This document shows, piece after piece, positions 1 to 64,000 of a DNA stretch of 64,000 nt. Origin of the DNA: Undibacterium sp. (GTDB lineage Bacteria; Pseudomonadota; Gammaproteobacteria; Burkholderiales; Burkholderiaceae_D). The translations under genes were made by a program, and so were the position numbers. The notes below the pieces were generated by a model. The model searched no databases and was not told the DNA's origin. It saw nothing but the letters and a program-made list of their open reading frames with translations. The stretch covers positions 1 through 64,000 of the forward strand of contig NZ_JAUSFI010000090.1 of the NCBI RefSeq assembly GCF_030651495.1, written 5' to 3'. The number at the start of each line of letters is the position of its first letter. Position 1 is the first letter of the stretch.

Positions 1-65
1 GCAAACACGTCAAGCTTCTTTTGCCGATGTTCTTGCGCAAATAAATCACCCATTTTGAATGTCAT
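1..65 (-). CDS. Unidentified protein, 5' fragment cut by the window edge
   Basis: Only the first 22 codons are present, reading leftward off the window from an ATG at 65-63. A good ribosome binding site (AGGAA on the minus strand) lies about six bases upstream, which is why this is called a real gene start. The visible N-terminus is hydrophilic, with no signal peptide. An internal ATG at codon 5 is the alternative start. The fragment is too short to identify a family. It runs in the same direction as the T6SS effector module and is separated from it by 240 bases without a gene. That gap holds a small perfect stem-loop (ATCAAAC-AAA-GTTTGAT, 257-273) with no T-run. Confidence 0.4.
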   Translation of the reverse strand, partial: MTFKMGDLFAQEHRQKKLDVF

Positions 66-305
66 TTCTATTTCCTACCCGCTTGTTTGCAGAAAAATCG
101 CTCTGATTGCTTAGACAGGTGGGTTTTTAGAAGTTCCCAAATTGCATTGCGCAGTATCCATGCGGGTTTCAAGCACATTTCGGGCTGGAAGGCGCATGGG
201 TGCTGCGTGATTGATTTTGATGGATTGATGCTTTTTAAACGTAAGCAGGTCGTTCAATCAAACAAAGTTTGATCTACTTTATCTACAATGTCTTCTCGTC
301 CCGGA

Positions 306-1196
306 TCATTCTTCTGAATCCCATTCATGCTTAAAATCGGCATCAGGAAATTGCGGTTGTTTCGCCGGCGGTTGCGGTACTTGCCAGCCGTTTTTTTTAG
401 TCCACTTATTGATGTCAGGAATGATCCCCGGTTTGTCGCCGTTAGGGCAATCATGCAGGCATATCCAATCATTTTTTTCTTTGCCGATCACTGGTTTTTT
501 ATCGCCAAAACGCGCCCAGCCTATAAAGGAACGCAGATAGGTTCCTTCTGGGAAAACTTCAGTGGGTAGTTCGTAACTGGTGACGTCGATGTAGGGGCGA
601 CTATCATCATAGAGTTGGTATGCCCATTCGCGACAACCGAAGCCCCCGTCTACTGCACCTGGTTTGAAGTCATCGGCGTAGCGGCCGCTGCCAAATGGGC
701 TTGGACTTTCATCATTAGTACAAAGTCCAGGGGCCAAGAACTCACTGCCATCGCCTAATCCCATGAACCAGTTGCCAAGAAAGGAAGTAAGTTTTGAGTC
801 TTCTCCAGGGCTTAACACAATATAGGAGAGCTGATTTAAACGGCCACGTAATTTTCCTTTGTAGGTGTTGCGCGTAGTGACCAAACCTTCCGGGTTAAAT
901 TCGATCAACATGGTACTGACCTTGTCGCTGGCGAAAGTCGAGTCTTTGAGTTGAATGGTCTTCGGACTAAAAAATTCTGCATATGCTAATGAATTGTATT
1001 TATCAGGTTTTGCGTTTGACCTTGCCGCGAACTCAGAAGATCCCTGCATTGATGAGGCTTCCTCAAACTTCAAAAAATACCGTATTTGCCAAGGCCGTTT
1101 GACCCAAGTCAGATCAGCGCCTCGTTCCTCAGCATAAACAGGAGTTGCAGATGAAAACACTAAAATTGCCAGAATCAATTGAAAAATAATTTTCAT
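306..1196 (-). CDS. Secreted protein, candidate immunity protein of the adjacent M15 effector
   Basis: A 296-residue protein with a clear Sec signal peptide (residues 1-22, cleavage after Val-Tyr-Ala), so probably periplasmic. I do not recognise the family. The mature part is rich in aromatic residues, has several cysteines (including a Cys-x3-Cys in the C-terminal third), and ends in a proline-rich, acidic tail. Its start overlaps the stop of the upstream peptidase gene by four bases, an ATGA junction implying translational coupling. The order vgrG, peptidase, small exported protein is the classic layout of a T6SS spike-effector-immunity set. A periplasmic immunity protein fits an effector that attacks peptidoglycan. 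The immunity role is inferred from position and export only; a second effector subunit or chaperone is not excluded. Confidence 0.6.
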   Translation of the reverse strand: MKIIFQLILAILVFSSATPVYAEERGADLTWVKRPWQIRYFLKFEEASSMQGSSEFAARSNAKPDKYNSLAYAEFFSPKTIQLKDSTFASDKVSTMLIEFNPEGLVTTRNTYKGKLRGRLNQLSYIVLSPGEDSKLTSFLGNWFMGLGDGSEFLAPGLCTNDESPSPFGSGRYADDFKPGAVDGGFGCREWAYQLYDDSRPYIDVTSYELPTEVFPEGTYLRSFIGWARFGDKKPVIGKEKNDWICLHDCPNGDKPGIIPDINKWTKKNGWQVPQPPAKQPQFPDADFKHEWDSEE

Positions 1197-2542
1197 AAAA
1201 TTTTCTTTTCCTCAACCGTGATATGTAAGTGATGAGCATGCAAGGTTTCATTGCTCTCGTTTTTGCCGTCTTTTGTTTGTGTGTTGGGTATTGGCGCTAT
1301 CTTGTCATGGGTGTCGTTGTCCATATACCAGGGGTCGAATAACTGATTGACACAGGCGCAATCCATTAGTGAGCCACGAAATAGTTTGACGCTGGCGGGC
1401 TGGTTTTTTTCTAATTCTTTCTCCCAGTCTTTTTTAGTTTTTTCTTGTTGGTCTGTTGCTGCTTTCAATACGTCATCCGCTTTTTTTCTTTCCGCTTCCG
1501 CCAATGACAATTTGATCGGATCTTTCTTAACTTTCCCCACATTTTCCAGAGCGGCTTCGGCGGCATGTTTAGCCTTAGCTAGCTCCTCCTTCGCCGCCAG
1601 GAACTCTTTAAATAATTTCCTCTCTTCCTTGCTGACGTTTTTCGCATCAACCGCTTTATCGTCGCGTAAAATTTGTCGGTTCATTCTCGTTCCACCAACA
1701 TAATTGACATCCAAGCCTAGACCGGCACGATGCGCGATGGAGCCGACCATAGGTCGCCAAGCTGAACTCATCGTCATTTTTGCTACCCCGGCATCAATGG
1801 CAGCGTTAAACAAGGCGACATAACCCGCAGGATGGACCCTAGGTAAACCTTGATTTAATAAATCAAATTTTGTGATGTTGTCGTTCGGGTTGTCTGCATC
1901 CGCAAAAGTCACTGCAATCGTGTTAGCCGGGTTTTCTTTGCCAGCTGGAAGGGTGATTGTCAGGCTCCTTATTTTTAAAATATCGTAGATAGTTTTCACC
2001 GCCGCTGTGACTTCTGGTCTGGTGCCAACGGGGATCAATGCTTCTGCCTCGCTGGGCGTGTACGGGTGCGATACTTTTAACCAGATATCGCCTGTCAGTG
2101 GTGCGGTGTAGGTATCTTCGTTTTTTTTTGCTTCAGCAGCGTCGTCTTTTTCTTTGGTTTGGGTGGGTTTGTCGCTGTCGCTGTGTTTGCCATATTTTTC
2201 TGTGATGATTACTTTGATATTGCGCTCACCAGCGGTAACTTCATACACCGGTTCTTTGCGATAGCTGGGATGGGCATCGCTGTTGAGATACAGCGAAACC
2301 TTGTCAGCTTGATTGACCATGACACTAATCAAGCCTTTATCGCCACCAACCCGTGCCGGTTTTTTGTCATAGGCTGGCAAGGCTTTGCCATTGACTGCGA
2401 TAGCGTAAGGAAGGCTAAGTGATTTTTTGCTGCCGATCGTGAACTCATAGGAGACTTTCCTTTTTGTCGCGATTTTAGAATCGGTCGTGGTGAATTTATT
2501 TTCTTGCGTCTGACTGATCAGATCGGGTTTTTCTTTTGCCAT
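1193..2542 (-). CDS. Putative T6SS effector, M15-type peptidoglycan peptidase with a helical insertion
   Basis: A 449-residue protein. The ATG at 2542, two bases after the vgrG stop, is preferred over an in-frame TTG at 2551. There is no signal peptide, as expected for T6SS cargo. Residues 1-130 look like a beta-rich N-terminal module (VgrG docking or LysM-like is possible), followed by a charged Lys/Glu linker. The catalytic part shows the M15 (D-Ala-D-Ala carboxypeptidase / L-Ala-D-Glu peptidase) zinc pattern: His271-x2-Gly-x-Gly-x-Asp278, with the closing histidines near the C-terminus (cluster at 435-440, His440 in an LHI context). Between the two halves lies about 155 residues of mostly helical, Ala/Lys/Glu-rich coiled-coil sequence, unusual for M15 enzymes. 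The likely target is the peptide stem of peptidoglycan in the recipient periplasm. Family assignment rests on the motifs; target and delivery are inferred. Confidence 0.7.
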   Translation of the reverse strand: MAKEKPDLISQTQENKFTTTDSKIATKRKVSYEFTIGSKKSLSLPYAIAVNGKALPAYDKKPARVGGDKGLISVMVNQADKVSLYLNSDAHPSYRKEPVYEVTAGERNIKVIITEKYGKHSDSDKPTQTKEKDDAAEAKKNEDTYTAPLTGDIWLKVSHPYTPSEAEALIPVGTRPEVTAAVKTIYDILKIRSLTITLPAGKENPANTIAVTFADADNPNDNITKFDLLNQGLPRVHPAGYVALFNAAIDAGVAKMTMSSAWRPMVGSIAHRAGLGLDVNYVGGTRMNRQILRDDKAVDAKNVSKEERKLFKEFLAAKEELAKAKHAAEAALENVGKVKKDPIKLSLAEAERKKADDVLKAATDQQEKTKKDWEKELEKNQPASVKLFRGSLMDCACVNQLFDPWYMDNDTHDKIAPIPNTQTKDGKNESNETLHAHHLHITVEEKKIL

Positions 2543-2544
2543 GG

Positions 2545-5385
2545 TTAGCAACTTTCGTGTGTGTAAGGCGCGCTCAACGATGATTCTGGCTCTAATGCCT
2601 CCCAGTAGACTTTGACGCTTTCTGGATCTGCAGTTGTTATTTGCTGTGTCTTGCCGAATTCATCTGTGCTACCTCTGAGTATGGTGCCGTCTTGCATTTC
2701 GATACGATATGGCTGGCCGACAATTGGTTTATTGGAGTTCATATCCAATGCTCTGAATTGCTCCATGTGCAGCTTCACCCGCGTATCCGGTAATTTCCCC
2801 AATTCGGCGGCCTTTTTAGCCGCCCCGCTAAACGTGTGCTGCGCCCCGTTGACCGTAAAGTTTGCCGGGCAGGTCAAGGTAATATTGCCGCCGTCCAGCG
2901 TGACCGAAGATTGTCCTGCCATCAGCGTGATCTTTTGCTTGGCGTTGATGCTGATCTGGTCATTTACCGAAATCACCGTGATCTCTTGATCTGCCAGCAG
3001 TTCTAGCTGGTCGGTGTGCGCCTGTAGCGAGAGTGGGCCGTTGCCTGCGATGGCCTGTATCCCGCCCTGGTGACTGAACAGGCTGGTGGCGTTGCCCGAT
3101 ACGGCCGCAACGGTGTAGGCCGCGGCCCAGTGGCTGTCGCCTTGGGTGGCCCAGTGCAAGTGCTGGCCGGCGAATAGGAAGGTAGAGGCCGGGCTGGCGA
3201 GGTTGATGTTATTCGGGCCTTCCAGATGCACGATGGCGCTGGCGAACTTTTCTACCGGCTGTGCTGGATTCAGTTCTCTCGTGCCTGAGGTAGCTTTTTG
3301 TGCGCTGTGGCCATTGACGGGGGCGCTGTATTTGCCTTGTTGCTGCTGATCTAGCGCGGTGATGCGGCTCACTTGCGCCTGATTCGCCTCAGCACTGGCT
3401 AAGGCGTTTTGCTGGACGGCGACTGTCGTCATGGCAGCGCTGAGGCCTTGTGCCGCTTTGAGTTGCGCCACGCTTTCCAGCACATCCATCTGGCTCGATG
3501 TGACGCTGGCGCCTTGGCTCTGGCGGGCGCTGGTGGAGATCAGCACGCCTTCGGCACCGCGCAAGTTAGCCCAGGCATCGCTGCGCAACTCAAAGCCCAT
3601 GCCGCGATAATTGCCACGCTGGGCCGAAGCCGGCGTCTGGGCGATCAGATAACCCAGATTGAGTTGCGTGGCCGCACTGCTGCTGGCTAAACGCATGCGC
3701 AATTGCGCCTGCGTATCATCGACCACCCATTGGTTGTAGCCGCCATCTTCCAGGTTGTGACTATGCATGCCGGATACGTAACCCGCATGATTCACGCCGG
3801 AATCGACCCCGGCAGAAAACGGCGGTGTGTCGCTGCCGTTGTAGAGTTGGGCAATCACTACCGGCCGGTCGATGTCGCCTTCGATAAAATCGACCAGCAC
3901 TTCGCTGCCGATGCGCGGGGTAAAGTTACTGCCCCAGTTTGCGCCCGATAAGGCTTCGGCCACGCGCACCCAGGTGCCAGAGGTTTCATTGCCCGGCGCA
4001 TTGCCCTTGCGGTCTGCCGGGCTGCCGGTGTCGCTTAGCCCACCGGCCAGCGGCGCTTGCCCGCGTTGCCAGGGGAATTGCACTTTGATCTGATGATCCC
4101 GTTCGGTCGTCAGGGGCGTCCCTTCCAAACCCACCACCAGGGCTACTTGGGACCCGAGGGCTGTTGGCGGGCGGCGTAAGGCGGTAGCGGCAGGGACGAT
4201 GGGCACGCTCTGGCGTACGCAGCTAAAACTATTCCTATAGGTGCCGCGTTCTAAGCTACTGATGTTCAGCAGGCGCGCCATGCCTGCCTCGATATTGTTG
4301 GTGGCGGCATGCTCTACCGCGAGTACCGTGAAGGCATCGTCACCGGGGGCATAATGCGCGTGCTGACTCAAAGTAAACGCATGGCCAGCGGCCAATTGGC
4401 GTACGGCACCGCCACCTTCGAAACGTTTATTCTGCATTTCTAAGGCGCGCAATATGCGTTCGCTGTGATCGGAGGCGGCACTGCTGTCGGGATAAGCGCG
4501 TTCGCTCACGCCATCGTAGATAGACAGCGCAGGCAGTTCGCCGGCCTGCAGGCTAGAGCTCAGTTCAGCGGCGGGTGCGCTCACTTGGGCAAAATTCCAA
4601 CTCGATAAACTCACGCCGTTACTTTGTATCTGACGAATGGCGGCAAACTGATTGATCGTGTCACTGGCCTCGGTGGCGCGTACCCCATGGTAGCGGATGC
4701 TGCTGTCGCCCGCCATGGACGGTGGCGTGGCCTGCGCATCAAAGATCACTAACTGGTGTTTGGCGTGGCTGACGATCGCGCTGGTGGATGCTGCTTGATC
4801 ATGTTCAAAGCGGTAACTCAATCCCTCGGATGCCAGCAGGCGGGTTAGAAATGCCAGATCGCTTTCTCGGTATTGCGTGCAGATAGGACGTTTTTGCAGG
4901 GGCTGCGTGACATCCCACGAGAAATGGGCTTGCGGATAGTCGGCCAGCAGATCAGTGACGATCTGTTGTGCATCCTTATTCTGAAAAATAAAAGCATCGC
5001 GCCGCAAGCCTAGGAACGATAAGAATGGTTCCAAACGTAGGCGATAGCGCGCCGCGCCGCCATCGGCCCCTAGCCATTGCGCCTGGGTGCAATAGCCATG
5101 CCAGGCACGCTGGCTGCCATCAGCCTGTAACAGCCGCAGTGTGATCTCTTCACCGATAAATTGTTTCAGGTCGACGCTGGTAGAAAGACTCAGTGCATCG
5201 ATGTCGAAACAGAATAATTCGCTCACCGCTTCACGCCCGCTGAAAGCTTCTACCACCAAAGACTCGGGCAGATCAGCACCTTGTGCGGTTTCAAGTGTGA
5301 TGAGACGGGCGTGCTGGCTTAGGCGAGAGCCGAATAATTGATCGATGACGGTGGAGCGAGCGGAGGAGAGTGACAGATCGGTCAT
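2545..5385 (-). CDS. vgrG: T6SS spike protein VgrG (TssI) with C-terminal extension
   Basis: A 946-residue VgrG, the trimeric spike on the Hcp tube tip. Residues 1 to about 480 form the gp27/gp5-like Vgr core, including the typical GSEVLVDFIEGDIDRPVV segment. A DUF2345-type beta-helix region occupies roughly residues 600-850. The last 100 or so residues, from the KLHMEQF segment on, form an extra domain resembling the transthyretin-like or carrier extensions that bind dedicated effectors. The start ATG has an AAGAG site upstream. Two bases separate its stop from the peptidase gene, so the two are co-transcribed and the peptidase is the probable cargo. Upstream lies tssL, 20 bases away in the same direction. 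Confidence 0.95.
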   Translation of the reverse strand: MTDLSLSSARSTVIDQLFGSRLSQHARLITLETAQGADLPESLVVEAFSGREAVSELFCFDIDALSLSTSVDLKQFIGEEITLRLLQADGSQRAWHGYCTQAQWLGADGGAARYRLRLEPFLSFLGLRRDAFIFQNKDAQQIVTDLLADYPQAHFSWDVTQPLQKRPICTQYRESDLAFLTRLLASEGLSYRFEHDQAASTSAIVSHAKHQLVIFDAQATPPSMAGDSSIRYHGVRATEASDTINQFAAIRQIQSNGVSLSSWNFAQVSAPAAELSSSLQAGELPALSIYDGVSERAYPDSSAASDHSERILRALEMQNKRFEGGGAVRQLAAGHAFTLSQHAHYAPGDDAFTVLAVEHAATNNIEAGMARLLNISSLERGTYRNSFSCVRQSVPIVPAATALRRPPTALGSQVALVVGLEGTPLTTERDHQIKVQFPWQRGQAPLAGGLSDTGSPADRKGNAPGNETSGTWVRVAEALSGANWGSNFTPRIGSEVLVDFIEGDIDRPVVIAQLYNGSDTPPFSAGVDSGVNHAGYVSGMHSHNLEDGGYNQWVVDDTQAQLRMRLASSSAATQLNLGYLIAQTPASAQRGNYRGMGFELRSDAWANLRGAEGVLISTSARQSQGASVTSSQMDVLESVAQLKAAQGLSAAMTTVAVQQNALASAEANQAQVSRITALDQQQQGKYSAPVNGHSAQKATSGTRELNPAQPVEKFASAIVHLEGPNNINLASPASTFLFAGQHLHWATQGDSHWAAAYTVAAVSGNATSLFSHQGGIQAIAGNGPLSLQAHTDQLELLADQEITVISVNDQISINAKQKITLMAGQSSVTLDGGNITLTCPANFTVNGAQHTFSGAAKKAAELGKLPDTRVKLHMEQFRALDMNSNKPIVGQPYRIEMQDGTILRGSTDEFGKTQQITTADPESVKVYWEALEPESSLSAPYTHESC

Positions 5386-5405
5386 TAATAACTCTTATAG
5401 CGAAA

Positions 5406-6191
5406 TCAAGGTAAGGTGATGGTAATATTCGCGGCGCGTGGGGCCAGCTTAACGACGTCGTTATAGGCATTGATGCTCGTTGCAGTGGAACGCGACAGCA
5501 TCCAGTTCAGGCCTGAATATCCCGAGACACCAATCAGGGCGAACACTGAACAAATGATCCATAACGGGACTTCGTTACGAAGCTTATTGATGATCTGGTC
5601 GGGGCGCGCCCAATGTGGCGCAAAGCCTGCGGCCTTACCTTTCATTAGCGCAATCTCGTCACCCAAACGGGCTGTAAGATAGTTGAGTTTTTCTGGTCCT
5701 TCCAGCATGTACTTACCCTCAAAGCCGAGTAATAAGCACATATGAAACACCTCTAGCGCCTGGATGTGAGCAGATCCTTTGGTGCGTAACTCTTCCAATC
5801 TATTGTAAAAATTTTCTCCGGCGAGTTGATCGCCAAAAATCAGTAACTGCAAAGGCCTGCGTTCCCAGGCTGATTTGATCTCAAATTGCGAACGCAAAAT
5901 GATCTCATCGACAGCGGCACAAAATGCATATTTGGAGGCATGTACATCGTCTGCGGAGACACCCATTTTTTTTGCGTTACGATCAAAATCTTCGAGAAAT
6001 CGAGTGATCTTGCTGGAAAATGTGGCGTCGTCTTGTGGTGCGCTACGATTTTTTAACATAAATAATGCATAAAAACCGTCATACATCAGATCTAATAAGG
6101 AGTGGGGCGTGAATGAATTCTCGGTGGCTCCATGCCGTGCAAAATTATTCCCTAATAGTGACGGTGCGGTTGAGTGATTTGTGATGGTCAT
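5406..6191 (-). CDS. tssL: T6SS inner-membrane protein TssL (DotU/IcmH family)
   Basis: A 261-residue DotU/IcmH-type protein with a helical cytoplasmic domain and a single C-terminal transmembrane segment (about residues 210-230, VPLWIICSVFALIGVSGYSG). The tail of only about 30 residues after it lacks the OmpA/peptidoglycan-binding domain found in some TssL proteins; a separate OmpA-like gene at 28511 may supply that role. TssL forms the membrane complex with TssM and TssJ and contacts the baseplate through TssK. Its ATG overlaps the tssK stop by four bases (ATGA), so translation is coupled. Confidence 0.93.
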   Translation of the reverse strand: MTITNHSTAPSLLGNNFARHGATENSFTPHSLLDLMYDGFYALFMLKNRSAPQDDATFSSKITRFLEDFDRNAKKMGVSADDVHASKYAFCAAVDEIILRSQFEIKSAWERRPLQLLIFGDQLAGENFYNRLEELRTKGSAHIQALEVFHMCLLLGFEGKYMLEGPEKLNYLTARLGDEIALMKGKAAGFAPHWARPDQIINKLRNEVPLWIICSVFALIGVSGYSGLNWMLSRSTATSINAYNDVVKLAPRAANITITLP

Positions 6192-7534
6192 GCCGTTATC
6201 GCCAATAGTTCAAGTTTAAGATCACGAATGCCGGAAGGTACGTAAATAGAGACAGATTGCGCCTGCAACATACGGTCGTACAGTGGGCCTTTGCTTTCGA
6301 TTGCAAAATAATAGGTATCTGGCCGTACCGGCACCGCTGATGGCACTTGTGGGGAATGGACTAATTTGACACCGGGCATGGCTGACAAGACGAATTTTTC
6401 CACATCATCCGGTGCTCCGATTTTAAATCTGAGTGGGACGACGTCCACCAATTCGATGGCGGGCATATCGGCTGCAACGGCAATATAAAAATTAGTTTCG
6501 TTAGTGATTTTTCCGGAATCGAGAGTGCCATGGTAATAAGATGGCTTAATTTCAGTTAGGGCTATAGAGAAATACTTGGATGAAATAACTGTATCCAATA
6601 ACTCGCGAATAATACTGTGCAGCTTGGTAAAACAAGGGCCCGGGTCTTGATGCTGATAGGGGGGCAAATCGCTTAGTGTATTAGTTTTAGAGTAAGTGAG
6701 TAGCGCACCTGTGATCCCTAATAATTGTTCATAGAGACGTTCTGGATGTAAATTGGGATGATGTAAATAATGGCTTAAAGAGGCAAATGCCGAGCTGGCT
6801 GTATGCAATAACCAGAATGATGAAATATCACCAGAGCGAAACTCAATCACATTCTTGCTTGGCTCGCGGTGGTGTCCATAGAGCGCATTGACCTTCGCTT
6901 GTAAGGCATCCATCAGTCTGCGCAATTGAATAAAGAGCAGGGGGGCACTACGAATTGTTAAGCTTGGAGCAATAAAGTTTGGGTCTAGCTCAAAACCACC
7001 GGTAGAACTGCGACGTAAACGCACTGCGGGGAAACTGATGAGCGAATCACGGGGCTCGAATTCCGATACAAGCCGGACGGTTTTTTTCAGGTAAGTCAAT
7101 TCAGCATTGGCTGCTTGAGTGAATAAATCCGGCGTATCAATATTGGTTTGTACGTAACGGCTTGAGTTACTGGCATTGGTTGCCGCAGAAAAATTTTCAC
7201 CAAAGCTCTTTAGCGCGGGTAATGCAATAAAGTAAGTAATGGTTTGCTGGGCAAGAGGCAACTCACTCAAGTCGATCGGAGCGGGTAGATCATCGACTGT
7301 AGGTGCTTTAAGCATTTCACCATCTTGAAAAATAAGTGAAAGTTCTAGCAATCGCAAGGTATTGTTTGTCAACGCATCTTTATCGCATTGCAGATTTAAA
7401 ATCCCCCATGAATAAGGATGCAGGGCTTGCGCCATTTCGTGTAGGCGATGTTCGTGATACCTATCCTGTTGCTGAAAATGCTGAGGGCGCAGGAACAGGC
7501 CTTCTCCCCATAAGACTTTTGCGTCGATATTCAC
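6188..7534 (-). CDS. tssK: T6SS baseplate protein TssK (ImpJ/VasE family)
   Basis: A 448-residue TssK, the trimeric connector between baseplate wedges (TssF/G/E) and the TssL/TssM membrane complex. The N-terminus carries the diagnostic WGEGLFLRPQHFQQQDRY segment and the length is typical. The start is GTG at 7534-7532, supported by a GAGGA site eight or so bases upstream. It lies in the minus-strand tssJ-tssK-tssL-vgrG run, 43 bases downstream of tssJ. Confidence 0.95.
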   Translation of the reverse strand: MNIDAKVLWGEGLFLRPQHFQQQDRYHEHRLHEMAQALHPYSWGILNLQCDKDALTNNTLRLLELSLIFQDGEMLKAPTVDDLPAPIDLSELPLAQQTITYFIALPALKSFGENFSAATNASNSSRYVQTNIDTPDLFTQAANAELTYLKKTVRLVSEFEPRDSLISFPAVRLRRSSTGGFELDPNFIAPSLTIRSAPLLFIQLRRLMDALQAKVNALYGHHREPSKNVIEFRSGDISSFWLLHTASSAFASLSHYLHHPNLHPERLYEQLLGITGALLTYSKTNTLSDLPPYQHQDPGPCFTKLHSIIRELLDTVISSKYFSIALTEIKPSYYHGTLDSGKITNETNFYIAVAADMPAIELVDVVPLRFKIGAPDDVEKFVLSAMPGVKLVHSPQVPSAVPVRPDTYYFAIESKGPLYDRMLQAQSVSIYVPSGIRDLKLELLAITA

Positions 7535-7577
7535 GATTGTGTCCTCATTTGATTAGATATATGTGTGTGTGCCAGTC

Positions 7578-8201
7578 TTACGGGCATTTGGCCGTCGACA
7601 ATGACCACGTATTCTGGGTGGCGGCATTGCTTGTTAATCCTGTTCCTACGTTTATTGCGCAGGCATGCATGCCAAGTACGATGCCGCTTTTTTCTGCTTC
7701 AGCGGCGGGAAATGTTACTCGCCAGCGTTGAATCGCCGGATCCCGGAACAAGCCAACTACACCAATGAAATATGCCTCTTGGCTTACTTTTTCATCTGCG
7801 TGATAGCGTTGACCCGGTACTAAAGTCACTTCCTTGACCTCGATCAGATCGGCCCCGAGCAATTCTTTTTCTTTCTGTGGATTTAAAAAAATCTCGTAGC
7901 TTGCTTGTTCAAAAGCTGCGTTTTGTTTGAGCTTGTAGATTCTTGCGATCAAGGCAAGTGCTTGACCATTCGTGCCGACATTTAAATTGTTTGAAGCATG
8001 TAAATCGATTTGGATAGTTCTGGGTGGTTTTTGTACATCGGGGATTTTTGGTATTTCCGGTATTTCAGGTTTTTTTATTCCCACGACTTCTAGCGCGCTA
8101 TTTGTCATTCCGGCAACCGTATCTATAGTTCCACATCCCGTGACGACCAGCATGACTCCACCAGCAATGAGTATGCGATAGAGGTAAATTTTTATATTCA
8201 T
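7578..8201 (-). CDS. tssJ: T6SS outer-membrane lipoprotein TssJ (VasD/Lip family)
   Basis: A 207-residue lipoprotein with a signal peptide and lipobox Val-Thr-Gly-Cys23. It anchors the T6SS membrane complex in the outer membrane through contact with TssM. After the cysteine comes a Pro/Ile/Glu-rich spacer (residues 45-60), then the beta-sandwich. The protein is somewhat longer than usual, with about 35 extra C-terminal residues containing two cysteines. It is the first gene of the minus-strand tssJKL-vgrG-effector run, so its promoter should lie in the 392-base region shared with the sheath operon. No strong ribosome binding site is visible before the ATG. Confidence 0.93.
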   Translation of the reverse strand: MNIKIYLYRILIAGGVMLVVTGCGTIDTVAGMTNSALEVVGIKKPEIPEIPKIPDVQKPPRTIQIDLHASNNLNVGTNGQALALIARIYKLKQNAAFEQASYEIFLNPQKEKELLGADLIEVKEVTLVPGQRYHADEKVSQEAYFIGVVGLFRDPAIQRWRVTFPAAEAEKSGIVLGMHACAINVGTGLTSNAATQNTWSLSTAKCP

Positions 8202-8593
8202 TTGAAAACTATTGACGGTCGATTAATGAACTACAGGTTAAGCGATTTATCTGTAATCACAGGCATTCAATTATAAAATAAGCAACATGAAAATGTTAAT
8301 CATTTTTTACGCTTAAATTGTTACAAAAAATGTTTGATAACGCGATTAAGAAAAGAAAGTTATTGAATTTAAATAGATTATGGGAGATTTTAGCCGAATA
8401 TAAAAAATTAATATCTATTTTAATAATAATCAAGTAGTTGATTAAATTACAAATTGTTACAATTTAATCAATGTAAATTACCATGTTACTATTGCCACAA
8501 AAATAACCATCTATTAATATAGTTGCAAATGTAGCAAATAGTTTTTTGTATTAATTTATACCCTAATTAAATGGGTGCTAAGAGGAAATGGAT
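8202..8593. promoter_or_regulatory. Divergent AT-rich promoter region of the two left T6SS operons
   Basis: This 392-base gene-free stretch separates tssJ (leftward) from the TPR lipoprotein and sheath operon (rightward). It is strikingly AT-rich compared with the genes on both sides. It contains two TTGTTACAA copies (8318-8326 and 8454-8462), the second inside a perfect palindrome listed separately. I could not pick a convincing -35/-10 pair, and no sigma-54 type GG-N10-GC element is apparent. Confidence 0.6.
8451..8465. promoter_or_regulatory. Palindromic operator-like site AAATTGT-T-ACAATTT
   Basis: A perfect 7-1-7 inverted repeat about 130 bases upstream of the sheath operon start. Its TTGTTACAA core recurs alone at 8318-8326. 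A closely related perfect palindrome (AATTTGT-A-ACAAATT) lies at 20931-20945, in the other divergent T6SS promoter region. The size and symmetry suit a dimeric transcription factor. The regulator is unknown and none is encoded in this window. Confidence 0.45.
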
Positions 8594-9250
8594 ATGTTTG
8601 GTCGTACGAGAATTTTTTTTGTTGGTGCTTCGCTAGTTACTTTGCTGAGCGCTTGTGCTGAAGCGCCTAAAAAGGTCGTTGAGGCACCTCCGCAAGCCAG
8701 TTTAGATAGCTTGTTGGTTCAAGCATCTGGCTTGTCTAGCTCTGGGCAAACTGGAAAAGCACTTATTCAGCTTAAAAGTGCTGCCAGTGCTTATCCTGTA
8801 GATAAAAAACCATGGCTACAAATGGCTCAAATTAACTTTGATACTTCTAATTATGGTGATGCCATCATAAATTCCCAAGAGGCTTTGCAGCGCGATCCTA
8901 CCGATAAACTTGCCAATAGTATCGTTGCTGTCAGTGGTTTGCGTTTGTCTACTAAGGCGCTAGCCGATTTGAGTAAGCAAAATAATCTGTCTGGCTCGGT
9001 TCGCACTGAGGCGCAAGATCTTGCAAAGTTGCTGCGCGAAAGTTTGGGTGAGACTGTGTTGGTTCCTGTTGGTAATAAGGTCGGCCAGACTGCAAAAAAA
9101 TATTCTGCATCACCCGCTAATGTTTCCGTAGTCAACGGGTCTAATTCTAGTTCCCGTTCTGTGCTGTCGAAGGTGGATATGACTTCGATTAAATCAGCGC
9201 CAATAGAAACAAAAAAATCGAATAGCAATCCTTTTGGATCTTTGAAATAA
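8594..9250 (+). CDS. TPR-containing lipoprotein of the T6SS sheath operon
   Basis: A 218-residue lipoprotein with signal peptide and lipobox Leu-Ser-Ala-Cys. The mature region (about residues 40-150) is helical and TPR-like, including a DPTDKLANSIVAVSGLRL repeat. The C-terminal 60 residues are Ser/Asn/Lys-rich and probably disordered. The ATG at 8594 is preferred to the one at 8588, because the AGAGGAA site (8581-8587) abuts 8588 but is correctly spaced, six bases, from 8594. It is the first gene of the tssBC-hcp-tssEFG run, 71 bases before tssB. Lipoproteins at this position occur in other betaproteobacterial T6SS loci; a role in envelope assembly is inferred. Confidence 0.75.
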   Translation: MFGRTRIFFVGASLVTLLSACAEAPKKVVEAPPQASLDSLLVQASGLSSSGQTGKALIQLKSAASAYPVDKKPWLQMAQINFDTSNYGDAIINSQEALQRDPTDKLANSIVAVSGLRLSTKALADLSKQNNLSGSVRTEAQDLAKLLRESLGETVLVPVGNKVGQTAKKYSASPANVSVVNGSNSSSRSVLSKVDMTSIKSAPIETKKSNSNPFGSLK

Positions 9251-9321
9251 GAATGTCGTAACAAAGATGGATGTTGGTCAAGATATCTTTTTGGCCATTT
9301 TTAGCCTTTTAGGGAGTTGTC

Positions 9322-9831
9322 ATGGCGAAGCACGAAAGTATACAAAAACGATTACAAAAAATACGTCCTCCAAGGGTCCAGATGACTTACGACGTTGAGA
9401 TTGGCGATTCTGTAGAGCAAAAAGAATTACCCTTTGTTGTTGGCGTAACTGGCGATTTTACTGGTAAGTCGGAACTAATACAGCCTAAATTAAAAGATAG
9501 AAAATTTGTGGCGATAGATCGAGATAATTTTGATGAGGTAATGGGGGGGCTGCAACCTAGGGCTGCGTATCGCGTGGCTAATGAACTGAGTGATCAAGGC
9601 GGGGAATTTGCGGTTGATCTTAAATTTGAATCAATGGAGGATTTTAGACCGGAGTCGGTAGTTCAACAAGTCGAACCTTTGAGGCAATTGCTGGAAGCTC
9701 GTACTAAGTTGGCTGATTTACGAAATAAACTCGCGGGCAATGAAAAGCTGGAAGATATTTTGAATGATGTGCTGAATAGTACAGAAAAGCTAGCGACACT
9801 GAGCCAACAGTCTAACCAGCAAGGAGCTTGA
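9322..9831 (+). CDS. tssB: T6SS contractile sheath small subunit TssB (VipA/ImpB)
   Basis: A 169-residue TssB that pairs with TssC to build the contractile sheath. The N-terminus (ESIQKRLQKIRPPRVQMTYDVE) and the ELPFVVGVTGDFTG segment are diagnostic, and the length is standard. A G7 run at 9543-9549 encodes Gly-Gly in frame. tssC starts two bases after its stop, and the start has a GGGAG site upstream. Confidence 0.97.
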   Translation: MAKHESIQKRLQKIRPPRVQMTYDVEIGDSVEQKELPFVVGVTGDFTGKSELIQPKLKDRKFVAIDRDNFDEVMGGLQPRAAYRVANELSDQGGEFAVDLKFESMEDFRPESVVQQVEPLRQLLEARTKLADLRNKLAGNEKLEDILNDVLNSTEKLATLSQQSNQQGA

Positions 9832-9832
9832 T

Positions 9833-11317
9833 ATGTCAGCACAACCGTTAGTTAAATCCTACGCGAGTGAATTTGCAGAAATTGGTTTGCTCGATCAAAT
9901 CGTGGAGCAAAGTAAGGTCGCCAAATCTTCGATAGAGCATGCCAGAGCTAAAGACATTATTTCAGAATTAGTCAGTCAGGTAATGCAGGGCACAGTCGTA
10001 GTATCCGACAATCTTGCCGCGACAATAGATGCGCGGGTTGCAGAGCTTGATCATCTTATTTCTAAGCAATTAAGCGCAGTCATGCACGCACCAGAATTCC
10101 AAAAGTTAGAAGGTAGTTGGACTGGCTTGAATTACCTGGTAAGAAATACCTCTACAGGGACTGGCCTCAAAATCAAGTTGATGAATGTGACTAAGAAAGA
10201 ATTGGTAAAAGACTTTCAGACTGCCTTGGAATTTGATCAAAGTGTGATGTTCAAGAAGGTTTACGAGGAAGAATTCGGTACTTTCGGTGGAGCGCCATTC
10301 GGTGCTTTGATCGGTGATTTTGAAGTGACGCGTCAACCTGAGGACATGTATTTCATTGAACAAATGTCGCATGTTGCCGCTGCTGCGCATGCTCCATTTA
10401 TTTCTGCCGCATCGCCAGAGTTATTTGGTTTGGAGACCTATAGCGACTTAGGGAAACCTAGGGATCTGTCTAAAGTTTTTGACACAGTAGAGTATTCCAA
10501 GTGGAAGTCTTTTCGGGAATCTGAGGATTCGCGCTACGTTGGTCTGACCTTGCCACGCTTCCTTGGACGCTTACCATTTAACCCGCGAGATGGTGCGACT
10601 GTTGAAGGCTTTAATTTTGTAGAAGATGTCGATGGCACTGATCACGAAAAATATTTGTGGTGTAACGCAGCCTATGCTTTCGGTACTAAATTGACGACAG
10701 CCTTTGATGACTTCGGTTGGTGTGCGGCCATTCGTGGTGTTGAAGGTGGTGGTTTGGTCGAGGATTTACCTACGCATACGTTCAAGACTGATGAGGGTGA
10801 AGTAGCCCTGAAATGTCCAACTGAAATAGCGATCACGGATCGTCGTGAAAAAGAGTTGAGCGATCTTGGATTCATTTCTCTTGTGCATTGCAAGGACACT
10901 GATTATGCCGCTTTTTTTGGCGCTCAGTCAGCCCAAAAGGCGAAAAAATATGCGAACGATTCAGCCAATGCAAATGCAGTTTTGTCGGCACAGCTACAGT
11001 ATATTTTTGCCGTGTCTCGCATCGCTCATTACATGAAAGCGATGATGCGCGACAAAATTGGTAGTTTTGCCTCAGCCGCCAATGTGCAAGACTTTTTGAA
11101 TCGCTGGCTAACCCAGTATGTGTTACTGGACGATAACGCAAGCCAAGCGCAAAAAGCGCAGTTCCCATTGAGAGAGGCCTCTGTGCAAGTATCGGAAGTA
11201 CCAGGTCGCCCTGGTGTTTATCGTGCAGTGAGTTTTTTACGACCACATTTTCAGTTGGATGAGTTATCTGTTTCACTCCGTTTGGTCGCGGAGCTGCCTC
11301 AATCGACCAAATCGTAA
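9833..11317 (+). CDS. tssC: T6SS contractile sheath large subunit TssC (VipB/ImpC)
   Basis: A 494-residue TssC, the large sheath subunit, which also presents the N-terminal helix recognised by ClpV after contraction. The EGSWTGLNYLVRNT segment, a long conserved central region (GALIGDFEV, RFLGRLPFNPRDG) and the C-terminal RPHFQLDELSVSLRLVAELP segment identify the family; length is standard. It follows tssB with a two-base gap and is 34 bases before hcp. Confidence 0.98.
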   Translation: MSAQPLVKSYASEFAEIGLLDQIVEQSKVAKSSIEHARAKDIISELVSQVMQGTVVVSDNLAATIDARVAELDHLISKQLSAVMHAPEFQKLEGSWTGLNYLVRNTSTGTGLKIKLMNVTKKELVKDFQTALEFDQSVMFKKVYEEEFGTFGGAPFGALIGDFEVTRQPEDMYFIEQMSHVAAAAHAPFISAASPELFGLETYSDLGKPRDLSKVFDTVEYSKWKSFRESEDSRYVGLTLPRFLGRLPFNPRDGATVEGFNFVEDVDGTDHEKYLWCNAAYAFGTKLTTAFDDFGWCAAIRGVEGGGLVEDLPTHTFKTDEGEVALKCPTEIAITDRREKELSDLGFISLVHCKDTDYAAFFGAQSAQKAKKYANDSANANAVLSAQLQYIFAVSRIAHYMKAMMRDKIGSFASAANVQDFLNRWLTQYVLLDDNASQAQKAQFPLREASVQVSEVPGRPGVYRAVSFLRPHFQLDELSVSLRLVAELPQSTKS

Positions 11318-11351
11318 TTTTTTATTTAAAATTTAATGAAGGAAAAGAAAA

Positions 11352-11843
11352 ATGGCAATTGACGTCTATTTGCAAATTGATGGTATCAAAGGTGAGTCAA
11401 CCGATACTGCACATAAGGACTGGATCGAATGTAAAGCGGTATCTTGGGAAGTACTACAACCTAAGTCTGCAACTTCGTCAACTGGCGGTGGTCACACGGC
11501 AGAGCGTTGTGAGCACAAAGATATCGTTTTGCAAAAATTGGCTGACCTGGCGACTCCATTGTTGCTCCAGAATAGTTCATCAGGAAAAACAATTCCGAAG
11601 GCAAAGTTTGAGTTCATGCGTGCTGATGCTCAAGGTGAACGGATTAAATATTTTGAAATTGAACTTGAAAATGTTTTGATTAGTGGCGTTTCTCCTTCAG
11701 TTGCACCTGGCGACATTCTTCAAGAGGAAGTTCGTTTGAAATTTTCCCAAGTTAAATGGAAATATATTCAACAGAAAATTTCGGGTGGCTCTGGTGGTAA
11801 TACCTCTGGTGGTTGGAATTTGTCTACCAATAAGACAGTTTAA
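11352..11843 (+). CDS. hcp: T6SS inner tube protein Hcp (TssD)
   Basis: A 163-residue Hcp that forms stacked hexameric rings of the expelled tube. MAIDVYLQIDGIKGES at the N-terminus and the KFEFMRADAQGERIKYFEIELENV segment are typical. No effector domain is fused; only a short Gly/Ser/Asn-rich tail follows. A GGAAAAG site precedes the ATG. A likely intrinsic terminator directly follows the gene inside the operon, suggesting Hcp is transcribed in excess over tssE-G. Confidence 0.97.
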   Translation: MAIDVYLQIDGIKGESTDTAHKDWIECKAVSWEVLQPKSATSSTGGGHTAERCEHKDIVLQKLADLATPLLLQNSSSGKTIPKAKFEFMRADAQGERIKYFEIELENVLISGVSPSVAPGDILQEEVRLKFSQVKWKYIQQKISGGSGGNTSGGWNLSTNKTV

Positions 11844-11858
11844 TTTTTTTTGTAAAAT

Positions 11859-11889
11859 CCGCGGCATTATTTTGTCGCGGTATTTTTTT
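11859..11889 (+). terminator. Intrinsic terminator after hcp
   Basis: The stem CCGCG/CGCGG (11859-11863 with 11876-11880) is followed by TATTTTTTT. It lies in the 60-base gap between hcp and tssE. The five-pair stem is modest, so partial readthrough into tssE-F-G is plausible. Confidence 0.6.
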
Positions 11890-11903
11890 GAGATTGGTAA
11901 TCA

Positions 11904-12395
11904 ATGCAAGGTTTCGCACCAGGACTGTTGGATAAATTATTGACAGGAAATAAGCATACGTCTTCTAGCGATATCGTGACACGCTTATCTATGGAAGAAT
12001 TGAAAGATTCTGTGGCGCGAGATTTGGAGGCTTTACTCAATACCAGAAAAGTGATCGCTGATGATTTATTTAAATTGTATCCAGAATGTAGTAATTCGAT
12101 AGTCACGTATGGTCTCAACGATTTTGCGGGCTTGAGTCTGGCAAGTACGGATGATAGAGCTTATATCTGTCGCTCACTAGAAAAAACCATTGCCAGGCAT
12201 GAGTCACGCCTGCAAAATGTGCAAGCCTCATTAGAGGTGCAAGAAGGTTCTATTAATAAATTAAATTTCGCTATTTCTGCGCTCTTAGTGGTCCATCCGG
12301 CACAAGAGCCAGTGAGTTTTGACGCTGTTTTGCAGCCATCGAGCTTACATTATTCGATTAGTAAAACGCGCCGTACTGCGCGTATTGAGATATAA
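11904..12395 (+). CDS. tssE: T6SS baseplate protein TssE (gp25-like)
   Basis: A 163-residue TssE, homologous to phage T4 gp25, the sheath-initiating baseplate wedge component. The conserved ARDLEALLNTRK segment (glutamate and arginine of the gp25 fold) is present, followed by the TYGLNDFAGLSL region. The ATG lies 60 bases after hcp, past the terminator hairpin, with a weak ribosome binding site. tssF begins two bases after its stop. Confidence 0.93.
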   Translation: MQGFAPGLLDKLLTGNKHTSSSDIVTRLSMEELKDSVARDLEALLNTRKVIADDLFKLYPECSNSIVTYGLNDFAGLSLASTDDRAYICRSLEKTIARHESRLQNVQASLEVQEGSINKLNFAISALLVVHPAQEPVSFDAVLQPSSLHYSISKTRRTARIEI

Positions 12396-12397
12396 AA

Positions 12398-14242
12398 ATG
12401 GATGAATTACTTCCATATTACGAGCGCGAACTCGGATTTTTAAGACGTTATTCTCGCGAATTTTCCGAGCGTTACCCGAAGATTGCCGGGCGGTTGCTGA
12501 TGGTAGGGGATGTATGTGAAGATCCACATATTGAACGGATGATACAGTCATTTGCTTTACTTAATTCTCGCATCTCAAAACGACTTGATGATGACTACCC
12601 AGAGTTTACTGAGGCATTGTTTGATGTTTTGTATCCGCATTATTTGCGCCCTTTTCCCTCATGTTCGATTGCCAGACTAGATTACAGTGCTGCTGCGGAA
12701 CAATTAACGGCAGCTACCAATATCCCAAGAGCAACTGAATTAACTTCGCGTCCGGTGAAGGGGGCCGCGTGCAAGTTTAAAACGGTATACGATGTTACCG
12801 TTGCCCCGATCCGTTTATCACATGTCCGATTTGATGCGATTGCAAATCCACCAGAGTCTGTGACACTGCCGCCAAAGGCGACTTCGACTATCAGCATCAC
12901 GATAGATATGTTGTCAGAACAGATTGGATTTTCACAGCTCAATATCAATTCACTACGCGCATTCATCGATGGCGAGTCTTCCTTTTGCGCTGGTTTGAGA
13001 GATACTTTGTTCATGCGCACTGTTTGTGCTTACGTTGAGGTTGGCCAAAGTAGGCGTTGGATAACATTGAAAACGCCGCCGATCAAAGGAGTGGGCTTTG
13101 ATGAGGATGAGTCCCTAATATCGTTTTCGGCACGATCACATCCTGCTTATCGTTTACTGACGGAATATTTCACTTTTCCAGAAAAATTTAATTTTTTTGA
13201 CATTGATCTAGCGGCGATTAATACCGTTTTACCGACGGCAAGTAAATCGTTTACTTTGCATTTGGTCTTAAGCGGCTTGCGTTCGGACTCGAATATGGCG
13301 CGCATGTTAGGTAATCTGTCAGCAAAAAATGTACTGCTTGGTTGCACTCCAGTTATCAACCTATTTAAACAACGCGGCGATCCAATACGTTTAACCCATG
13401 CTGGTGCACATTACTCCGTCGTTGCCGACGCGCGACGCGCATTTGCCTACGAAGTTCATAGCATAGACTCGGTCAAAATGGTAAGGCAAACCCCGCAAGG
13501 TGAAACTGTAACTGAGTTTCGTCCATTCTATTCTTTACGACATGGCGAAACCTCAGAAAAACAGGGACATTATTGGGTGGCGCACAGAGATGAAATGCTC
13601 GCTACTAAAAGCCCAGGATATGAGACAGCAATCTCTATCGTTGATATTGATTTCGATCCAGCGATGGTTGAAGCCCAGACCCTTAGTCTCGATTTGACTT
13701 GTTGTAATCGTGATTTGCCAGCGTCACTTACCTATGGATTGCCAGGAGGAGATTTGTTTATGGAGGGAGGATCTATGGTAAGTACGATTAGTTTTTTACG
13801 CAAACCAAGTGAGTCATATCGATTCGAGCGTGGACGTGGCGCACATTGGCGCCTAATTTCCCATTTATCCTTGAATCATTTGTCCTTGTCTCAAGGTGGA
13901 CTGGAAGCATTTCAAGAAATGTTGCATCTTTACGACCTGCCTAGATCACCGACTTCACAACGTCAGATCGGCGGCGTGATTGGGATCGAGCATAAGGCGG
14001 CAAAAGCCTGGTTGCCAGGAAACCCGTTTGCTTGTTTGGTGCGAGGAATAGAAGTACGGCTGACCATTGATGAAGAAAGCTTTGTCGGTAGTGGTATTCA
14101 TGTGTTTGCACATATCGTGGACAAATTTTTGGGTTTATATGTCACTGCCAATAGTTTCACTCAGCTCATTATTGTTTCAAGTAAAACAGGGGAGGAGTTA
14201 CTGCGATGTTTACCACGAAGCGGAGATTTGAACCTAGTGTAA
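12398..14242 (+). CDS. tssF: T6SS baseplate protein TssF (ImpG/VasA)
   Basis: A 614-residue TssF, which with TssG and TssE forms the baseplate wedge. The N-terminus MDELLPYYERELGFLRRYSREF and the YPKIAGRLL segment are diagnostic, and length is standard. It starts two bases after tssE, and its last 37 bases overlap tssG, a common arrangement for this stoichiometric complex. Confidence 0.97.
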   Translation: MDELLPYYERELGFLRRYSREFSERYPKIAGRLLMVGDVCEDPHIERMIQSFALLNSRISKRLDDDYPEFTEALFDVLYPHYLRPFPSCSIARLDYSAAAEQLTAATNIPRATELTSRPVKGAACKFKTVYDVTVAPIRLSHVRFDAIANPPESVTLPPKATSTISITIDMLSEQIGFSQLNINSLRAFIDGESSFCAGLRDTLFMRTVCAYVEVGQSRRWITLKTPPIKGVGFDEDESLISFSARSHPAYRLLTEYFTFPEKFNFFDIDLAAINTVLPTASKSFTLHLVLSGLRSDSNMARMLGNLSAKNVLLGCTPVINLFKQRGDPIRLTHAGAHYSVVADARRAFAYEVHSIDSVKMVRQTPQGETVTEFRPFYSLRHGETSEKQGHYWVAHRDEMLATKSPGYETAISIVDIDFDPAMVEAQTLSLDLTCCNRDLPASLTYGLPGGDLFMEGGSMVSTISFLRKPSESYRFERGRGAHWRLISHLSLNHLSLSQGGLEAFQEMLHLYDLPRSPTSQRQIGGVIGIEHKAAKAWLPGNPFACLVRGIEVRLTIDEESFVGSGIHVFAHIVDKFLGLYVTANSFTQLIIVSSKTGEELLRCLPRSGDLNLV

Positions 14243-15297
14243 TTCAGCGCCTGTTGGATGAACCTTATCGGTTTCAGTTCTTTCAGGCTGTCAGGATAGT
14301 TGAACTTTGGCTTAAACAACATGGTGTCCCACACGAAAATGCAGTAACGGATTTTGTACGTTTTAAAAATCGTACTTCACTGAGTTTTCCTGCCAGTGAG
14401 CTGGATGCGCTAAAGCTTTCGCCATCGACGATAAAAAAAACGGATGCCGAGTTAAGTGCGGCACTTGAAGCTGGTGAGCTAGCGCATATTGCTCTAACGC
14501 CTAGTTTTATGGGTTTTTTGGGAGGAAATGGAACGTTACCAGCGCACTACACTGAACGTATTGCAGAGCATGTTTTGTTCGAAAAAGACGATAGTCCGCG
14601 GGAATTTTTGGATACATTTTCGAATCGAGCGGTCGCTTTATTTTATGAGGCATGGCGTAAATATCGACTGGAGTTCAAATATGAACTGGGTAAGCAGGGG
14701 CAGAAAGATCAGTTCTTGCCTTTGCTGCTATCGTTAGCAGGGCTCGGGCATGACTCTCTGCAAAAAAGACTTAATCCAGACGGTGATGGCTTATTGGATC
14801 AATCGATGGGCTACTACGCTTCGGCATCAATGCAAAGGCCAATATCTGCGGCCCATATGCAAAGACTGCTGAGTGAGTATTTTTTAGTAGACATTAAGGT
14901 TGAGCAATTTATTGGCTGTTGGTATGGAGTGCCTGAGCAACAGCAGACCATGTTAGGGCTGACGAATGCCACTCTTGGTTCTGAGTCGATGGTCGGTGCC
15001 AGGGTTTGGCAACGTGATTTGCGGATGCGTTTGATGATCGGCCCTCTAAGCAGCGCAAAGTTTGAAAGTTTTTTACCAGGTGGAAAATCCGCCAAAACAC
15101 TGGAGCAGATGTTGGGCATTTTTAGTAACTTGTGCTTAGAATTTGAGGTGCAATTAGTACTGCGAAAGGAAGATGTCCAGGCGGCAAGCTTGATTTCGGA
15201 GCGTATGGGTGGACGCTTAGGTTGGAATAGCTTTCTGATGACAGCGCCGCCTGTAGAGGATAGGAAGGATGTTCAATATGAGATTCATGCTTTATAA
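14206..15297 (+). CDS. tssG: T6SS baseplate protein TssG (ImpH/VasB)
   Basis: A 363-residue TssG, partner of TssF in the wedge. The PYRFQFFQAVRIVELW segment and FMGFLGGNGTLPAHYTE are family hallmarks. The ATG lies inside the end of tssF, preceded by a strong GGGGAGGAG site at 14189-14197, which fixes the start. 126 bases separate it from clpV. Confidence 0.96.
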   Translation: MFTTKRRFEPSVIQRLLDEPYRFQFFQAVRIVELWLKQHGVPHENAVTDFVRFKNRTSLSFPASELDALKLSPSTIKKTDAELSAALEAGELAHIALTPSFMGFLGGNGTLPAHYTERIAEHVLFEKDDSPREFLDTFSNRAVALFYEAWRKYRLEFKYELGKQGQKDQFLPLLLSLAGLGHDSLQKRLNPDGDGLLDQSMGYYASASMQRPISAAHMQRLLSEYFLVDIKVEQFIGCWYGVPEQQQTMLGLTNATLGSESMVGARVWQRDLRMRLMIGPLSSAKFESFLPGGKSAKTLEQMLGIFSNLCLEFEVQLVLRKEDVQAASLISERMGGRLGWNSFLMTAPPVEDRKDVQYEIHAL

Positions 15298-15365
15298 ACT
15301 ATATGCTAAAAATGGCGCATGGAATTGCAAGAATAAAACTCAAAAAATAGAATAAAAGTAGGGTC

Positions 15366-15385
15366 ACCTGATGGTTATCTCAGGT
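15366..15385. other. Short inverted repeat between tssG and clpV
   Basis: ACCTGA (15366-15371) and TCAGGT (15380-15385) form a perfect six-base inverted repeat with an eight-base loop. No T-run follows, so it is not an intrinsic terminator. It could be an operator or a weak mRNA hairpin before clpV. The rest of the gap shows nothing clear. Confidence 0.25.
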
Positions 15386-15423
15386 TCCTGATATAAGTAA
15401 TTTAGACAAGGATAGACGGTAAT

Positions 15424-18147
15424 ATGAGCATTAATCTCAAGACATTGATTAGCAAACTGAACGATACATCCCGTATAGCCGCCACCAGAGCCGCGTCTAT
15501 TTGCGTCGGCTTAGGTCAATACGAGGTCGATATCGAACATTTGTTCTTAGCCTTGCTCGAACAACCTGAGAGCGATTTTGTGCGCATAGCGTATCACTGT
15601 GACATTAGCCCGAATAGTCTTGAGGCTGATCTGCGCAAAGAGATCAGTCGTTTTCAGGTTGGTAATACCCGCACCCCTGTCTTTTCTCCGCACCTGCCAA
15701 AATTATTCGAACATGCCTGGTTGATTGCATCGCTCGATGTGCAGGCGGGCAAGCAACAGCAAATACGCAGTAGTCATTTATTGCTCGCTTTATTGACAGA
15801 GCCAGATCTGGCTCAACTGGCTTATCGTGGTTCAAAATTATTCGTTAAATTCAAGTTGGATGATTTGAAACATGATTTGGCTAAAGTTACCACTGGCTCG
15901 CAAGAAAATGATGGCAGCAAAATTGAACAAAATGATGGCAATCTGACTGAAGACGGTGGCGATCCAGTCAGTGATTTAACGGCTAAAACCAACACCAAGA
16001 CGCCAGCATTGGATCAGTTCACCACCAATCTCACGCAACTCGTGCGTGACGGCAAAGTTGATCCCGTGATTGGCCGCGATATGGAAATCCGGCAGGCCAT
16101 TGATATCTTGATGCGCCGCCGGCAAAATAATCCGATTTTGACTGGTGAGGCCGGAGTCGGAAAAACTGCCGTGGTCGAAGGTTTAGCACTACGTATCGCA
16201 CAAAAAGATGTGCCTGAAGTCTTACACGGCGTTGAGATTCATACACTCGATATGGGCTTGTTGCAAGCAGGTGCCAGCGTCAAAGGCGAGTTTGAAAATC
16301 GTCTGAAGAACGTTATTGACGAGGTCAAAAAGAGCCCACATGCCATTATTTTGTTTATCGACGAAGCGCACACCATGATCGGTGCCGGTGGGCAAGCCGG
16401 ACAAAATGATGCGGCTAATCTTTTAAAACCAGCGTTGGCACGAGGCGAATTACGCACCATTGCAGCCACCACATGGAGTGAATACAAAAAATATTTTGAA
16501 AAAGACGCCGCGCTAGCCCGACGTTTTCAAGTTGTCAAAGTGGAAGAGCCGTCCGAGGAACTCGCCTGCGCCATGTTGCGTGGCATGGCACCATTGATGG
16601 AAAAACATTTCAATGTACGGGTGTATGACGAAGCCATTACCGAGGCAGTTCGTCTATCACATCGTTACATTAGTGGTCGCCAATTGCCGGATAAAGCCAT
16701 CAGCGTACTCGACACCGCTTGCGCCAAAGTGGCGTTAGGGCAAAATGCGACGCCTGTGTTGCTAGAAAATGTCAGCAGAAAATTAAACCGTATCACTGCC
16801 GAAATGAATTCGCTAGAGCGTGAACAAAGCGCGGGTGCCAGACACAGCACGCGTCTGCAAGAACTGCGTGACCTATCTGAGTTTTTACAAAGTGAGTATG
16901 ACGTATTGCGTGCGCGTTGGGAGCAAGAAAAAACTTTGACCGAGCAAATTCAAGTCTTGCGCGCGGCGCTGGAGAGTAATCAAATTGCCACGGTCTCAGA
17001 TGAATCTGAAAAAACTGCGGCCATAAGTAAGACTGGCAAAAAAAACAAAGAATCAAAAGAAGTCAACGAATTACAAACCCTGATCGAGCAGCTCCGGCTA
17101 TTGCAAGGTGATACACCTATGGTACCGGTGCAGGTCGATGGTCATATCGTGGCAGAGATCGTCGCTGCCTGGACTGGTATTCCGCTAGGTAAAATGGTCA
17201 AGGATGAGATCAAAACTGTTCTCAATCTGCAAAAATTATTGCAAGAGCGTGTGATGGGGCAATCGCACGCGATTGACGCAGTGGCCCAACGGGTGCGTAC
17301 TTCGCGTGCCAATCTAGATGATCCAAACAAGCCAAAAGGAGTATTTTTATTCGTCGGCCCGTCCGGCATAGGTAAAACCGAGACGGCGTTGGCATTGGCT
17401 GACGTACTATATGGCGGCGAGCGCAAACTGGTCACCATCAATATGAGTGAATACCAGGAAGCGCACAGCGTCTCTGGCTTAAAGGGTTCTCCTCCTGGCT
17501 ATGTCGGTTACGGTGAAGGCGGCGTTTTGACCGAGTCGGTGCGTCGCAATCCATATAGCGTCGTGTTGCTCGACGAAGTGGAAAAAGCCCATCCCGATGT
17601 ACTCGAGTTATTTTTCCAGGTTTTTGATAAAGGTGTACTCGATGATGCCGAGGGCAGAGAGATTGATTTTAAGAATACTATCATCATCCTAACCTCGAAT
17701 GTAGCTTCTAGTCTGATGATGCAGGCATGCCTGAATAAAGAGGCGAAGGATCTGCCGACGCCAAGCATGCTGGAGGAGAAAATTCGTCCGCAATTGATGA
17801 AAGTCTTCAAACCAGCTTTCTTAGGTCGTCTTAAAGTCATCCCGTTCTACCCGATTGCTGACGAGGTCTTAGTCCAAATTATTGAACTTAAACTCAAACG
17901 CATACAAAAACGTATCAGCGTCAACCACAAGGCAGAGTTCAGCTATGACGACGGCTTGATCGAGGCCGTATTGGCGCGCTGTACTGAAGTCGATTCCGGC
18001 GCACGCAATGTCGACAACATCCTTAACGGCACTTTGTTGCCTGAGATCGCCGAGAGTGTGCTGACCAAAATGGCTGAGGGTGCAGTGATTAGTAAAATCA
18101 AGGTCAGCGCAAATAAACAAGGCCAGTTCAAATACACTATTAAGTAG
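15424..18147 (+). CDS. clpV: T6SS sheath-recycling AAA+ ATPase ClpV (TssH)
   Basis: A 907-residue ClpB-family ATPase that disassembles contracted TssBC sheath. It has an N-terminal Clp_N repeat domain, then a first AAA domain (Walker A GEAGVGKT at 241-248, Walker B ILFIDEAH). A middle coiled-coil domain follows at about 430-560, and a second AAA domain with Walker A GPSGIGKT at 645-652. The ClpV-type C-terminal D2-small domain completes it. An Asp/Asn/Gly-rich linker around residues 155-185 separates the N-domain. It is the last gene of the plus-strand run and converges on tssA. Confidence 0.97.
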   Translation: MSINLKTLISKLNDTSRIAATRAASICVGLGQYEVDIEHLFLALLEQPESDFVRIAYHCDISPNSLEADLRKEISRFQVGNTRTPVFSPHLPKLFEHAWLIASLDVQAGKQQQIRSSHLLLALLTEPDLAQLAYRGSKLFVKFKLDDLKHDLAKVTTGSQENDGSKIEQNDGNLTEDGGDPVSDLTAKTNTKTPALDQFTTNLTQLVRDGKVDPVIGRDMEIRQAIDILMRRRQNNPILTGEAGVGKTAVVEGLALRIAQKDVPEVLHGVEIHTLDMGLLQAGASVKGEFENRLKNVIDEVKKSPHAIILFIDEAHTMIGAGGQAGQNDAANLLKPALARGELRTIAATTWSEYKKYFEKDAALARRFQVVKVEEPSEELACAMLRGMAPLMEKHFNVRVYDEAITEAVRLSHRYISGRQLPDKAISVLDTACAKVALGQNATPVLLENVSRKLNRITAEMNSLEREQSAGARHSTRLQELRDLSEFLQSEYDVLRARWEQEKTLTEQIQVLRAALESNQIATVSDESEKTAAISKTGKKNKESKEVNELQTLIEQLRLLQGDTPMVPVQVDGHIVAEIVAAWTGIPLGKMVKDEIKTVLNLQKLLQERVMGQSHAIDAVAQRVRTSRANLDDPNKPKGVFLFVGPSGIGKTETALALADVLYGGERKLVTINMSEYQEAHSVSGLKGSPPGYVGYGEGGVLTESVRRNPYSVVLLDEVEKAHPDVLELFFQVFDKGVLDDAEGREIDFKNTIIILTSNVASSLMMQACLNKEAKDLPTPSMLEEKIRPQLMKVFKPAFLGRLKVIPFYPIADEVLVQIIELKLKRIQKRISVNHKAEFSYDDGLIEAVLARCTEVDSGARNVDNILNGTLLPEIAESVLTKMAEGAVISKIKVSANKQGQFKYTIK

Positions 18148-18197
18148 AATCAATGATGAATCGAACTATTGCCGAGAGCTTTCACTCTGTCTACATT

Positions 18198-18236
18198 GCG
18201 AGAGACTTTTTCTCGCTAGCTGTATTTAAGCTAGCG
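18198..18236. terminator. Tandem hairpins between convergent clpV and tssA
   Basis: Two adjacent stem-loops sit in the 111-base convergent gap: GCGAGA/TCTCGC (18198-18203 with 18211-18216) and CGCTAGC/GCTAGCG (18214-18220 with 18230-18236). They overlap by three bases, so only one can form fully. Neither is followed by a strong T-run, so this may be a weak bidirectional terminator or an mRNA-end hairpin. Confidence 0.35.
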
Positions 18237-18258
18237 GTTACGTTGGACAGATGAACAC

Positions 18259-19356
18259 TCAGTACTTATTACTGTCAGGCGGCAATTTTAAACCAAGCAA
18301 TTCCTCTACATGGGCCAGCGAACCTGGATCTTTAATCACAGTATTCAACCAGGTATGCAAAGACATCTCTCCCCAATGTACAGCTTTGTCTGCCAAATAG
18401 GCAACCGGGCTGTGGGGTTCGGTACGTCTAAAAAAAACAGCGACAGAACGTAGTTGAGCTAAGGCTTGATCGCGTGTCTGTAGCGCACCATTAGAACTTT
18501 GCTGCGCTGTTTGCGATCCAGTCTGCGTACCTGATTGCTGCAGCAGTTCTACTGTGCTTTGCAACCGTGTATTACTTTGATCCGATCCGTGTATCATTGT
18601 CTGGCCCCCCGAATCTTGCGCAAACCGGGCAATCATGCTCAATGCATTTTCTATGCTTTCTTTGGCGGCCGAAAATCCCGGGCCGTCCATTCCGAGACGG
18701 GCATCCACCGCCCGCTCTAATTGCTGCAAAGCAGCCAGACAGTACTGTGCATCATGGAGTAATTTCTCGTTAAATTTTCGAGAATTTTTGCGCCGGGTAT
18801 ATTCAAGGTCTGTTAATTTTGGACCTTCTTCTGGACTCTTACCCTCCATGGCTAATTTATCAGCATTTTCCGCTCTCGCTCTCGCCGCTTCAAAATCTAA
18901 TTGTGAGTAGGCAGTGCCACGACCTTCGGTAAGCGGCATTTCTTTCAATAAGGCGATAGAGCGCGTCAAAATCCAATGCAAGTTACCGATACGTTGCTCC
19001 TGGTCGCCATGATCTGGCAAAGGATGCATACATTCCCAGAACTGATTACATAGGCCCGCCAATAACAAATATCCTTCCGCCAAACCCGCAAAATGATCGA
19101 TTTTTGCGCTTGCCTCTGTCAACCATACCGCCAAGCGTAAATCTTTACTTTTACTCGCAATCAGGGACGAACATTGTTCAATTACGAAAGGCCAGTTCGC
19201 ACTCTTCATCTCAGTAACCCATTCACCTTGATCAAGAGATGGATCATCGAAACGGCGTGCCTCTACTATGGCATCGATCTCACGAGAAAACGAGAGATCA
19301 TCACCGCATAATTGTTGATCACTGATAGGTTCTAATAAATTTTTTACTTCAAACAT
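18259..19356 (-). CDS. tssA: T6SS baseplate/sheath-cap protein TssA (ImpA_N family)
   Basis: A 365-residue TssA. Residues 1-110 hold the ImpA_N domain, with the typical LLEPIS...CGDDLSFS start and a region around the conserved tryptophan (KSANWPFV). The C-terminal half is helical with an alanine/glutamine-rich stretch, ending in the region that oligomerises at baseplate or sheath end. The ATG at 19356 (MFEVKNLL) is preferred; an in-frame upstream extension to 19446 lacks family similarity. It stands alone on the minus strand, converging with clpV, so it needs its own promoter. Confidence 0.92.
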   Translation of the reverse strand: MFEVKNLLEPISDQQLCGDDLSFSREIDAIVEARRFDDPSLDQGEWVTEMKSANWPFVIEQCSSLIASKSKDLRLAVWLTEASAKIDHFAGLAEGYLLLAGLCNQFWECMHPLPDHGDQEQRIGNLHWILTRSIALLKEMPLTEGRGTAYSQLDFEAARARAENADKLAMEGKSPEEGPKLTDLEYTRRKNSRKFNEKLLHDAQYCLAALQQLERAVDARLGMDGPGFSAAKESIENALSMIARFAQDSGGQTMIHGSDQSNTRLQSTVELLQQSGTQTGSQTAQQSSNGALQTRDQALAQLRSVAVFFRRTEPHSPVAYLADKAVHWGEMSLHTWLNTVIKDPGSLAHVEELLGLKLPPDSNKY

Positions 19357-19774
19357 GGTGCATGCAATCCTGTTGAATTTTTTCTCGGCGTTATTATTTC
19401 CGAGGTCATATGTTTTGTATTTGATTAAAATAATTGATGCGCCCAACTTCTGCTGCAGTTCATGCCGTTAATGATCCGTTATGTCGTTGCATGCTAGCGA
19501 TGCTATGTAATTTTAAGCCTTTGCTGAGAAGTTCTGTTCTAGGGGAACTTTCTACAAACTCGTAGCCCCGGCGTGTTCTAGCGTATGCCTGAATGAAGTG
19601 ACTTCCTCACTTTAGCGTCAAATTGCATCGAATGGATCATTGCTGAAGATGGTTTCGATGATTTAGATGACGCTTTTATCTTGTCAGACGCAGCTAGTGT
19701 GACGGTTGTATTTATGATTAATTAGAGATGTAGCATCACCGAATTTTTGTGATACTTAGAACTTAAAATTCCCC
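19357..19774. other. Gene-free stretch upstream of tssA
   Basis: This 418-base gap should hold the tssA promoter on the minus strand. It contains two perfect six-base inverted repeats: AAGTTC-N10-GAACTT (19529-19550) and AAGTGA-N5-TCACTT (19596-19612). On the plus strand an open frame without a start codon (about 19597-19725) reads an acidic peptide, EDGFDDLDDAF in its middle. This could be the worn end of a former gene or chance. No promoter consensus is convincing. Confidence 0.4.
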
Positions 19775-20800
19775 CTAAGTCTTCTTATTGGCTACGATTG
19801 TGCCTTTGGGCACAGCACATGCTAATTCATTCGCCCATTGTCCAGAGCATATTCGAATGCGGCATAGCTTTGCTTCTAATCCTCCCAATTTTTTACATCG
19901 TAGTAAGAGATTTTTGGTGTTGTTTCCAGATCGACGTTCGACAATATCTTGGTTTTGTTTGTCAGATTTCATTTTGCTGATATTGGTTGTTTCCAGACGA
20001 ACTTTGGTATTTTTTTCAATTGTACCGGATCGGGTCGTGTTTTCGTGCGAGATCAAGGCACTAAGCAAAGTGATGTCGCTGTCTGTTAATGAATTACTAG
20101 TTTTGGGCTTTTGATTCGGTTCGTTTTTTTGTTCTGCGTTGTTAACAGTAATACTCTCAGGCGCAGTTTTTTCTGAGTCGCTTTTGTTCGATATCCCTTT
20201 AACGTTAGTAGCTTTCACCGGCGTGCTTGGAACGAGAGTCGGCTTTATCAACTTTACTTTTTCTGCTGATATTGCTGGCACTTTGCTTGTTGGAGTGGGC
20301 ATGGCCATTGTTTCTCCAATCGCCAGCATATCAATAAATGGATTTTTCGTATTTTGAGGTTTTGATTTCTCTGCCGGTTCATTGATTATCAATGCTGCGA
20401 GACCCGAAGTTTTCCCTTGAGTTGTCTCGGAGTTCAAGGGCAAGGAACTAGAAATAGCTTGATTTTTTTCGGTAGCGGGGGGGGCGGTGGATTTCAGTTC
20501 GTCAATGTTAGATTTTGTTGATGCTATTAATGGCTCCATTACCTTAGTCGCCACTGGCTTTGCGTTCGTTGCAGGTGCTTGTTCGTTTTTGAATAGTAAT
20601 GTTGTCGTGCTGACAGTTATAGCGATCACTACTAATGCAAAATACCAGAGCTTCTTTTGAGAAAATTGCTTACTAACTTTGGTTTTTTTGTGAACTTCTA
20701 AGCTGGATAAAATATTAATGCTAGCAGGATTATTGCTATCAGACTTAGATAAAAGACTCGGTCTCGTATGTTGCTGACTAGCTTGTTCCGAGTGCACCAA
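19775..20800 (-). CDS. Single-pass membrane protein with a Cys-rich C-terminus, unidentified
   Basis: A 341-residue protein I do not recognise. Residues 1-50 are hydrophilic and cytoplasmic. One transmembrane segment follows (about 50-69, LWYFALVVIAITVSTTTLLF), then about 230 residues of Thr/Ser/Pro/Lys-rich, probably disordered periplasmic sequence. The C-terminal 45 residues are folded-looking, with four cysteines in a C-x10-C-x4-C-x9-C pattern. The start is TTG at 20800 (or GTG at 20797), with AGGAA upstream. A G8 run on the plus strand (20477-20484) encodes a proline pair. It sits between tssA and the tagX-tssM run and is divergent from the latter, so a T6SS accessory or envelope role is plausible by location only. 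Confidence 0.6.
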   Translation of the reverse strand: MVHSEQASQQHTRPSLLSKSDSNNPASINILSSLEVHKKTKVSKQFSQKKLWYFALVVIAITVSTTTLLFKNEQAPATNAKPVATKVMEPLIASTKSNIDELKSTAPPATEKNQAISSSLPLNSETTQGKTSGLAALIINEPAEKSKPQNTKNPFIDMLAIGETMAMPTPTSKVPAISAEKVKLIKPTLVPSTPVKATNVKGISNKSDSEKTAPESITVNNAEQKNEPNQKPKTSNSLTDSDITLLSALISHENTTRSGTIEKNTKVRLETTNISKMKSDKQNQDIVERRSGNNTKNLLLRCKKLGGLEAKLCRIRICSGQWANELACAVPKGTIVANKKT

Positions 20801-21035
20801 AATAGAAATTCCTTATAGATAAACTAGAATAAAACAGGGATGTTAGTATCAAATTCAATATTTTTGAAATATGAATTCAAGGCAAATTATAGCGTTTAGT
20901 GGATTTATTAACAATTATTGAATTTGTAACAAATTATTACTAATAATTGTTTGCCAATTAAATTTATCGGGATTAAGGTGTTGCTTTTTAATCCATATCT
21001 ATTTTTAAAGGTTTGGACGATGTGGTGCATACAAG
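20801..21035. promoter_or_regulatory. Divergent promoter region of the right T6SS operon
   Basis: This 235-base AT-rich gap lies between the Cys-rich membrane protein (leftward) and the tagX-tssM-tagF run (rightward). It contains the palindrome at 20931-20945. Near the right end an AAAGG site (21007-21011) precedes an ATG at 21020 in a different frame from tagX, discussed under tagX. No clear -35/-10 pair was picked. Confidence 0.5.
20931..20945. promoter_or_regulatory. Palindromic operator-like site AATTTGT-A-ACAAATT
   Basis: A perfect 7-1-7 inverted repeat with core TTGTAACAA, the complement of the TTGTTACAA seen twice in the left T6SS promoter region. It lies about 90-105 bases upstream of the tagX start. 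Recurrence at the two divergent T6SS promoters suggests a common regulator, which is inferred. Confidence 0.45.
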
Positions 21036-21899
21036 GTGCGATTTGGTGTGGGGGGGGCTGTGTTTTTTTTGATAGTTGGGCTGTATTTTTTATTCGCATG
21101 TTTTGCGGCTTGGTTGTTTTTATTTCCTACGGGTCGTGAGTTGTTTGCTGCCACGTTGGCAGGTTGTGGCGTTTGGTTAGGGCAAAATTTGTTTCTACTG
21201 GAAAAAGTTTCAATAAATACGATGACTTCGTTCGGTCACTCTGTTCGATTTGTAGTGAAAGAAACGGGTAACCGGGTGCGAAAGAACTACCTTCTTTTAT
21301 TGGCGTTTGTCGCACTTCTTATTGTGCCGACCCTCATCGCGTTATTGCTTGGTCGTAGGGTCAGTCTAGATGGGTTTGATGCACCATTGCGCGATGTAAA
21401 CGTACAAATCGCAGATCTATTAAAAGGTGAGTTATTAGTTGCTCCCTTAGCCTTGCCTCCTGCTGTATTTGCGACTCAGGATGTGTTGTTGGAACGCCCC
21501 ATGTTGGTCAGTGCCAGTAGGAATTGGGAGCTGCTCAACGCTGACTTTAAACAACTTCTTTTGATGACTTTTAAGATCATGAAAGAAAAATATGGGTATG
21601 ACATGGCGATCATTGAGGGTTATCGCAGTCCAGAACGTCAAAATATGCTTGCTGATCTTGGTGCTCGTGTGAGCAATGCGAAGGCGTTTCAAAGTTATCA
21701 CCAATATGGTTTAGCCGCCGATTGTGCATTTTTTCGTGACGGAAAATTGCTTATCTCAGAAAAAGATCCTTGGGCAATGAAGGGCTACCAGTTATATGGG
21801 GAAGTGGCTGAATCAGTTGGATTAACTTGGGGCGGCCGGTGGAAGATGATGGATTTTGGTCATACAGAGTTGACCCAGTCAATGGTATTGAGAAAATAA
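21036..21899 (+). CDS. tagX: Membrane-anchored M15 peptidase, TagX-like T6SS assembly factor
   Basis: A 287-residue protein with two N-terminal transmembrane segments (about 8-31 and 85-106) and a periplasmic M15/VanY-type catalytic domain. The zinc motif is Ser220-x-His222-x2-Gly225-x-Ala227-x-Asp229, closed by Asp-x-Gly-His276-x-Glu278. TagX of Acinetobacter is a T6SS-linked peptidoglycan hydrolase that opens the wall for membrane-complex assembly, and the architecture fits. The start is uncertain. The open frame begins with GTG at 21036 (further GTGs at 21048 and 21060), but an ATG at 21020 has a well-placed AAAGG site one frame off. A G8 run (21050-21057) lies between; with seven G the ATG would read straight into tagX. 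Confidence 0.85.
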   Translation: MRFGVGGAVFFLIVGLYFLFACFAAWLFLFPTGRELFAATLAGCGVWLGQNLFLLEKVSINTMTSFGHSVRFVVKETGNRVRKNYLLLLAFVALLIVPTLIALLLGRRVSLDGFDAPLRDVNVQIADLLKGELLVAPLALPPAVFATQDVLLERPMLVSASRNWELLNADFKQLLLMTFKIMKEKYGYDMAIIEGYRSPERQNMLADLGARVSNAKAFQSYHQYGLAADCAFFRDGKLLISEKDPWAMKGYQLYGEVAESVGLTWGGRWKMMDFGHTELTQSMVLRK

Positions 21900-21915
21900 A
21901 CTAAATGGAGAAAAT

Positions 21916-22185
21916 ATGTCGAAGCCGTTCATTCGCTTGGGGGATAAAACCTCACATGGTGGCAGTGTAATCGAAGCCTCAGGGCAAACCGACAGTGAAA
22001 ATATTAAAGTAGCGCGAGTGGGAGATAAAGTCTCTTGCCCAATTCGAGGCCACGGCACATGCCCTATCGTAAGTGGTGATTTTGCTTTGATCGTTGATGG
22101 CAAGGCGGTCGCACGAGAGGGAGATAAAACCTCATGTGGTGCGGTGCTCATCTCAAGTCAGCAAGCTACTAATGTGCAAGTTTGA
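21916..22185 (+). CDS. PAAR-domain spike tip protein
   Basis: An 89-residue stand-alone PAAR protein, the zinc-stabilised cone that caps VgrG and sharpens the spike. The whole length is PAAR repeats: IRLGDKTSHGG at the start, VARVGDKVSCPIRGHGTCPIV in the middle and AREGDKTSCGA near the end, with His/Cys zinc ligands. No toxin extension is fused. A GGAG site precedes the ATG, and it lies 16 bases after tagX. Confidence 0.95.
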   Translation: MSKPFIRLGDKTSHGGSVIEASGQTDSENIKVARVGDKVSCPIRGHGTCPIVSGDFALIVDGKAVAREGDKTSCGAVLISSQQATNVQV

Positions 22186-22218
22186 TTAATCATTGATAAG
22201 TATTGAAAGTTTATTCTT

Positions 22219-23676
22219 ATGAGTGGATGGTTGATTCGTGGGTTGTTGATTTTAGGCATTTTTACGCTGGTTTGGCTGGCTGTCATTTATTCTTGGAGCG
22301 CAACTAGTCGCATTCCAAATGCTGCCGACGTGGCATTTTATTTTATTGCTGCGCCGTTAGCCTTGTTGATTGGGATCTGGCTTATTGCAAAAGTGTGGGG
22401 GCTTGCAATCAGCCAATCGAAAGTCAGTGCACCAACTGCCGACAGTACGCTTCAAGGGGCAAGTGATGTTGATCGCACCGCCGAGCAGGAGCGCGGTCTG
22501 TCTATAGCGATACTGGCTTCTGCTATTAAAGTAACTCATGGCAGTTCTGTTGGTGAGTTGACTGCAAAGATTGCGTTAAACGAGGCGAGCTTGAATCTGG
22601 ATCCTGATCTGACCGATAGTAATGGTTTTCCCATTTTGACAGGAAGAATAATAGAGATTGATGAAACGGCTCAACTTAATGCACTCTCGGAATGGACCAT
22701 TGCAAATAAAAAATTCAGTATGGACTGGACTAGCGAACAGTTGCGCGCAATTTCTATTGGTAGTGATGTGTTGACTGAGTTAGCGCAACAGGCCGCCAAC
22801 CATCCACAACTTGAAACCTACCTCAATGCGCAAGCCGATAATCAAAATTTTAATCTTTTGCCATCATTGCAATTAATTGCGCTGTTGCCGGAAACCTGGG
22901 AAATTGAAAAACGTAACTATGTGGTGGATTGGTTTTCTCACTTAATTCAAGAGCAAGGATGGCCTGCAGAGAAGATTACTTTACGATCAGAGCAGCAGTC
23001 ATTATCAATCCGAGGTGTGGTTGCCATCGATCGACTCATGCTAGATACGTTTCGATTAACTCAGCCCTGTTTTGGAATTGTGATTGCCTGTGAGTCGAAT
23101 GTAGGTGAAGCAACAATCGAAAACTGGGAAAGTTCAGGAAAATTATTCGCCGGTCAGAATACGAATTCAGTAATACCCGGGGAGGGAGCCGCAGGACTAT
23201 TGTTGGCGGATGCTCATCATACCGATTTGATCGCAACAGAAACCAGCGCCAAGCTGCATCGTGTAGTGCAAAATCGTCGAAGTAAATCCGCCGATGCTGG
23301 TGGCCAAGTCAGTGATCAGTTGCTCATCGAGATGGTGCAAGATGCGCTTGCGATTAGTAAGGTATCAGTGGAAGAAATAAATTTTATTTGTTCTGATACC
23401 GATCATCGCGCTAGCCGAGTGACGGAATTATTGAGTATGGGATATAAGATATTCCCCGAACTTGATTCTAATAAACAGTATTTTAAATTGACTGGCAATT
23501 GCGGTGATATCGGCATAGTCGCCAGCCTTGCTGCCTTGGCCTTAGGGCATCACCAGGTAATCAGTGAGACCGCATCTAGTCTATGTATCAGCAATATCGA
23601 TAGTCACGAACGAACAGTTGCGGTGCTCAGTCCTTGGATAAGCGCCACGACCCCAGTCGAAGCAACCAGCATATAA
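22219..23676 (+). CDS. Membrane protein with degenerate ketosynthase (thiolase-fold)-like domain, T6SS-associated
   Basis: A 485-residue protein with two N-terminal transmembrane segments (about 5-26 and 38-60) and a large soluble part. Its second half resembles beta-ketoacyl-ACP synthases: a Pro-Gly-Glu-Gly-Ala-Ala-Gly motif (320-326) like the EGAG turn, then an ALAISKVSVEEINFI segment followed by Ser-Asp-Thr-Asp-His where those enzymes have His-Gly-Thr. A Gly426-Asn-Cys-Gly-Asp-Ile-Gly segment followed by an Ala/Leu helix comes where they have the Lys/GHxxGAAG block. The catalytic Cys-His-His set is not recognisable, so a structural rather than enzymatic role is likely. It lies between PAAR and tssM in the T6SS run, so a membrane-complex accessory role is inferred. 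Annotations usually call such genes hypothetical. Confidence 0.7.
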   Translation: MSGWLIRGLLILGIFTLVWLAVIYSWSATSRIPNAADVAFYFIAAPLALLIGIWLIAKVWGLAISQSKVSAPTADSTLQGASDVDRTAEQERGLSIAILASAIKVTHGSSVGELTAKIALNEASLNLDPDLTDSNGFPILTGRIIEIDETAQLNALSEWTIANKKFSMDWTSEQLRAISIGSDVLTELAQQAANHPQLETYLNAQADNQNFNLLPSLQLIALLPETWEIEKRNYVVDWFSHLIQEQGWPAEKITLRSEQQSLSIRGVVAIDRLMLDTFRLTQPCFGIVIACESNVGEATIENWESSGKLFAGQNTNSVIPGEGAAGLLLADAHHTDLIATETSAKLHRVVQNRRSKSADAGGQVSDQLLIEMVQDALAISKVSVEEINFICSDTDHRASRVTELLSMGYKIFPELDSNKQYFKLTGNCGDIGIVASLAALALGHHQVISETASSLCISNIDSHERTVAVLSPWISATTPVEATSI

Positions 23677-23698
23677 ACATTAACAACATTAACTTACT

Positions 23699-26600
23699 AT
23701 GCAACGAATCTGGCAATTTTTTACTGATACACGCACTTTGGCTTTTATCGGTTTTGCGGCGCTTGCCGCTTTTCTATTTATTGGCGCTAGCAGTTTGGAG
23801 ATCGCCGCAATCTGGGTTGCTATCCTACTTGGGTTCGCTTTATTTATCTGGTTGGCGGCTAAGTTATATCAGCGCTGGAGATCGAAGCAAGCGGCAGAGG
23901 GTCTGGGCAATATGCTCGAGCAGCAGGCGAATAAATCGACGAACAACATTGATAGCCTAAAGCGTAGCGAGGTCGACACCATACGTAAGCGTATGTTGGA
24001 GGCGATCACCACCATCAAAGGTTCCAAACTTGGATTGGTATCGGGCTCAGCAGCGTTGTATGAACTTCCTTGGTATATGATTATTGGCAACCCCGCTGCC
24101 GGTAAAAGCTCGGCGATCGCCAATTCCGGGTTGCAATTTCCGTATGCTGACAAAACCGGAAAAGTGATTCACGGTATAGGCGGCACGCGTAATTGCGATT
24201 GGTTCTTTACAACAGACGGTATCGTATTAGATACCGCAGGTCGTTATGCTGTGCACGAAGAAGATAGGGAAGAGTGGTTTGGTTTTCTGTCATTATTGAA
24301 AAAACATAGAAAGTTAGCCCCTATCAACGGCATTATTATTGCTGTGAGCATCACGGAGTTGACTTCGAACCGACCAGAATTTGGTATTAATCTGGCCAAA
24401 AATTTACGCCAACGGGTACAAGAACTTACCGAAAAATTGGAAGTGTTTGCACCGGTTTACGTGGTTTTCACTAAAGCTGATCTGATCGCCGGTTTCAATG
24501 AGTTCTTCCTCGATACGGATAGGGCGGAAAAAGATCGGGTTTGGGGAGCAACACTGCCGTATAGCTTAAAAAATACTAATCAAGATGTGGTGGATTTTTT
24601 TGATCAGCGTTTTGATGAGTTGTACGATGGGCTCAAACAAATGAGTCTGGCGAATATGGCGATGAATCATGGCGATAGAATGCAGTCAGGGGTATTCACC
24701 TTTCCTTTAGAATTTTCATCGATTAAGAATTCTTTGCGCGCCTTTATTGCGACTTTGTTCGAGGAAAATCCATTCCAATTCAAGCCTGTATTTCGTGGAT
24801 TCTACTTGACTAGCGCCTTGCAAGAAGGTGCAGCAGTGAGCGCTTCGTCAGAGCGAATTGCGGATCGATTTAACCTGAAATTACAGCGCCCACAGAAAAC
24901 AGAAGTCACTTCGCAACATGGCTTTTTTTTGCTTGATTTGTTTCGTAAGGTAATCTTTGCCGACAAAGATTTAGTTTCTCAATATGCCAGTCGAACCAAA
25001 GTCCGCTGGCGTTATGCTGCTTTTTTTTGCGCAACTACGTTAGTAGGGCTATCTCTTGCTGCGTTAAGTTGGTCGTACGTGGCAAATCGTCAGCTGACGA
25101 TGAATGTGCAGGCTGATCTGGATAAAGTGATCAAAATGCAAGATGGGAAATTGGATTTGCAATCGCGATTTGAGGCGCTGGAAGTCTTGCAGGAGCGTAT
25201 CGAGCAACTCGAAAAATATCATGACAATCGGCCATTCGAGTTGGGGTTCGGTCTATATCAGGGGGACATTCTTGAGAGAAAATTACGCGAAGAGTATTTC
25301 TCTGGTGTTAAAGAGATCATGCTTAAACCAGTTAGTGCCAATCTGGAAGCATTTTTAATGGAAATGAACGCTACGAGTGACAAGCTAGAGGCCGTGGGTA
25401 AAGTGCCGCAAGTCGGAGTAGAATCTGTTGCACACGCTGTGTCTAATACCATTTTCGCGGATGCGCCAACTACTGCAGCACATCCATATAAAGACGCGTC
25501 GCCAACAAATGTCGAAGATGCCTATAATGGACTAAAAACTTATTTGATGCTTGGCGAGAGGGTCAGGGCAGAGTCCGGACATCTGAATGATCAATTGACA
25601 CGTTTCTGGCGTTCTTGGTTGGAAAGTAACCGAGGCACGATGACGCGCGACGAGATGATACGCAGTGCGGAACGTATCATTAGTTTTTATTTGGCTCAAA
25701 CCAGCGATCCGTCTTGGCCCGTGGTTGAAAATCGCTTGTCTTTGGTAGATCAATCGCGCGCGAGTCTGCGCCGGGTAGTACAAGGTATGCCCGCACGTGA
25801 TCGCGTTTATGCCGATGTGAAAGCGCGTGCTGCAACCAGGTTTCCTACCGTCACTGTGGGACGCATAGTTGGAGATCAAGACAGGGAGTTGATCGTCGGG
25901 AGTTACGCTATCTCGGGCGCTTTTACTAAAGAAGCATGGGATAAATTTATCGCTCCAGCTTTCAAAGACGCTGCGAATAAAGAATTGCAAAGCGCCGATT
26001 GGGTATTAAAGACCTCGTCTAAAGATGATTTGACTTTAGAAGGTAGTCCTGAACAAATTCAAAAAGCCTTGATCAATCAGTATAAAATCGAATATAGCAA
26101 AGAATGGCAGAAGTTCATGCAGGGTATTTCGGTCACTGATTTGAATGGATTTGAGTCTGCGGTTAATGCTATGAACCGGTTGGGTGATCCACAGTCTTCA
26201 CCTATTAATAAGCTGATCACCACCGTGTATGACGAAACTTCCTGGGACAATCCTTCTATGGTCAATGAGGGAATACAACGCGCACAGCACGGTTTCATCG
26301 ATTGGTTTAAGGAAAGTGTACTTCGGCAAGCGCCATCTCAGATGAGTCTGACTTTGAATGTGAATGCTCCGAAAACTGATATTCCGATGGGCCCGATAGG
26401 AAAAGAATTTGCTGGTGTTGCTAAGTTGGTCGTGGTTAAAGATAAAGATGCTTCGCTGATTCGGGGCTATATGACTAACTTATCAAAATTGCGTAGTCGC
26501 TTCAATCAACTGAAGAATCAAGGTGATACTGGTCCAGGTGCCAAGCAATTGATGCAACAAACTTTAGACGGTAATGGTTCCGAGTTGGCGGAAACACTTA

Positions 26601-27523
26601 AATTTGTTGATGAACAAATGTTAGTTGGTATGACGGACGCTCAAAAACAAACACTGCGCCCGATTTTAGTTCGTCCATTGATGCAAACCTTTGCTGTCAT
26701 TATCAAACCAACTGAGTCAGAGATGAATAAAATCTGGTTCGCTCAGGTTTACGAGCCATTTCAGAAGACTTTGGCGAGCAAATATCCATTTTCCACAGAG
26801 TCTAAAATTGAAGCAAGCGGTGCAGAGATAGGTCAGATCTTCGGTAGTGAGGGCGCCATTGCTAAGTTTGTGACTACTTCTATGGGACCATTGTTGATAC
26901 GACGTGGCGACACGCTAATTGCTAAAACTTGGGCTGATATGGGGGTTGGGCTGTTGCCTGACGTGACGGCTAATTTTGCTAATTGGGTTGCTCCGCTAAG
27001 TGCTGGAGGTGTGCCCGCATCTTCTTCGGTCGAGGCACAATCGGTGTTTCAAATCTTACCTTTGGCGGCGCCAGGTACGACAGAATACACCATAGAGATT
27101 GATGGCCAGCAAATACGCTATAGAAATACGCAGGCCCAATGGTCGCAATTGGTTTGGCCTAATCTTCAAGGGGTGCCCGGCGCAAGAATTATTGCAACTA
27201 CTTTTGATGGTCGGGTAGTTGAGATAGCTAATTTCCCTGGGAAATACGGATTCACCCGATTAATGGAGGCTTCTGCCAAAAAAGTGAAAGAAGGTGGCGT
27301 ACATGAAATTACCTGGGCAAATGGCGGAGTTTCGATAGCAGTAAATCTGAAAGTGATCAGTATGCCCAATGCAACAGGAGATAATAGTAGTCCTCAAGGT
27401 AAAGGTTTTCGCAGTATGACGTTACCAGAATCAGTACTTGGTAGACCAACAACCTCTATATTGCCAATGGTGGTGGCGAATCAGATTAACTCTGTAGCGA
27501 CGGCCACTGGAGCGGTAAAATGA
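23699..27523 (+). CDS. tssM: T6SS inner-membrane core protein TssM (IcmF/VasK)
   Basis: A 1274-residue TssM, the backbone of the membrane complex linking TssL in the inner membrane to TssJ outside. Two N-terminal transmembrane helices (about 14-32 and 35-55) precede a cytoplasmic NTPase-like domain with an intact Walker A, Gly130-Asn-Pro-Ala-Ala-Gly-Lys-Ser137. A third transmembrane segment near 440-460 (FFCATTLVGLSLAALSW) leads to a long periplasmic part ending in the beta-rich TssJ-binding domain. Length is typical. The stop overlaps the tagF ATG (ATGA). Confidence 0.97.
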   Translation: MQRIWQFFTDTRTLAFIGFAALAAFLFIGASSLEIAAIWVAILLGFALFIWLAAKLYQRWRSKQAAEGLGNMLEQQANKSTNNIDSLKRSEVDTIRKRMLEAITTIKGSKLGLVSGSAALYELPWYMIIGNPAAGKSSAIANSGLQFPYADKTGKVIHGIGGTRNCDWFFTTDGIVLDTAGRYAVHEEDREEWFGFLSLLKKHRKLAPINGIIIAVSITELTSNRPEFGINLAKNLRQRVQELTEKLEVFAPVYVVFTKADLIAGFNEFFLDTDRAEKDRVWGATLPYSLKNTNQDVVDFFDQRFDELYDGLKQMSLANMAMNHGDRMQSGVFTFPLEFSSIKNSLRAFIATLFEENPFQFKPVFRGFYLTSALQEGAAVSASSERIADRFNLKLQRPQKTEVTSQHGFFLLDLFRKVIFADKDLVSQYASRTKVRWRYAAFFCATTLVGLSLAALSWSYVANRQLTMNVQADLDKVIKMQDGKLDLQSRFEALEVLQERIEQLEKYHDNRPFELGFGLYQGDILERKLREEYFSGVKEIMLKPVSANLEAFLMEMNATSDKLEAVGKVPQVGVESVAHAVSNTIFADAPTTAAHPYKDASPTNVEDAYNGLKTYLMLGERVRAESGHLNDQLTRFWRSWLESNRGTMTRDEMIRSAERIISFYLAQTSDPSWPVVENRLSLVDQSRASLRRVVQGMPARDRVYADVKARAATRFPTVTVGRIVGDQDRELIVGSYAISGAFTKEAWDKFIAPAFKDAANKELQSADWVLKTSSKDDLTLEGSPEQIQKALINQYKIEYSKEWQKFMQGISVTDLNGFESAVNAMNRLGDPQSSPINKLITTVYDETSWDNPSMVNEGIQRAQHGFIDWFKESVLRQAPSQMSLTLNVNAPKTDIPMGPIGKEFAGVAKLVVVKDKDASLIRGYMTNLSKLRSRFNQLKNQGDTGPGAKQLMQQTLDGNGSELAETLKFVDEQMLVGMTDAQKQTLRPILVRPLMQTFAVIIKPTESEMNKIWFAQVYEPFQKTLASKYPFSTESKIEASGAEIGQIFGSEGAIAKFVTTSMGPLLIRRGDTLIAKTWADMGVGLLPDVTANFANWVAPLSAGGVPASSSVEAQSVFQILPLAAPGTTEYTIEIDGQQIRYRNTQAQWSQLVWPNLQGVPGARIIATTFDGRVVEIANFPGKYGFTRLMEASAKKVKEGGVHEITWANGGVSIAVNLKVISMPNATGDNSSPQGKGFRSMTLPESVLGRPTTSILPMVVANQINSVATATGAVK

Positions 27524-28506
27524 GTAACACAACAACACAGGCTAAAGTCGGCTATTTCGGAAAAATACCAAGTCGTGGCGACTTTATCAAAGCGGCGGAT
27601 AACTTGCCTTTGATTGAGGTTTTGGATGAGTGGCTGGCACAGACGATGGCCTTATTAGCTGAAGATCCACGCTGGAAAATTGGCTATGACGGTGCAAAGC
27701 CGCTAGATTTTGCCTTCATTGGCCCACGAAAAAAACGTGCGATAGCTGGGCATATCATTGCCAGTAGTGACATGGCGCAGAGACGATTTCCATTTTTAAC
27801 TATGAGTGAAATGGAAATCGACGAACCAACTGAATTCGTCAGTTCCAGTCCTATCATCTTGTCTCGCTTGTGGAATCGTCTTGCTGCACAGGGGGGGGGC
27901 ATCATTTCTGCCACTGACCCGGCAATCCCTTTGCAAAACCTAGCATCAACAAAAATAGAGTTGGAACTGCGAAATAATGCTTACGATGCAGCATTCAGTG
28001 ATTTTTTAGAGATACAGACGCTGGGTGCCCTTGATAGCATGTTGTTGCAAGCTGGATTTAAAGGCAATGTCCGCCAACTTATACTTGCCTTGGGCTTGTT
28101 GTTGCAACCAGTAATGGCAAGTAATAGTACTCGCTTAGAAAAAAGCTTGGTTTTGCCATTACCGAATGATCCTATGTATCGTTATTTAGTCGCGGCACTA
28201 TGGATGCATTTAATTACTCCGTTCTTATCGAGAACGGATTTCGAGTTGGCGCTGTTTTTTGTCCAGTTGAAAGATCATCCTGCCATGGTTCTGGGATTTA
28301 GTGGAGCATCAGCGCGTACTTTGCAGGCAATCCTAGATCCGAAAATTGGGAACGATCATCATATTTCGTTTGAATATGCTCATTGGGTTGAGGATCAAGT
28401 AAGTTCGGATTACGCGATTAAGAAATTTTCCAGTTATCTGGTACAGCCCGATCTGTCTTTAAAATCAGCGCTTGAATTGTTTGCTACAACATTTATTGGA
28501 ACTTAG
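27520..28506 (+). CDS. tagF: T6SS post-translational repressor TagF (ImpM family)
   Basis: A 328-residue TagF. The family hallmark VGYFGKIPSRGDFI is at the N-terminus, followed by DEWLAQTMA and the IGPRKKR and RRFPF segments. In Pseudomonas and Agrobacterium, TagF-type proteins repress T6SS firing after translation. Here there is no fused PP2C domain and no adjacent fha or kinase gene. Codons 124-127 contain an uninterrupted G9 run (27891-27899); a one-base slip there would truncate the protein and remove repression. It is translationally coupled to tssM. Confidence 0.92.
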   Translation: MSNTTTQAKVGYFGKIPSRGDFIKAADNLPLIEVLDEWLAQTMALLAEDPRWKIGYDGAKPLDFAFIGPRKKRAIAGHIIASSDMAQRRFPFLTMSEMEIDEPTEFVSSSPIILSRLWNRLAAQGGGIISATDPAIPLQNLASTKIELELRNNAYDAAFSDFLEIQTLGALDSMLLQAGFKGNVRQLILALGLLLQPVMASNSTRLEKSLVLPLPNDPMYRYLVAALWMHLITPFLSRTDFELALFFVQLKDHPAMVLGFSGASARTLQAILDPKIGNDHHISFEYAHWVEDQVSSDYAIKKFSSYLVQPDLSLKSALELFATTFIGT

Positions 28507-28510
28507 CGTT

Positions 28511-29296
28511 ATGCACTATCTTTGGTTAGTATTATCTTTTTTTATCGTGCTATTAAATTCGGCAATCGCGCAGCAGGTGGCGCCACCCATAGCCACTCCT
28601 AAGCCTGGACAGATCTTGGTGAGCGGTACGGTACCGGACGAAGCTAGTAAAGCGGGCATACTTGCACGTGTTCGGGAATTATATGGTGTAGATAATGTGG
28701 TTGATCAAATCGCAGTTGGATCCGTGGTGTTGCCAGCCAATTGGAATACTTATGTACAAAAGATGATAGCCCCGAATTTGAAGCTAATTAGTAAAGGCCA
28801 ACTAAAAATAGATGGTAATGCTGTCAGTGTTCGAGGGGAGGTCTCCAATGAGGCGCAGCGTCAGCAAATTGCTAGCGACATGGCGACGAAACTTAATCCT
28901 ACTTACACTATCAACAATGGCTTACGTGTTTCTGCCTCAGAGCAAAATGTGCTGGATACGACGTTAGCTAATCGTATTGTTGAATTTGAGACTGGCAAAG
29001 CGGCGCTGACCCCAACTGGCCAAGCTATTCTGGATGAATTGGCTATACCTTTATTGAAACTCAAAAACAAAAAACTGGAGGTGATAGGAAATACGGATAA
29101 TCAAGGTCTTCGCATCAGTAATATTGCTTTAAGCAATGCCCGGGCAGAAGTGGTGAAGGCTTATTTGGCGAGTCAAGGAATTATTGCGGAGTCTATGAGT
29201 ACTTTAGGTCAAGGCCCAGATCGTCCTATTGTGAGTAACGATACAGCGGAAGGCCGTGCACGCAATCGTCGCATTGAGTTTCGTATTGCTCAATAG
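28511..29296 (+). CDS. OmpA-like peptidoglycan-binding protein of the T6SS
   Basis: A 261-residue protein. The ATG at 28511, four bases after the tagF stop, gives a good Sec signal peptide ending Asn-Ser-Ala-Ile-Ala; the longer open frame overlaps tagF and would bury it. Residues 35-145 form a BON-like region (TVPDEASKAGILARVRELYG). The C-terminal OmpA domain carries the peptidoglycan-binding signature: NTDN...NIALSNARAEVVKAYL...GRARNRRIEF. Because TssL here lacks an OmpA domain, this protein probably provides cell-wall anchoring, a TagL-like role (inferred). It is the last gene before a strong terminator. Confidence 0.9.
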   Translation: MHYLWLVLSFFIVLLNSAIAQQVAPPIATPKPGQILVSGTVPDEASKAGILARVRELYGVDNVVDQIAVGSVVLPANWNTYVQKMIAPNLKLISKGQLKIDGNAVSVRGEVSNEAQRQQIASDMATKLNPTYTINNGLRVSASEQNVLDTTLANRIVEFETGKAALTPTGQAILDELAIPLLKLKNKKLEVIGNTDNQGLRISNIALSNARAEVVKAYLASQGIIAESMSTLGQGPDRPIVSNDTAEGRARNRRIEFRIAQ

Positions 29297-29358
29297 TATA
29301 TATAAATAACAATTCTGTTGAGTTAGTACATTCAAAATGTGTTCCGATTAATGGACGA

Positions 29359-29397
29359 TAAAACGGGTGCCATCGTCATCCGAGTGCACCCGTTTTA
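29359..29397. terminator. Bidirectional intrinsic terminator between the T6SS locus and rhlE
   Basis: A perfect 12-base stem, TAAAACGGGTGC (29359-29370) with GCACCCGTTTTA (29386-29397), around a 15-base loop. A/T ends on both sides suit both the plus-strand T6SS run and the minus-strand rhlE transcript. Confidence 0.85.
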
Positions 29398-29418
29398 GTC
29401 GACAAAGCTAATCCGAAC

Positions 29419-30789
29419 TTATGCGCTACCGCGTCCGCCGGAGCGACGTGGGGTACTTTGTTTTACGGTGGCTTTTACTGGTGACCGTGCAGGATTACCT
29501 TCTCGCGGTGCTGCCTGAGCGGGACGTGACGGACGATTGCCAGAGCGATTGCCTCCACCCGCACCACCACCAGAGTTGCCCCGCCCTTGCCCTTGTCCCT
29601 GAAAGCTGCGTAACTGAATCGGTTGCGCTTTTGCATGGGGATCAGGAATAAAACCATCAATGATTTCTTGTGGCAATTGTCGTTTGATGAGTTTTTCAAT
29701 ATCAGCCAGCAATTTGAATTCATCTACACATACTAAAGAGACTGCCTCACCTGTCGCACCGGCACGACCTGTGCGCCCAATGCGATGGACATAATCTTCT
29801 GGCACATTCGGTAAATCGAAATTGACTACATGTGGTAACTGGTCAATGTCGATACCACGTGCAGCAATGTCAGTGGCAACTAAAACGGTTAAGCTACCAT
29901 CCTTGAACTCAGCAAGCGCCTTGGTTCGGGCAGACTGGCTCTTATTTCCATGAATAGCCATGCTATTAATGCCGTCATTAATTAATTGCTCAACCAATTT
30001 ATTCGCGCCGTGTTTGGTACGGGTAAATACCAGTACTTGGTTCCAGCTATGAGTCTTAATCAGATGCGCGAGGAGTGGGTGTTTTTTATCGCGATCAACT
30101 GGATGTACTTTTTGTGCAATGACTTCTACAGTCGAATTACGACGGGCTACTTCTATCATCGCCGGATTATTCAGCAGACGATCAGCCAAAGTTTTTATTT
30201 CGTCAGAAAAAGTAGCGGAAAATAATAAATTCTGACGCTTAGCTGGTAAAACTGCCAATACTTTTTTTATGTCATGAATGAAACCCATGTCTAACATGCG
30301 ATCGGCTTCGTCTAACACGAGGATTTCAATATGGCTCAGATCAATCGTACCTTGCTGTTTATGATCGAGCAGACGACCTGGAGTGGCGACCAGAATATCA
30401 ACACCATTCTTGAGCAGCTTGATTTGTGGATTGATGCCAACACCACCAAAGATCACGCCAGAGTTGAGGTTAGTATGTTTGCCGTAGGTACTGACGCTTT
30501 CTTCTACCTGTGCGGCCAGTTCACGAGTTGGTGTCAAAACTAAGGCGCGAATGGGGCGACGGTCAGTTTTGTTTTTTGGCGCGTTCGCACCTTTGGATAG
30601 ACGCTCGAGTATTGGTAAGGTAAAGCCAGCAGTTTTACCGGTACCAGTTTGGGCGCCGGCGAGCAGGTCGCCCCCCTTAATTACTGCTGGTATAGCCTGT
30701 TGTTGAATAGGAGTAGGGGTAGTATACCCATGTTCACTGACTGCGCGAACGATGCACTCGGACAAGCCAAGTTCAGAAAATGTGGTCAT
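29419..30789 (-). CDS. rhlE: DEAD-box RNA helicase, RhlE type
   Basis: A 456-residue helicase. Motifs in order: Q motif ([11 protein letters not shown]), Walker [23 protein letters not shown] box [16 protein letters not shown], and [10 protein letters not shown]. The C-terminal 80 residues are a basic Gly/Arg/Pro/Ser-rich tail typical of RhlE and relatives, likely RNA-binding. The ATG at 30789 ([11 protein letters not shown]) is chosen because similarity begins there; an upstream in-frame start adds seven residues. Its leader contains a terminator-like hairpin ending 12 bases before the start. Confidence 0.93.
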
Positions 30790-30801
30790 GCTAATTTCTA
30801 G

Positions 30802-30831
30802 AAAAAACAAACAGTCGGGCAGGATGCCCGA
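30802..30831 (-). terminator. Terminator-like hairpin in the rhlE leader
   Basis: On the minus strand, TCGGGCA-TCC-TGCCCGA forms a seven-pair GC-rich stem (30831-30815), followed by CTGTTTGTTTTTT down to 30802. It can end the suhB transcript. Because it lies only 12 bases upstream of the rhlE ATG, it must also sit inside any rhlE mRNA begun upstream, which makes it a possible attenuator. Confidence 0.65.
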
Positions 30832-30954
30832 TATGTAAGGATAATAAGGTAAGCGTAAAACGTAGATTTACATTGAGCAAAATTTAACCAGCAATGATGA
30901 AAAATCAGACTCGATTCATACTAAATAAAGTTGCAGTCAAATGCGTTGTTCTAC

Positions 30955-31752
30955 TTACTTTTTGGCAAATGCTTGAAAGACGTTCACCATTTGAGACAAA
31001 ACTTTAGGGGTGCCAGCTAATACATCACCTTTATGCAAATAATCAGAGTCACCGGAGAAATTTCCTATGATGCCACCGGCTTCAGTAATAAGGAGTGAGC
31101 CAGCTGCGATATCCCAAGGGGCCAAGCCTTTTTCGAAAAAGCCATCCAGACGTCCCATAGCGACATAAGCCAGATCCAGCGCGGCAGCACCGGCTCTTCT
31201 TAATCCTTGGCATTTGACCGTCATGATTTTATACATTTCCATGTATTCATCTAAACCAGATAAATCGCGGGCAGCAAAGCCAGTACCAATAAGTGCATCC
31301 GTAAGCTTGTCACAACGCGTAACACGAATGCGCTTGTCATTCAGGAACGCACCTGCACCTTTGCTTGCAGTGAACATTTCGTTGCGGGTTGGGTCATAAA
31401 TAACTGCTTGTGTGATGATGCCACGCTGTTGCAATGCAATGGAAACACAATATTGCGGGAAACCGTGGATGAAGTTGGTAGTGCCATCGAGAGGATCGAT
31501 GATCCAGACGTTATCATTCTCGTCGTGGAGATTGGCGGAAGCCCCAGATTCCTCTGCCAAAATCGCATGATCAGGGTAAGCGTTAGTGAGCACTTCAATG
31601 ATGGCGGCCTCAGCAGCACGATCGACATCGGTCACATAATCATTAAATTGTTTTTCAGTGACTTGAACACGATCCAGATCGAAAGATGCGCGACTGATAA
31701 CAGTTGCGCCACGGCGAGCGGCTTTAATAGCCGTATTTAGCATTGGGTGCAT
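30955..31752 (-). CDS. suhB: Inositol-1-monophosphatase family protein SuhB
   Basis: A 265-residue SuhB. The Mg-dependent phosphatase motifs are intact: LAEESG (about 66-71), [15 protein letters not shown] (84-98) and the C-terminal [15 protein letters not shown]. SuhB hydrolyses inositol monophosphate and in enterobacteria also acts in rRNA antitermination. It is divergent from trmJ with 164 bases between, an arrangement common in Burkholderiales. Confidence 0.95.
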
Positions 31753-31916
31753 AGGGTTTCCGTTAAAATGGCGATATATCCACTCTTCGCATCAGGAAAG
31801 ATGAAAGAAACTCGGATGTCGCACAAAAATGAATTAAAGAGCGTCGCATTATTTTGATGCTAAGACCATCGGCGGCCAAAACCAACAAAGATTATTGCGT
31901 ATTTACTCTATTTTAA

Positions 31917-32714
31917 ATGAACTCGCCACAAACTGACACATCTCTTTTTAAACGACTGCGTTTTGTATTAGTCGGGACTAGTCACCCCGGCAACATTGGT
32001 GCCGTTGCCAGAGCAATAAAAACCATGGGATTTTCAGAGCTTGTGTTGCTCAATCCACGCTTTCCAGATGCCCTCACTAATCTCGAAGCGGTTGCATTTG
32101 CTAGCGGAGCGCAAGATATTCTTGAATCTGCCAAAATTGTCACCTCGATTGAGGAGGCATTGGCAGGATGCCACTATGTCGCTGCAGTCAGCGCCAGGTT
32201 ACGCGAATTTTCACCACCGATATTGGTGCCCAGAGCGCTGGCAAAGTACGTCTCGAAAAATATCCAGGAACCGGTTGCACTGGTGTTTGGCAATGAGCGT
32301 TATGGTTTGCCAAATGAAATTGTCGTGAATTGTAATGCCTTAATTAATATACCTGCCAATCCAGATTATTCGTCGCTGAATCTAGCGCAAGCCGTACAAT
32401 TGTTAGCGTATGAGTGCCGTGTCGCCGAGTTGGGTGATGGTTCGACGGTGTCTGGCATCGGATTTCAGGGGAAGCTCGCGTCAGCAAGCGAAATAGAAGG
32501 TATGTATTTACATTTGGAGCAAGCACTGGCTGCGATTGGCTTCCTTGATCCAACGAGTCCAAAAAAATTAATGCCGCGGTTAAAACGATTATTTTCTCGC
32601 ACTCAACTGGAGACTGAGGAGCTGAATATTTTTCGGGGGATTGCAAAAAAAATATTAGACAACAATGGGCATGCTGACACGCCAGCACCAGATGGAAATG
32701 AAAAATTATTTTGA
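31917..32714 (+). CDS. trmJ: tRNA (cytidine/uridine-32-2'-O-)-methyltransferase TrmJ
   Basis: A 265-residue SPOUT-class methyltransferase that 2'-O-methylates residue 32 of tRNAs. The N-terminal LVGTSHPGNIGAVARAIKTMG, the VFGNERYGLPNE segment and the knot region LNLAQAVQLLAYE are diagnostic of TrmJ/TrMet(Xm32). Length is standard. It is divergent from suhB. Confidence 0.94.
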   Translation: MNSPQTDTSLFKRLRFVLVGTSHPGNIGAVARAIKTMGFSELVLLNPRFPDALTNLEAVAFASGAQDILESAKIVTSIEEALAGCHYVAAVSARLREFSPPILVPRALAKYVSKNIQEPVALVFGNERYGLPNEIVVNCNALINIPANPDYSSLNLAQAVQLLAYECRVAELGDGSTVSGIGFQGKLASASEIEGMYLHLEQALAAIGFLDPTSPKKLMPRLKRLFSRTQLETEELNIFRGIAKKILDNNGHADTPAPDGNEKLF

Positions 32715-32764
32715 ATGCATGCTCATTGTTGTCAAAATTAATAAATAACTTTAAATTACATACA

Positions 32765-32792
32765 TTGACAGTACTATTTCAAGATTTTTACT
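32765..32792 (+). promoter_or_regulatory. Possible sigma-70 promoter of the FimV-like gene
   Basis: A perfect -35 TTGACA (32765-32770), a 16-base spacer, then TTTACT (32787-32792) as a weak -10. It lies about 95 bases upstream of the likely start, in the only gap before the gene. Confidence 0.35.
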
Positions 32793-32887
32793 TTTACGTT
32801 TGTTGTAAAGTAAGTATCATTGCGCTAACTATTATTTTCTTTCTTAATTTTAAAACTTTACGGTAAACGACTATTGAGGTAACTATT

Positions 32888-34795
32888 ATTTTTCACATTC
32901 GTCGATTATCTTTGCATTTCGTCATATTTTTTTCGTTGGCGGTAGTTTTTTCTATGTCAACCTTTGCTCTTGGGTTGGCGGAGTTGCGTGTTCAGTCAGG
33001 ACTTGGGCAACCACTTAAAGCACAAGTTAGCTTGGTAGGTTCTAATATTAGTGAGATTAGCCAAACCTGTATCAGAGCTAATGTTGAATCCACAGAGGGA
33101 TCTTTTATTGCACAGGCAAATGTCTCGATTAATCAAGCGGGGCAAAATAAATCTATTTTTTTGTCAACTAGGGAGCGCGTCCTAGAGCCTGCAGTTAAAA
33201 TCATCGTAGATATTAATTGCGAAACACAACTACATCGCGAATTCTTGATATTGCTTGACCCGCCTCAATTTCTGCCTGCCCAGATTCAGAGCGAATCTCT
33301 CTCGACGCAACAAAAAGATGTAATACAAGGACAAGGCTTGACAACCAAGCGGTCTCAAAATCCTATCGATATTACTGGCCCAAAAAAATCGGTGCTTGTT
33401 GACGTTTCTAAAGACCGCAAGGGCTCAATTCAAAATAATACGCCAGATTTGTTAGTGCACTCAGGTTCGAAATCGCGAAAGGCAACAAAGGCAGGCAAGG
33501 ATGTACTCAAACTTTCAGATGATAGTTTGATATTGCAGCAAGGCCTGAAAATTAGTGACAGTCTTTCTTCTTTAGATAGGCAAATTGTTGAGAATAAAGA
33601 AGAGTTGCGCACTGCTCAAGCGCATATGGCCGCAATATTACGAGATGAAAGTCCTGATCAAATAATGAAATTAGAACAGGCGATCGGACAGAAAAAAATA
33701 CTGATTCTTCAAAACGAGACAGTTCAGCTAAAACGCCAGAATCAGATTGATAAAAGTATTCTAGAGGAGCTAAAGAAAAATAGTTATCCTCGGAATTGGA
33801 TAATCGCTTTATCTACGCTTGCCCTAATTGCGCTAATTATTGTAATAATATTGTCTATTTACATATATCGGCTGCACAAGACAACAGAAATGTCTTGGTG
33901 GGAGCATGGGAAAGAGAAGAAGGACGCCGAGCGACGCAAGAGTATTGAGGATATCGTCAATAACGTGCAAGCTTCCTATGAGCCAAGTATTCATAATTCG
34001 GAATACCCTTCTCATGCGACGCTTGGACCTGAATCTGTTTCAGTTACCCCTACGGCATCGATTGCACAGACTGGAATCACAGCCAGCGTTAATAATGATG
34101 AAATTTTCCAAACCTATCCTGTTCGAGCACAGCCTTTAACTCTCGAAGAAACTAATAGCAGTACATTTAATTTTTTTTCTACACGTGGTAGTTCTGTCAA
34201 TGTAGAGGAGATTTCGGATGTAACCCAAGAAGCAGAGTTCTGGATGTCGGTGAATGATCCGCAAAGAGCGATTGAAATTTTGGAACCGCAAGCGAGTATT
34301 GAGCATCCTGACTCACCAGTGCCATGGTTGTATTTGCTAGATTTGTATCGTGTTGTGAAGAGCAAAGAAAAATACGATAGCCTGAGAGACAGATTTATCA
34401 TCTTTTTTAATGCAAATATACCTGAGTTTGCGGTGGAACCAGAGCATGGCGATGTGCGCCAATTGGAAGATTTTCCTCATCTGACTGAACGTATTTGCAG
34501 TATGTGGAATGGAAATGAAATGATCCCTTTCCTTCAAAGCTTATTGGTCGATGATCGAGATGGTAAGCGCATGGGATTTGAATTGCCCGTCTATCGTGAT
34601 ATTTTATTGTTAATTTCAATTGCACATGAGTTGGAGCGAATCAAAGCAATTGAAGGCGGGGATTCAAGTGGTTGGTCTGCAGTCAGCGATTCAGTAAATG
34701 TAGATGCAAGCGCGAATAATAATAAGCCCGAATCCGGTCAAGGGATGATTGAATTTGAAGCGATTGATTTTCCTAGAGTATTACCTAAAGAGTAG
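32888..34795 (+). CDS. FimV/HubP-like membrane protein with apparent ATT start
   Basis: From 32888 it encodes about 635 residues: signal peptide, FimV N-terminal domain (LAELRVQSGLGQPLKAQVSL), a coiled coil (about 215-300) and a transmembrane helix (about 302-325, WIIALSTLALIALIIVIILS). A cytoplasmic part then ends in a FimV-type TPR region (DPQRAIEILEPQA). FimV/HubP proteins organise cell poles, twitching and flagella. No ATG or GTG fits the start. TTG at 32912 has no ribosome site and gives a signal peptide without positive charge. ATT at 32888 (or 32885) lies seven (or four) bases after GAGGT (32876-32880) and adds an Arg-Arg n-region. Database records will probably show TTG at 32912. No LysM motif was recognised. 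Confidence 0.8.
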   Translation: MFHIRRLSLHFVIFFSLAVVFSMSTFALGLAELRVQSGLGQPLKAQVSLVGSNISEISQTCIRANVESTEGSFIAQANVSINQAGQNKSIFLSTRERVLEPAVKIIVDINCETQLHREFLILLDPPQFLPAQIQSESLSTQQKDVIQGQGLTTKRSQNPIDITGPKKSVLVDVSKDRKGSIQNNTPDLLVHSGSKSRKATKAGKDVLKLSDDSLILQQGLKISDSLSSLDRQIVENKEELRTAQAHMAAILRDESPDQIMKLEQAIGQKKILILQNETVQLKRQNQIDKSILEELKKNSYPRNWIIALSTLALIALIIVIILSIYIYRLHKTTEMSWWEHGKEKKDAERRKSIEDIVNNVQASYEPSIHNSEYPSHATLGPESVSVTPTASIAQTGITASVNNDEIFQTYPVRAQPLTLEETNSSTFNFFSTRGSSVNVEEISDVTQEAEFWMSVNDPQRAIEILEPQASIEHPDSPVPWLYLLDLYRVVKSKEKYDSLRDRFIIFFNANIPEFAVEPEHGDVRQLEDFPHLTERICSMWNGNEMIPFLQSLLVDDRDGKRMGFELPVYRDILLLISIAHELERIKAIEGGDSSGWSAVSDSVNVDASANNNKPESGQGMIEFEAIDFPRVLPKE

Positions 34796-34825
34796 CTTTT
34801 AATTTTAATTTTTTGGAATCCAAAT

Positions 34826-35479
34826 ATGATCAAGCTGTGTGGTTTTGCGGTCAGTAATTATTACAACAAGATTAAACTTGCCTTGATGGAAAAAAATATT
34901 GCCTTTGAGGAGGAGTTAGTCTGGGCCGACCGGGCTCCGGAGTTATTACAGCTGTCACCGCTAGGAAAAATTCCTTATATAGAGACTGAACAAGGCAGTT
35001 TATGCGAGTCGCAAGTCATCCTGGAATATATTGAAGCAAAATATCCGGCACATCCCTTGTTGCCGGTTGATCCCTATGCAGCAGGAAAAAATAGGGAGTT
35101 AATTACTTTTCTGGAATTGCATCTGGAGTTGGTTGCCCGAGAATTGTATGCAGAAGCATTTTTTGGCGGTAGTGTTACTGATGAAGTGAAAAAGAAAGTT
35201 GAAAAATTGCTGACGCGAAATATCAATGCTTTCAGTACAATGGTGAAGTTCTCTCCCTATATTGCAGGAGCAGAGTTCACTTTGGCTGATTGTGCTGCAG
35301 TAGTACATTTTCCTTTGATTTCAATGCTGACGAAGATCATTTATGGCCGTGATTTTTTGGCAGATTTACCTGTCAAACAATATATAAAAATGATGTCGGA
35401 GCGACCTGCGATGCTAAAAATTAACGCAGACCGAAAAGCAAATCAAGAGCTGATGGCGAGTCGAAAAAAAGCATCCTGA
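34826..35479 (+). CDS. Glutathione S-transferase family protein
   Basis: A 217-residue protein with a thioredoxin-like N-terminal domain (KLCGFAVSNYYNKIKLALMEK; PLGKIPYIE with the cis-proline; ESQVILEYIEAKYP with the glutathione-binding Glu-Ser) and an all-helical C-terminal domain (FTLADCAAVVHFPL). The substrate cannot be told. It starts 30 bases after the FimV-like gene and may share its transcript. Confidence 0.88.
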   Translation: MIKLCGFAVSNYYNKIKLALMEKNIAFEEELVWADRAPELLQLSPLGKIPYIETEQGSLCESQVILEYIEAKYPAHPLLPVDPYAAGKNRELITFLELHLELVARELYAEAFFGGSVTDEVKKKVEKLLTRNINAFSTMVKFSPYIAGAEFTLADCAAVVHFPLISMLTKIIYGRDFLADLPVKQYIKMMSERPAMLKINADRKANQELMASRKKAS

Positions 35480-35522
35480 TTAATGTATTTTTATGATTTG
35501 AAAAACTGATCTAATTGAAATG

Positions 35523-35558
35523 AAAAAGAGCTTAGGAAAACCTAAGCTCTTTTTTTTA
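35523..35558. terminator. Strong bidirectional intrinsic terminator
   Basis: The perfect stem AAGAGCTTAGG / CCTAAGCTCTT around an AAAA loop, flanked by A-run and T-run. It lies between convergent gst and the PP2C phosphatase gene and can serve both. Confidence 0.9.
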
Positions 35559-35590
35559 TTTGGTCTTGAATATTTTTAACAGAATTTAAA

Positions 35591-36391
35591 TTAAACCGCG
35601 CGACGCATTTTTTCTACTACATAGGTTTTTTGTTCCGGCGGTGGCTTGACTAATTTAACTACTGCGAACGTGCAGTTATCTCCATGTTCATGCGCCCGTT
35701 CTCTTGCTTTGCGTATTAATAGCTCAGAGGCTTGGCGGGGGCTATTGGCCGCTACAGCGGCAGATAATTCGGCGTCAGAGAAGTAATGCCAGAGACCATC
35801 GGAGCACAGAAGGAAAGAATCTGTTGCCTTCAAACCGCTGTATGCTCCATAGCTAATGTAGGGAGCTATGCTAGTGGATCCAAGTACATTCACCAAAATA
35901 TTTGACATGCGGTGAGTTTTCGCTTCCTCTGCGGTGATTTTTCCTTCATCGACCAATTTTTCAACATAAGAATGATCTTTGGTTCTCTCGATGAAATTCG
36001 GACCACTGAACCGGTATAAGCGAGAATCACCGGCATGTGCCCAAATCGCTTCTTTTTGCGGTGTAATGACGAGAGCAACAAAGGTGCTATGCGGTTCTTT
36101 TTCTGCCGATACTCCGGCAAGTTTGATGACTGTATGCGCTTCGTTGACGATATTCTCGAGCAAATTTTTAACATCATTTTCAGGGAAGAAATCATCAAAT
36201 AGTGCTTTTGCAGTACGAATGACTTGCTCCGCAGCCATAGCGCCACCGCTCTTGCCACCCATGCCATCGGCAACTACGGCCATCATGTATCCGGGCGCAT
36301 TCGGCGCGGCAAAAAGAGCAGCCCGGTCTTGCTGTTCTTTGCGGTCCCCAATGTGTTGTGCGGTACCGGCTTCGATCTTATATTGGCTCAT
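35591..36391 (-). CDS. PP2C-family Ser/Thr protein phosphatase
   Basis: A 266-residue stand-alone PP2C (PPM) domain. Metal-binding motifs are intact: VVADGMGGKSGG near the N-terminus, HAGDSRLYRF, and LLCSDGLWHYFSD in the C-terminal half. It resembles Stp/PppA-type phosphatases that reverse Hanks-kinase phosphorylation. No kinase or FHA gene adjoins it. Because T6SS loci sometimes use such a phosphatase, the nearby T6SS (6 kb away) makes a link possible, but the intervening housekeeping genes argue against a dedicated role. Confidence 0.9.
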   Translation of the reverse strand: MSQYKIEAGTAQHIGDRKEQQDRAALFAAPNAPGYMMAVVADGMGGKSGGAMAAEQVIRTAKALFDDFFPENDVKNLLENIVNEAHTVIKLAGVSAEKEPHSTFVALVITPQKEAIWAHAGDSRLYRFSGPNFIERTKDHSYVEKLVDEGKITAEEAKTHRMSNILVNVLGSTSIAPYISYGAYSGLKATDSFLLCSDGLWHYFSDAELSAAVAANSPRQASELLIRKARERAHEHGDNCTFAVVKLVKPPPEQKTYVVEKMRRAV

Positions 36392-36475
36392 ACGTCTTGG
36401 TAGATTAAACTAGCGGGATATTCGCGTAAATTCGATTATTTAAATTAACTTCATTCTACCCGCAACCAGACGACT

Positions 36476-36676
36476 ATGAGCCATCCAGAGCAAATACAGC
36501 AGCGTATTATCGAGTTGGAAGTCGAGCATCGTGATCTCGATCTAGTCATTGAAGCATTGGTCACGGACGTGAATCACGACGAATTGCAATTGAGGCGCCT
36601 GAAAAAGCGGAAATTGCAATTAAAAGACCATATTACATTATTAAAAATGCAAATGATGCCGGATGTGCCGGCCTAA
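36476..36676 (+). CDS. Small YdcH-like protein (DUF465)
   Basis: A 66-residue, fully helical, highly charged protein. The pattern HRDLDLVIEAL ... QLRRLKKRKLQLKDHI matches the DUF465/YdcH family (function unknown, likely a short coiled-coil dimer). It is divergent from the phosphatase with 84 bases between, and 72 bases upstream of the dinG-like gene. Confidence 0.85.
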   Translation: MSHPEQIQQRIIELEVEHRDLDLVIEALVTDVNHDELQLRRLKKRKLQLKDHITLLKMQMMPDVPA

Positions 36677-36748
36677 ATGCGCCATTTTTACCTGTGAATC
36701 CCCTGTTACAATTTTTACTTTTTCGTTGCATTTTATTGCTGAGCTATT

Positions 36749-38791
36749 TTGATTGAAACTAACAAAGAACCGAATTTATCCCCAGCGAATCTGCTCCCAA
36801 CGCCGACAGGCGTTCATGATGAAGAAGTTGAACGGATTTTTGGATTATCGGGTGCATTAAGTGCATCGATAAAGGGCTATCGGCCGCGCGAGGCGCAAAC
36901 GGAAATGGCGAAGGCAATTGCTGCTGCCATCGAGGGGCAAAAAACCTTATTGGCAGAAGCGGGGACAGGCACCGGTAAAACCTATGCTTATCTGACGCCA
37001 GCCTTGTTGTGGGGGGGGAAAGTGATTATCTCCACCGGCACAAAAAATTTGCAGGATCAACTTTTTCTGCATGATATTCCGACGATTAAAAAAGTCTTGA
37101 AAGCGCCAGTCTCGGTGGCTTTGCTGAAGGGGCGCGCGAATTATCTTTGCCATTTTCATCTGGAACGGACCTTGCAAAATGGGCGTTTGACTTCGCGCGA
37201 AGACGTCGGTTATCTGCGTGATATCTCGCGTTTCATGAAAACCACCAGCACCGGCGACAAGGCAGAATTGGCGCGCGTGCCCGAGACCGCCTTGGTATGG
37301 AATCTGGTCACCTCGACCAAAGATACCTGCATGGGTTCGGAGTGTCAGTACTATCAGGATTGCTTCGTCATGAAGGCGCGCAAGGAAGCGCAGCAGGCCG
37401 ATGTGGTAGTGGTAAATCACCATTTATTTTTTGCCGATCTGGCGCTGAAAGATACCGGCATTGCGGAATTGCTGCCTTCTGCGAATACGGTTATTTTCGA
37501 TGAGGCGCACCAGTTGCCTGATACGGCGACCTTGTTTTTTGGCGAGACGGTTTCCACTTCCCAGATTTTGGAATTGTGCCGCGATGTCTTGGCTGAGGGG
37601 TTGTCGCATGCCAGGGATGGTGCCGAATGGGCGAAGCTGGTAGCGCCGGTGGAGCGTGCCGCACGCGATTTGAGACTGACTTTTCCGCAGGATTCCATTC
37701 GTTTATCCTTGCTGCAAATTGCCGCATCGAGTCCATTTTTTCCGGCCCTGGAAACGCTCAAAGACACGATGGACGAGATGATCGCCGTGTTGGAAAAGCA
37801 GGCCGAGCGCGCCGAAACGCTGGAGCAATGCCGCGTCCGCGCGATCGACCTGAACAGTCAATTGCACGACTGGAAAGAGCTTGATCTGAGCAAGAAAGAT
37901 TCTGCCGGCAAGCCGGAATGCGTCTTGTGGGTAGAGGCATATTCGACTTCGCTGCAGTTACACAAGACGCCTTTGTCTATCGCGCCTATCTTTAACAAGC
38001 AACGTGAAGGGGTGCCGCGCACCTGGATTTTTACCTCGGCGACGATGGCGGTCAAAAATGACTTCACGCATTATGTCTCGCAAATGGGGCTGTGGGATGA
38101 ACCGGCCAGAACCTGGCCCAGTCCCTTCAATTATCCGGAGCAAGGCTTGCTGTACGTGCCCAATGGCATGCCACAGCCGAATTCGCGCGAGTACACCGAT
38201 GCGGTCGTCGATGCAGCCTTGCCGGTGATCGAGGCGGCGGGGGGGCGGACCTTTTTGCTGTGCACCACGATCAAGGCAGTCAAGCATTGCGCCGAACGTT
38301 TGCGCGACGAGTTCGCAAAACGTGCATTGCCTTTTCCCCTGTTTGTCCAGGGGGATGCCGGTCGAACTGAATTGCTGGAACGTTTTCGCGCTGCGGGTAA
38401 CGGGGTGTTGATCGGTAGCCAGAGTTTTTGGGAAGGCGTGGATGTGCGCGGTGATGCCTTGTCGCTGGTGATCATCGATAAGCTGCCGTTTGCGCCGCCG
38501 GATGATCCGGTCCTGGCCGCGCGTATCGAGGCGATGGAAAAGAAAGGCTTGAATGGTTTTGTCCATCATCAGCTACCCGAAGCCATCATCAATCTGAAGC
38601 AGGGCGCAGGGCGCCTGATCCGCGATGAGACCGATAAAGGCGTACTGATGATTTGTGACCCGCGCCTGATCTCCAAGCCCTATGGCAAGCGCATCTGGCA
38701 AAGCCTGCCTGCGTTTACGCGGACCCGCGAGTTAGATGTCGTGGTACAGTTTTTTGCCGGTTTGAGCGCGTCCAGAATAAAGTCTGAATAA
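36749..38791 (+). CDS. dinG: DinG/YoaA-family ATP-dependent DNA helicase
   Basis: A 680-residue XPD-like superfamily 2 helicase with an Fe-S cluster. Motifs: Walker A AEAGTGTGKT, four cluster cysteines (one in NYLCHF, three in CMGSECQYYQDCF), VVVNHHLFFADL, DEAH box FDEAHQLPD, and C-terminal QGAGRLIRDETDKG. These enzymes unwind D-loops, R-loops or G-quadruplexes in DNA repair. The start is TTG at 36749, five bases after GAG; no ATG fits. An in-frame G8 run is at 37011-37018. The first 300 bases are AT-richer than the rest. YoaA is an equally good name. Confidence 0.9.
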   Translation: MIETNKEPNLSPANLLPTPTGVHDEEVERIFGLSGALSASIKGYRPREAQTEMAKAIAAAIEGQKTLLAEAGTGTGKTYAYLTPALLWGGKVIISTGTKNLQDQLFLHDIPTIKKVLKAPVSVALLKGRANYLCHFHLERTLQNGRLTSREDVGYLRDISRFMKTTSTGDKAELARVPETALVWNLVTSTKDTCMGSECQYYQDCFVMKARKEAQQADVVVVNHHLFFADLALKDTGIAELLPSANTVIFDEAHQLPDTATLFFGETVSTSQILELCRDVLAEGLSHARDGAEWAKLVAPVERAARDLRLTFPQDSIRLSLLQIAASSPFFPALETLKDTMDEMIAVLEKQAERAETLEQCRVRAIDLNSQLHDWKELDLSKKDSAGKPECVLWVEAYSTSLQLHKTPLSIAPIFNKQREGVPRTWIFTSATMAVKNDFTHYVSQMGLWDEPARTWPSPFNYPEQGLLYVPNGMPQPNSREYTDAVVDAALPVIEAAGGRTFLLCTTIKAVKHCAERLRDEFAKRALPFPLFVQGDAGRTELLERFRAAGNGVLIGSQSFWEGVDVRGDALSLVIIDKLPFAPPDDPVLAARIEAMEKKGLNGFVHHQLPEAIINLKQGAGRLIRDETDKGVLMICDPRLISKPYGKRIWQSLPAFTRTRELDVVVQFFAGLSASRIKSE

Positions 38792-38797
38792 AACCAA

Positions 38798-38888
38798 AAT
38801 AAATATACTCCCCCTAGTATATTTATTATGCGCACTATAGATATGCGCAGTCAGATGATTTTTCTGAAAATAATGGGGAGTATATTTA
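38798..38888. repeat. Dispersed intergenic repeat, copy A
   Basis: It begins with the palindrome AATAAATATACT-CCCCCT-AGTATATTTATT (38798-38827). An internal hairpin with TGCGCA arms follows. It ends with GGGGAGTATATTT (38875-38887), the exact reverse complement of AAATATACTCCCC at 38801-38813, so the element has 13-base inverted ends. It aligns without gaps to copy B at 47973. It lies in the gap between convergent dinG and the M13 peptidase gene. Confidence 0.55.
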
Positions 38889-38910
38889 AAATAGGGCGTA
38901 AAGAGGATTA

Positions 38911-38941
38911 AAAAAAGGCCACGACCAGCGTGACCTTTTTT
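38911..38941. terminator. Bidirectional terminator between dinG and the M13 peptidase
   Basis: AAAAAAGG-C-CACG pairs with CGTG-A-CCTTTTTT around an ACCAG loop, with one mismatch in the stem. A and T runs on both sides suit both converging genes. Confidence 0.75.
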
Positions 38942-38958
38942 GTTACAGTACTTTCATC

Positions 38959-41019
38959 TTACCAGATAGAAACGCGATCTTTTGGTGCCAGATACATCTT
39001 GTCGCCTTCTTTCACTCCATACGATTCATAGAAACCAGGCATGTTTCTGAGGGTGCCGTTGGCGCGGATTTCGCCAGGGGAGTGTGGATCTGTTTTCAGC
39101 CGCACAATCATGGTCGCTTCGCGCATCTTGCCGCGCCATACCTGGGCAAAACCCATGAAAAAGCGCTGGTCGCCGGTTAATCCGCCAATCACCGGTCCCG
39201 GTTTTCCGCCCAAAGAGAGTTTGTAGGCTTTGTAGGCGATCGCCAGGCCAGAGTTATCGGCGATATTTTCACCCAGCGTCAGTTCACCATTCACGAAATA
39301 GCCAGGAATCGGGCTGAAAGCGCCGTATTGCTTGACCAGCGCCGCTGTTTTGACGGCAAACTTTTCGTGGTCTTCTTTGCTCCACCAGTCGCGTAAATTG
39401 CCCAAGCCATCGTATTGCGCGCCTTGGTCATCAAAGCCGTGGCTGATTTCGTGACCGATGACGGCACCGATGCCGCCGTAATTGACGGCGTCATCCGCTT
39501 TGGCGTCAAAGAACGGGGCCTGCAAAATCGCTGCCGGGAAAACGATCTCGTTCATTTCCGGATTGTAATAAGCATTCACCGTTTGCGGTGTCATACCCCA
39601 TTCTTCGCGGTCGATAGGCTTGCCAAGTTTGTTCAGTTCGACCTTGCTGGCGAATAGGCGGGTATGGCGCAGGTTACCGACGGTATCGCCTCTGGTAATG
39701 CTCAGGTTGGAGTAATCGCGCCATTTGTTCGGGTAGCCAATCTTAGGCATGAATGTAGCGAGTTTGGCCTGGGCTTCTTTCTTGGTCTCAGGGCTCATCC
39801 AATCGAGCGTGTCTATGCTTTGCTTGTAAGCGAGCAAGAGATTGCTGACCAGTTTTTCCATCTTGACTTTGCTTTGGGCCGGGAAGTGTTTTTCCACATA
39901 TAGCTTACCCAGGCTTTCACCCAAGCCGGCGTCGGCCAGACGCACGCCGCGTTTCCAGCGCACTTCCTGGCTCGGCGTACCGCTTAAGGTAGTGCCATAA
40001 AAAGCGAAATTTTCTTCGTCAAAGGCTTTTGGCAGCTGGCTGGCCGTGGCACTTAATAAATGCCATTTGAAATAGGCCTTCCATGCATCGAGCGATGATT
40101 CTTGCAGCACTTTATTAAAGCCGGTCAGGTAGCTAGGCTGGCTTACCATTAAGGTATCAAGCTTGCCTTGTACGCCTAAATTGCTCAGATAGCTGGTCCA
40201 GCCGAAGCCTGGTGTCAAGGTATCGAGTTTGTTGATTTCTATCTTGTTGTAGGCCTTGATCGGGTCGCGCAGTTCTACCTTGGTCCATTGCACTTTGGCC
40301 AGTTCGGTCTCTAAAGCGAGGATATCGGCTGCGTTTTTGGCAGCGTCTTTATCGCCCGTCAGAGACAGCATTTTTTCGATATGCTTGAGATATTTCGCCC
40401 GGGTATCTTTGAGTTTGGCGTCGTCGTTATTCAGGTAGTAGTCGCGGTCAGGCATGCCCAGACCCGATTGGCCGATATCAAGCACATATTTGGTCGAGTC
40501 TTTATTGTCTTGATGCACGCCGATATCAAACGGTGCGGCGACACTGATCAAATTCAGATAAGCGATAAACGCCGGAATCTGATTTTTGTCGCTCAGTGCG
40601 GCGACTTTGGCAAAATCGCTTTCCAGCGGTGTTAAGCCTAGTGTTTCGATCTTGGCTGTATCCATAAAGCTGGCGTACAAGTCGGCAATTTTTTGCGCAT
40701 CGGTACCCGTTTTGGCGTGCTGTTTGGCGAGTGCTTCAGTAATCGCATGCAGGCGAGGAATGGTCGCTTCGCGTAAATCCATAAAGGCGCCGGCAGACGA
40801 TTTGTCGGCGGGGATTTCACTGGTTTTTAGCCATTTGCCATTCACATGGCGGTAAAAATCGTCTTGTGCTTTGACGTTAACATCATTGTGCTTGCTGTCT
40901 ATGCCTGACAATAAGACGGTAGGAGCAGATGCGGTAACTGCTTTTGCCGGTTCGGCAGCATAGGCGTTGGTAACGCCGGCAAACATAAGCGCGATAGCGC
41001 TGATAACGGGTGCTTTCAC
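38959..41019 (-). CDS. M13-family zinc metalloendopeptidase (PepO/neprilysin-like), exported
   Basis: A 686-residue neprilysin-type oligopeptidase. The zinc site HEISH (in VIGHEISHGFDDQGAQYDG) and the third-ligand motif ENIADNSG are intact, and the C-terminus has the family's RANGTLRNMPGFYESYGVKEGD region. The start is GTG at 41019, with an AGGAGAG site six bases upstream. It yields a clean signal peptide ending Thr-Asn-Ala-Tyr-Ala-Ala, so the enzyme is periplasmic or secreted; an upstream TTG would add 13 unlikely residues. It lies next to the dpp operon, and a role in making peptides for uptake is possible but unproven. Confidence 0.93.
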   Translation of the reverse strand: MKAPVISAIALMFAGVTNAYAAEPAKAVTASAPTVLLSGIDSKHNDVNVKAQDDFYRHVNGKWLKTSEIPADKSSAGAFMDLREATIPRLHAITEALAKQHAKTGTDAQKIADLYASFMDTAKIETLGLTPLESDFAKVAALSDKNQIPAFIAYLNLISVAAPFDIGVHQDNKDSTKYVLDIGQSGLGMPDRDYYLNNDDAKLKDTRAKYLKHIEKMLSLTGDKDAAKNAADILALETELAKVQWTKVELRDPIKAYNKIEINKLDTLTPGFGWTSYLSNLGVQGKLDTLMVSQPSYLTGFNKVLQESSLDAWKAYFKWHLLSATASQLPKAFDEENFAFYGTTLSGTPSQEVRWKRGVRLADAGLGESLGKLYVEKHFPAQSKVKMEKLVSNLLLAYKQSIDTLDWMSPETKKEAQAKLATFMPKIGYPNKWRDYSNLSITRGDTVGNLRHTRLFASKVELNKLGKPIDREEWGMTPQTVNAYYNPEMNEIVFPAAILQAPFFDAKADDAVNYGGIGAVIGHEISHGFDDQGAQYDGLGNLRDWWSKEDHEKFAVKTAALVKQYGAFSPIPGYFVNGELTLGENIADNSGLAIAYKAYKLSLGGKPGPVIGGLTGDQRFFMGFAQVWRGKMREATMIVRLKTDPHSPGEIRANGTLRNMPGFYESYGVKEGDKMYLAPKDRVSIW

Positions 41020-41181
41020 TAATACTCTCCTGGTTGGTTTGACTACTTTTTGACACAATTTTTTATTCGAAAATGCTTATGTCTTGTGCTTCCAATTGCG
41101 CTGAAATCGTGCAACTGCTGATAGACCGGAATCGGCTAAAAGAGTTCGCCCGATCTCGCTTATTTCAATGAATTAACGCGT

Positions 41182-42170
<989 letters not shown>

Positions 42171-42174
<4 letters not shown>

Positions 42175-43244
42175 GCCGCTTGATCTGTGAGGGTGGATGG
42201 CCGGACTTGCGGCGCTTGTTGTGATTGCCGTGATTGGAGCACCGGCCAGTCATTGCCAGGTTTGCCTTGCGCGTCTAATGGAAAATGGCAGCGTACTTGC
42301 GCGTTTGGCGCTCCGCTCAGGGCAGGGCGGTGCTGGTGGCACTGATCCAGCGCATAACTACAGCGCGGTGCCAGCAGGCAGCCACTCGGCCGGTCATAGA
42401 CCCCCGGCACGACACCAGGGATCGTTTGCAAACGCGGTTTACCCAGGTTGTGTTCTGGCAGTGCCGCCAGCAAGGCCTGGGTGTACGGATGTTGCGGCGC
42501 ATCGAAGATGTCCGGTACGCTACCGGTCTCTAACACTTGCCCGGCGTACATGACGATAACGCGTTTCGCGGTTTGCGCCACGACCGCCAGATCATGCGTG
42601 ATCAGCATCATCGCCATCCCCCGTTCACGCTGTAACTGTAGCAGCAGTTCTAGCATTTGCGCCTGCACGGTGACGTCCAATGCCGTGGTTGGCTCGTCGG
42701 CGATCAGTAGCCGCGGGTTACAGGCAATCGCTATCGCCACCATGACGCGCTGGCTCATGCCACCGGAAAGCTGGTGCGGATAAGCCTCCATGCGACGTTC
42801 CGGGTCAGGGATGTCGACTTGTTTTAATAAGGCCAATGCCTTGGCGCGCAATTCTTTGCCGGAGCCGCCCTGATGCAGGCGCAGGGTTTCGATTAATTGA
42901 AACGCCACCGTGTAGCAAGGGTTCAGGCTGGTCATCGGGTCCTGGAAAATCATCGCAATATCCTTGCCCAGCAAACTGCGACGCTCCTTGTCTTTCATCT
43001 TCAGCAGATCGCGACCATCAAATGCCATGCGCTCGGCACTGACGCGGCCCGGGTAATCGATCAAGCCCATCAATGCCAGCGAGGTGACACTTTTGCCGGA
43101 GCCAGATTCGCCCACGATGCCGACGATGCCGCCGGGTTCTATGCTCAGGTCCAGGCCATCGACGGCCGTAAACGGCTGCACTTCGGCACCGAACTGAACG
43201 CGTAGATTTTTAATTTCTAATAAAGGAGTTGTCATGTTGGTCAT
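42171..43244 (-). CDS. dppD: Dipeptide ABC transporter ATP-binding protein DppD
   Basis: A 357-residue ATPase partner of DppF. Walker A GESGSGKS, signature [16 protein letters not shown], Walker [16 protein letters not shown]-loop [10 protein letters not shown], and the C-terminal [14 protein letters not shown] extension. A Gln/Ser/Pro-rich tail of about 30 residues follows. The first of two close ATG codons is used; neither has a strong ribosome site. Confidence 0.94.
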
Positions 43245-43254
43245 AGGCCTGTTT

Positions 43255-44181
43255 TTATCGTTTTAACTTAGGATCGAGGGCGTCGCGTAAGCCATCCCCC
43301 ATCAAGTTAAATGCCAGCACCGAAAATAATATCGCCAAACCGGGAAACGTCACGACCCACCAGGCACTTTGGATAAATTCCATGGCGCTGGCCAGCATCG
43401 AGCCCCATTCGGGTGTAGGCGGTTGCGCCCCTAAACCGAGAAACCCCAGCGCCGCCGCATCCAGGATCGCGGCGGAAAACCCCAGCGTTGCCTGCACGAT
43501 AATCGGCGCGGCACAATTGGGCAGCACGCAATTGAACATCAGGCGAAACGTGCCGGCACCGGCGATACGCGAGGCATTCACGTAATCCTTGCTTAGCTCA
43601 GCGCTGACCGCCGCACGCGTCAGGCGGGTGTAAGAGGGCATTAAGACGATGGCAATCGCATACATGGCATTCATCAGCCCAGGCCCGAGGATGGCGACCA
43701 CGGCAATTGCCAGCAGCAGGCTGGGCAGGGCTTGCAAGATATCCATTACGCGCAGGATGATAAATTCCAGCGAGCGCGCCGCTTTGCTGGTCCAGCTGCG
43801 CGCGAAGCCTGCCACCAGACCTAAAAACACGCCGACCCCCATCGATAGCGAGACCGACACCAGACCTATCATCAGTGACAGGCGCGAACCATGAATCAAG
43901 CGCGAAAAAATATCGCGGCCGACCGGGTCAGTACCTAACAAGAATTTACTGCTGCCGCCGGCTTGCCATACCGGCGGTACCAGTGTGGCATCGCGGTATT
44001 GCTCTATCGGAGAATGTGGTGCAATCAGCTCGGCGAACAGGGCGCTAAAACACAACATAAAAACCACTGCCAGGCCTATCACGGCGCCGCGGTTTTGTTT
44101 GAAATAGCCCCAAAATTCGATCAGCGGATGCGCTGGCAATGGCATGACAGGGGCAGCGGGAGAGGCAGAAATCTGGTTCAT
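43255..44181 (-). CDS. dppC: Dipeptide ABC transporter permease DppC
   Basis: A 308-residue inner-membrane permease with about six transmembrane segments. The N-terminal OppC_N region ([22 protein letters not shown]) and the [23 protein letters not shown] segment are diagnostic; the coupling loop with EWGSMLASA is present. It follows dppB after 36 bases and pairs with it to form the channel. Confidence 0.94.
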
Positions 44182-44217
44182 GATGCGCGATCTTGAGTGT
44201 AGAGCGTAGTGAGAAAA

Positions 44218-45222
44218 TCAGTGCCGGATGCGTGGGTTAATCACGCCATACAGCAGATCAACGATCAGGTTGACTGCAATCACGATTGTGGCAACCAATA
44301 AAATGCCGCCTTGTACGGTCGGGTAATCACGCCGCTGGATCGCTTCTATCATCCATTTACCGATGCCTGGCCAAGAAAAAATGGTCTCGGTTAAAATCGC
44401 GCCCGCCAGCAGCGTACCCACCTGCATGCCGATCACGGTGACGACCGGTATCAAGGCATTGCGCAAGGCATGCACCCAGACCACCCGCATCCACGACAGG
44501 CCCTTGGCCCGCGCAGTGCGGACATAATCCTCGCGCAGCACTTCGAGCATGGCAGAACGCGTCATGCGGGCAATGACCGCCAGCGGTATGGTGCCGAGCG
44601 CAATGGTCGGCAAGATTAAATGCATGACGGCCGATTTAAAAGCGCCTGCTTCGCCGGATAGCAAGCTGTCGATCAGCATAAAACCGGTCACGGGCGGCAG
44701 GTCAAACAGGATGTCGATACGGCCAGACACCGGCGTCCAGCCCAGAGTGACCGAGAACATCAATATCAGCAGCAAGGCCCACCAAAAAATCGGCATGGAA
44801 TATCCGGTCAGCGAAGCACCCATCACCGAATAATCCAGAAACGTATTGCGCTTTAATGCCGCCAGGATGCCCGCCGGCAGACCCAGGATAATGGCAAAAA
44901 TCATGGCGCAGATGGATAGCTCTAGCGTGGCGGGAAAAAGCGTGAAAAATTCTTTCGATACCAACTCTTGCGTAATGATGGAATGCCCCAGGTCGCCAGT
45001 CGCTAGCTTGGCCAGATAATCCAGATATTGCAGATACAAGGGTTTATCTAAACCGAACTGGTGCATCAGCCGCGCATAGCGTTCGGCATCCATCCCGCGC
45101 TCGCCAGACATGGCTTCGACCACATTACCGGGAATCAGATGGATCAGGGAAAAAACTAACAGTGTAATGCCCAGAAAGGTCGGGACCACCAGACCTAGCC
45201 GGCGTAAGATAAAACCCAGCAT
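44218..45222 (-). CDS. dppB: Dipeptide ABC transporter permease DppB
   Basis: A 334-residue permease, starting MLGFILRRLGLVVPTFLGIT, with six predicted transmembrane helices and the coupling motif region around EVLREDYVRTARAKGLSW. It forms the transmembrane heterodimer with DppC. It is separated from dppA by 136 bases that contain a very stable hairpin. Confidence 0.95.
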   Translation of the reverse strand: MLGFILRRLGLVVPTFLGITLLVFSLIHLIPGNVVEAMSGERGMDAERYARLMHQFGLDKPLYLQYLDYLAKLATGDLGHSIITQELVSKEFFTLFPATLELSICAMIFAIILGLPAGILAALKRNTFLDYSVMGASLTGYSMPIFWWALLLILMFSVTLGWTPVSGRIDILFDLPPVTGFMLIDSLLSGEAGAFKSAVMHLILPTIALGTIPLAVIARMTRSAMLEVLREDYVRTARAKGLSWMRVVWVHALRNALIPVVTVIGMQVGTLLAGAILTETIFSWPGIGKWMIEAIQRRDYPTVQGGILLVATIVIAVNLIVDLLYGVINPRIRH

Positions 45223-45303
45223 TAATATACCCCAGTGCTAAAAATGCGACCGTTCACATTCACTGCACTTAAAAAAATCATCTAGATTGATCCGCATAAA
45301 AAC

Positions 45304-45346
45304 GCGTGGTATCCGATCGCTCTCAGGCTGCGATCGGATACCACGC
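45304..45346. terminator. Very stable hairpin between dppA and dppB
   Basis: A perfect 17-base stem, GCGTGGTATCCGATCGC (45304-45320) with its exact complement at 45330-45346, around a nine-base loop. On the minus strand it is followed by GTTTTTATG. It can act as a partial terminator and as a 3' shield for dppA mRNA, giving binding protein in excess over permease. Confidence 0.8.
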
Positions 45347-45358
45347 AAGGGGCAATAC

Positions 45359-46975
45359 TCATTTCGCCAAGTCTACTTTTTTGAAATAGCTGTGCGCGGT
45401 AGAGTCCATCTTGAAGCCGATCACTTCTTTGCGTACCGGCGCAAAACGGACGGAGTGCGCCAGCGTTATCCAGGGCGCTTCTTCGTGCGTGATTTCCTGC
45501 GCTTTTTCATAAAACTTGCTGCGCTCAGCTTGTTTTGGTGTGGCTTTGGCTTTCTGGATCAGGTCTTCAAAATCCTTGTTGCACCAGCGTGCCGTATTGC
45601 CGCCGCCCTTTACCGCATCACAGCCCAAAATCGTCGCGAAAAAATTATCCGGATCACCGTTGTCGCCAGACCAGCCAAACATCATGGCCGGCTGCTCGCC
45701 AGTCTTGCTGCGTTTTTTATATTCGGTCCATTCATAGGTGACCAGCTTGGTTTTTACGCCAATTTTTGCCCAGTCGGCCTGGATCAGTTCCGCCATCCGC
45801 TTGCCATCCGGATTATAAGGACGGCTTACCGGCAGGTACCACAGCTCGATTTCCATCCCGTTCGGGTAGCCGGCCTTGCTCAGCAATGCTTTGGCTTTGG
45901 CGCTGTCATATGCATAATCCTTGATCTTGTCGTTGTACGACCACATTGTTGGCGGGATAGGGTTTTTTGCCAACTGGCCGGCACCGGCATATACCGACTT
46001 CAGGATCGATGCCTTGTCGACGGCCATATTCAGTGCCTGACGCACCAGCTTGCTGTCGAAAGGTTTTTTCTCTACATTAAAAGAGATGTAACCGATATTC
46101 AAGCCTTCCTGCGTCAGCAGTTTGATGTTCGGGTCTTTCTTCATCAGCTCGATATCGGCCGGTTTAGGCAGCGCCATGATATGGCACTCGCCGGCTTTTA
46201 GCTTGGCGTAGCGTACCGAGGCATCAGGCGTGATGGCGTAGATCAGGTTGTCGATTTTAGGCCGGCCTTCCCAATACTGGTCGAAGGCCTTATAACGGAT
46301 AATCGCGTCTTTTTGATACGAGACAAACTGAAAGGCGCCGGTACCGATGACTTCCTTGTCGATGGTTTCGGCCGTACCTGCCGCCATCATTTTGTCGGCA
46401 TATTCGGCCGAATGTACTGACATGAAATCCATCGTCAGGTTGGCCAGAAACGGCGCTTCAGGGTGCTTGAGCTTAAAGCGCACCGTCATGTCATCGACTT
46501 TTTCCAGTTTATCAACGATCTTGCCCATGCCCATATCTTCGTAATACGCATAGGTCTGGCCCGGGCTGACTTTATGAAACGGGTGATTCAGGTCAGCCAT
46601 GCGGTTATAGCTAAACACGATGTCGTCAGCATTCAGGTTGCGGCTAGGCTTGAACTTGGCATTGCTATGAAACTTAACACCTTTGCGCAGCTTGAACGTA
46701 TAGCTCAGGCCATCGGCCGAGACTTCCCACGATTCTGCCAGTGCCGGAACGATTTTGGTCGTACCGATTTCCATCTCGACCAGACGGTTAAACATGGGTA
46801 CACCCGCAGCATCCGCCGTGGTACTGGTGGTGAAAAATTGAGAATTGAAGCCTTCCGGACTACCTTCTGAACAGTACACTAAAGTTTTGGCCGCCATCGC
46901 TACGCTGGAATAGGCAGCTAATGCGCCGATGGTTGCGAGTAAACCGGCTTTTAACATCCAATTTTTACTTTTCAT
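45359..46975 (-). CDS. dppA: Periplasmic dipeptide-binding protein DppA
   Basis: A 538-residue SBP family 5 protein. The signal peptide ends Ser-Val-Ala-Met-Ala-Ala; the mature N-terminus KTLVYCSEGSPEGFNSQF matches DppA of dipeptide/heme systems. Cysteines near the N-terminus and at LGCDA and ARWCN are typical. The ATG at 46975 with GGAG eight bases upstream is chosen over the longer open frame starting at 47008. It is the first gene of dppABCDF. Confidence 0.95.
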   Translation of the reverse strand: MKSKNWMLKAGLLATIGALAAYSSVAMAAKTLVYCSEGSPEGFNSQFFTTSTTADAAGVPMFNRLVEMEIGTTKIVPALAESWEVSADGLSYTFKLRKGVKFHSNAKFKPSRNLNADDIVFSYNRMADLNHPFHKVSPGQTYAYYEDMGMGKIVDKLEKVDDMTVRFKLKHPEAPFLANLTMDFMSVHSAEYADKMMAAGTAETIDKEVIGTGAFQFVSYQKDAIIRYKAFDQYWEGRPKIDNLIYAITPDASVRYAKLKAGECHIMALPKPADIELMKKDPNIKLLTQEGLNIGYISFNVEKKPFDSKLVRQALNMAVDKASILKSVYAGAGQLAKNPIPPTMWSYNDKIKDYAYDSAKAKALLSKAGYPNGMEIELWYLPVSRPYNPDGKRMAELIQADWAKIGVKTKLVTYEWTEYKKRSKTGEQPAMMFGWSGDNGDPDNFFATILGCDAVKGGGNTARWCNKDFEDLIQKAKATPKQAERSKFYEKAQEITHEEAPWITLAHSVRFAPVRKEVIGFKMDSTAHSYFKKVDLAK

Positions 46976-47439
46976 GCATGAATCTCCGTGGGATAAGGTG
47001 AGTCGCATTAAACTGCCTGTGTATTTTCTTGAAAAATCTAGCGACGTATTTTATTGGAAAATAATAGACTATTAACAAGTACCAGCGTGAACTGAATTAT
47101 TTTGAAGCATAACAGCTAATTTTGTAAGGTTTTGTTGCAAAATCGAATCAGGTTTAGAAAATAAGTTTCAAAAATAATTGTAAAAAGACTAGATTCAGTC
47201 AATATGGAATGATTTGTTCTCGTCCGAGAATATTTATAGAGTTGAGTCATCATTTCTATATGACATTTAATTGCTTGGTGAGGCCACAAGGCCGCATATA
47301 TCGAGCTTCGTCGAGCGTCGTCGAAGTTCGACCGGTCTCGCTCTGCTACAATATCGTCCTCACTTAATATAATTTTTATGCCTGAATTCTGGCTATTAAA
47401 TTATTTTTCCGCATTCATCACCGTTATTGACTACGCATC
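46976..47439. promoter_or_regulatory. Divergent region between dppA and slyD
   Basis: This 464-base gene-free stretch must carry promoters for dppA (leftward) and slyD (rightward). Its left half is AT-rich, with a TTTTG-TTG-CAAAA inverted repeat (47130-47142). Its right half has a GGCC-ACAA-GGCC repeat (47283-47294) and a hairpin with CGTCGA repeats, TCGAGCTTCG with CGAAGTTCGA (47301-47331, one mismatch). TACAAT at 47347-47352 could be a -10 for slyD, but no matching -35 was found. Confidence 0.45.
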
Positions 47440-47919
47440 ATGCAAATTACAGAAAACACCGCCGTCAGCTTGAATTACACCATGTTTAACGTCGAAGGCA
47501 AGATTATCGACAAGAACCATGAGCCTATCGTTTACCTGCATGGTGGGTACGACAACATATTGCCTGCCGTAGAAGTGGCATTGACAGGGAAGAGCGTTGG
47601 CGACAGCGTCTCCGTAACGATGGCGCCAGAGGAAGCCTTTGGCGAATTTGATCCTGTGATGATACGCGAAGAGGAAATTGGCTTGTTTCCTCCTGATATC
47701 GAAGTGGGCATCATGTTTGAGACGCGCGATCCAGAAACCGAAGAAACCTTGCAATTTCGCGTCACCGCGATTGATGCCGGCCGGGTCACGGTTGATGGCA
47801 ATCATCCGCTGGCAGGGATGACAATCCGTTTTGAGGCAACCGTTCTGGATGTGCGCGCCGCAACTAGCGAAGAAATCGCTCACGGTCATGTGCATGGCGA
47901 ACACGGGCATGAACACTAA
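47440..47919 (+). CDS. slyD: FKBP-type peptidyl-prolyl isomerase, SlyD-like
   Basis: A 159-residue SlyD-type protein: an FKBP domain interrupted by the IF (chaperone) insert around residues 65-120, with VYLHGGYDNILPAVEVALTG as the FKBP signature. A short histidine-rich tail (HGHVHGEHGHEH) can bind nickel or other metals. It catalyses proline isomerisation and chaperones folding in the cytoplasm. It is monocistronic. Confidence 0.93.
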   Translation: MQITENTAVSLNYTMFNVEGKIIDKNHEPIVYLHGGYDNILPAVEVALTGKSVGDSVSVTMAPEEAFGEFDPVMIREEEIGLFPPDIEVGIMFETRDPETEETLQFRVTAIDAGRVTVDGNHPLAGMTIRFEATVLDVRAATSEEIAHGHVHGEHGHEH

Positions 47920-48301
47920 ACAAACCGGCGTGTTTTATTGAACCGGGTGAACCGGGTCACATGACGAGATTGAAATATACTCCCCGGGGGTATTTTTCAA
48001 TCCGCGCTAATACACTGCGCAATGAGGTATGTTTCTTGGCATACTCCCTATATTGACTAATGCGCCGCCCAGACTGTTTTTTGTTTTTTTCTATCTGTCA
48101 CCATGAATTCCTTGGGCGGATAGTCGGCGATAAACCCGTTCCTGTCCTGCGCGGTCAAGTTTCTATTTTCTAAGTGTGGTAGATGGCTTATTCGCAGAGC
48201 GCTTTCAATGCGTTGTCAATGTTAAGATAGGGGCATCTATTCGAAGCAGATGCGATCGCATCAATCCCAGATTGAACCAGAGTGTCATATCAAGAGGGAC
48301 C
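47920..48301. other. Gene-free stretch after slyD carrying repeat copy B
   Basis: This 382-base gap between slyD and the J-domain gene has direct GAACCGGGT copies just after slyD (about 47940-47957), then repeat copy B (47973-48058). The remaining 240 bases show no gene. A promoter for the J-domain operon must lie here, but none was identified with confidence. Confidence 0.5.
47973..48058. repeat. Dispersed intergenic repeat, copy B
   Basis: It shares its first 13 bases (AAATATACTCCCC) with copy A. The following 58 bases align without a gap at about half the positions, including GCGC-x-CTA and TGCGCA blocks at identical spacing. The first arm folds as AAATATACTCCCC with GGGGGTATTT. The right end is TACTCCCTATATT rather than the inverted form seen in copy A, so it is more decayed or rearranged. 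Confidence 0.5.
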
Positions 48302-48580
48302 ATGAAAGACTATTATTTTATTCTCGGAATCGCCAATACGGCAACATTGGCCGATGTAAAAAAAGCCTTCAGATTGAAAGCCGCCGAGTTTCATCCGGAT
48401 CGAAATGCATCCGTGCTGGCACCAGAAAAATTTCATGCGGTAAAGGAGGCTTACGATGTTTTGTCAGATGAGTCCGCACGCTCGGCTTACGATGAAAACC
48501 GTCGGCGCAATTTACTCGAGTCACCCATAGAGACGGCATCTGAGATTTGGAAAAATTATTTATCAGGAGTATTAAAGTGA
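48302..48580 (+). CDS. Small J-domain protein, first gene of an unknown four-gene set
   Basis: A 92-residue protein that is almost only a J-domain: DYYFILGI start, helix II, His31-Pro-Asp33 tripeptide, and the EAYDVLSDESARSAYDE end. About 22 extra residues follow. It lacks the G/F region, zinc finger and C-terminal domains of DnaJ. J-domains stimulate DnaK/Hsp70 ATPase, so it should recruit Hsp70 to a particular client. The ATG at 48302 with GAGG upstream is chosen; the open frame extends upstream without similarity. Its stop overlaps the next gene's GTG (GTGA). Confidence 0.85.
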   Translation: MKDYYFILGIANTATLADVKKAFRLKAAEFHPDRNASVLAPEKFHAVKEAYDVLSDESARSAYDENRRRNLLESPIETASEIWKNYLSGVLK

Positions 48581-49176
48581 AATTTTCACGATTTTTTGAA
48601 GACCTGATTTCGGTGTATAACGCCGAATTAGAAGATTTACGGACCGATTCCGAAGGTAAGGATATTTTAAAGTCCCGCCTGAAAGAAAAACACGAACAGT
48701 TGCCTTTTTTACTGCCGATGATGGGCAGCAATCCAGAAATGTTGGCGGTCGCCTTCCATGGCGGTTTCCGTTTCATGAATCCGCTGGTGATGGAATCGCT
48801 GGCCTCGAAAGAGCCAAACAAGCATCCTTCATGGAAAGAATTATCGGCGACGGTGAAGTTGGAACCCTGGGCGGAAAAACTCAGTCAAATTGTTTTGCAA
48901 GACAGTAGTGGCGATGCTTTTCTGGTCGTTGCCGCTTGCTTGGAATATTTAAACAAGAGCAATAAGTCGCGACAAGCTAGCCCTTCGAATTCTCTGGACG
49001 AAGAAGAAGATAAGGACAGCGATGACGAAGGCAGTGATGAGTTGAAGGAAAATGGCGACCTGGACGGCAATTATGGACGGCATGGACGTGATGATGGCGA
49101 CGATGGCGATGACTACGATTTGGCCGAAGCTGGTTCCGAATGGTTGGTCGAACAAGGTTTTGACCGTAAAGATTAA
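48577..49176 (+). CDS. Unidentified protein with highly acidic tail
   Basis: A 199-residue protein started at GTG 48577, with AGGAG (48565-48569) upstream, coupled to the J-domain gene. Residues 1-130 look folded, helical, with no signal or membrane segment. Residues 140-190 are nearly all Asp/Glu/Gly/Ser, with DDGDDGDDYD near the end. I do not recognise the family. Acidic low-complexity tails can act as intramolecular chaperones, bind basic partners, or mimic nucleic acid; none is shown here. Confidence 0.7.
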   Translation: MKFSRFFEDLISVYNAELEDLRTDSEGKDILKSRLKEKHEQLPFLLPMMGSNPEMLAVAFHGGFRFMNPLVMESLASKEPNKHPSWKELSATVKLEPWAEKLSQIVLQDSSGDAFLVVAACLEYLNKSNKSRQASPSNSLDEEEDKDSDDEGSDELKENGDLDGNYGRHGRDDGDDGDDYDLAEAGSEWLVEQGFDRKD

Positions 49177-49189
49177 TTAAGGATACCCG

Positions 49190-49933
49190 ATGAATTACCC
49201 CGCATTGTTAGAGGCACAAAGCCTGGTTAAAGTTGGTGATATCGCCGGTGCTGAATTTGCGTTGGCCAACTTGGCAGAGACTGAAGGTGACAAGGCATTG
49301 GTTGCCGCGCTAGATGAATTTCCGCCTAAGGATTTGTTAGCGATCATTCGAGAATATGACGCTTCCAAAGAGTCGCTGGTGAATTTACTGGTCACGCCTG
49401 AACAATTCGCTCAGGCAGTGGTATTGGAAAAGCGCTATGGCGACCTGACTCACGAACAGTTACGCGGCATGGTCAATTCTGTCATTTTTCGTGAAGGTGC
49501 TGATCCGGCTGAATTTTTGTACGAAATAGCCGAGGTCGAGGGTGGTTACGATGCGTTGGTCGATTATCTGTGTGATCGCACTCAGATGGTTGAGCATTTT
49601 TATCGCTATGCTACTTTTGATTTATACGAATACGGTGATGAATCTAAGACGCAGGCCATTGATGACGACTTGCTGAATCTGACTCGGGAGACAGAAACGC
49701 GTGCTTCGGCGATGGATATGGCGAATGTGGTCGATCACGACTGGATGGAAGTGACTTATTTGCTCCGTTACGAGTTGCCAGAAATTTTCCGTGAAGTACT
49801 GTTGAAATTGCGTGCTCGTCACTTAGTGGCTATGCAGTTTATTGAACCTGAGGACGTTGTTGAGCTGGCAGCGGAAAGGGAGAAAAATACTGATGACGGA
49901 GATGATAAAGATGATGATGAGTCAGCACTTTAA
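49190..49933 (+). CDS. Unidentified helical protein with acidic C-terminus
   Basis: A 247-residue protein, 13 bases after the previous gene, with an AAGGA site upstream. It is acidic throughout and helical; the N-terminal part (LVKVGDIAGAEFALANLAETEGD) resembles TPR- or SEL1-like helix pairs. The tail ends in NTDDGDDKDDDESAL. There is no signal peptide or transmembrane segment, so it is cytoplasmic. The shared Asp-rich tail with the preceding protein suggests they act together. The family is unknown. Confidence 0.75.
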   Translation: MNYPALLEAQSLVKVGDIAGAEFALANLAETEGDKALVAALDEFPPKDLLAIIREYDASKESLVNLLVTPEQFAQAVVLEKRYGDLTHEQLRGMVNSVIFREGADPAEFLYEIAEVEGGYDALVDYLCDRTQMVEHFYRYATFDLYEYGDESKTQAIDDDLLNLTRETETRASAMDMANVVDHDWMEVTYLLRYELPEIFREVLLKLRARHLVAMQFIEPEDVVELAAEREKNTDDGDDKDDDESAL

Positions 49934-50030
49934 AATTTAATAGTTTGTGTAGCTGACGCTATTTACTCATCCGTTTAGTAAAGCGTCCGCCGCAATCCAT
50001 TTCAATTCTTTTTTACTGTTGCTTGAGCCT

Positions 50031-51260
50031 ATGTCTGAAAATACTTTTGATGTCGCACTGATCGACAAGCGCCCTTTTTTTGAAACAGTACTACGCTATG
50101 GTGTGAAGCAATCCATCATCGATAGCGTAAAAATAGCTGCCATAGAAAACGATGCCCCTAAGGGGATGGTGCAAATAGCAGAAACTTTCGGCAGTAAATA
50201 TCTACGTCCAGAAATCGAAGCAGCGCGTAAACGTATCGTTAATTTGGTTAGCCTGTATTTGTTGGAAACATCAAAAGGAGATCTGGAGCTAGCCTCGAAA
50301 CTGGTACGCGACAATACTTTTTTGACTTTGTCTCGCGGCGGTTCTGGCTTGTTAAAAGCCTTGTTTGCGATGCCTGAATATGCTTTGCTCGGTAGTGTAG
50401 AGAAAGGTCGGGTAGAGGATTTCCTGGAGTTTTGGTCGCTCAAGGAAAAGCCGCTGGATTATCATAAGGCATTAGAGCAGAGACAACTCAATGCATTGGA
50501 AATAGAGGCCGGATTCTGGTTTGGGGCGAGCTTGGGAATCTCCCGCAGCTTGTTGCAAGATGAGGATATCGAGGCGTCATCCGTAGTCAGATCTGCAATG
50601 TTGGCGCAATTGATAGGCAAGCCCGAGATTTCTATTTTGAATCAGATCGAGTTTGCGACCATATTGGAAGCTATCCGTGCCAAAGGCTTGCTCAATAAAA
50701 GCCGCAAGAAAAAAATTGATAGCGCAATCGAAGAGATACCCGAGAAGTATCATGCAATTGTGCAGCGCGTCCGGCAAGAAATTATTAACCAGGATATGCC
50801 GAAAATTCAGGATATGTCGATCTCCCTGGATAAATTGGTGTATGAGTTGAAAGACCGCTATTTCATCCGGGATCATGAAGTTGAAGATACTTCAGATTAC
50901 GATGCATTGGTATCTAAAGAGTGGACCCGACTCACCAAAGGGAAAACAGATATCGATTCTTTGTTGACTTTGTTTCTTTGCCTAACGGTGGGTCTCGCTC
51001 CTAAAACCAGCCTGCCTGAAAAAACAGCTAAAACCTTGATAAAAAAGATTCGTAACGAAGGTTTTCATCCTGAACTTGCAAGCGAATGGATCAAGGTTGC
51101 CGCACCACATGAGAAACAAGAAGGATTATTAGAGGATTGGAATGACTTTCTGGAAGATGCCAAAAATTATTTACTCGATGATTGGGATACCACTTGTAGT
51201 GGCGCCTTGCGTTTTTTAAGTGAAAATTGTCACATCGAAAAAACGGCAAAAAATAAATAA
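50031..51260 (+). CDS. Unidentified 409-residue protein, last gene of the J-domain set
   Basis: A cytoplasmic, largely helical protein. The ATG at 50031 (MSENTFDVAL) is chosen over a TTG at 50019. No recognised domain, signal or membrane segment. Two Lys/Arg-rich patches (around residue 225, SRKKKIDSAIEE, and 335-345) contrast with acidic tails of the preceding proteins and could bind them. A 97-base gap separates it from the previous gene, so it may have its own promoter. It ends at a strong terminator. Confidence 0.75.
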   Translation: MSENTFDVALIDKRPFFETVLRYGVKQSIIDSVKIAAIENDAPKGMVQIAETFGSKYLRPEIEAARKRIVNLVSLYLLETSKGDLELASKLVRDNTFLTLSRGGSGLLKALFAMPEYALLGSVEKGRVEDFLEFWSLKEKPLDYHKALEQRQLNALEIEAGFWFGASLGISRSLLQDEDIEASSVVRSAMLAQLIGKPEISILNQIEFATILEAIRAKGLLNKSRKKKIDSAIEEIPEKYHAIVQRVRQEIINQDMPKIQDMSISLDKLVYELKDRYFIRDHEVEDTSDYDALVSKEWTRLTKGKTDIDSLLTLFLCLTVGLAPKTSLPEKTAKTLIKKIRNEGFHPELASEWIKVAAPHEKQEGLLEDWNDFLEDAKNYLLDDWDTTCSGALRFLSENCHIEKTAKNK

Positions 51261-51301
51261 GGACAAGACAGCAGGTTGTCGCAGAGCATTTGTGATGCCA
51301 T

Positions 51302-51329
51302 AAAAAAAGACGCCGTAGCGTCTTTTTTT
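51302..51329. terminator. Bidirectional intrinsic terminator
   Basis: A perfect stem AAAAAAAGACGC / GCGTCTTTTTTT with CGTA loop between the convergent unknown 409-residue gene and ppiC. It marks the end of the J-domain set. Confidence 0.92.
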
Positions 51330-51350
51330 ATAAGGCATTGTAATTCAGTA

Positions 51351-52124
51351 TTATTGAATTTTTGCTTTTTTCATTAATGCTTGCTGATAAGTCTGCAATT
51401 TTTGTTGCTGTAAACCTTCAACAATTTGTTGTTTTACTTCGTCCATGGCTGGAAACTTGGCTGTACGGACATCATCCAATTTAATGACATGGTATCCAAA
51501 TTCTGATTTTACCGGTGTTTCAGTAAATTGACCTTTCTGCAGAGAAATCAAGGCATCTGAGAACGGTTTAACAAACGTAGCAGGAGATGCCCAGTCCAGA
51601 TCCCCGCCTTTAGCAGCAGAACCTGTGTCTTTGGATTGTTTTGCCAATTCATCAAATTTAGCACCAGCCTTCAATTTGGAAATGATGGCTTTAGCATCCT
51701 CTTCTTTTTCTACCAAAATATGGAAAGCGTGATATTCCTTGTCGCCAGCTTGTGCTTTTGCTTTATTGTATTCGGCGGTAATTTCAGCATCCGAAATAGG
51801 ATTTTTAGTGACGTATTCACGCATTAAAGCTTGAATCAAAATTTGTTGGCGAGTTACTTCCAATTGTGTTTTAACATCGGAGTTTGCTGCGACGCCAGTT
51901 TTTTCTGCTTCTTGTAACAATACTTCCATGCCAATCAGGCGGTCTTTGATCTGCGCGCGCAATTGAGGAGTGTCTTGCTGTCCCTGAGCTTTCGCTTGTT
52001 TTACGACCAATTCCACTTTACTGGACGGAATTGCTTTGCCATTGACCACGGCTAAGTTCTGCGCCATGGCAGGGATTGCAGTTGCGAGAAGTACTACCAG
52101 CAAATAAGCAGGTTTGAAAGTCAT
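51351..52124 (-). CDS. Periplasmic parvulin-type peptidyl-prolyl isomerase
   Basis: A 257-residue protein with a signal peptide ending Pro-Ala-Met-Ala-Gln, an N-terminal SurA-like helical region, then a PpiC/parvulin domain (about 130-225: YHAFHILVEKEEDAKAI, GGDLDWASPATFVKPF, EFGYHVIKLDD). It helps fold exported proteins. It lies 41 bases downstream of bolA, in the bolA-yciB-msrB block seen in many Burkholderiales. Confidence 0.92.
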   Translation of the reverse strand: MTFKPAYLLVVLLATAIPAMAQNLAVVNGKAIPSSKVELVVKQAKAQGQQDTPQLRAQIKDRLIGMEVLLQEAEKTGVAANSDVKTQLEVTRQQILIQALMREYVTKNPISDAEITAEYNKAKAQAGDKEYHAFHILVEKEEDAKAIISKLKAGAKFDELAKQSKDTGSAAKGGDLDWASPATFVKPFSDALISLQKGQFTETPVKSEFGYHVIKLDDVRTAKFPAMDEVKQQIVEGLQQQKLQTYQQALMKKAKIQ

Positions 52125-52165
52125 TATCTGTTCCTAAAATAACAAAGTAAGTAAAAACAAAATGG

Positions 52166-52441
52166 TTAGGTCGGCATCTCCGAGGGCGCCAGTGCAACAA
52201 TCACAAGTGCATGAACTTCTGTGTGCATCATATCGCCAACGGCATCATACACTAGTCGATGCCTGGAAATGCGATTTAAACCCTCAAATTCTTGACAAAC
52301 TATTTTGACACTATAATGCCCAGCACCTGATGCCGCGCCGGCATGGCCAGCATGAGATGCCGAGTCATCTTGTAAAAGACAACTCACCGGATGAAAAGTT
52401 TCCTGAAGTCGAATTTGTATTCGGTTAAATCGGTCATTCAT
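52166..52441 (-). CDS. bolA: BolA family protein
   Basis: A 91-residue BolA/IbaG-like protein. The HYSVKIVCQEFEGLNRISRHRLVYDAV segment contains the family fold and the conserved C-terminal-side histidine (SRHR) used for Fe-S cluster binding with monothiol glutaredoxins. A His/Ala/Gly-rich insertion (about residues 28-42) is an addition. Its start overlaps the yciB stop (ATGA). Confidence 0.9.
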   Translation of the reverse strand: MNDRFNRIQIRLQETFHPVSCLLQDDSASHAGHAGAASGAGHYSVKIVCQEFEGLNRISRHRLVYDAVGDMMHTEVHALVIVALAPSEMPT

Positions 52442-53055
52442 GTCGGTTCCTCGATATATTTTGACAGAAAAAAACTCTGCGCAATAATAAACACGGGAAG
52501 TGTTGCGATAGAGTACAGCTTAAAACTAACCCATGTGCTAGTCGGAAAATTAAAGGCAACGTACAAATTCACCAGAGCCATAATTATGAAATATGCAACC
52601 CATATTAGGCTTAGTTTTGACCAAATGATTTCCGGCATAGATATTTGGGATCCCATCGCAGTTTTAAGTAGATTTTTCTTGAAAATAAATTGGCCTAACA
52701 AAAATGAGGCTGCATAACATCCGTAAATAACGGTGGGTTTCCATTTGATAAATGTTTCATTATGAAAGTAAATGGTGGCACTACCAAATGCCGCAATGAT
52801 GATGAAAGAGATCCACAGCATTGCATCGACTTTTTTCTTGCGCAACAATAAATAAGAAATCTGCGCCACTGATGCCACTATAGTCACGGCAGTTGCTAGC
52901 AAAATAGGGGATTGTTCAGCGCTCAGGGTATTCCCCGATACTAAATTGGAAAGATAATAGTTCGCGAGTTGTTGCGCTGTATCCGTGTGGTTTTCACCCC
53001 ATTTATAAGTGAAAAAAAACAAGATAACGGGGAAGACGTCAAACAAAAATTTCAT
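52438..53055 (-). CDS. yciB: Intracellular septation protein A (YciB)
   Basis: A 205-residue inner-membrane protein with five or more hydrophobic segments. The N-terminal MKFLFDVFPVILFFFTYKWG and the internal ILLATAVTIVASVAQI are diagnostic of YciB/IspA. It is linked to cell-envelope synthesis and septation. It sits between msrB (3 bases) and bolA (overlapping). Confidence 0.95.
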   Translation of the reverse strand: MKFLFDVFPVILFFFTYKWGENHTDTAQQLANYYLSNLVSGNTLSAEQSPILLATAVTIVASVAQISYLLLRKKKVDAMLWISFIIIAAFGSATIYFHNETFIKWKPTVIYGCYAASFLLGQFIFKKNLLKTAMGSQISMPEIIWSKLSLIWVAYFIIMALVNLYVAFNFPTSTWVSFKLYSIATLPVFIIAQSFFLSKYIEEPT

Positions 53056-53058
53056 AAT

Positions 53059-53454
53059 TTATACTTTAGGCTCAAATTTTAATGACGCAGAATTAATGCA
53101 ATAACGAAGTCCTGTGGGAGGTGGTCCATCAGGGAAAACATGACCCAGATGGGCGTCGCAAATATTACACAAAATTTCTGTGCGCGTCATGCCATGGGAT
53201 CGATCTATTTTTTCTAGAACATTGGCCGGATTGATGGCTTTGAAATAACTAGGCCAGCCACAGCCAGAGTCAAATTTTGCATCAGATTCAAAAAGCGCAG
53301 TGCCACAACAGGTACAAATATAGGTGCCAACTTCGTGATGATCCCAAAATTTACCGGTAAATGCACGTTCGGTCAGCGCATTACGTGTGACTTCGTACTC
53401 CAGAGGCGCTAGCATTGAACGCCATTCTGCATCGGTTTTAGTAATTTTAACCAA
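53059..53454 (-). CDS. msrB: Peptide-methionine (R)-S-oxide reductase MsrB
   Basis: A 131-residue MsrB that reduces methionine-R-sulfoxide in proteins. Two CxxC zinc motifs (CTCCGTALF and [12 protein letters not shown]), CGWPSY, and the catalytic cysteine in [11 protein letters not shown] are intact. The start is TTG at 53454, six bases after AGGAGA; the open frame reaches 53484 but would overlap selO. It is 17 bases downstream of selO, and both respond to oxidative damage. Confidence 0.94.
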
Positions 53455-53471
53455 AACATTTCTCCTGTTAT

Positions 53472-54962
53472 CTATGAAGAGCAACTTACTTCCAGCTTAC
53501 TTGCCCAGTCCGGAGGTAGTTTCGCATAATTATTATGTTCTGGTTGCTCGTCAAATGGACATTCAAGTATCTCCAATAATTTTTCGATCTCTGAAAAATC
53601 TTTATTTTGCGCTTTTTCGATAGCAATCTGTGCCAGATAGTTTCTCAGTATATATTTGGGATTGGCCGCTTGCATGGTCTGTTGTCGTTGCTGGTCATTG
53701 CTTTGCTCTTGATTCAGTCTGAGCTTATATCTTTGTAGCCAATGATCCAATGCATTCCGGTCAATGAATAAATCACGAAGATATTCATCTTGGCTATCAT
53801 TGTCTTTAAGAAGTTTCCCCAATTGCCTAAATGAAAGTGTAAAGTCAGAATGATTTTTTTCCATTAATGTAAAAAAATCATCAAATAAATTTTTATCTTG
53901 ATCGAGATATTCATTCAAACCAAATTTCCGGTGCAAAAGCTGATCGAATTTTTCTTCATAATAATGCTGATAATTTGATAGCGCCACTTTGGTTTCTTCT
54001 ACGCTACCTATGAGCGGCAGCATTGCCTGACCTAGGGCGTGGCAATTCCATTGACCAATCTGTGGTTGCATATCATACGCGTAACGGCCTTGTGTGTCGG
54101 TATGGTTACAAACATGTTTCGGATCATACGATTCCATGAAGCCAAACGGGCCATAATCCAGTGTGAGGCCAAGAATCGACATATTGTCGGTATTCATTAC
54201 ACCGTGCATGAAGCCCACCGATTGCCAATGCGCCATCAGTTCTGCAGTGCGCTTCGTCACTTCCGCCAGCAAGGCTTGATAGGGATTCACGTTTGACTGC
54301 AATTCTGGAAAGTAATTTTGGATAACAAAATCGGCCAAAATTTGCAATTGCTCTGGTTGATTGTTGTAGTACCAATGCTCGAAGGAACCAAAACGAATAA
54401 AGCTGGGCGCCAGGCGGGTAAGTACCGCGGTGGTTTCGGCTTGTTCTCGCATGACATATTTATCCGAGCCGGTAAGGCACAAGGCGCGTGAGGTCGGTAT
54501 ATTTAAGCCTGCCATGGCTTCAGAGCAAAGAAACTCACGTATAGAAGAGCGCAATACAGCTCGTCCATCACCCATGCGAGAGTAGGGTGTTATGCCGGCA
54601 CCCTTGAGCTGTATTTCCATCCGTGCACTCTGCTGAGTGACTGCCACATCTCCCAGTAAAATTGCCCTACCATCTCCTAGTTGACCTGCCCAAACGCCGA
54701 ATTGATGGCCTGAATAGATCGATGCAAGAGGATAACTGTTATTGCCAAGCTTATTCCCTGTAAAAATCTCAAGGAAACTAGCGTCATCAAGCGATGAGAT
54801 ATCAAGACCCGTGGTCGCCAACATGCGTTTACTAACCCCGACCAGGTAGGGATTGGGTAAGGGTGTCGGTGTCAGATTGGTGAAAAATGCGCCAGGTAAT
54901 GAGGCAAATTTATTTTCAAAAGCTAGAGAACTCAATTCGCGTTTAAGTAGATGATCTGTCAT
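53472..54962 (-). CDS. selO: Protein adenylyltransferase SelO (YdiU)
   Basis: A 496-residue pseudokinase-fold enzyme that transfers AMP to Ser/Thr/Tyr of target proteins. The N-terminal region ([22 protein letters not shown]), the [22 protein letters not shown] segment and [22 protein letters not shown] identify the family. The C-terminus ends Cys-Ser-Ser, with a cysteine in the place of the selenocysteine of eukaryotic SelO. It is followed by msrB, a redox pairing. Confidence 0.96.
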
Positions 54963-55043
54963 CGAATGATCCCGTCAATAAGAGCGGGAATAAATGGAAA
55001 CGAATCTATTTTGACAGAGTCTAGAGAAAAGCGTTTTTTTCGT

Positions 55044-55087
55044 CGGCATTCTTCTTCCTCATATGTATATTTGAATGAAGAATGCCG
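55044..55087. other. Hairpin between selO and cheA
   Basis: CGGCATTCTTC (55044-55054) and GAAGAATGCCG (55077-55087) form a perfect 11-base stem with a 22-base loop. On neither strand does a T-run follow, so it is not a standard terminator. It may shield the cheA mRNA end. Confidence 0.4.
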
Positions 55088-55101
55088 AGAAACTTTATAA
55101 G

Positions 55102-56910
55102 TTATGCAGTAAGCCGCTCTGTGACTTTGCAACCGTCGAGTAGGAAAGACAAGCTGATGACTAACACTAATTCACCTTCAGCAGATCTTGCTGTGCCAGT
55201 AATACCAGGGGTGGAGATACATGTTAAAGGCTTGATAACTAGATCAGCTGTGCCGTCTACTGCATCTACCGACAAGATGTATGGATTAGGTGCAGCAATA
55301 ACAATCCCTACCCGCTCAGTGCTCTTATCATATCCTAGAACTCTACCTAATGAACGAACAGGTAATGGACGACCTAAATCACGTAATACCGGGTGGCCAC
55401 CAACACTCTCAAAGGTTTCCGGCAGCTCTACCACTCGCTGTACGGTAGCCATTGGCAGTGCAAGTGATGCACCGTCAGTGCGAACCAGCATCGTGGGTAT
55501 AATCGATAATTCAATCGGCAAACGTATCAAAAAAGTGGTGCCAGTTCCAAGCTGGGATGAAATTCGTATTGACCCGCGATGCCTTTCAACCGCTGTTTTT
55601 ACGACATCCATGCCAACTCCGCGCCCAGACACGCTTGACGCAACTTCTTTGGTGGAAAAACCGGGTAAAAAAACTAATTGGAAGGCCTCGTCATCTGACT
55701 GCGCTTCATGGGAACTGATTAGACCTTTGGAAATGGCTTTATCGCGCAATCTTTTTGCATCCATTCCTTTCCCATCGTCGCTAACTTCAATCATGACGCT
55801 GCTGGCCTCTTGCCATGCCTTCAGGTAAATAGTGGCACGAACGGATTTGGGACTCTGTGCCCGTTCTTCTGAAGTTTCAATTCCATGGTCAAGTGCATTA
55901 CGCAGCATATGTACCAGCGGGTCGTAAAGACTGTCCACTACGACGCGATCAACCTCGGTTTCTGCACCTGAGATATTGAGGTCTACGTCCTTACCAAGAT
56001 CTTTGGCTAGCTCGCGAATCAATCTAGGAAATTTCTGGAATAGTCGTCCAACTGGTTGCATGCGGGTAGCCAGTGTCGCTCTTTGCAACTCCGTGGAGTA
56101 GCGTGATGCGCGTGTGAGGGTCTCTGTGAGAGCCGACATCAAAGGCGCTGCCTCGCCATCAAATTTAAATTGTGAGAGTTTCTCTAGTAAAACAGCTGCT
56201 TGATTTGCCGCTTGAACAGATTCTCCAGCAACTTCCAGTAAAACATCGAGTTTGACTGCGTCAATTCGTATGCTTTCCTCTTTCACTGGTGCATTTTGCT
56301 TTGTTTCTGTATTTGATAGCGAGGATTTGACCGCTTCATGCTCTGCTTTGTGAGCCGGTGCTGCAATCAATGCCTCGGGGAGCGTGCCGACTGGAACGAC
56401 TGCACGATAATAAGTTTCCCAGTCGATATTATTTTGACTATTCGATGGCACCGTTTCTGCATTTTTGTGCAGCACTGTTGCTGAATTTTCTTCTTTGGCA
56501 GTAGTTACTTTTTTGCTGGAATTCGCTTTACCTTCGATGGCATCGTTTAGTAACTTTTCCAATGATTTCGGCATGGTTGAAAGTTGACTTGGATCAGTTC
56601 CATTTGACAGTGCCGTCAGTTGATCCGCAACAAAGCCGCTTGCCTCTAATGCGGCTTCGATCGCAATGGGAGTCACTGGAGATTGACCTGTCCTGAGGGC
56701 ATCAAACAGATTTTCTGTTAAATGGCAGGCTGAGACCATCGCAGTTAGGTTCATAAACCCTGCGCCACCCTTGATGGTGTGAAAAGACCTAAACACTGCA
56801 TTCAATGTGTTCATGTCTCCCGGATTTTTCTCAAGGGACAGCAAATGTTCTTCTACGTTTATCGCTAGGTCCAATGCCTCAACGACAAATTCTTTGAGCA
56901 TATCTTCCAT
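55102..56910 (-). CDS. cheA: Chemotaxis histidine kinase CheA
   Basis: A 602-residue kinase. Hpt domain with the phospho-accepting His44 (FHTIKGGAGF); a variable linker; dimerisation domain (RIDAVKLDVLLEVAGE). The ATPase domain has HMLRNALDHGIE, VSDDGKGMDAKRLR and SGRGVGMDVV; the CheW-like domain is C-terminal. No clear P2 CheY-docking domain is seen in the linker. It overlaps cheZ by one base and lacks neighbouring cheW, cheY or receptors, so it depends on genes elsewhere. Confidence 0.94.
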   Translation of the reverse strand: MEDMLKEFVVEALDLAINVEEHLLSLEKNPGDMNTLNAVFRSFHTIKGGAGFMNLTAMVSACHLTENLFDALRTGQSPVTPIAIEAALEASGFVADQLTALSNGTDPSQLSTMPKSLEKLLNDAIEGKANSSKKVTTAKEENSATVLHKNAETVPSNSQNNIDWETYYRAVVPVGTLPEALIAAPAHKAEHEAVKSSLSNTETKQNAPVKEESIRIDAVKLDVLLEVAGESVQAANQAAVLLEKLSQFKFDGEAAPLMSALTETLTRASRYSTELQRATLATRMQPVGRLFQKFPRLIRELAKDLGKDVDLNISGAETEVDRVVVDSLYDPLVHMLRNALDHGIETSEERAQSPKSVRATIYLKAWQEASSVMIEVSDDGKGMDAKRLRDKAISKGLISSHEAQSDDEAFQLVFLPGFSTKEVASSVSGRGVGMDVVKTAVERHRGSIRISSQLGTGTTFLIRLPIELSIIPTMLVRTDGASLALPMATVQRVVELPETFESVGGHPVLRDLGRPLPVRSLGRVLGYDKSTERVGIVIAAPNPYILSVDAVDGTADLVIKPLTCISTPGITGTARSAEGELVLVISLSFLLDGCKVTERLTA

Positions 56911-57653
56911 TAAAAACCCAGACTGTCAAGTAGGTTGTCTACATCGTCCTGCTCTAGTGCCGCATGAGGAGCCGATGGCCCTTCCATTAACTCAATAGCT
57001 TTTTCTTTTAATTCTAAAGGTGCATTGTCAATCAAAATTTGAGCTAACTCCCGCTCTACTGCCTGGGTGATAATGAGTACTTTTTTAATTAATTGGCCGG
57101 TTAGATCTTGAAAATCCTGCGCCATCATAATTTCAAGTAACCGTGCTTTTTCTGCATCAGTAGAGGAGATTACTGTGTTCGCAAACGTTTTTGAGTCTGC
57201 TGCCAGCAGTTTAAATTCATCGACACTCATATTTCCAGAAAATAGATTTTCCCAGCGAGCATCCATTGTCTTGGCATTCTTTGCCAATACATCCTGCTCG
57301 GGCATACCTAGATCGGTGGCATTGAGTACTTTATTGGCAGCTTGTTCAGTAAGCGTCGCAACATACTCTAATCTTCCTTGTGCATCAGAAATCTGGGATG
57401 CGACGTCTGACAAAGATCTGTCATATCCAAGCTCACGCATTGATTCATGCATCATACGCACTAGACCGCCTAATCGATCGAATATCGGTTTGGCTGATTG
57501 ATCCTCAGTGCTATGAAACATTAACTTTGAAGGGGCGAGAGTGGCCGATGCTAACGTTTGCGCTGATAACTGCGAAACGGAGACTTGAGTCTCTACACGT
57601 TGATTTGCCATTTCCTCAAACAACGCATCCAAATCATCTACTGAATCGGTCAT
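56910..57653 (-). CDS. cheZ: Chemotaxis CheY phosphatase CheZ
   Basis: A 247-residue CheZ. The catalytic helix AQDFQDLTGQLIKK contains Asp183 and Gln187 at the expected spacing for dephosphorylating CheY-P, and the C-terminal VDNLLDSLGF is the CheY-binding peptide. It is longer at the N-terminus than the E. coli protein. An AAAGGA site precedes the ATG. It is the first gene of the cheZ-cheA pair; 232 AT-rich bases upstream should hold its promoter, none identified. Confidence 0.93.
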   Translation of the reverse strand: MTDSVDDLDALFEEMANQRVETQVSVSQLSAQTLASATLAPSKLMFHSTEDQSAKPIFDRLGGLVRMMHESMRELGYDRSLSDVASQISDAQGRLEYVATLTEQAANKVLNATDLGMPEQDVLAKNAKTMDARWENLFSGNMSVDEFKLLAADSKTFANTVISSTDAEKARLLEIMMAQDFQDLTGQLIKKVLIITQAVERELAQILIDNAPLELKEKAIELMEGPSAPHAALEQDDVDNLLDSLGF

Positions 57654-57885
57654 AGTCCTTTAATCTCCATAATTACTGTGATTGTTTTTCTAATTTATAA
57701 AAAGTCTAATAACTCTTTTATAGATAAATTTTTAGATAAATTCAGATCAAATTTTTAGTTAATCACATTACCACTTAGATTAACAGTGCTCTACCTGTCT
57801 ATCATCTTACATGAGTAGGATAATTTAATCTTGACGTCGGGCAATAAAATTTATCACCATTTTATTACTGAGCTACGATTCTAAT

Positions 57886-58335
57886 TTAACTTACAACAGA
57901 ATCTAATAAAAAATTAGCTATGAATTTTTCTGGCGTCTCTATTGAATAGTAACCTAACTGCCGATTTTTTTTAGCTAACTTAAGCAAAGCTTTGTCTTTA
58001 GTTATGAGTGTATGCACTTCAGCATCTCTTGCAATCTCTAAAAATTTTTGATCATCTTTATCTGTGCAGCGTGGCAAGTGATGCAATTTCGCGAGAGGTT
58101 TTATACAGTTGATGGATGCATCAAATTCCAGAATGATTTGCTCCCTGTTCTCATTATTCACGGGGAGGTGAGAATAGTGGAGCACCGCTAACCATTCATT
58201 TCGGCAATCTTCTCTGGTGACAGCAATGATGCTACCATCTTTTAACCCACTTAAAATCAATGTCCATCTTGGGTCTTTGAAAACAAATAAATCTAGACAT
58301 ACATTGGTGTCAATTACGACCTGCTTAGGTGTCAT
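57886..58335 (-). CDS. PIN-domain protein, possible orphan toxin
   Basis: A 149-residue PIN-domain protein of the COG1569 type. Acidic active-site residues are in place: VIDTNVCLD at the N-terminus, Glu in CRNEWLAVL, and CTDKDDQKFLEIARD plus LITKDKALL in the C-terminal half. PIN proteins of toxin-antitoxin pairs cut RNA. No antitoxin-sized gene adjoins it on either side, so it may be solitary, use a distant partner, or be a housekeeping nuclease. Confidence 0.8.
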   Translation of the reverse strand: MTPKQVVIDTNVCLDLFVFKDPRWTLILSGLKDGSIIAVTREDCRNEWLAVLHYSHLPVNNENREQIILEFDASINCIKPLAKLHHLPRCTDKDDQKFLEIARDAEVHTLITKDKALLKLAKKNRQLGYYSIETPEKFIANFLLDSVVS

Positions 58336-58456
58336 TGTTTTTATCTTCCGTTCGTTGATTTAGGATTTTGCAGGCGCAAACGTTTAAAATTAATGCGATC
58401 AAAAAAGAATGAAGTTATTCAATGTATTTGTTTACCGAGAATTTTAAATAAAAATT

Positions 58457-59233
58457 ATGCTTATAGTATTATCTCCCGCTAAAAGTCTCGATTATGAAAC
58501 TCCTGCCAACACTAAAATTGCAACTACTCCGCTATTGACAATGGATGCTCTAGCGTTGATTGAAGTTGCAAGAACTCTCAGTTGTGATCAAGTTGCTAAT
58601 TTGATGGATATTTCTCCAGCGCTAGCTCAATTGAATGTTGATCGTTTTGCTAGTTGGTCACATCTTCCTAATGTGGATAAAACTAAACAGGCAATATTTG
58701 CTTTTAATGGCGATGTTTATAGTGGGTTGGATGCGAAAAACTTGGATGCGGATCAGTTGGATTATTTACAACGTCATTTGCGTATTTTGTCCGGATTGTA
58801 TGGTTTGTTGCGCCCGTTTGATTTAATGCAAGCATATCGATTGGAAATGGGAAGTCGATTGGAAAATCCTCGAGGTAAAAATTTATATTCTTTTTGGGGC
58901 GAAAAAATAACCAGCATTCTTAATGAAAAGTTGCAATGTCAAAAGTATAAAGTGCTGATTAATCTGGCATCTGAGGAATATTTTAAAGTAATTAAACCAA
59001 CACAACTAAATGTCCCAGTGATTACTCCTGTTTTCCAAGATTTTAAGAATGGCAAATACAAAATTATTTCTTTTTACGCAAAAAGAGCGCGAGGTTTAAT
59101 GGTGCGCTATTGCGCTCTGAAAATGCTTAATCATCCAGAGGAGTTGAAGTTCTTTAATTTGGATGGTTATTTATTTTGCAAAGAAGAGTCGGATCAGCAG
59201 CGATGGATTTTTCGTCGCAAGGTTGGGGAGTAA
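58457..59233 (+). CDS. yaaA: Peroxide stress protein YaaA
   Basis: A 258-residue YaaA. MLIVLSPAKSLDYE, FNGDVYSGLDA, LSGLYGLLRPFDLMQAYRLEMG and the C-terminal FYAKRARGLMVRY are diagnostic. It limits free iron and protects DNA during peroxide stress. It is divergent from the PIN gene and ends at a terminator. Confidence 0.95.
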   Translation: MLIVLSPAKSLDYETPANTKIATTPLLTMDALALIEVARTLSCDQVANLMDISPALAQLNVDRFASWSHLPNVDKTKQAIFAFNGDVYSGLDAKNLDADQLDYLQRHLRILSGLYGLLRPFDLMQAYRLEMGSRLENPRGKNLYSFWGEKITSILNEKLQCQKYKVLINLASEEYFKVIKPTQLNVPVITPVFQDFKNGKYKIISFYAKRARGLMVRYCALKMLNHPEELKFFNLDGYLFCKEESDQQRWIFRRKVGE

Positions 59234-59282
59234 ATTCACTATATTTGAATTAAATATCATTTAATTTTAGTGCTTACTTCCT

Positions 59283-59314
59283 CTTTTTAAAGACTATGTG
59301 ACGTCTTTAAAAAG
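59283..59314. terminator. Bidirectional terminator between yaaA and bamD
   Basis: The perfect 12-base stem CTTTTTAAAGAC / GTCTTTAAAAAG with an eight-base loop is AT-rich but long. Further T-runs lie just to the right. Convergent genes on both sides. Confidence 0.65.
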
Positions 59315-59340
59315 AAATTTTTTATCGTTTTTTAATAAAA

Positions 59341-60138
59341 TTACCAAAATTTCCACCAATTATTTTTGATTCGCGCATTGCCACTTAAAAAGACACTTTT
59401 AGGAAAGTTTTTCAATAGCACACGATTGGCATCGTCGCGCAAATCTGTTAGTCCCATTGCATCGTAGGATTTTATTAAAATAAACAAAGCTTCTTCGATC
59501 GCTGGTGCATCAGGATATTCTTTGATTGCAGATTGTGCCCGATTTGCTGCCGCCAAATACCCAGCGCGACGTAAATAATATTTTGCGACGTGGACATCAT
59601 ATTGCGCAAGTGTATTGACAAGGTATTTCATCCGAAGAATTGCATCCGGCGTGTATTTACTATCTGGAAATTGAACTGCAAGTTGTTTGAACGCGTCAAA
59701 TGCATCGCGAGACGCTTTCGGGTCGCGTTCTGTAATGTCCTGATTAGAAATGAAATTCAAAAAACCTAGTTGATCATTAAAATTAATCATGCCACGAAGG
59801 TAATACATGTAATCAACATTGGCGTGGTTTGGGTGCAGTTTGATAAACCGTTCAACAGAGGCTAGCGCTAATGCTTGATCGCCCTGCTTATAGTAAGCAT
59901 AAGCAATTTCCAGCTGTGCTTGTTGTGCATAAGCGCCAAATGGAAAGCGTGATTCCAGTTTTTCAAAATACTGAATTGCTTTTTCATATGCACCGTTCGA
60001 TAGCTCATCCTTTGCTTCAGCGTATAATTTTGCAGCTGACCACGTTTTGCTCTCATCAACCTTATCGCCAAATGCACCACAGCCGGATAGTGCTAAAGCG
60101 AAGATGAGACCCAACAATTTTATAGATTTAATTTGCAT
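59341..60138 (-). CDS. bamD: Outer membrane assembly lipoprotein BamD
   Basis: A 265-residue essential BAM-complex lipoprotein. Lipobox Leu-Ser-Gly-Cys20; then TPR repeats (LYAEAKDELSNGAYEKAIQYF, FGAYAQQAQLEIAYAYYKQG, PNHANVDYMYYLRG). It works with BamA in inserting beta-barrels. It is divergent from rluD with 43 bases between, the usual order in betaproteobacteria. Confidence 0.96.
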   Translation of the reverse strand: MQIKSIKLLGLIFALALSGCGAFGDKVDESKTWSAAKLYAEAKDELSNGAYEKAIQYFEKLESRFPFGAYAQQAQLEIAYAYYKQGDQALALASVERFIKLHPNHANVDYMYYLRGMINFNDQLGFLNFISNQDITERDPKASRDAFDAFKQLAVQFPDSKYTPDAILRMKYLVNTLAQYDVHVAKYYLRRAGYLAAANRAQSAIKEYPDAPAIEEALFILIKSYDAMGLTDLRDDANRVLLKNFPKSVFLSGNARIKNNWWKFW

Positions 60139-60181
60139 AAGTTTTTACGTGTGCATGAGAACAATTTACGGATTATAGCCG

Positions 60182-61210
60182 ATGGCAAATAATGTGATAC
60201 CAACTGAATCAATCATTTTGTCAAACTCTGAACTTGATAGCGTTAATAACGCGCAAGAAGAAGTCGATGATGGTTTTCCTCATGCTGAGGCAATCGAATT
60301 AAAAATGCGCCCTGATATTTGTGGTGAACGGTTAGACAAAGCATTGTCAAAACTTGTTCCACAATATTCTAGAAGTCGTATCCAACAATGGATAGAAGCA
60401 GGGTTTGTAACCGTGGATGGGCAGCCCGGGCGTACTAAAATGACTTTGCTGGGCGATGAATTCATCGTCATTTATCCTCAGGCTGCACCTGATGAAGGTG
60501 CATATAAAGCGGAAGATATTCCTCTTGAAATTGTTTATGAAGATGAATCACTTTTAGTTATAAATAAACCTGCGGGACTGGTAGTGCATCCGGCCGCAGG
60601 GAATTGGTCGGGAACTTTATTGAATGGACTGTTACACCATCGTCCGAATCTTGTCAGCGTGCCGCGGGCGGGCATAGTACATCGTCTAGATAAGGATACT
60701 TCGGGATTGATGGTCGTTGCTAAAACGCTCATAGCGCAGACCGAGTTGGTGCGGCAATTGCAGGCGAGATCCGTTAAACGGGAATATGCGGCGTTAGTTT
60801 GGGGTACTCCCAATCAGTCAGGGACTGTGGATGCTGCAATGGCGCGGCATACGCGGGACCGGCTTAAGATGGCTGTATCACAGAGTATCGTAGCCAAACC
60901 TGCAATTACGCATTTTCAGCGCTTGGCAACGGGTATGTTGGAGCGTTTTCCAGTGACCTTAGTCGCCTGCCATTTGGAAACTGGTCGTACTCATCAGATT
61001 CGAGTGCATATGCAGTCTCTGGGTTTCCCTTTGGTTGGCGATACATTGTATGGAAAGCAACATCTTATCCGATTTTTTCCTAGACAAGCTTTACAAGCGC
61101 GCAGGCTAGGTTTGATACATCCGCAAACTGGTGAGCTAATTGAATGGGAAATTCCTCTGGCATCTGATTTTGCCGAACTCTTGCAACAAGCGGGAATGAA
61201 TTTGCCATGA
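60182..61210 (+). CDS. rluD: 23S rRNA pseudouridine(1911/1915/1917) synthase RluD
   Basis: A 342-residue synthase. S4 RNA-binding domain at about 48-105 (ERLDKALSKL), then the RluA-type catalytic domain with Asp170 in HRLDKDTSGL, and the C-terminal LETGRTHQIRVHM segment. It modifies helix 69 of 23S rRNA. It is followed 13 bases later by pgeF. Confidence 0.96.
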   Translation: MANNVIPTESIILSNSELDSVNNAQEEVDDGFPHAEAIELKMRPDICGERLDKALSKLVPQYSRSRIQQWIEAGFVTVDGQPGRTKMTLLGDEFIVIYPQAAPDEGAYKAEDIPLEIVYEDESLLVINKPAGLVVHPAAGNWSGTLLNGLLHHRPNLVSVPRAGIVHRLDKDTSGLMVVAKTLIAQTELVRQLQARSVKREYAALVWGTPNQSGTVDAAMARHTRDRLKMAVSQSIVAKPAITHFQRLATGMLERFPVTLVACHLETGRTHQIRVHMQSLGFPLVGDTLYGKQHLIRFFPRQALQARRLGLIHPQTGELIEWEIPLASDFAELLQQAGMNLP

Positions 61211-61223
61211 CCGGTCGGCAGAT

Positions 61224-62006
61224 ATGAAAATTGTTCTGCCAGATTTTTCCTTGATAAAGCCAGATTGGCCTGGCTTGCCGGCGAATGTGCATGCATACAC
61301 GACGACGAGGAAAGGCGGTGTCAGCCTTGCACCGTTTGATGGAGGCCACACCTATAATGGATTTAACCTTGCTTCACATGTTGGAGATGATCCGGTAGCG
61401 GTGGCACGTAACCACCAGCGCCTGAATTTGTGTTTACCATCCCCGGTCACATTTTTGTCTCAAGTTCATGGCAATGTGGCGTCTGATGCCGCGAAAATAT
61501 TTCCCGGACATAGGGCAGATGCTTGCTTTACATCTGAGGCCTCGGTGGTCTGTGCGGTGCTGACTGCAGATTGTTTGCCTGTGCTATTCAGTGATACTAA
61601 GGGGGGCATCGTAGCTGCGGCGCATGCCGGGTGGCGGGGACTGGCATCAGGAATACTGCAGATGACAGCACAAAAAATGCGTGAGTCAGGTGCTAAAGAA
61701 ATTATTGCTTGGCTGGGTCCGGCGATTGGTCCTACGCAGTTTGAGGTGGGCCAAGATGTATTCGATGCGTTTTCTCAGATACTGAAAAATGCATCCGCAT
61801 ATTTTAGGCCTAAGCAGACTGAGCATCAATTTGAGACTAAGTATTTGGCAGATATTTATGGACTGGCAAGAAATTTATTATCTGAAGTTGGTATCAACCA
61901 AGTTGATGGCGGCATTTATTGTACGGTAACCGAATCGGATAAGTTTTATTCTTATCGTCGAGATGGGGTGACGGGCAGAATGGCTAGTGTTATATGGATG
62001 GATTAG
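61224..62006 (+). CDS. pgeF: Peptidoglycan editing factor PgeF (YfiH, laccase-domain)
   Basis: A 260-residue Cu/Zn laccase-fold protein that corrects peptidoglycan precursors with misplaced serine. Metal ligands are visible: FLSQVHG, the cysteine in LTADCLPVLF, and AAHAGWRGLASGIL; the C-terminal FYSYRRDGVTGRMA completes the signature. Co-transcribed with rluD; its stop overlaps the end of the small minus-strand gene by four bases. Confidence 0.94.
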   Translation: MKIVLPDFSLIKPDWPGLPANVHAYTTTRKGGVSLAPFDGGHTYNGFNLASHVGDDPVAVARNHQRLNLCLPSPVTFLSQVHGNVASDAAKIFPGHRADACFTSEASVVCAVLTADCLPVLFSDTKGGIVAAAHAGWRGLASGILQMTAQKMRESGAKEIIAWLGPAIGPTQFEVGQDVFDAFSQILKNASAYFRPKQTEHQFETKYLADIYGLARNLLSEVGINQVDGGIYCTVTESDKFYSYRRDGVTGRMASVIWMD

Positions 62007-62260
62007 TCGTTTTTTCCGGTTTGAGTATCATTGACTATGTTTGTATGTTCAGTAGCCGATAGTTGTATCGGCGACAGTACTTTTGATGCCGCTTGTCTGG
62101 ATTTTTTTCTTTGTGGTGTGCGCAATAGATATAAAAATAATGATAAAGGCAACACACAATAAAATAAAAACGTCATAATTCCCGCAGTCAGCGACGATTC
62201 TGTGATTGACATTAAAAAAACTACGTAAACCCAAGCTATTGCGATAATATAAATAAACAT
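62003..62260 (-). CDS. Small two-helix membrane protein, unidentified
   Basis: An 85-residue protein with two transmembrane helices (about 4-22 and 28-47), a basic segment (RTPQRKKSRQ) that fixes the C-terminus in the cytoplasm, and a polar tail. The family is unknown. It converges on pgeF with a four-base overlap and is divergent from phaC. It may be a conserved small gene of this locus; similar small membrane genes near phaC are known but I cannot name this one. Confidence 0.55.
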   Translation of the reverse strand: MFIYIIAIAWVYVVFLMSITESSLTAGIMTFLFYCVLPLSLFLYLLRTPQRKKSRQAASKVLSPIQLSATEHTNIVNDTQTGKND

Positions 62261-62329
62261 AAATCTTAAATTCGAAAATTAGTAGACTAGAATTGATTTG
62301 TAACGATACGCGAAAAACAGGAGTTCCGC

Positions 62330-64000
62330 ATGAAGACTTATGATCCTCAAGCTATGTACTCCGATTGGATGTCACAGCTATTGAATCAAGATAAATGGCA
62401 AGAGTGGATAAAGTCTGCCACGACGGTTGCCGAAGCGCCAATGCTTAATGTGTTGAAAGAGATCGGGGCTGAGATCGATCCGGCGACGATGAAACAGCTA
62501 CAAAGCGAGTATTTCCTCGAATACGGTAAGCTTTGGCAAGATTTTTTGACCTCAAAGGCACCAAAATTTCATGATAAACGCTTTGCCTCCTCTGATTGGC
62601 ATGATCAGGTCACGCATTCTTATAATGTGTCTTCTTATTTGTTGAACGGGCGTTTTTTGATGTCGATGGCCGAGGCGGTGCAAGCCCCTGAAAAAATACG
62701 ACAGAAAATTCGCTTTGCTGTGCAACAGATAATTGATGCCATGTCACCAGCAAATTTTTTGGTAAGCAATCCTGAAGCTCAAGCAAAGCTGATCGAGAGC
62801 AAAGGGGAAAGTCTGGTTAAAGGCATTTCCCAGATGTTGGCCGACATGCAAAAAGGCAGAATTTCACAAACTGATGAGTCAGCTTTTAAGGTCGGTAAGA
62901 ATGTCGCCACCACTGAGGGAGCCGTTGTTTTTGAAAATAGGCTGTTCCAGCTCATTCAGTACACTCCACTAACAAAAACAGTTCATCAGCGTCCCCTGTT
63001 GATGGTTCCTCCTTGCATTAATAAATTTTATATTCTTGATCTGCAACCTGAAAATTCAGTGGTGCGCTATGCGATAGAGCAAGGCCATACCGTATTTTTA
63101 GTCTCATGGGCAAATCCAGACGAAACTATGTCTGATGTCACGTGGGATAACTATATAGAAGACGGCGCAATCAAGGCGATTCAAGTAGTACGAGAAATTA
63201 GCAAGCAAGATCAGATTAACGCTTTTGGTTTTTGCGTTGGCGGCACTATTATTTCGACTGCATTGGCCGCATTGGCCGATCGCGGAGAACATCCGGTTAG
63301 TAGTTTAACTTTGTTGACTACCTTGTTAGATTTTTCTGACACAGGCATTCTTGATGTGTTTGTTGATGAGGAACAGGTTTCCATGCGAGAAAAAGCCATT
63401 GGGCAAGGCGGTTTGATGCCTGGTCGTGATCTGGCAAGCACATTCTCTAGTTTGCGTGCCAATGATCTGGTTTGGAGTTACGTACAAAAAAATTATTTGA
63501 AAGGTGAAGCGCCACCTCCGTTTGATTTGCTCTATTGGAACGCGGATAGTACTAATTTACCTGGCCCCATGTTTTGCTGGTATCTACGTAATACCTACCT
63601 TGAAAATAGTCTAAAAAAACCAAACAGTCTTACTGTCGCTGGCAATAGAATCGATTTAGGTAAGATTGATACTCCAGTTTTTATTTACGGTTCGCGTGAA
63701 GATCATATTGTGCCTTGGCAAGCTGCGTTTGCTTCATGTGCTTTGCTTAACCCGAAAAATAAAAAACGTAACCGCTTTATTCTTGGTGCTTCTGGACATA
63801 TTGCTGGAGTGGTTAATCCTCCTGCCAACAAAAAGAGAAGTTATTGGACCAATTCTCAAATCGGTATAGATCCACAAAAATGGTTTGAAAATGCCACCGA
63901 ACATTCCGGTAGTTGGTGGCCGGAATGGGCAGTTTTTCTGGCTGATCATGGCGGTAAAATGATTAAAGCACCTGCCCAGCCTGGTAATGTCAACTATAAA
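62330..64000 (+). CDS. phaC: Class I poly(3-hydroxyalkanoate) synthase PhaC, 3' end cut by window
   Basis: 557 codons are present from the ATG at 62330, with an AGGAG site six bases upstream, and the gene runs off the window, probably near its end since class I synthases are about 560-600 residues. The N-terminal PhaC_N region is followed by the alpha/beta-hydrolase domain with the lipase-like box Gly-Phe-Cys302-Val-Gly-Gly, Cys302 being the polymerising nucleophile. A later GSREDHIVPW carries the catalytic Asp and LGASGHIAGVVNPP the His. It makes storage polyester granules. The pgeF-phaC order is common in Burkholderiales. Confidence 0.95.
   Translation, partial: MKTYDPQAMYSDWMSQLLNQDKWQEWIKSATTVAEAPMLNVLKEIGAEIDPATMKQLQSEYFLEYGKLWQDFLTSKAPKFHDKRFASSDWHDQVTHSYNVSSYLLNGRFLMSMAEAVQAPEKIRQKIRFAVQQIIDAMSPANFLVSNPEAQAKLIESKGESLVKGISQMLADMQKGRISQTDESAFKVGKNVATTEGAVVFENRLFQLIQYTPLTKTVHQRPLLMVPPCINKFYILDLQPENSVVRYAIEQGHTVFLVSWANPDETMSDVTWDNYIEDGAIKAIQVVREISKQDQINAFGFCVGGTIISTALAALADRGEHPVSSLTLLTTLLDFSDTGILDVFVDEEQVSMREKAIGQGGLMPGRDLASTFSSLRANDLVWSYVQKNYLKGEAPPPFDLLYWNADSTNLPGPMFCWYLRNTYLENSLKKPNSLTVAGNRIDLGKIDTPVFIYGSREDHIVPWQAAFASCALLNPKNKKRNRFILGASGHIAGVVNPPANKKRSYWTNSQIGIDPQKWFENATEHSGSWWPEWAVFLADHGGKMIKAPAQPGNVNYK

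What the first reader, a model, noticed from the sequence alone, without database searches (positions are those of the whole stretch)
48302..51260. Unknown four-gene set: mini J-protein, two acid-tailed proteins and a 409-residue partner
Seen: a 92-residue J-domain with intact HPD; a gene coupled to it through GTGA encoding a protein with an Asp/Glu/Gly tail; a third acidic protein with a similar Asp-rich end 13 bases later; and a fourth helical protein with basic patches, the set closed by a strong terminator. None of the three partners is recognisable. Known: J-domains recruit Hsp70. Inferred: a dedicated chaperone module that hands a specific client or complex to DnaK, possibly a stress or defence system. 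This is the best candidate for an undescribed system here.
Basis: partly seen in the sequence, partly recalled or inferred. Interest (0 to 1): 0.7.

Follow-up and report, generated by a model that had tools for sequence, protein, structure and literature searches.

The report
Known cold-growth chaperone operon (atcJABC)
The four genes look like a freshwater bacterium's distant version of an already described helper set (atcJABC) that steers the DnaK chaperone and is needed for growth in the cold in Shewanella; it is not a new system, though one of its proteins carries an extra piece that the Shewanella-type versions compared here lack.

Summary
They are not an undescribed system: they are a divergent Undibacterium (Burkholderiales) homologue of atcJABC, the cold-adaptation operon of Shewanella oneidensis (PMC6715715). 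Profile-profile comparison with operons found through the curated AtcB model pairs each of the four families with its own counterpart only (J 99.8, A 96.9, B 94.0, C 96.1% probability; every off-diagonal 3.6% or less). Order J-A-B-C holds in 77 of 80 named loci; the other three are cut or gapped. A PX7W motif, which I recall as the AtcJ signature, is in 78 of 78 J tails there. Most likely mechanism: AtcJ recruits DnaK and holds AtcC by its tail, AtcC holds AtcB, and AtcB places the set on a target, perhaps RNA polymerase. The binding steps were shown in Shewanella by others (the polymerase contact I know only from a meeting report); here they are inferred. Defence is not supported. Differences: the Burkholderiales AtcC has a conserved extra C-terminal part of about 110-125 residues without counterpart in the gamma operons compared, and all scores lie far below NCBIfam's equivalog cut-offs.

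The parts
48302..48580 (+). atcJ homologue, 92-aa J protein
   Evidence: Pfam DnaJ E 4.8e-20; NCBIfam AtcJ model 51.6 bits over residues 1-86, cut-off 150, below the generic DnaJ model at 77.6 bits; hhalign with gamma AtcJ P 99.8
48392..48400 (+). HPD motif, residues 31-33
   Evidence: translation; 78 of 78 named beta loci with a J gene
48524..48550 (+). PX7W in the AtcJ tail, P75 to W83 (motif name recalled)
   Evidence: 32 of 32; 78 of 78 and 15 of 15 gamma or intermediate; 419 of 15,600 shuffled tails have it
48577..49176 (+). atcA homologue, 199 aa, GTG start overlapping the J stop
   Evidence: NCBIfam AtcA E 5.7e-6, 26.3 bits of 200; 14 of 20 relatives; hhalign P 96.9
48994..49173 (+). 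acidic C-terminal region of the AtcA homologue
   Evidence: last 45 residues 39% D+E on average in 79 beta proteins, 44% in 15 gamma or intermediate ones
49190..49933 (+). atcB homologue, 247 aa
   Evidence: hhalign P 94.0 over 193 columns against gamma plus intermediates; NCBIfam AtcB in only 5 of 20 relatives, best E 0.0016, none for the window protein
49853..49930 (+). low-confidence acidic tail of the AtcB homologue ending ESAL
   Evidence: pLDDT under 50 at 222-247; ESAL or ESAI in 77 of 79 beta proteins
50031..51260 (+). atcC homologue, 409 aa
   Evidence: NCBIfam AtcC E 6.8e-6, 25.8 bits of 370, 20 of 20 relatives; hhalign P 96.1
50883..51257 (+). extra C-terminal part of AtcC (residues 285-409)
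   Evidence: no counterpart in gamma or intermediate AtcC (P 0.2, core P 96.4); conserved in beta
51301..51330 (+). terminator hairpin with T-run
   Evidence: -14.7 kcal/mol

Best explanation
This is the Undibacterium form of the atcJABC operon (identity about 0.95). AtcJ binds DnaK through its HPD-bearing J domain and holds AtcC through the PX7W tail; AtcC holds AtcB; the set thereby places DnaK on a particular target so that growth can go on in the cold (cold role in this host about 0.6). I commit to RNA polymerase, contacted by AtcB, as the most likely target (about 0.35). Shown here: homology of all four genes, gene order, tail motif, purifying selection on J, A and B. Shown in Shewanella by others: DnaK stimulation, AtcJ-AtcC and AtcC-AtcB binding, cold growth defect of atcJ, atcB and atcC mutants. 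Inferred: that the same binding and role hold in Undibacterium.
For: hhalign diagonal 99.8/96.9/94.0/96.1 against off-diagonals of 3.6 or less. Beta profiles hit gamma genes at the right places: J, A, B in 15 of 15 loci, C in 11 of 15 (Z set to 2000; 20 further, overlapping loci not printed). Order J-A-B-C in 77 of 80. HPD and PX7W in 78 of 78. Mechanism: PMC6715715; AtcB and RNA polymerase: one passage of meeting report PMC7871303.
Against: All scores far below the NCBIfam equivalog cut-offs, and the J protein fits the generic DnaJ model better than the AtcJ model. AtcB is the weakest link: no NCBIfam AtcB hit for the window protein, 5 of 20 relatives, none for the family consensus; hhalign 39.8 against gamma alone and 74.8 against intermediates alone, so it rests on pooling them. 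A and C score only 12.0 and 6.0 against intermediates alone. No experiment in Undibacterium. The 97-base gap leaves co-transcription of C untested.
Confidence: 0.6

Rival explanations
1. AtcC or AtcB is itself the client: AtcJ hands it to DnaK for folding or remodelling, as HscB does with IscU, and the Atc proteins act in the cold by an activity of their own.
For: J protein and partners encoded together in 77 of 80 loci; proposed as one option by Maillot et al. (PMC6715715).
Against: The same authors note that 7 nM binding of AtcJ to AtcC does not fit a transient co-chaperone-substrate contact. Not testable here.
Confidence: 0.2
2. Same tether, other condition: in Burkholderiales the operon serves another stress or a growth phase, and cold is the Shewanella use.
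For: In Shewanella the operon is expressed almost equally at 7, 28 and 37 C and the authors allow another role (PMC6715715). AtcA, dispensable for cold growth there, was detected in 80 of 80 beta loci. AtcC differs by an extra part.
Against: No positive evidence for another condition; several carriers are genera I know as cold-water or soil dwellers (recalled).
Confidence: 0.18
3. An anti-phage defence module using DnaK.
Against: No PADLOC match for any of the four at E up to 10; third protein not in the 72,556 plasmid records and fourth not in the 50,697 phage records by tblastn at E 0.01 (one protein in each collection); present in 32 of 35 other genomes of the genus; the studied relative acts in cold growth.
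Confidence: 0.02

Closest known systems
atcJABC of Shewanella oneidensis (SO_1850, SO_1849, SO_1848, SO_1846), PMC6715715
   Same: Same gene order and all four families homologous to operons with the curated AtcB match; J protein of 92 against 94 aa with HPD at 31-33 and a short tail.
   Different: AtcC 409 aa (400-431 in 75 beta loci) against 296-301 in 11 gamma loci, the extra part having no counterpart. J and A overlap by 4 bases; in S. oneidensis atcA lies 120 bp downstream. Beta AtcB ends ESAL/ESAI with an acidic tail; gamma AtcB ends SFLD without that acid bias.
HscB-IscU (class C J protein encoded with its client; described in PMC6715715)
   Same: [quoted passage not shown]
   Different: A likeness of working only; no homology of the partners was found or claimed.
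DnaJ and CbpA
   Same: J domain; generic DnaJ models score above the AtcJ model.
   Different: No G/F region, zinc finger or C-terminal domains in 92 aa.

Membership tests
atcJABC operon family (broad homology) | Short J protein with HPD and a short C-terminal extension | tested here: met
   92 aa, HPD 31-33; hhalign with gamma AtcJ P 99.8 over 88 columns, tail included
atcJABC operon family (broad homology) | PX7W in the J tail (feature recalled; Weber 2023 not held) | tested here: met
   78 of 78 beta and 15 of 15 gamma or intermediate J proteins; 2.7% of shuffled tails
atcJABC operon family (broad homology) | Order J-A-B-C on one strand | tested here: met
   77 of 80 named loci; L071 and L121 are cut by contig or locus ends; L109 has a 100-base N gap inside gene A with no J left of it
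atcJABC operon family (broad homology) | Second gene homologous to AtcA | tested here: met
   P 96.9 with gamma plus intermediates; E 5.7e-6
atcJABC operon family (broad homology) | Third gene homologous to AtcB | tested here: met
   P 94.0 over 193 columns with gamma plus intermediates, 39.8 with gamma alone, 74.8 with intermediates alone; wrong partners 0.6 or less
atcJABC operon family (broad homology) | Fourth gene homologous to AtcC | tested here: met
   P 96.1; beta 15-258 on gamma 12-254; extra part not shared
atcJABC operon family (broad homology) | AtcJ tail binds AtcC, AtcC binds AtcB, growth at low temperature needs J, B and C | not testable with these tools
   shown in S. oneidensis only
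NCBIfam equivalogs NF050028, NF047888, NF047889, NF047890 | Score over the curated cut-off | tested here: not met
   51.6 of 150, 26.3 of 200, no hit, 25.8 of 370 bits. Filed as a divergent homologue, not as these equivalogs
Known anti-phage defence systems | Match to a PADLOC model | tested here: not met
   0 of 4 proteins at E up to 10
HflD (as relative of AtcB) | Sequence-profile homology | tested here: not met
   lead from a consensus scan, E 0.0026; hhalign P 1.9 to 3.8
MgtE N domain (as relative of AtcB) | Shared fold or sequence-profile homology | tested here: inconclusive
   [not shown]

The most novel reading that the evidence does not exclude
The Burkholderiales branch has shaped atcJABC into a DnaK-loading adaptor for RNA polymerase: the acidic tails of AtcA and AtcB act as nucleic-acid mimics or docking peptides (AtcB end ESA[LI] in 77 of 79, AtcA end DRK[DE] in 56 of 79) that clear or grip cold-stalled polymerase, and the extra AtcC part, absent from the gamma operons compared, is the added contact module for polymerase or client. 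That would be a chaperone adaptor built to keep a proteobacterial RNA polymerase working in the cold.
Probability: 0.12. Interest if true: 0.65.

Novelty: new member of a known kind. Interest (0 to 1): 0.27.

Why it matters
With tests shown, it links a little-studied DnaK-targeting operon of Shewanella-type bacteria to a large set of freshwater and soil Burkholderiales and gives 80 named natural variants for finding which parts matter. Two facts make open questions testable: AtcA is dispensable for cold growth in Shewanella (PMC6715715) yet was detected in 80 of 80 loci, and AtcC has a conserved extra part in one branch. It also corrects a label: this is not a defence candidate.

Tried and rejected

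Papers: PMC6715715 (abstract, introduction, start of results, sections 8, 9, 10, 11, passages); PMC7871303, PMC10939069 and PMC8215388 (passages). Weber 2023 (10.1111/1462-2920.16478) is not held: its title was seen in the reference list of PMC10939069; its abstract, with PX7W and the beta/gamma distribution, is recalled. Literature searches. I make no claim that the extra AtcC part is unpublished.

Full report
What is there. Four genes lie head to tail at 48302-51260: a 92-residue J protein, a 199-residue protein whose GTG start overlaps the J stop by four bases, a 247-residue protein 13 bases on and a 409-residue protein after a 97-base gap. A hairpin with T-run follows at 51301-51330.

Whose it is. 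The window's genome belongs to Undibacterium (Burkholderiales): named loci are the same contigs, by length, as same-genus handles. Proteins 3 and 4 each occur in 34 of 60 genomes searched: the own genome, 32 of 35 others of the genus and 1 of 24 from other families of the order. Of the three misses in the genus two are assemblies of 65% and 73% completeness and one of 94%. I examined 33 of those 34: J, A, B, C come in this order with the four-base J/A overlap in 32 of 32; in the 33rd the contig begins inside gene A.

Wider. One scan of named genomes with the third protein gave 153 loci, of which the tool kept 80: Undibacterium, Sapientia, Solimicrobium, Herminiimonas, Glaciimonas, Collimonas, Herbaspirillum, Rhodoferax, Aquabacterium, Comamonas and unnamed Burkholderiales. 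Many are the same genomes as. Of the 80, 77 show J-A-B-C; L071 and L121 are cut by contig or locus ends, and L109 has a 100-base N gap inside gene A with neither the start of A nor a J on its left. Gene A was detected in 80 of 80.

What it is. NCBIfam gave weak hits: AtcJ 51.6 bits (generic DnaJ 77.6), AtcA E 5.7e-6, AtcC E 6.8e-6, nothing for the third protein. Over 20 relatives AtcC is hit by 20, AtcA by 14 and AtcB by 5, best E 0.0016; a consensus of the third family hit AtcB not at all. To test this I searched the order of a SeqA-bearing genome: the AtcB model NF047889 matches 38 of 295 genomes, 34 over its curated cut-off. I fetched 15 of the 38 loci: 11 typical and all 4 below the cut-off, which I call intermediate. 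Beta profiles find genes at the right places: J, A and B at E 0.05 or better in 15 of 15, C in 11 of 15, the intermediates being missed for C. hhalign of beta families against 11 gamma plus 3 intermediate sequences (one intermediate, on a short contig, left out) gives J 99.8, A 96.9, B 94.0, C 96.1% on the diagonal and at most 3.6% off it in any of the comparisons. Against gamma alone: J 99.5, A 96.2, B 39.8, C 94.8. Against intermediates alone: J 99.6, A 12.0, B 74.8, C 6.0. Gamma against intermediates: A 92.8, B 98.9, C 95.9. So B rests on pooling, A and C on gamma.

The J tail. P, seven residues, W stand in the tail of 32 of 32, 78 of 78 named beta and 15 of 15 gamma or intermediate J proteins, against 419 of 15,600 shuffled tails. 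I recall PX7W as the published AtcJ signature; that paper is not held.

How it works. In S. oneidensis AtcJ stimulates DnaK, its last 21 residues bind AtcC (whole AtcJ at 7 nM), AtcC binds AtcB, and atcJ, atcB and atcC but not atcA are needed at 7 C (PMC6715715). A meeting report says that AtcB contacts RNA polymerase (PMC7871303). By homology I read the window operon as the same tether, DnaK-AtcJ-AtcC-AtcB-target. No step of it was tested in Undibacterium.

What differs. Beta AtcC is 400-431 aa in the 75 loci with a whole gene, against 296-301 in 11 gamma and 306 in 3 intermediate proteins. Residues 1-284 carry the similarity (P 96.4), residues 285-409 none (P 0.2). Conservation per 20-residue block is 0.54-0.71 over 281-400 and 0.34-0.76 elsewhere, leaving aside the last nine residues at 0.37; the whole model has pLDDT 91. 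AtcA has an acidic end (39% D+E in the last 45 residues of 79 beta proteins, 17% in the rest; 44% and 14% in 15 gamma or intermediate). Beta AtcB has one too (33% against 19%), closed by ESAL or ESAI in 77 of 79; gamma and intermediate AtcB do not (21% and 21%). AtcB is modelled with moderate confidence (pLDDT 75, tail under 50).

Selection. Of 12 tests, dN/dS came out four times (J 0.065 and 0.064, A 0.041, B 0.014); dS was saturated in eight, including all three for C, where dN was 0.16-0.20.

Against defence. No PADLOC hit, no plasmid hit for the third and no phage hit for the fourth protein, steady presence across the genus.

Verdict. A divergent member of the atcJABC kind, below the equivalog cut-offs, with an extra AtcC part whose description in print I could not check. 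Ordinary in kind, useful in detail.

Noticed in passing
window 47440-47919: An FKBP-type (SlyD-like, name recalled) peptidyl-prolyl isomerase lies just upstream on the same strand. It is there in 9 of 11 Undibacterium loci and in 32 of 73 evaluable beta loci (78 with J, 5 too short), in none of 15 gamma or intermediate loci.
   Followed up: partly
window 51351-52124: A PpiC-like (name recalled) isomerase gene converges on the operon, so it sits between two isomerase genes; that neighbour was found in 1 of 11 congener loci.
   Followed up: partly
L079 3251-4718: In one assembled genome (also G007) genes A and B are one open frame of 478 residues: a natural fusion or an assembly error.
   Followed up: no
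L204-L207: Intermediate operons with shorter AtcA (137-153 aa) and AtcB (215-217 aa) and a 306-aa AtcC-like third partner, AtcB ending FAPL: a third branch of the family.
   Followed up: partly
[not shown]
   Followed up: partly
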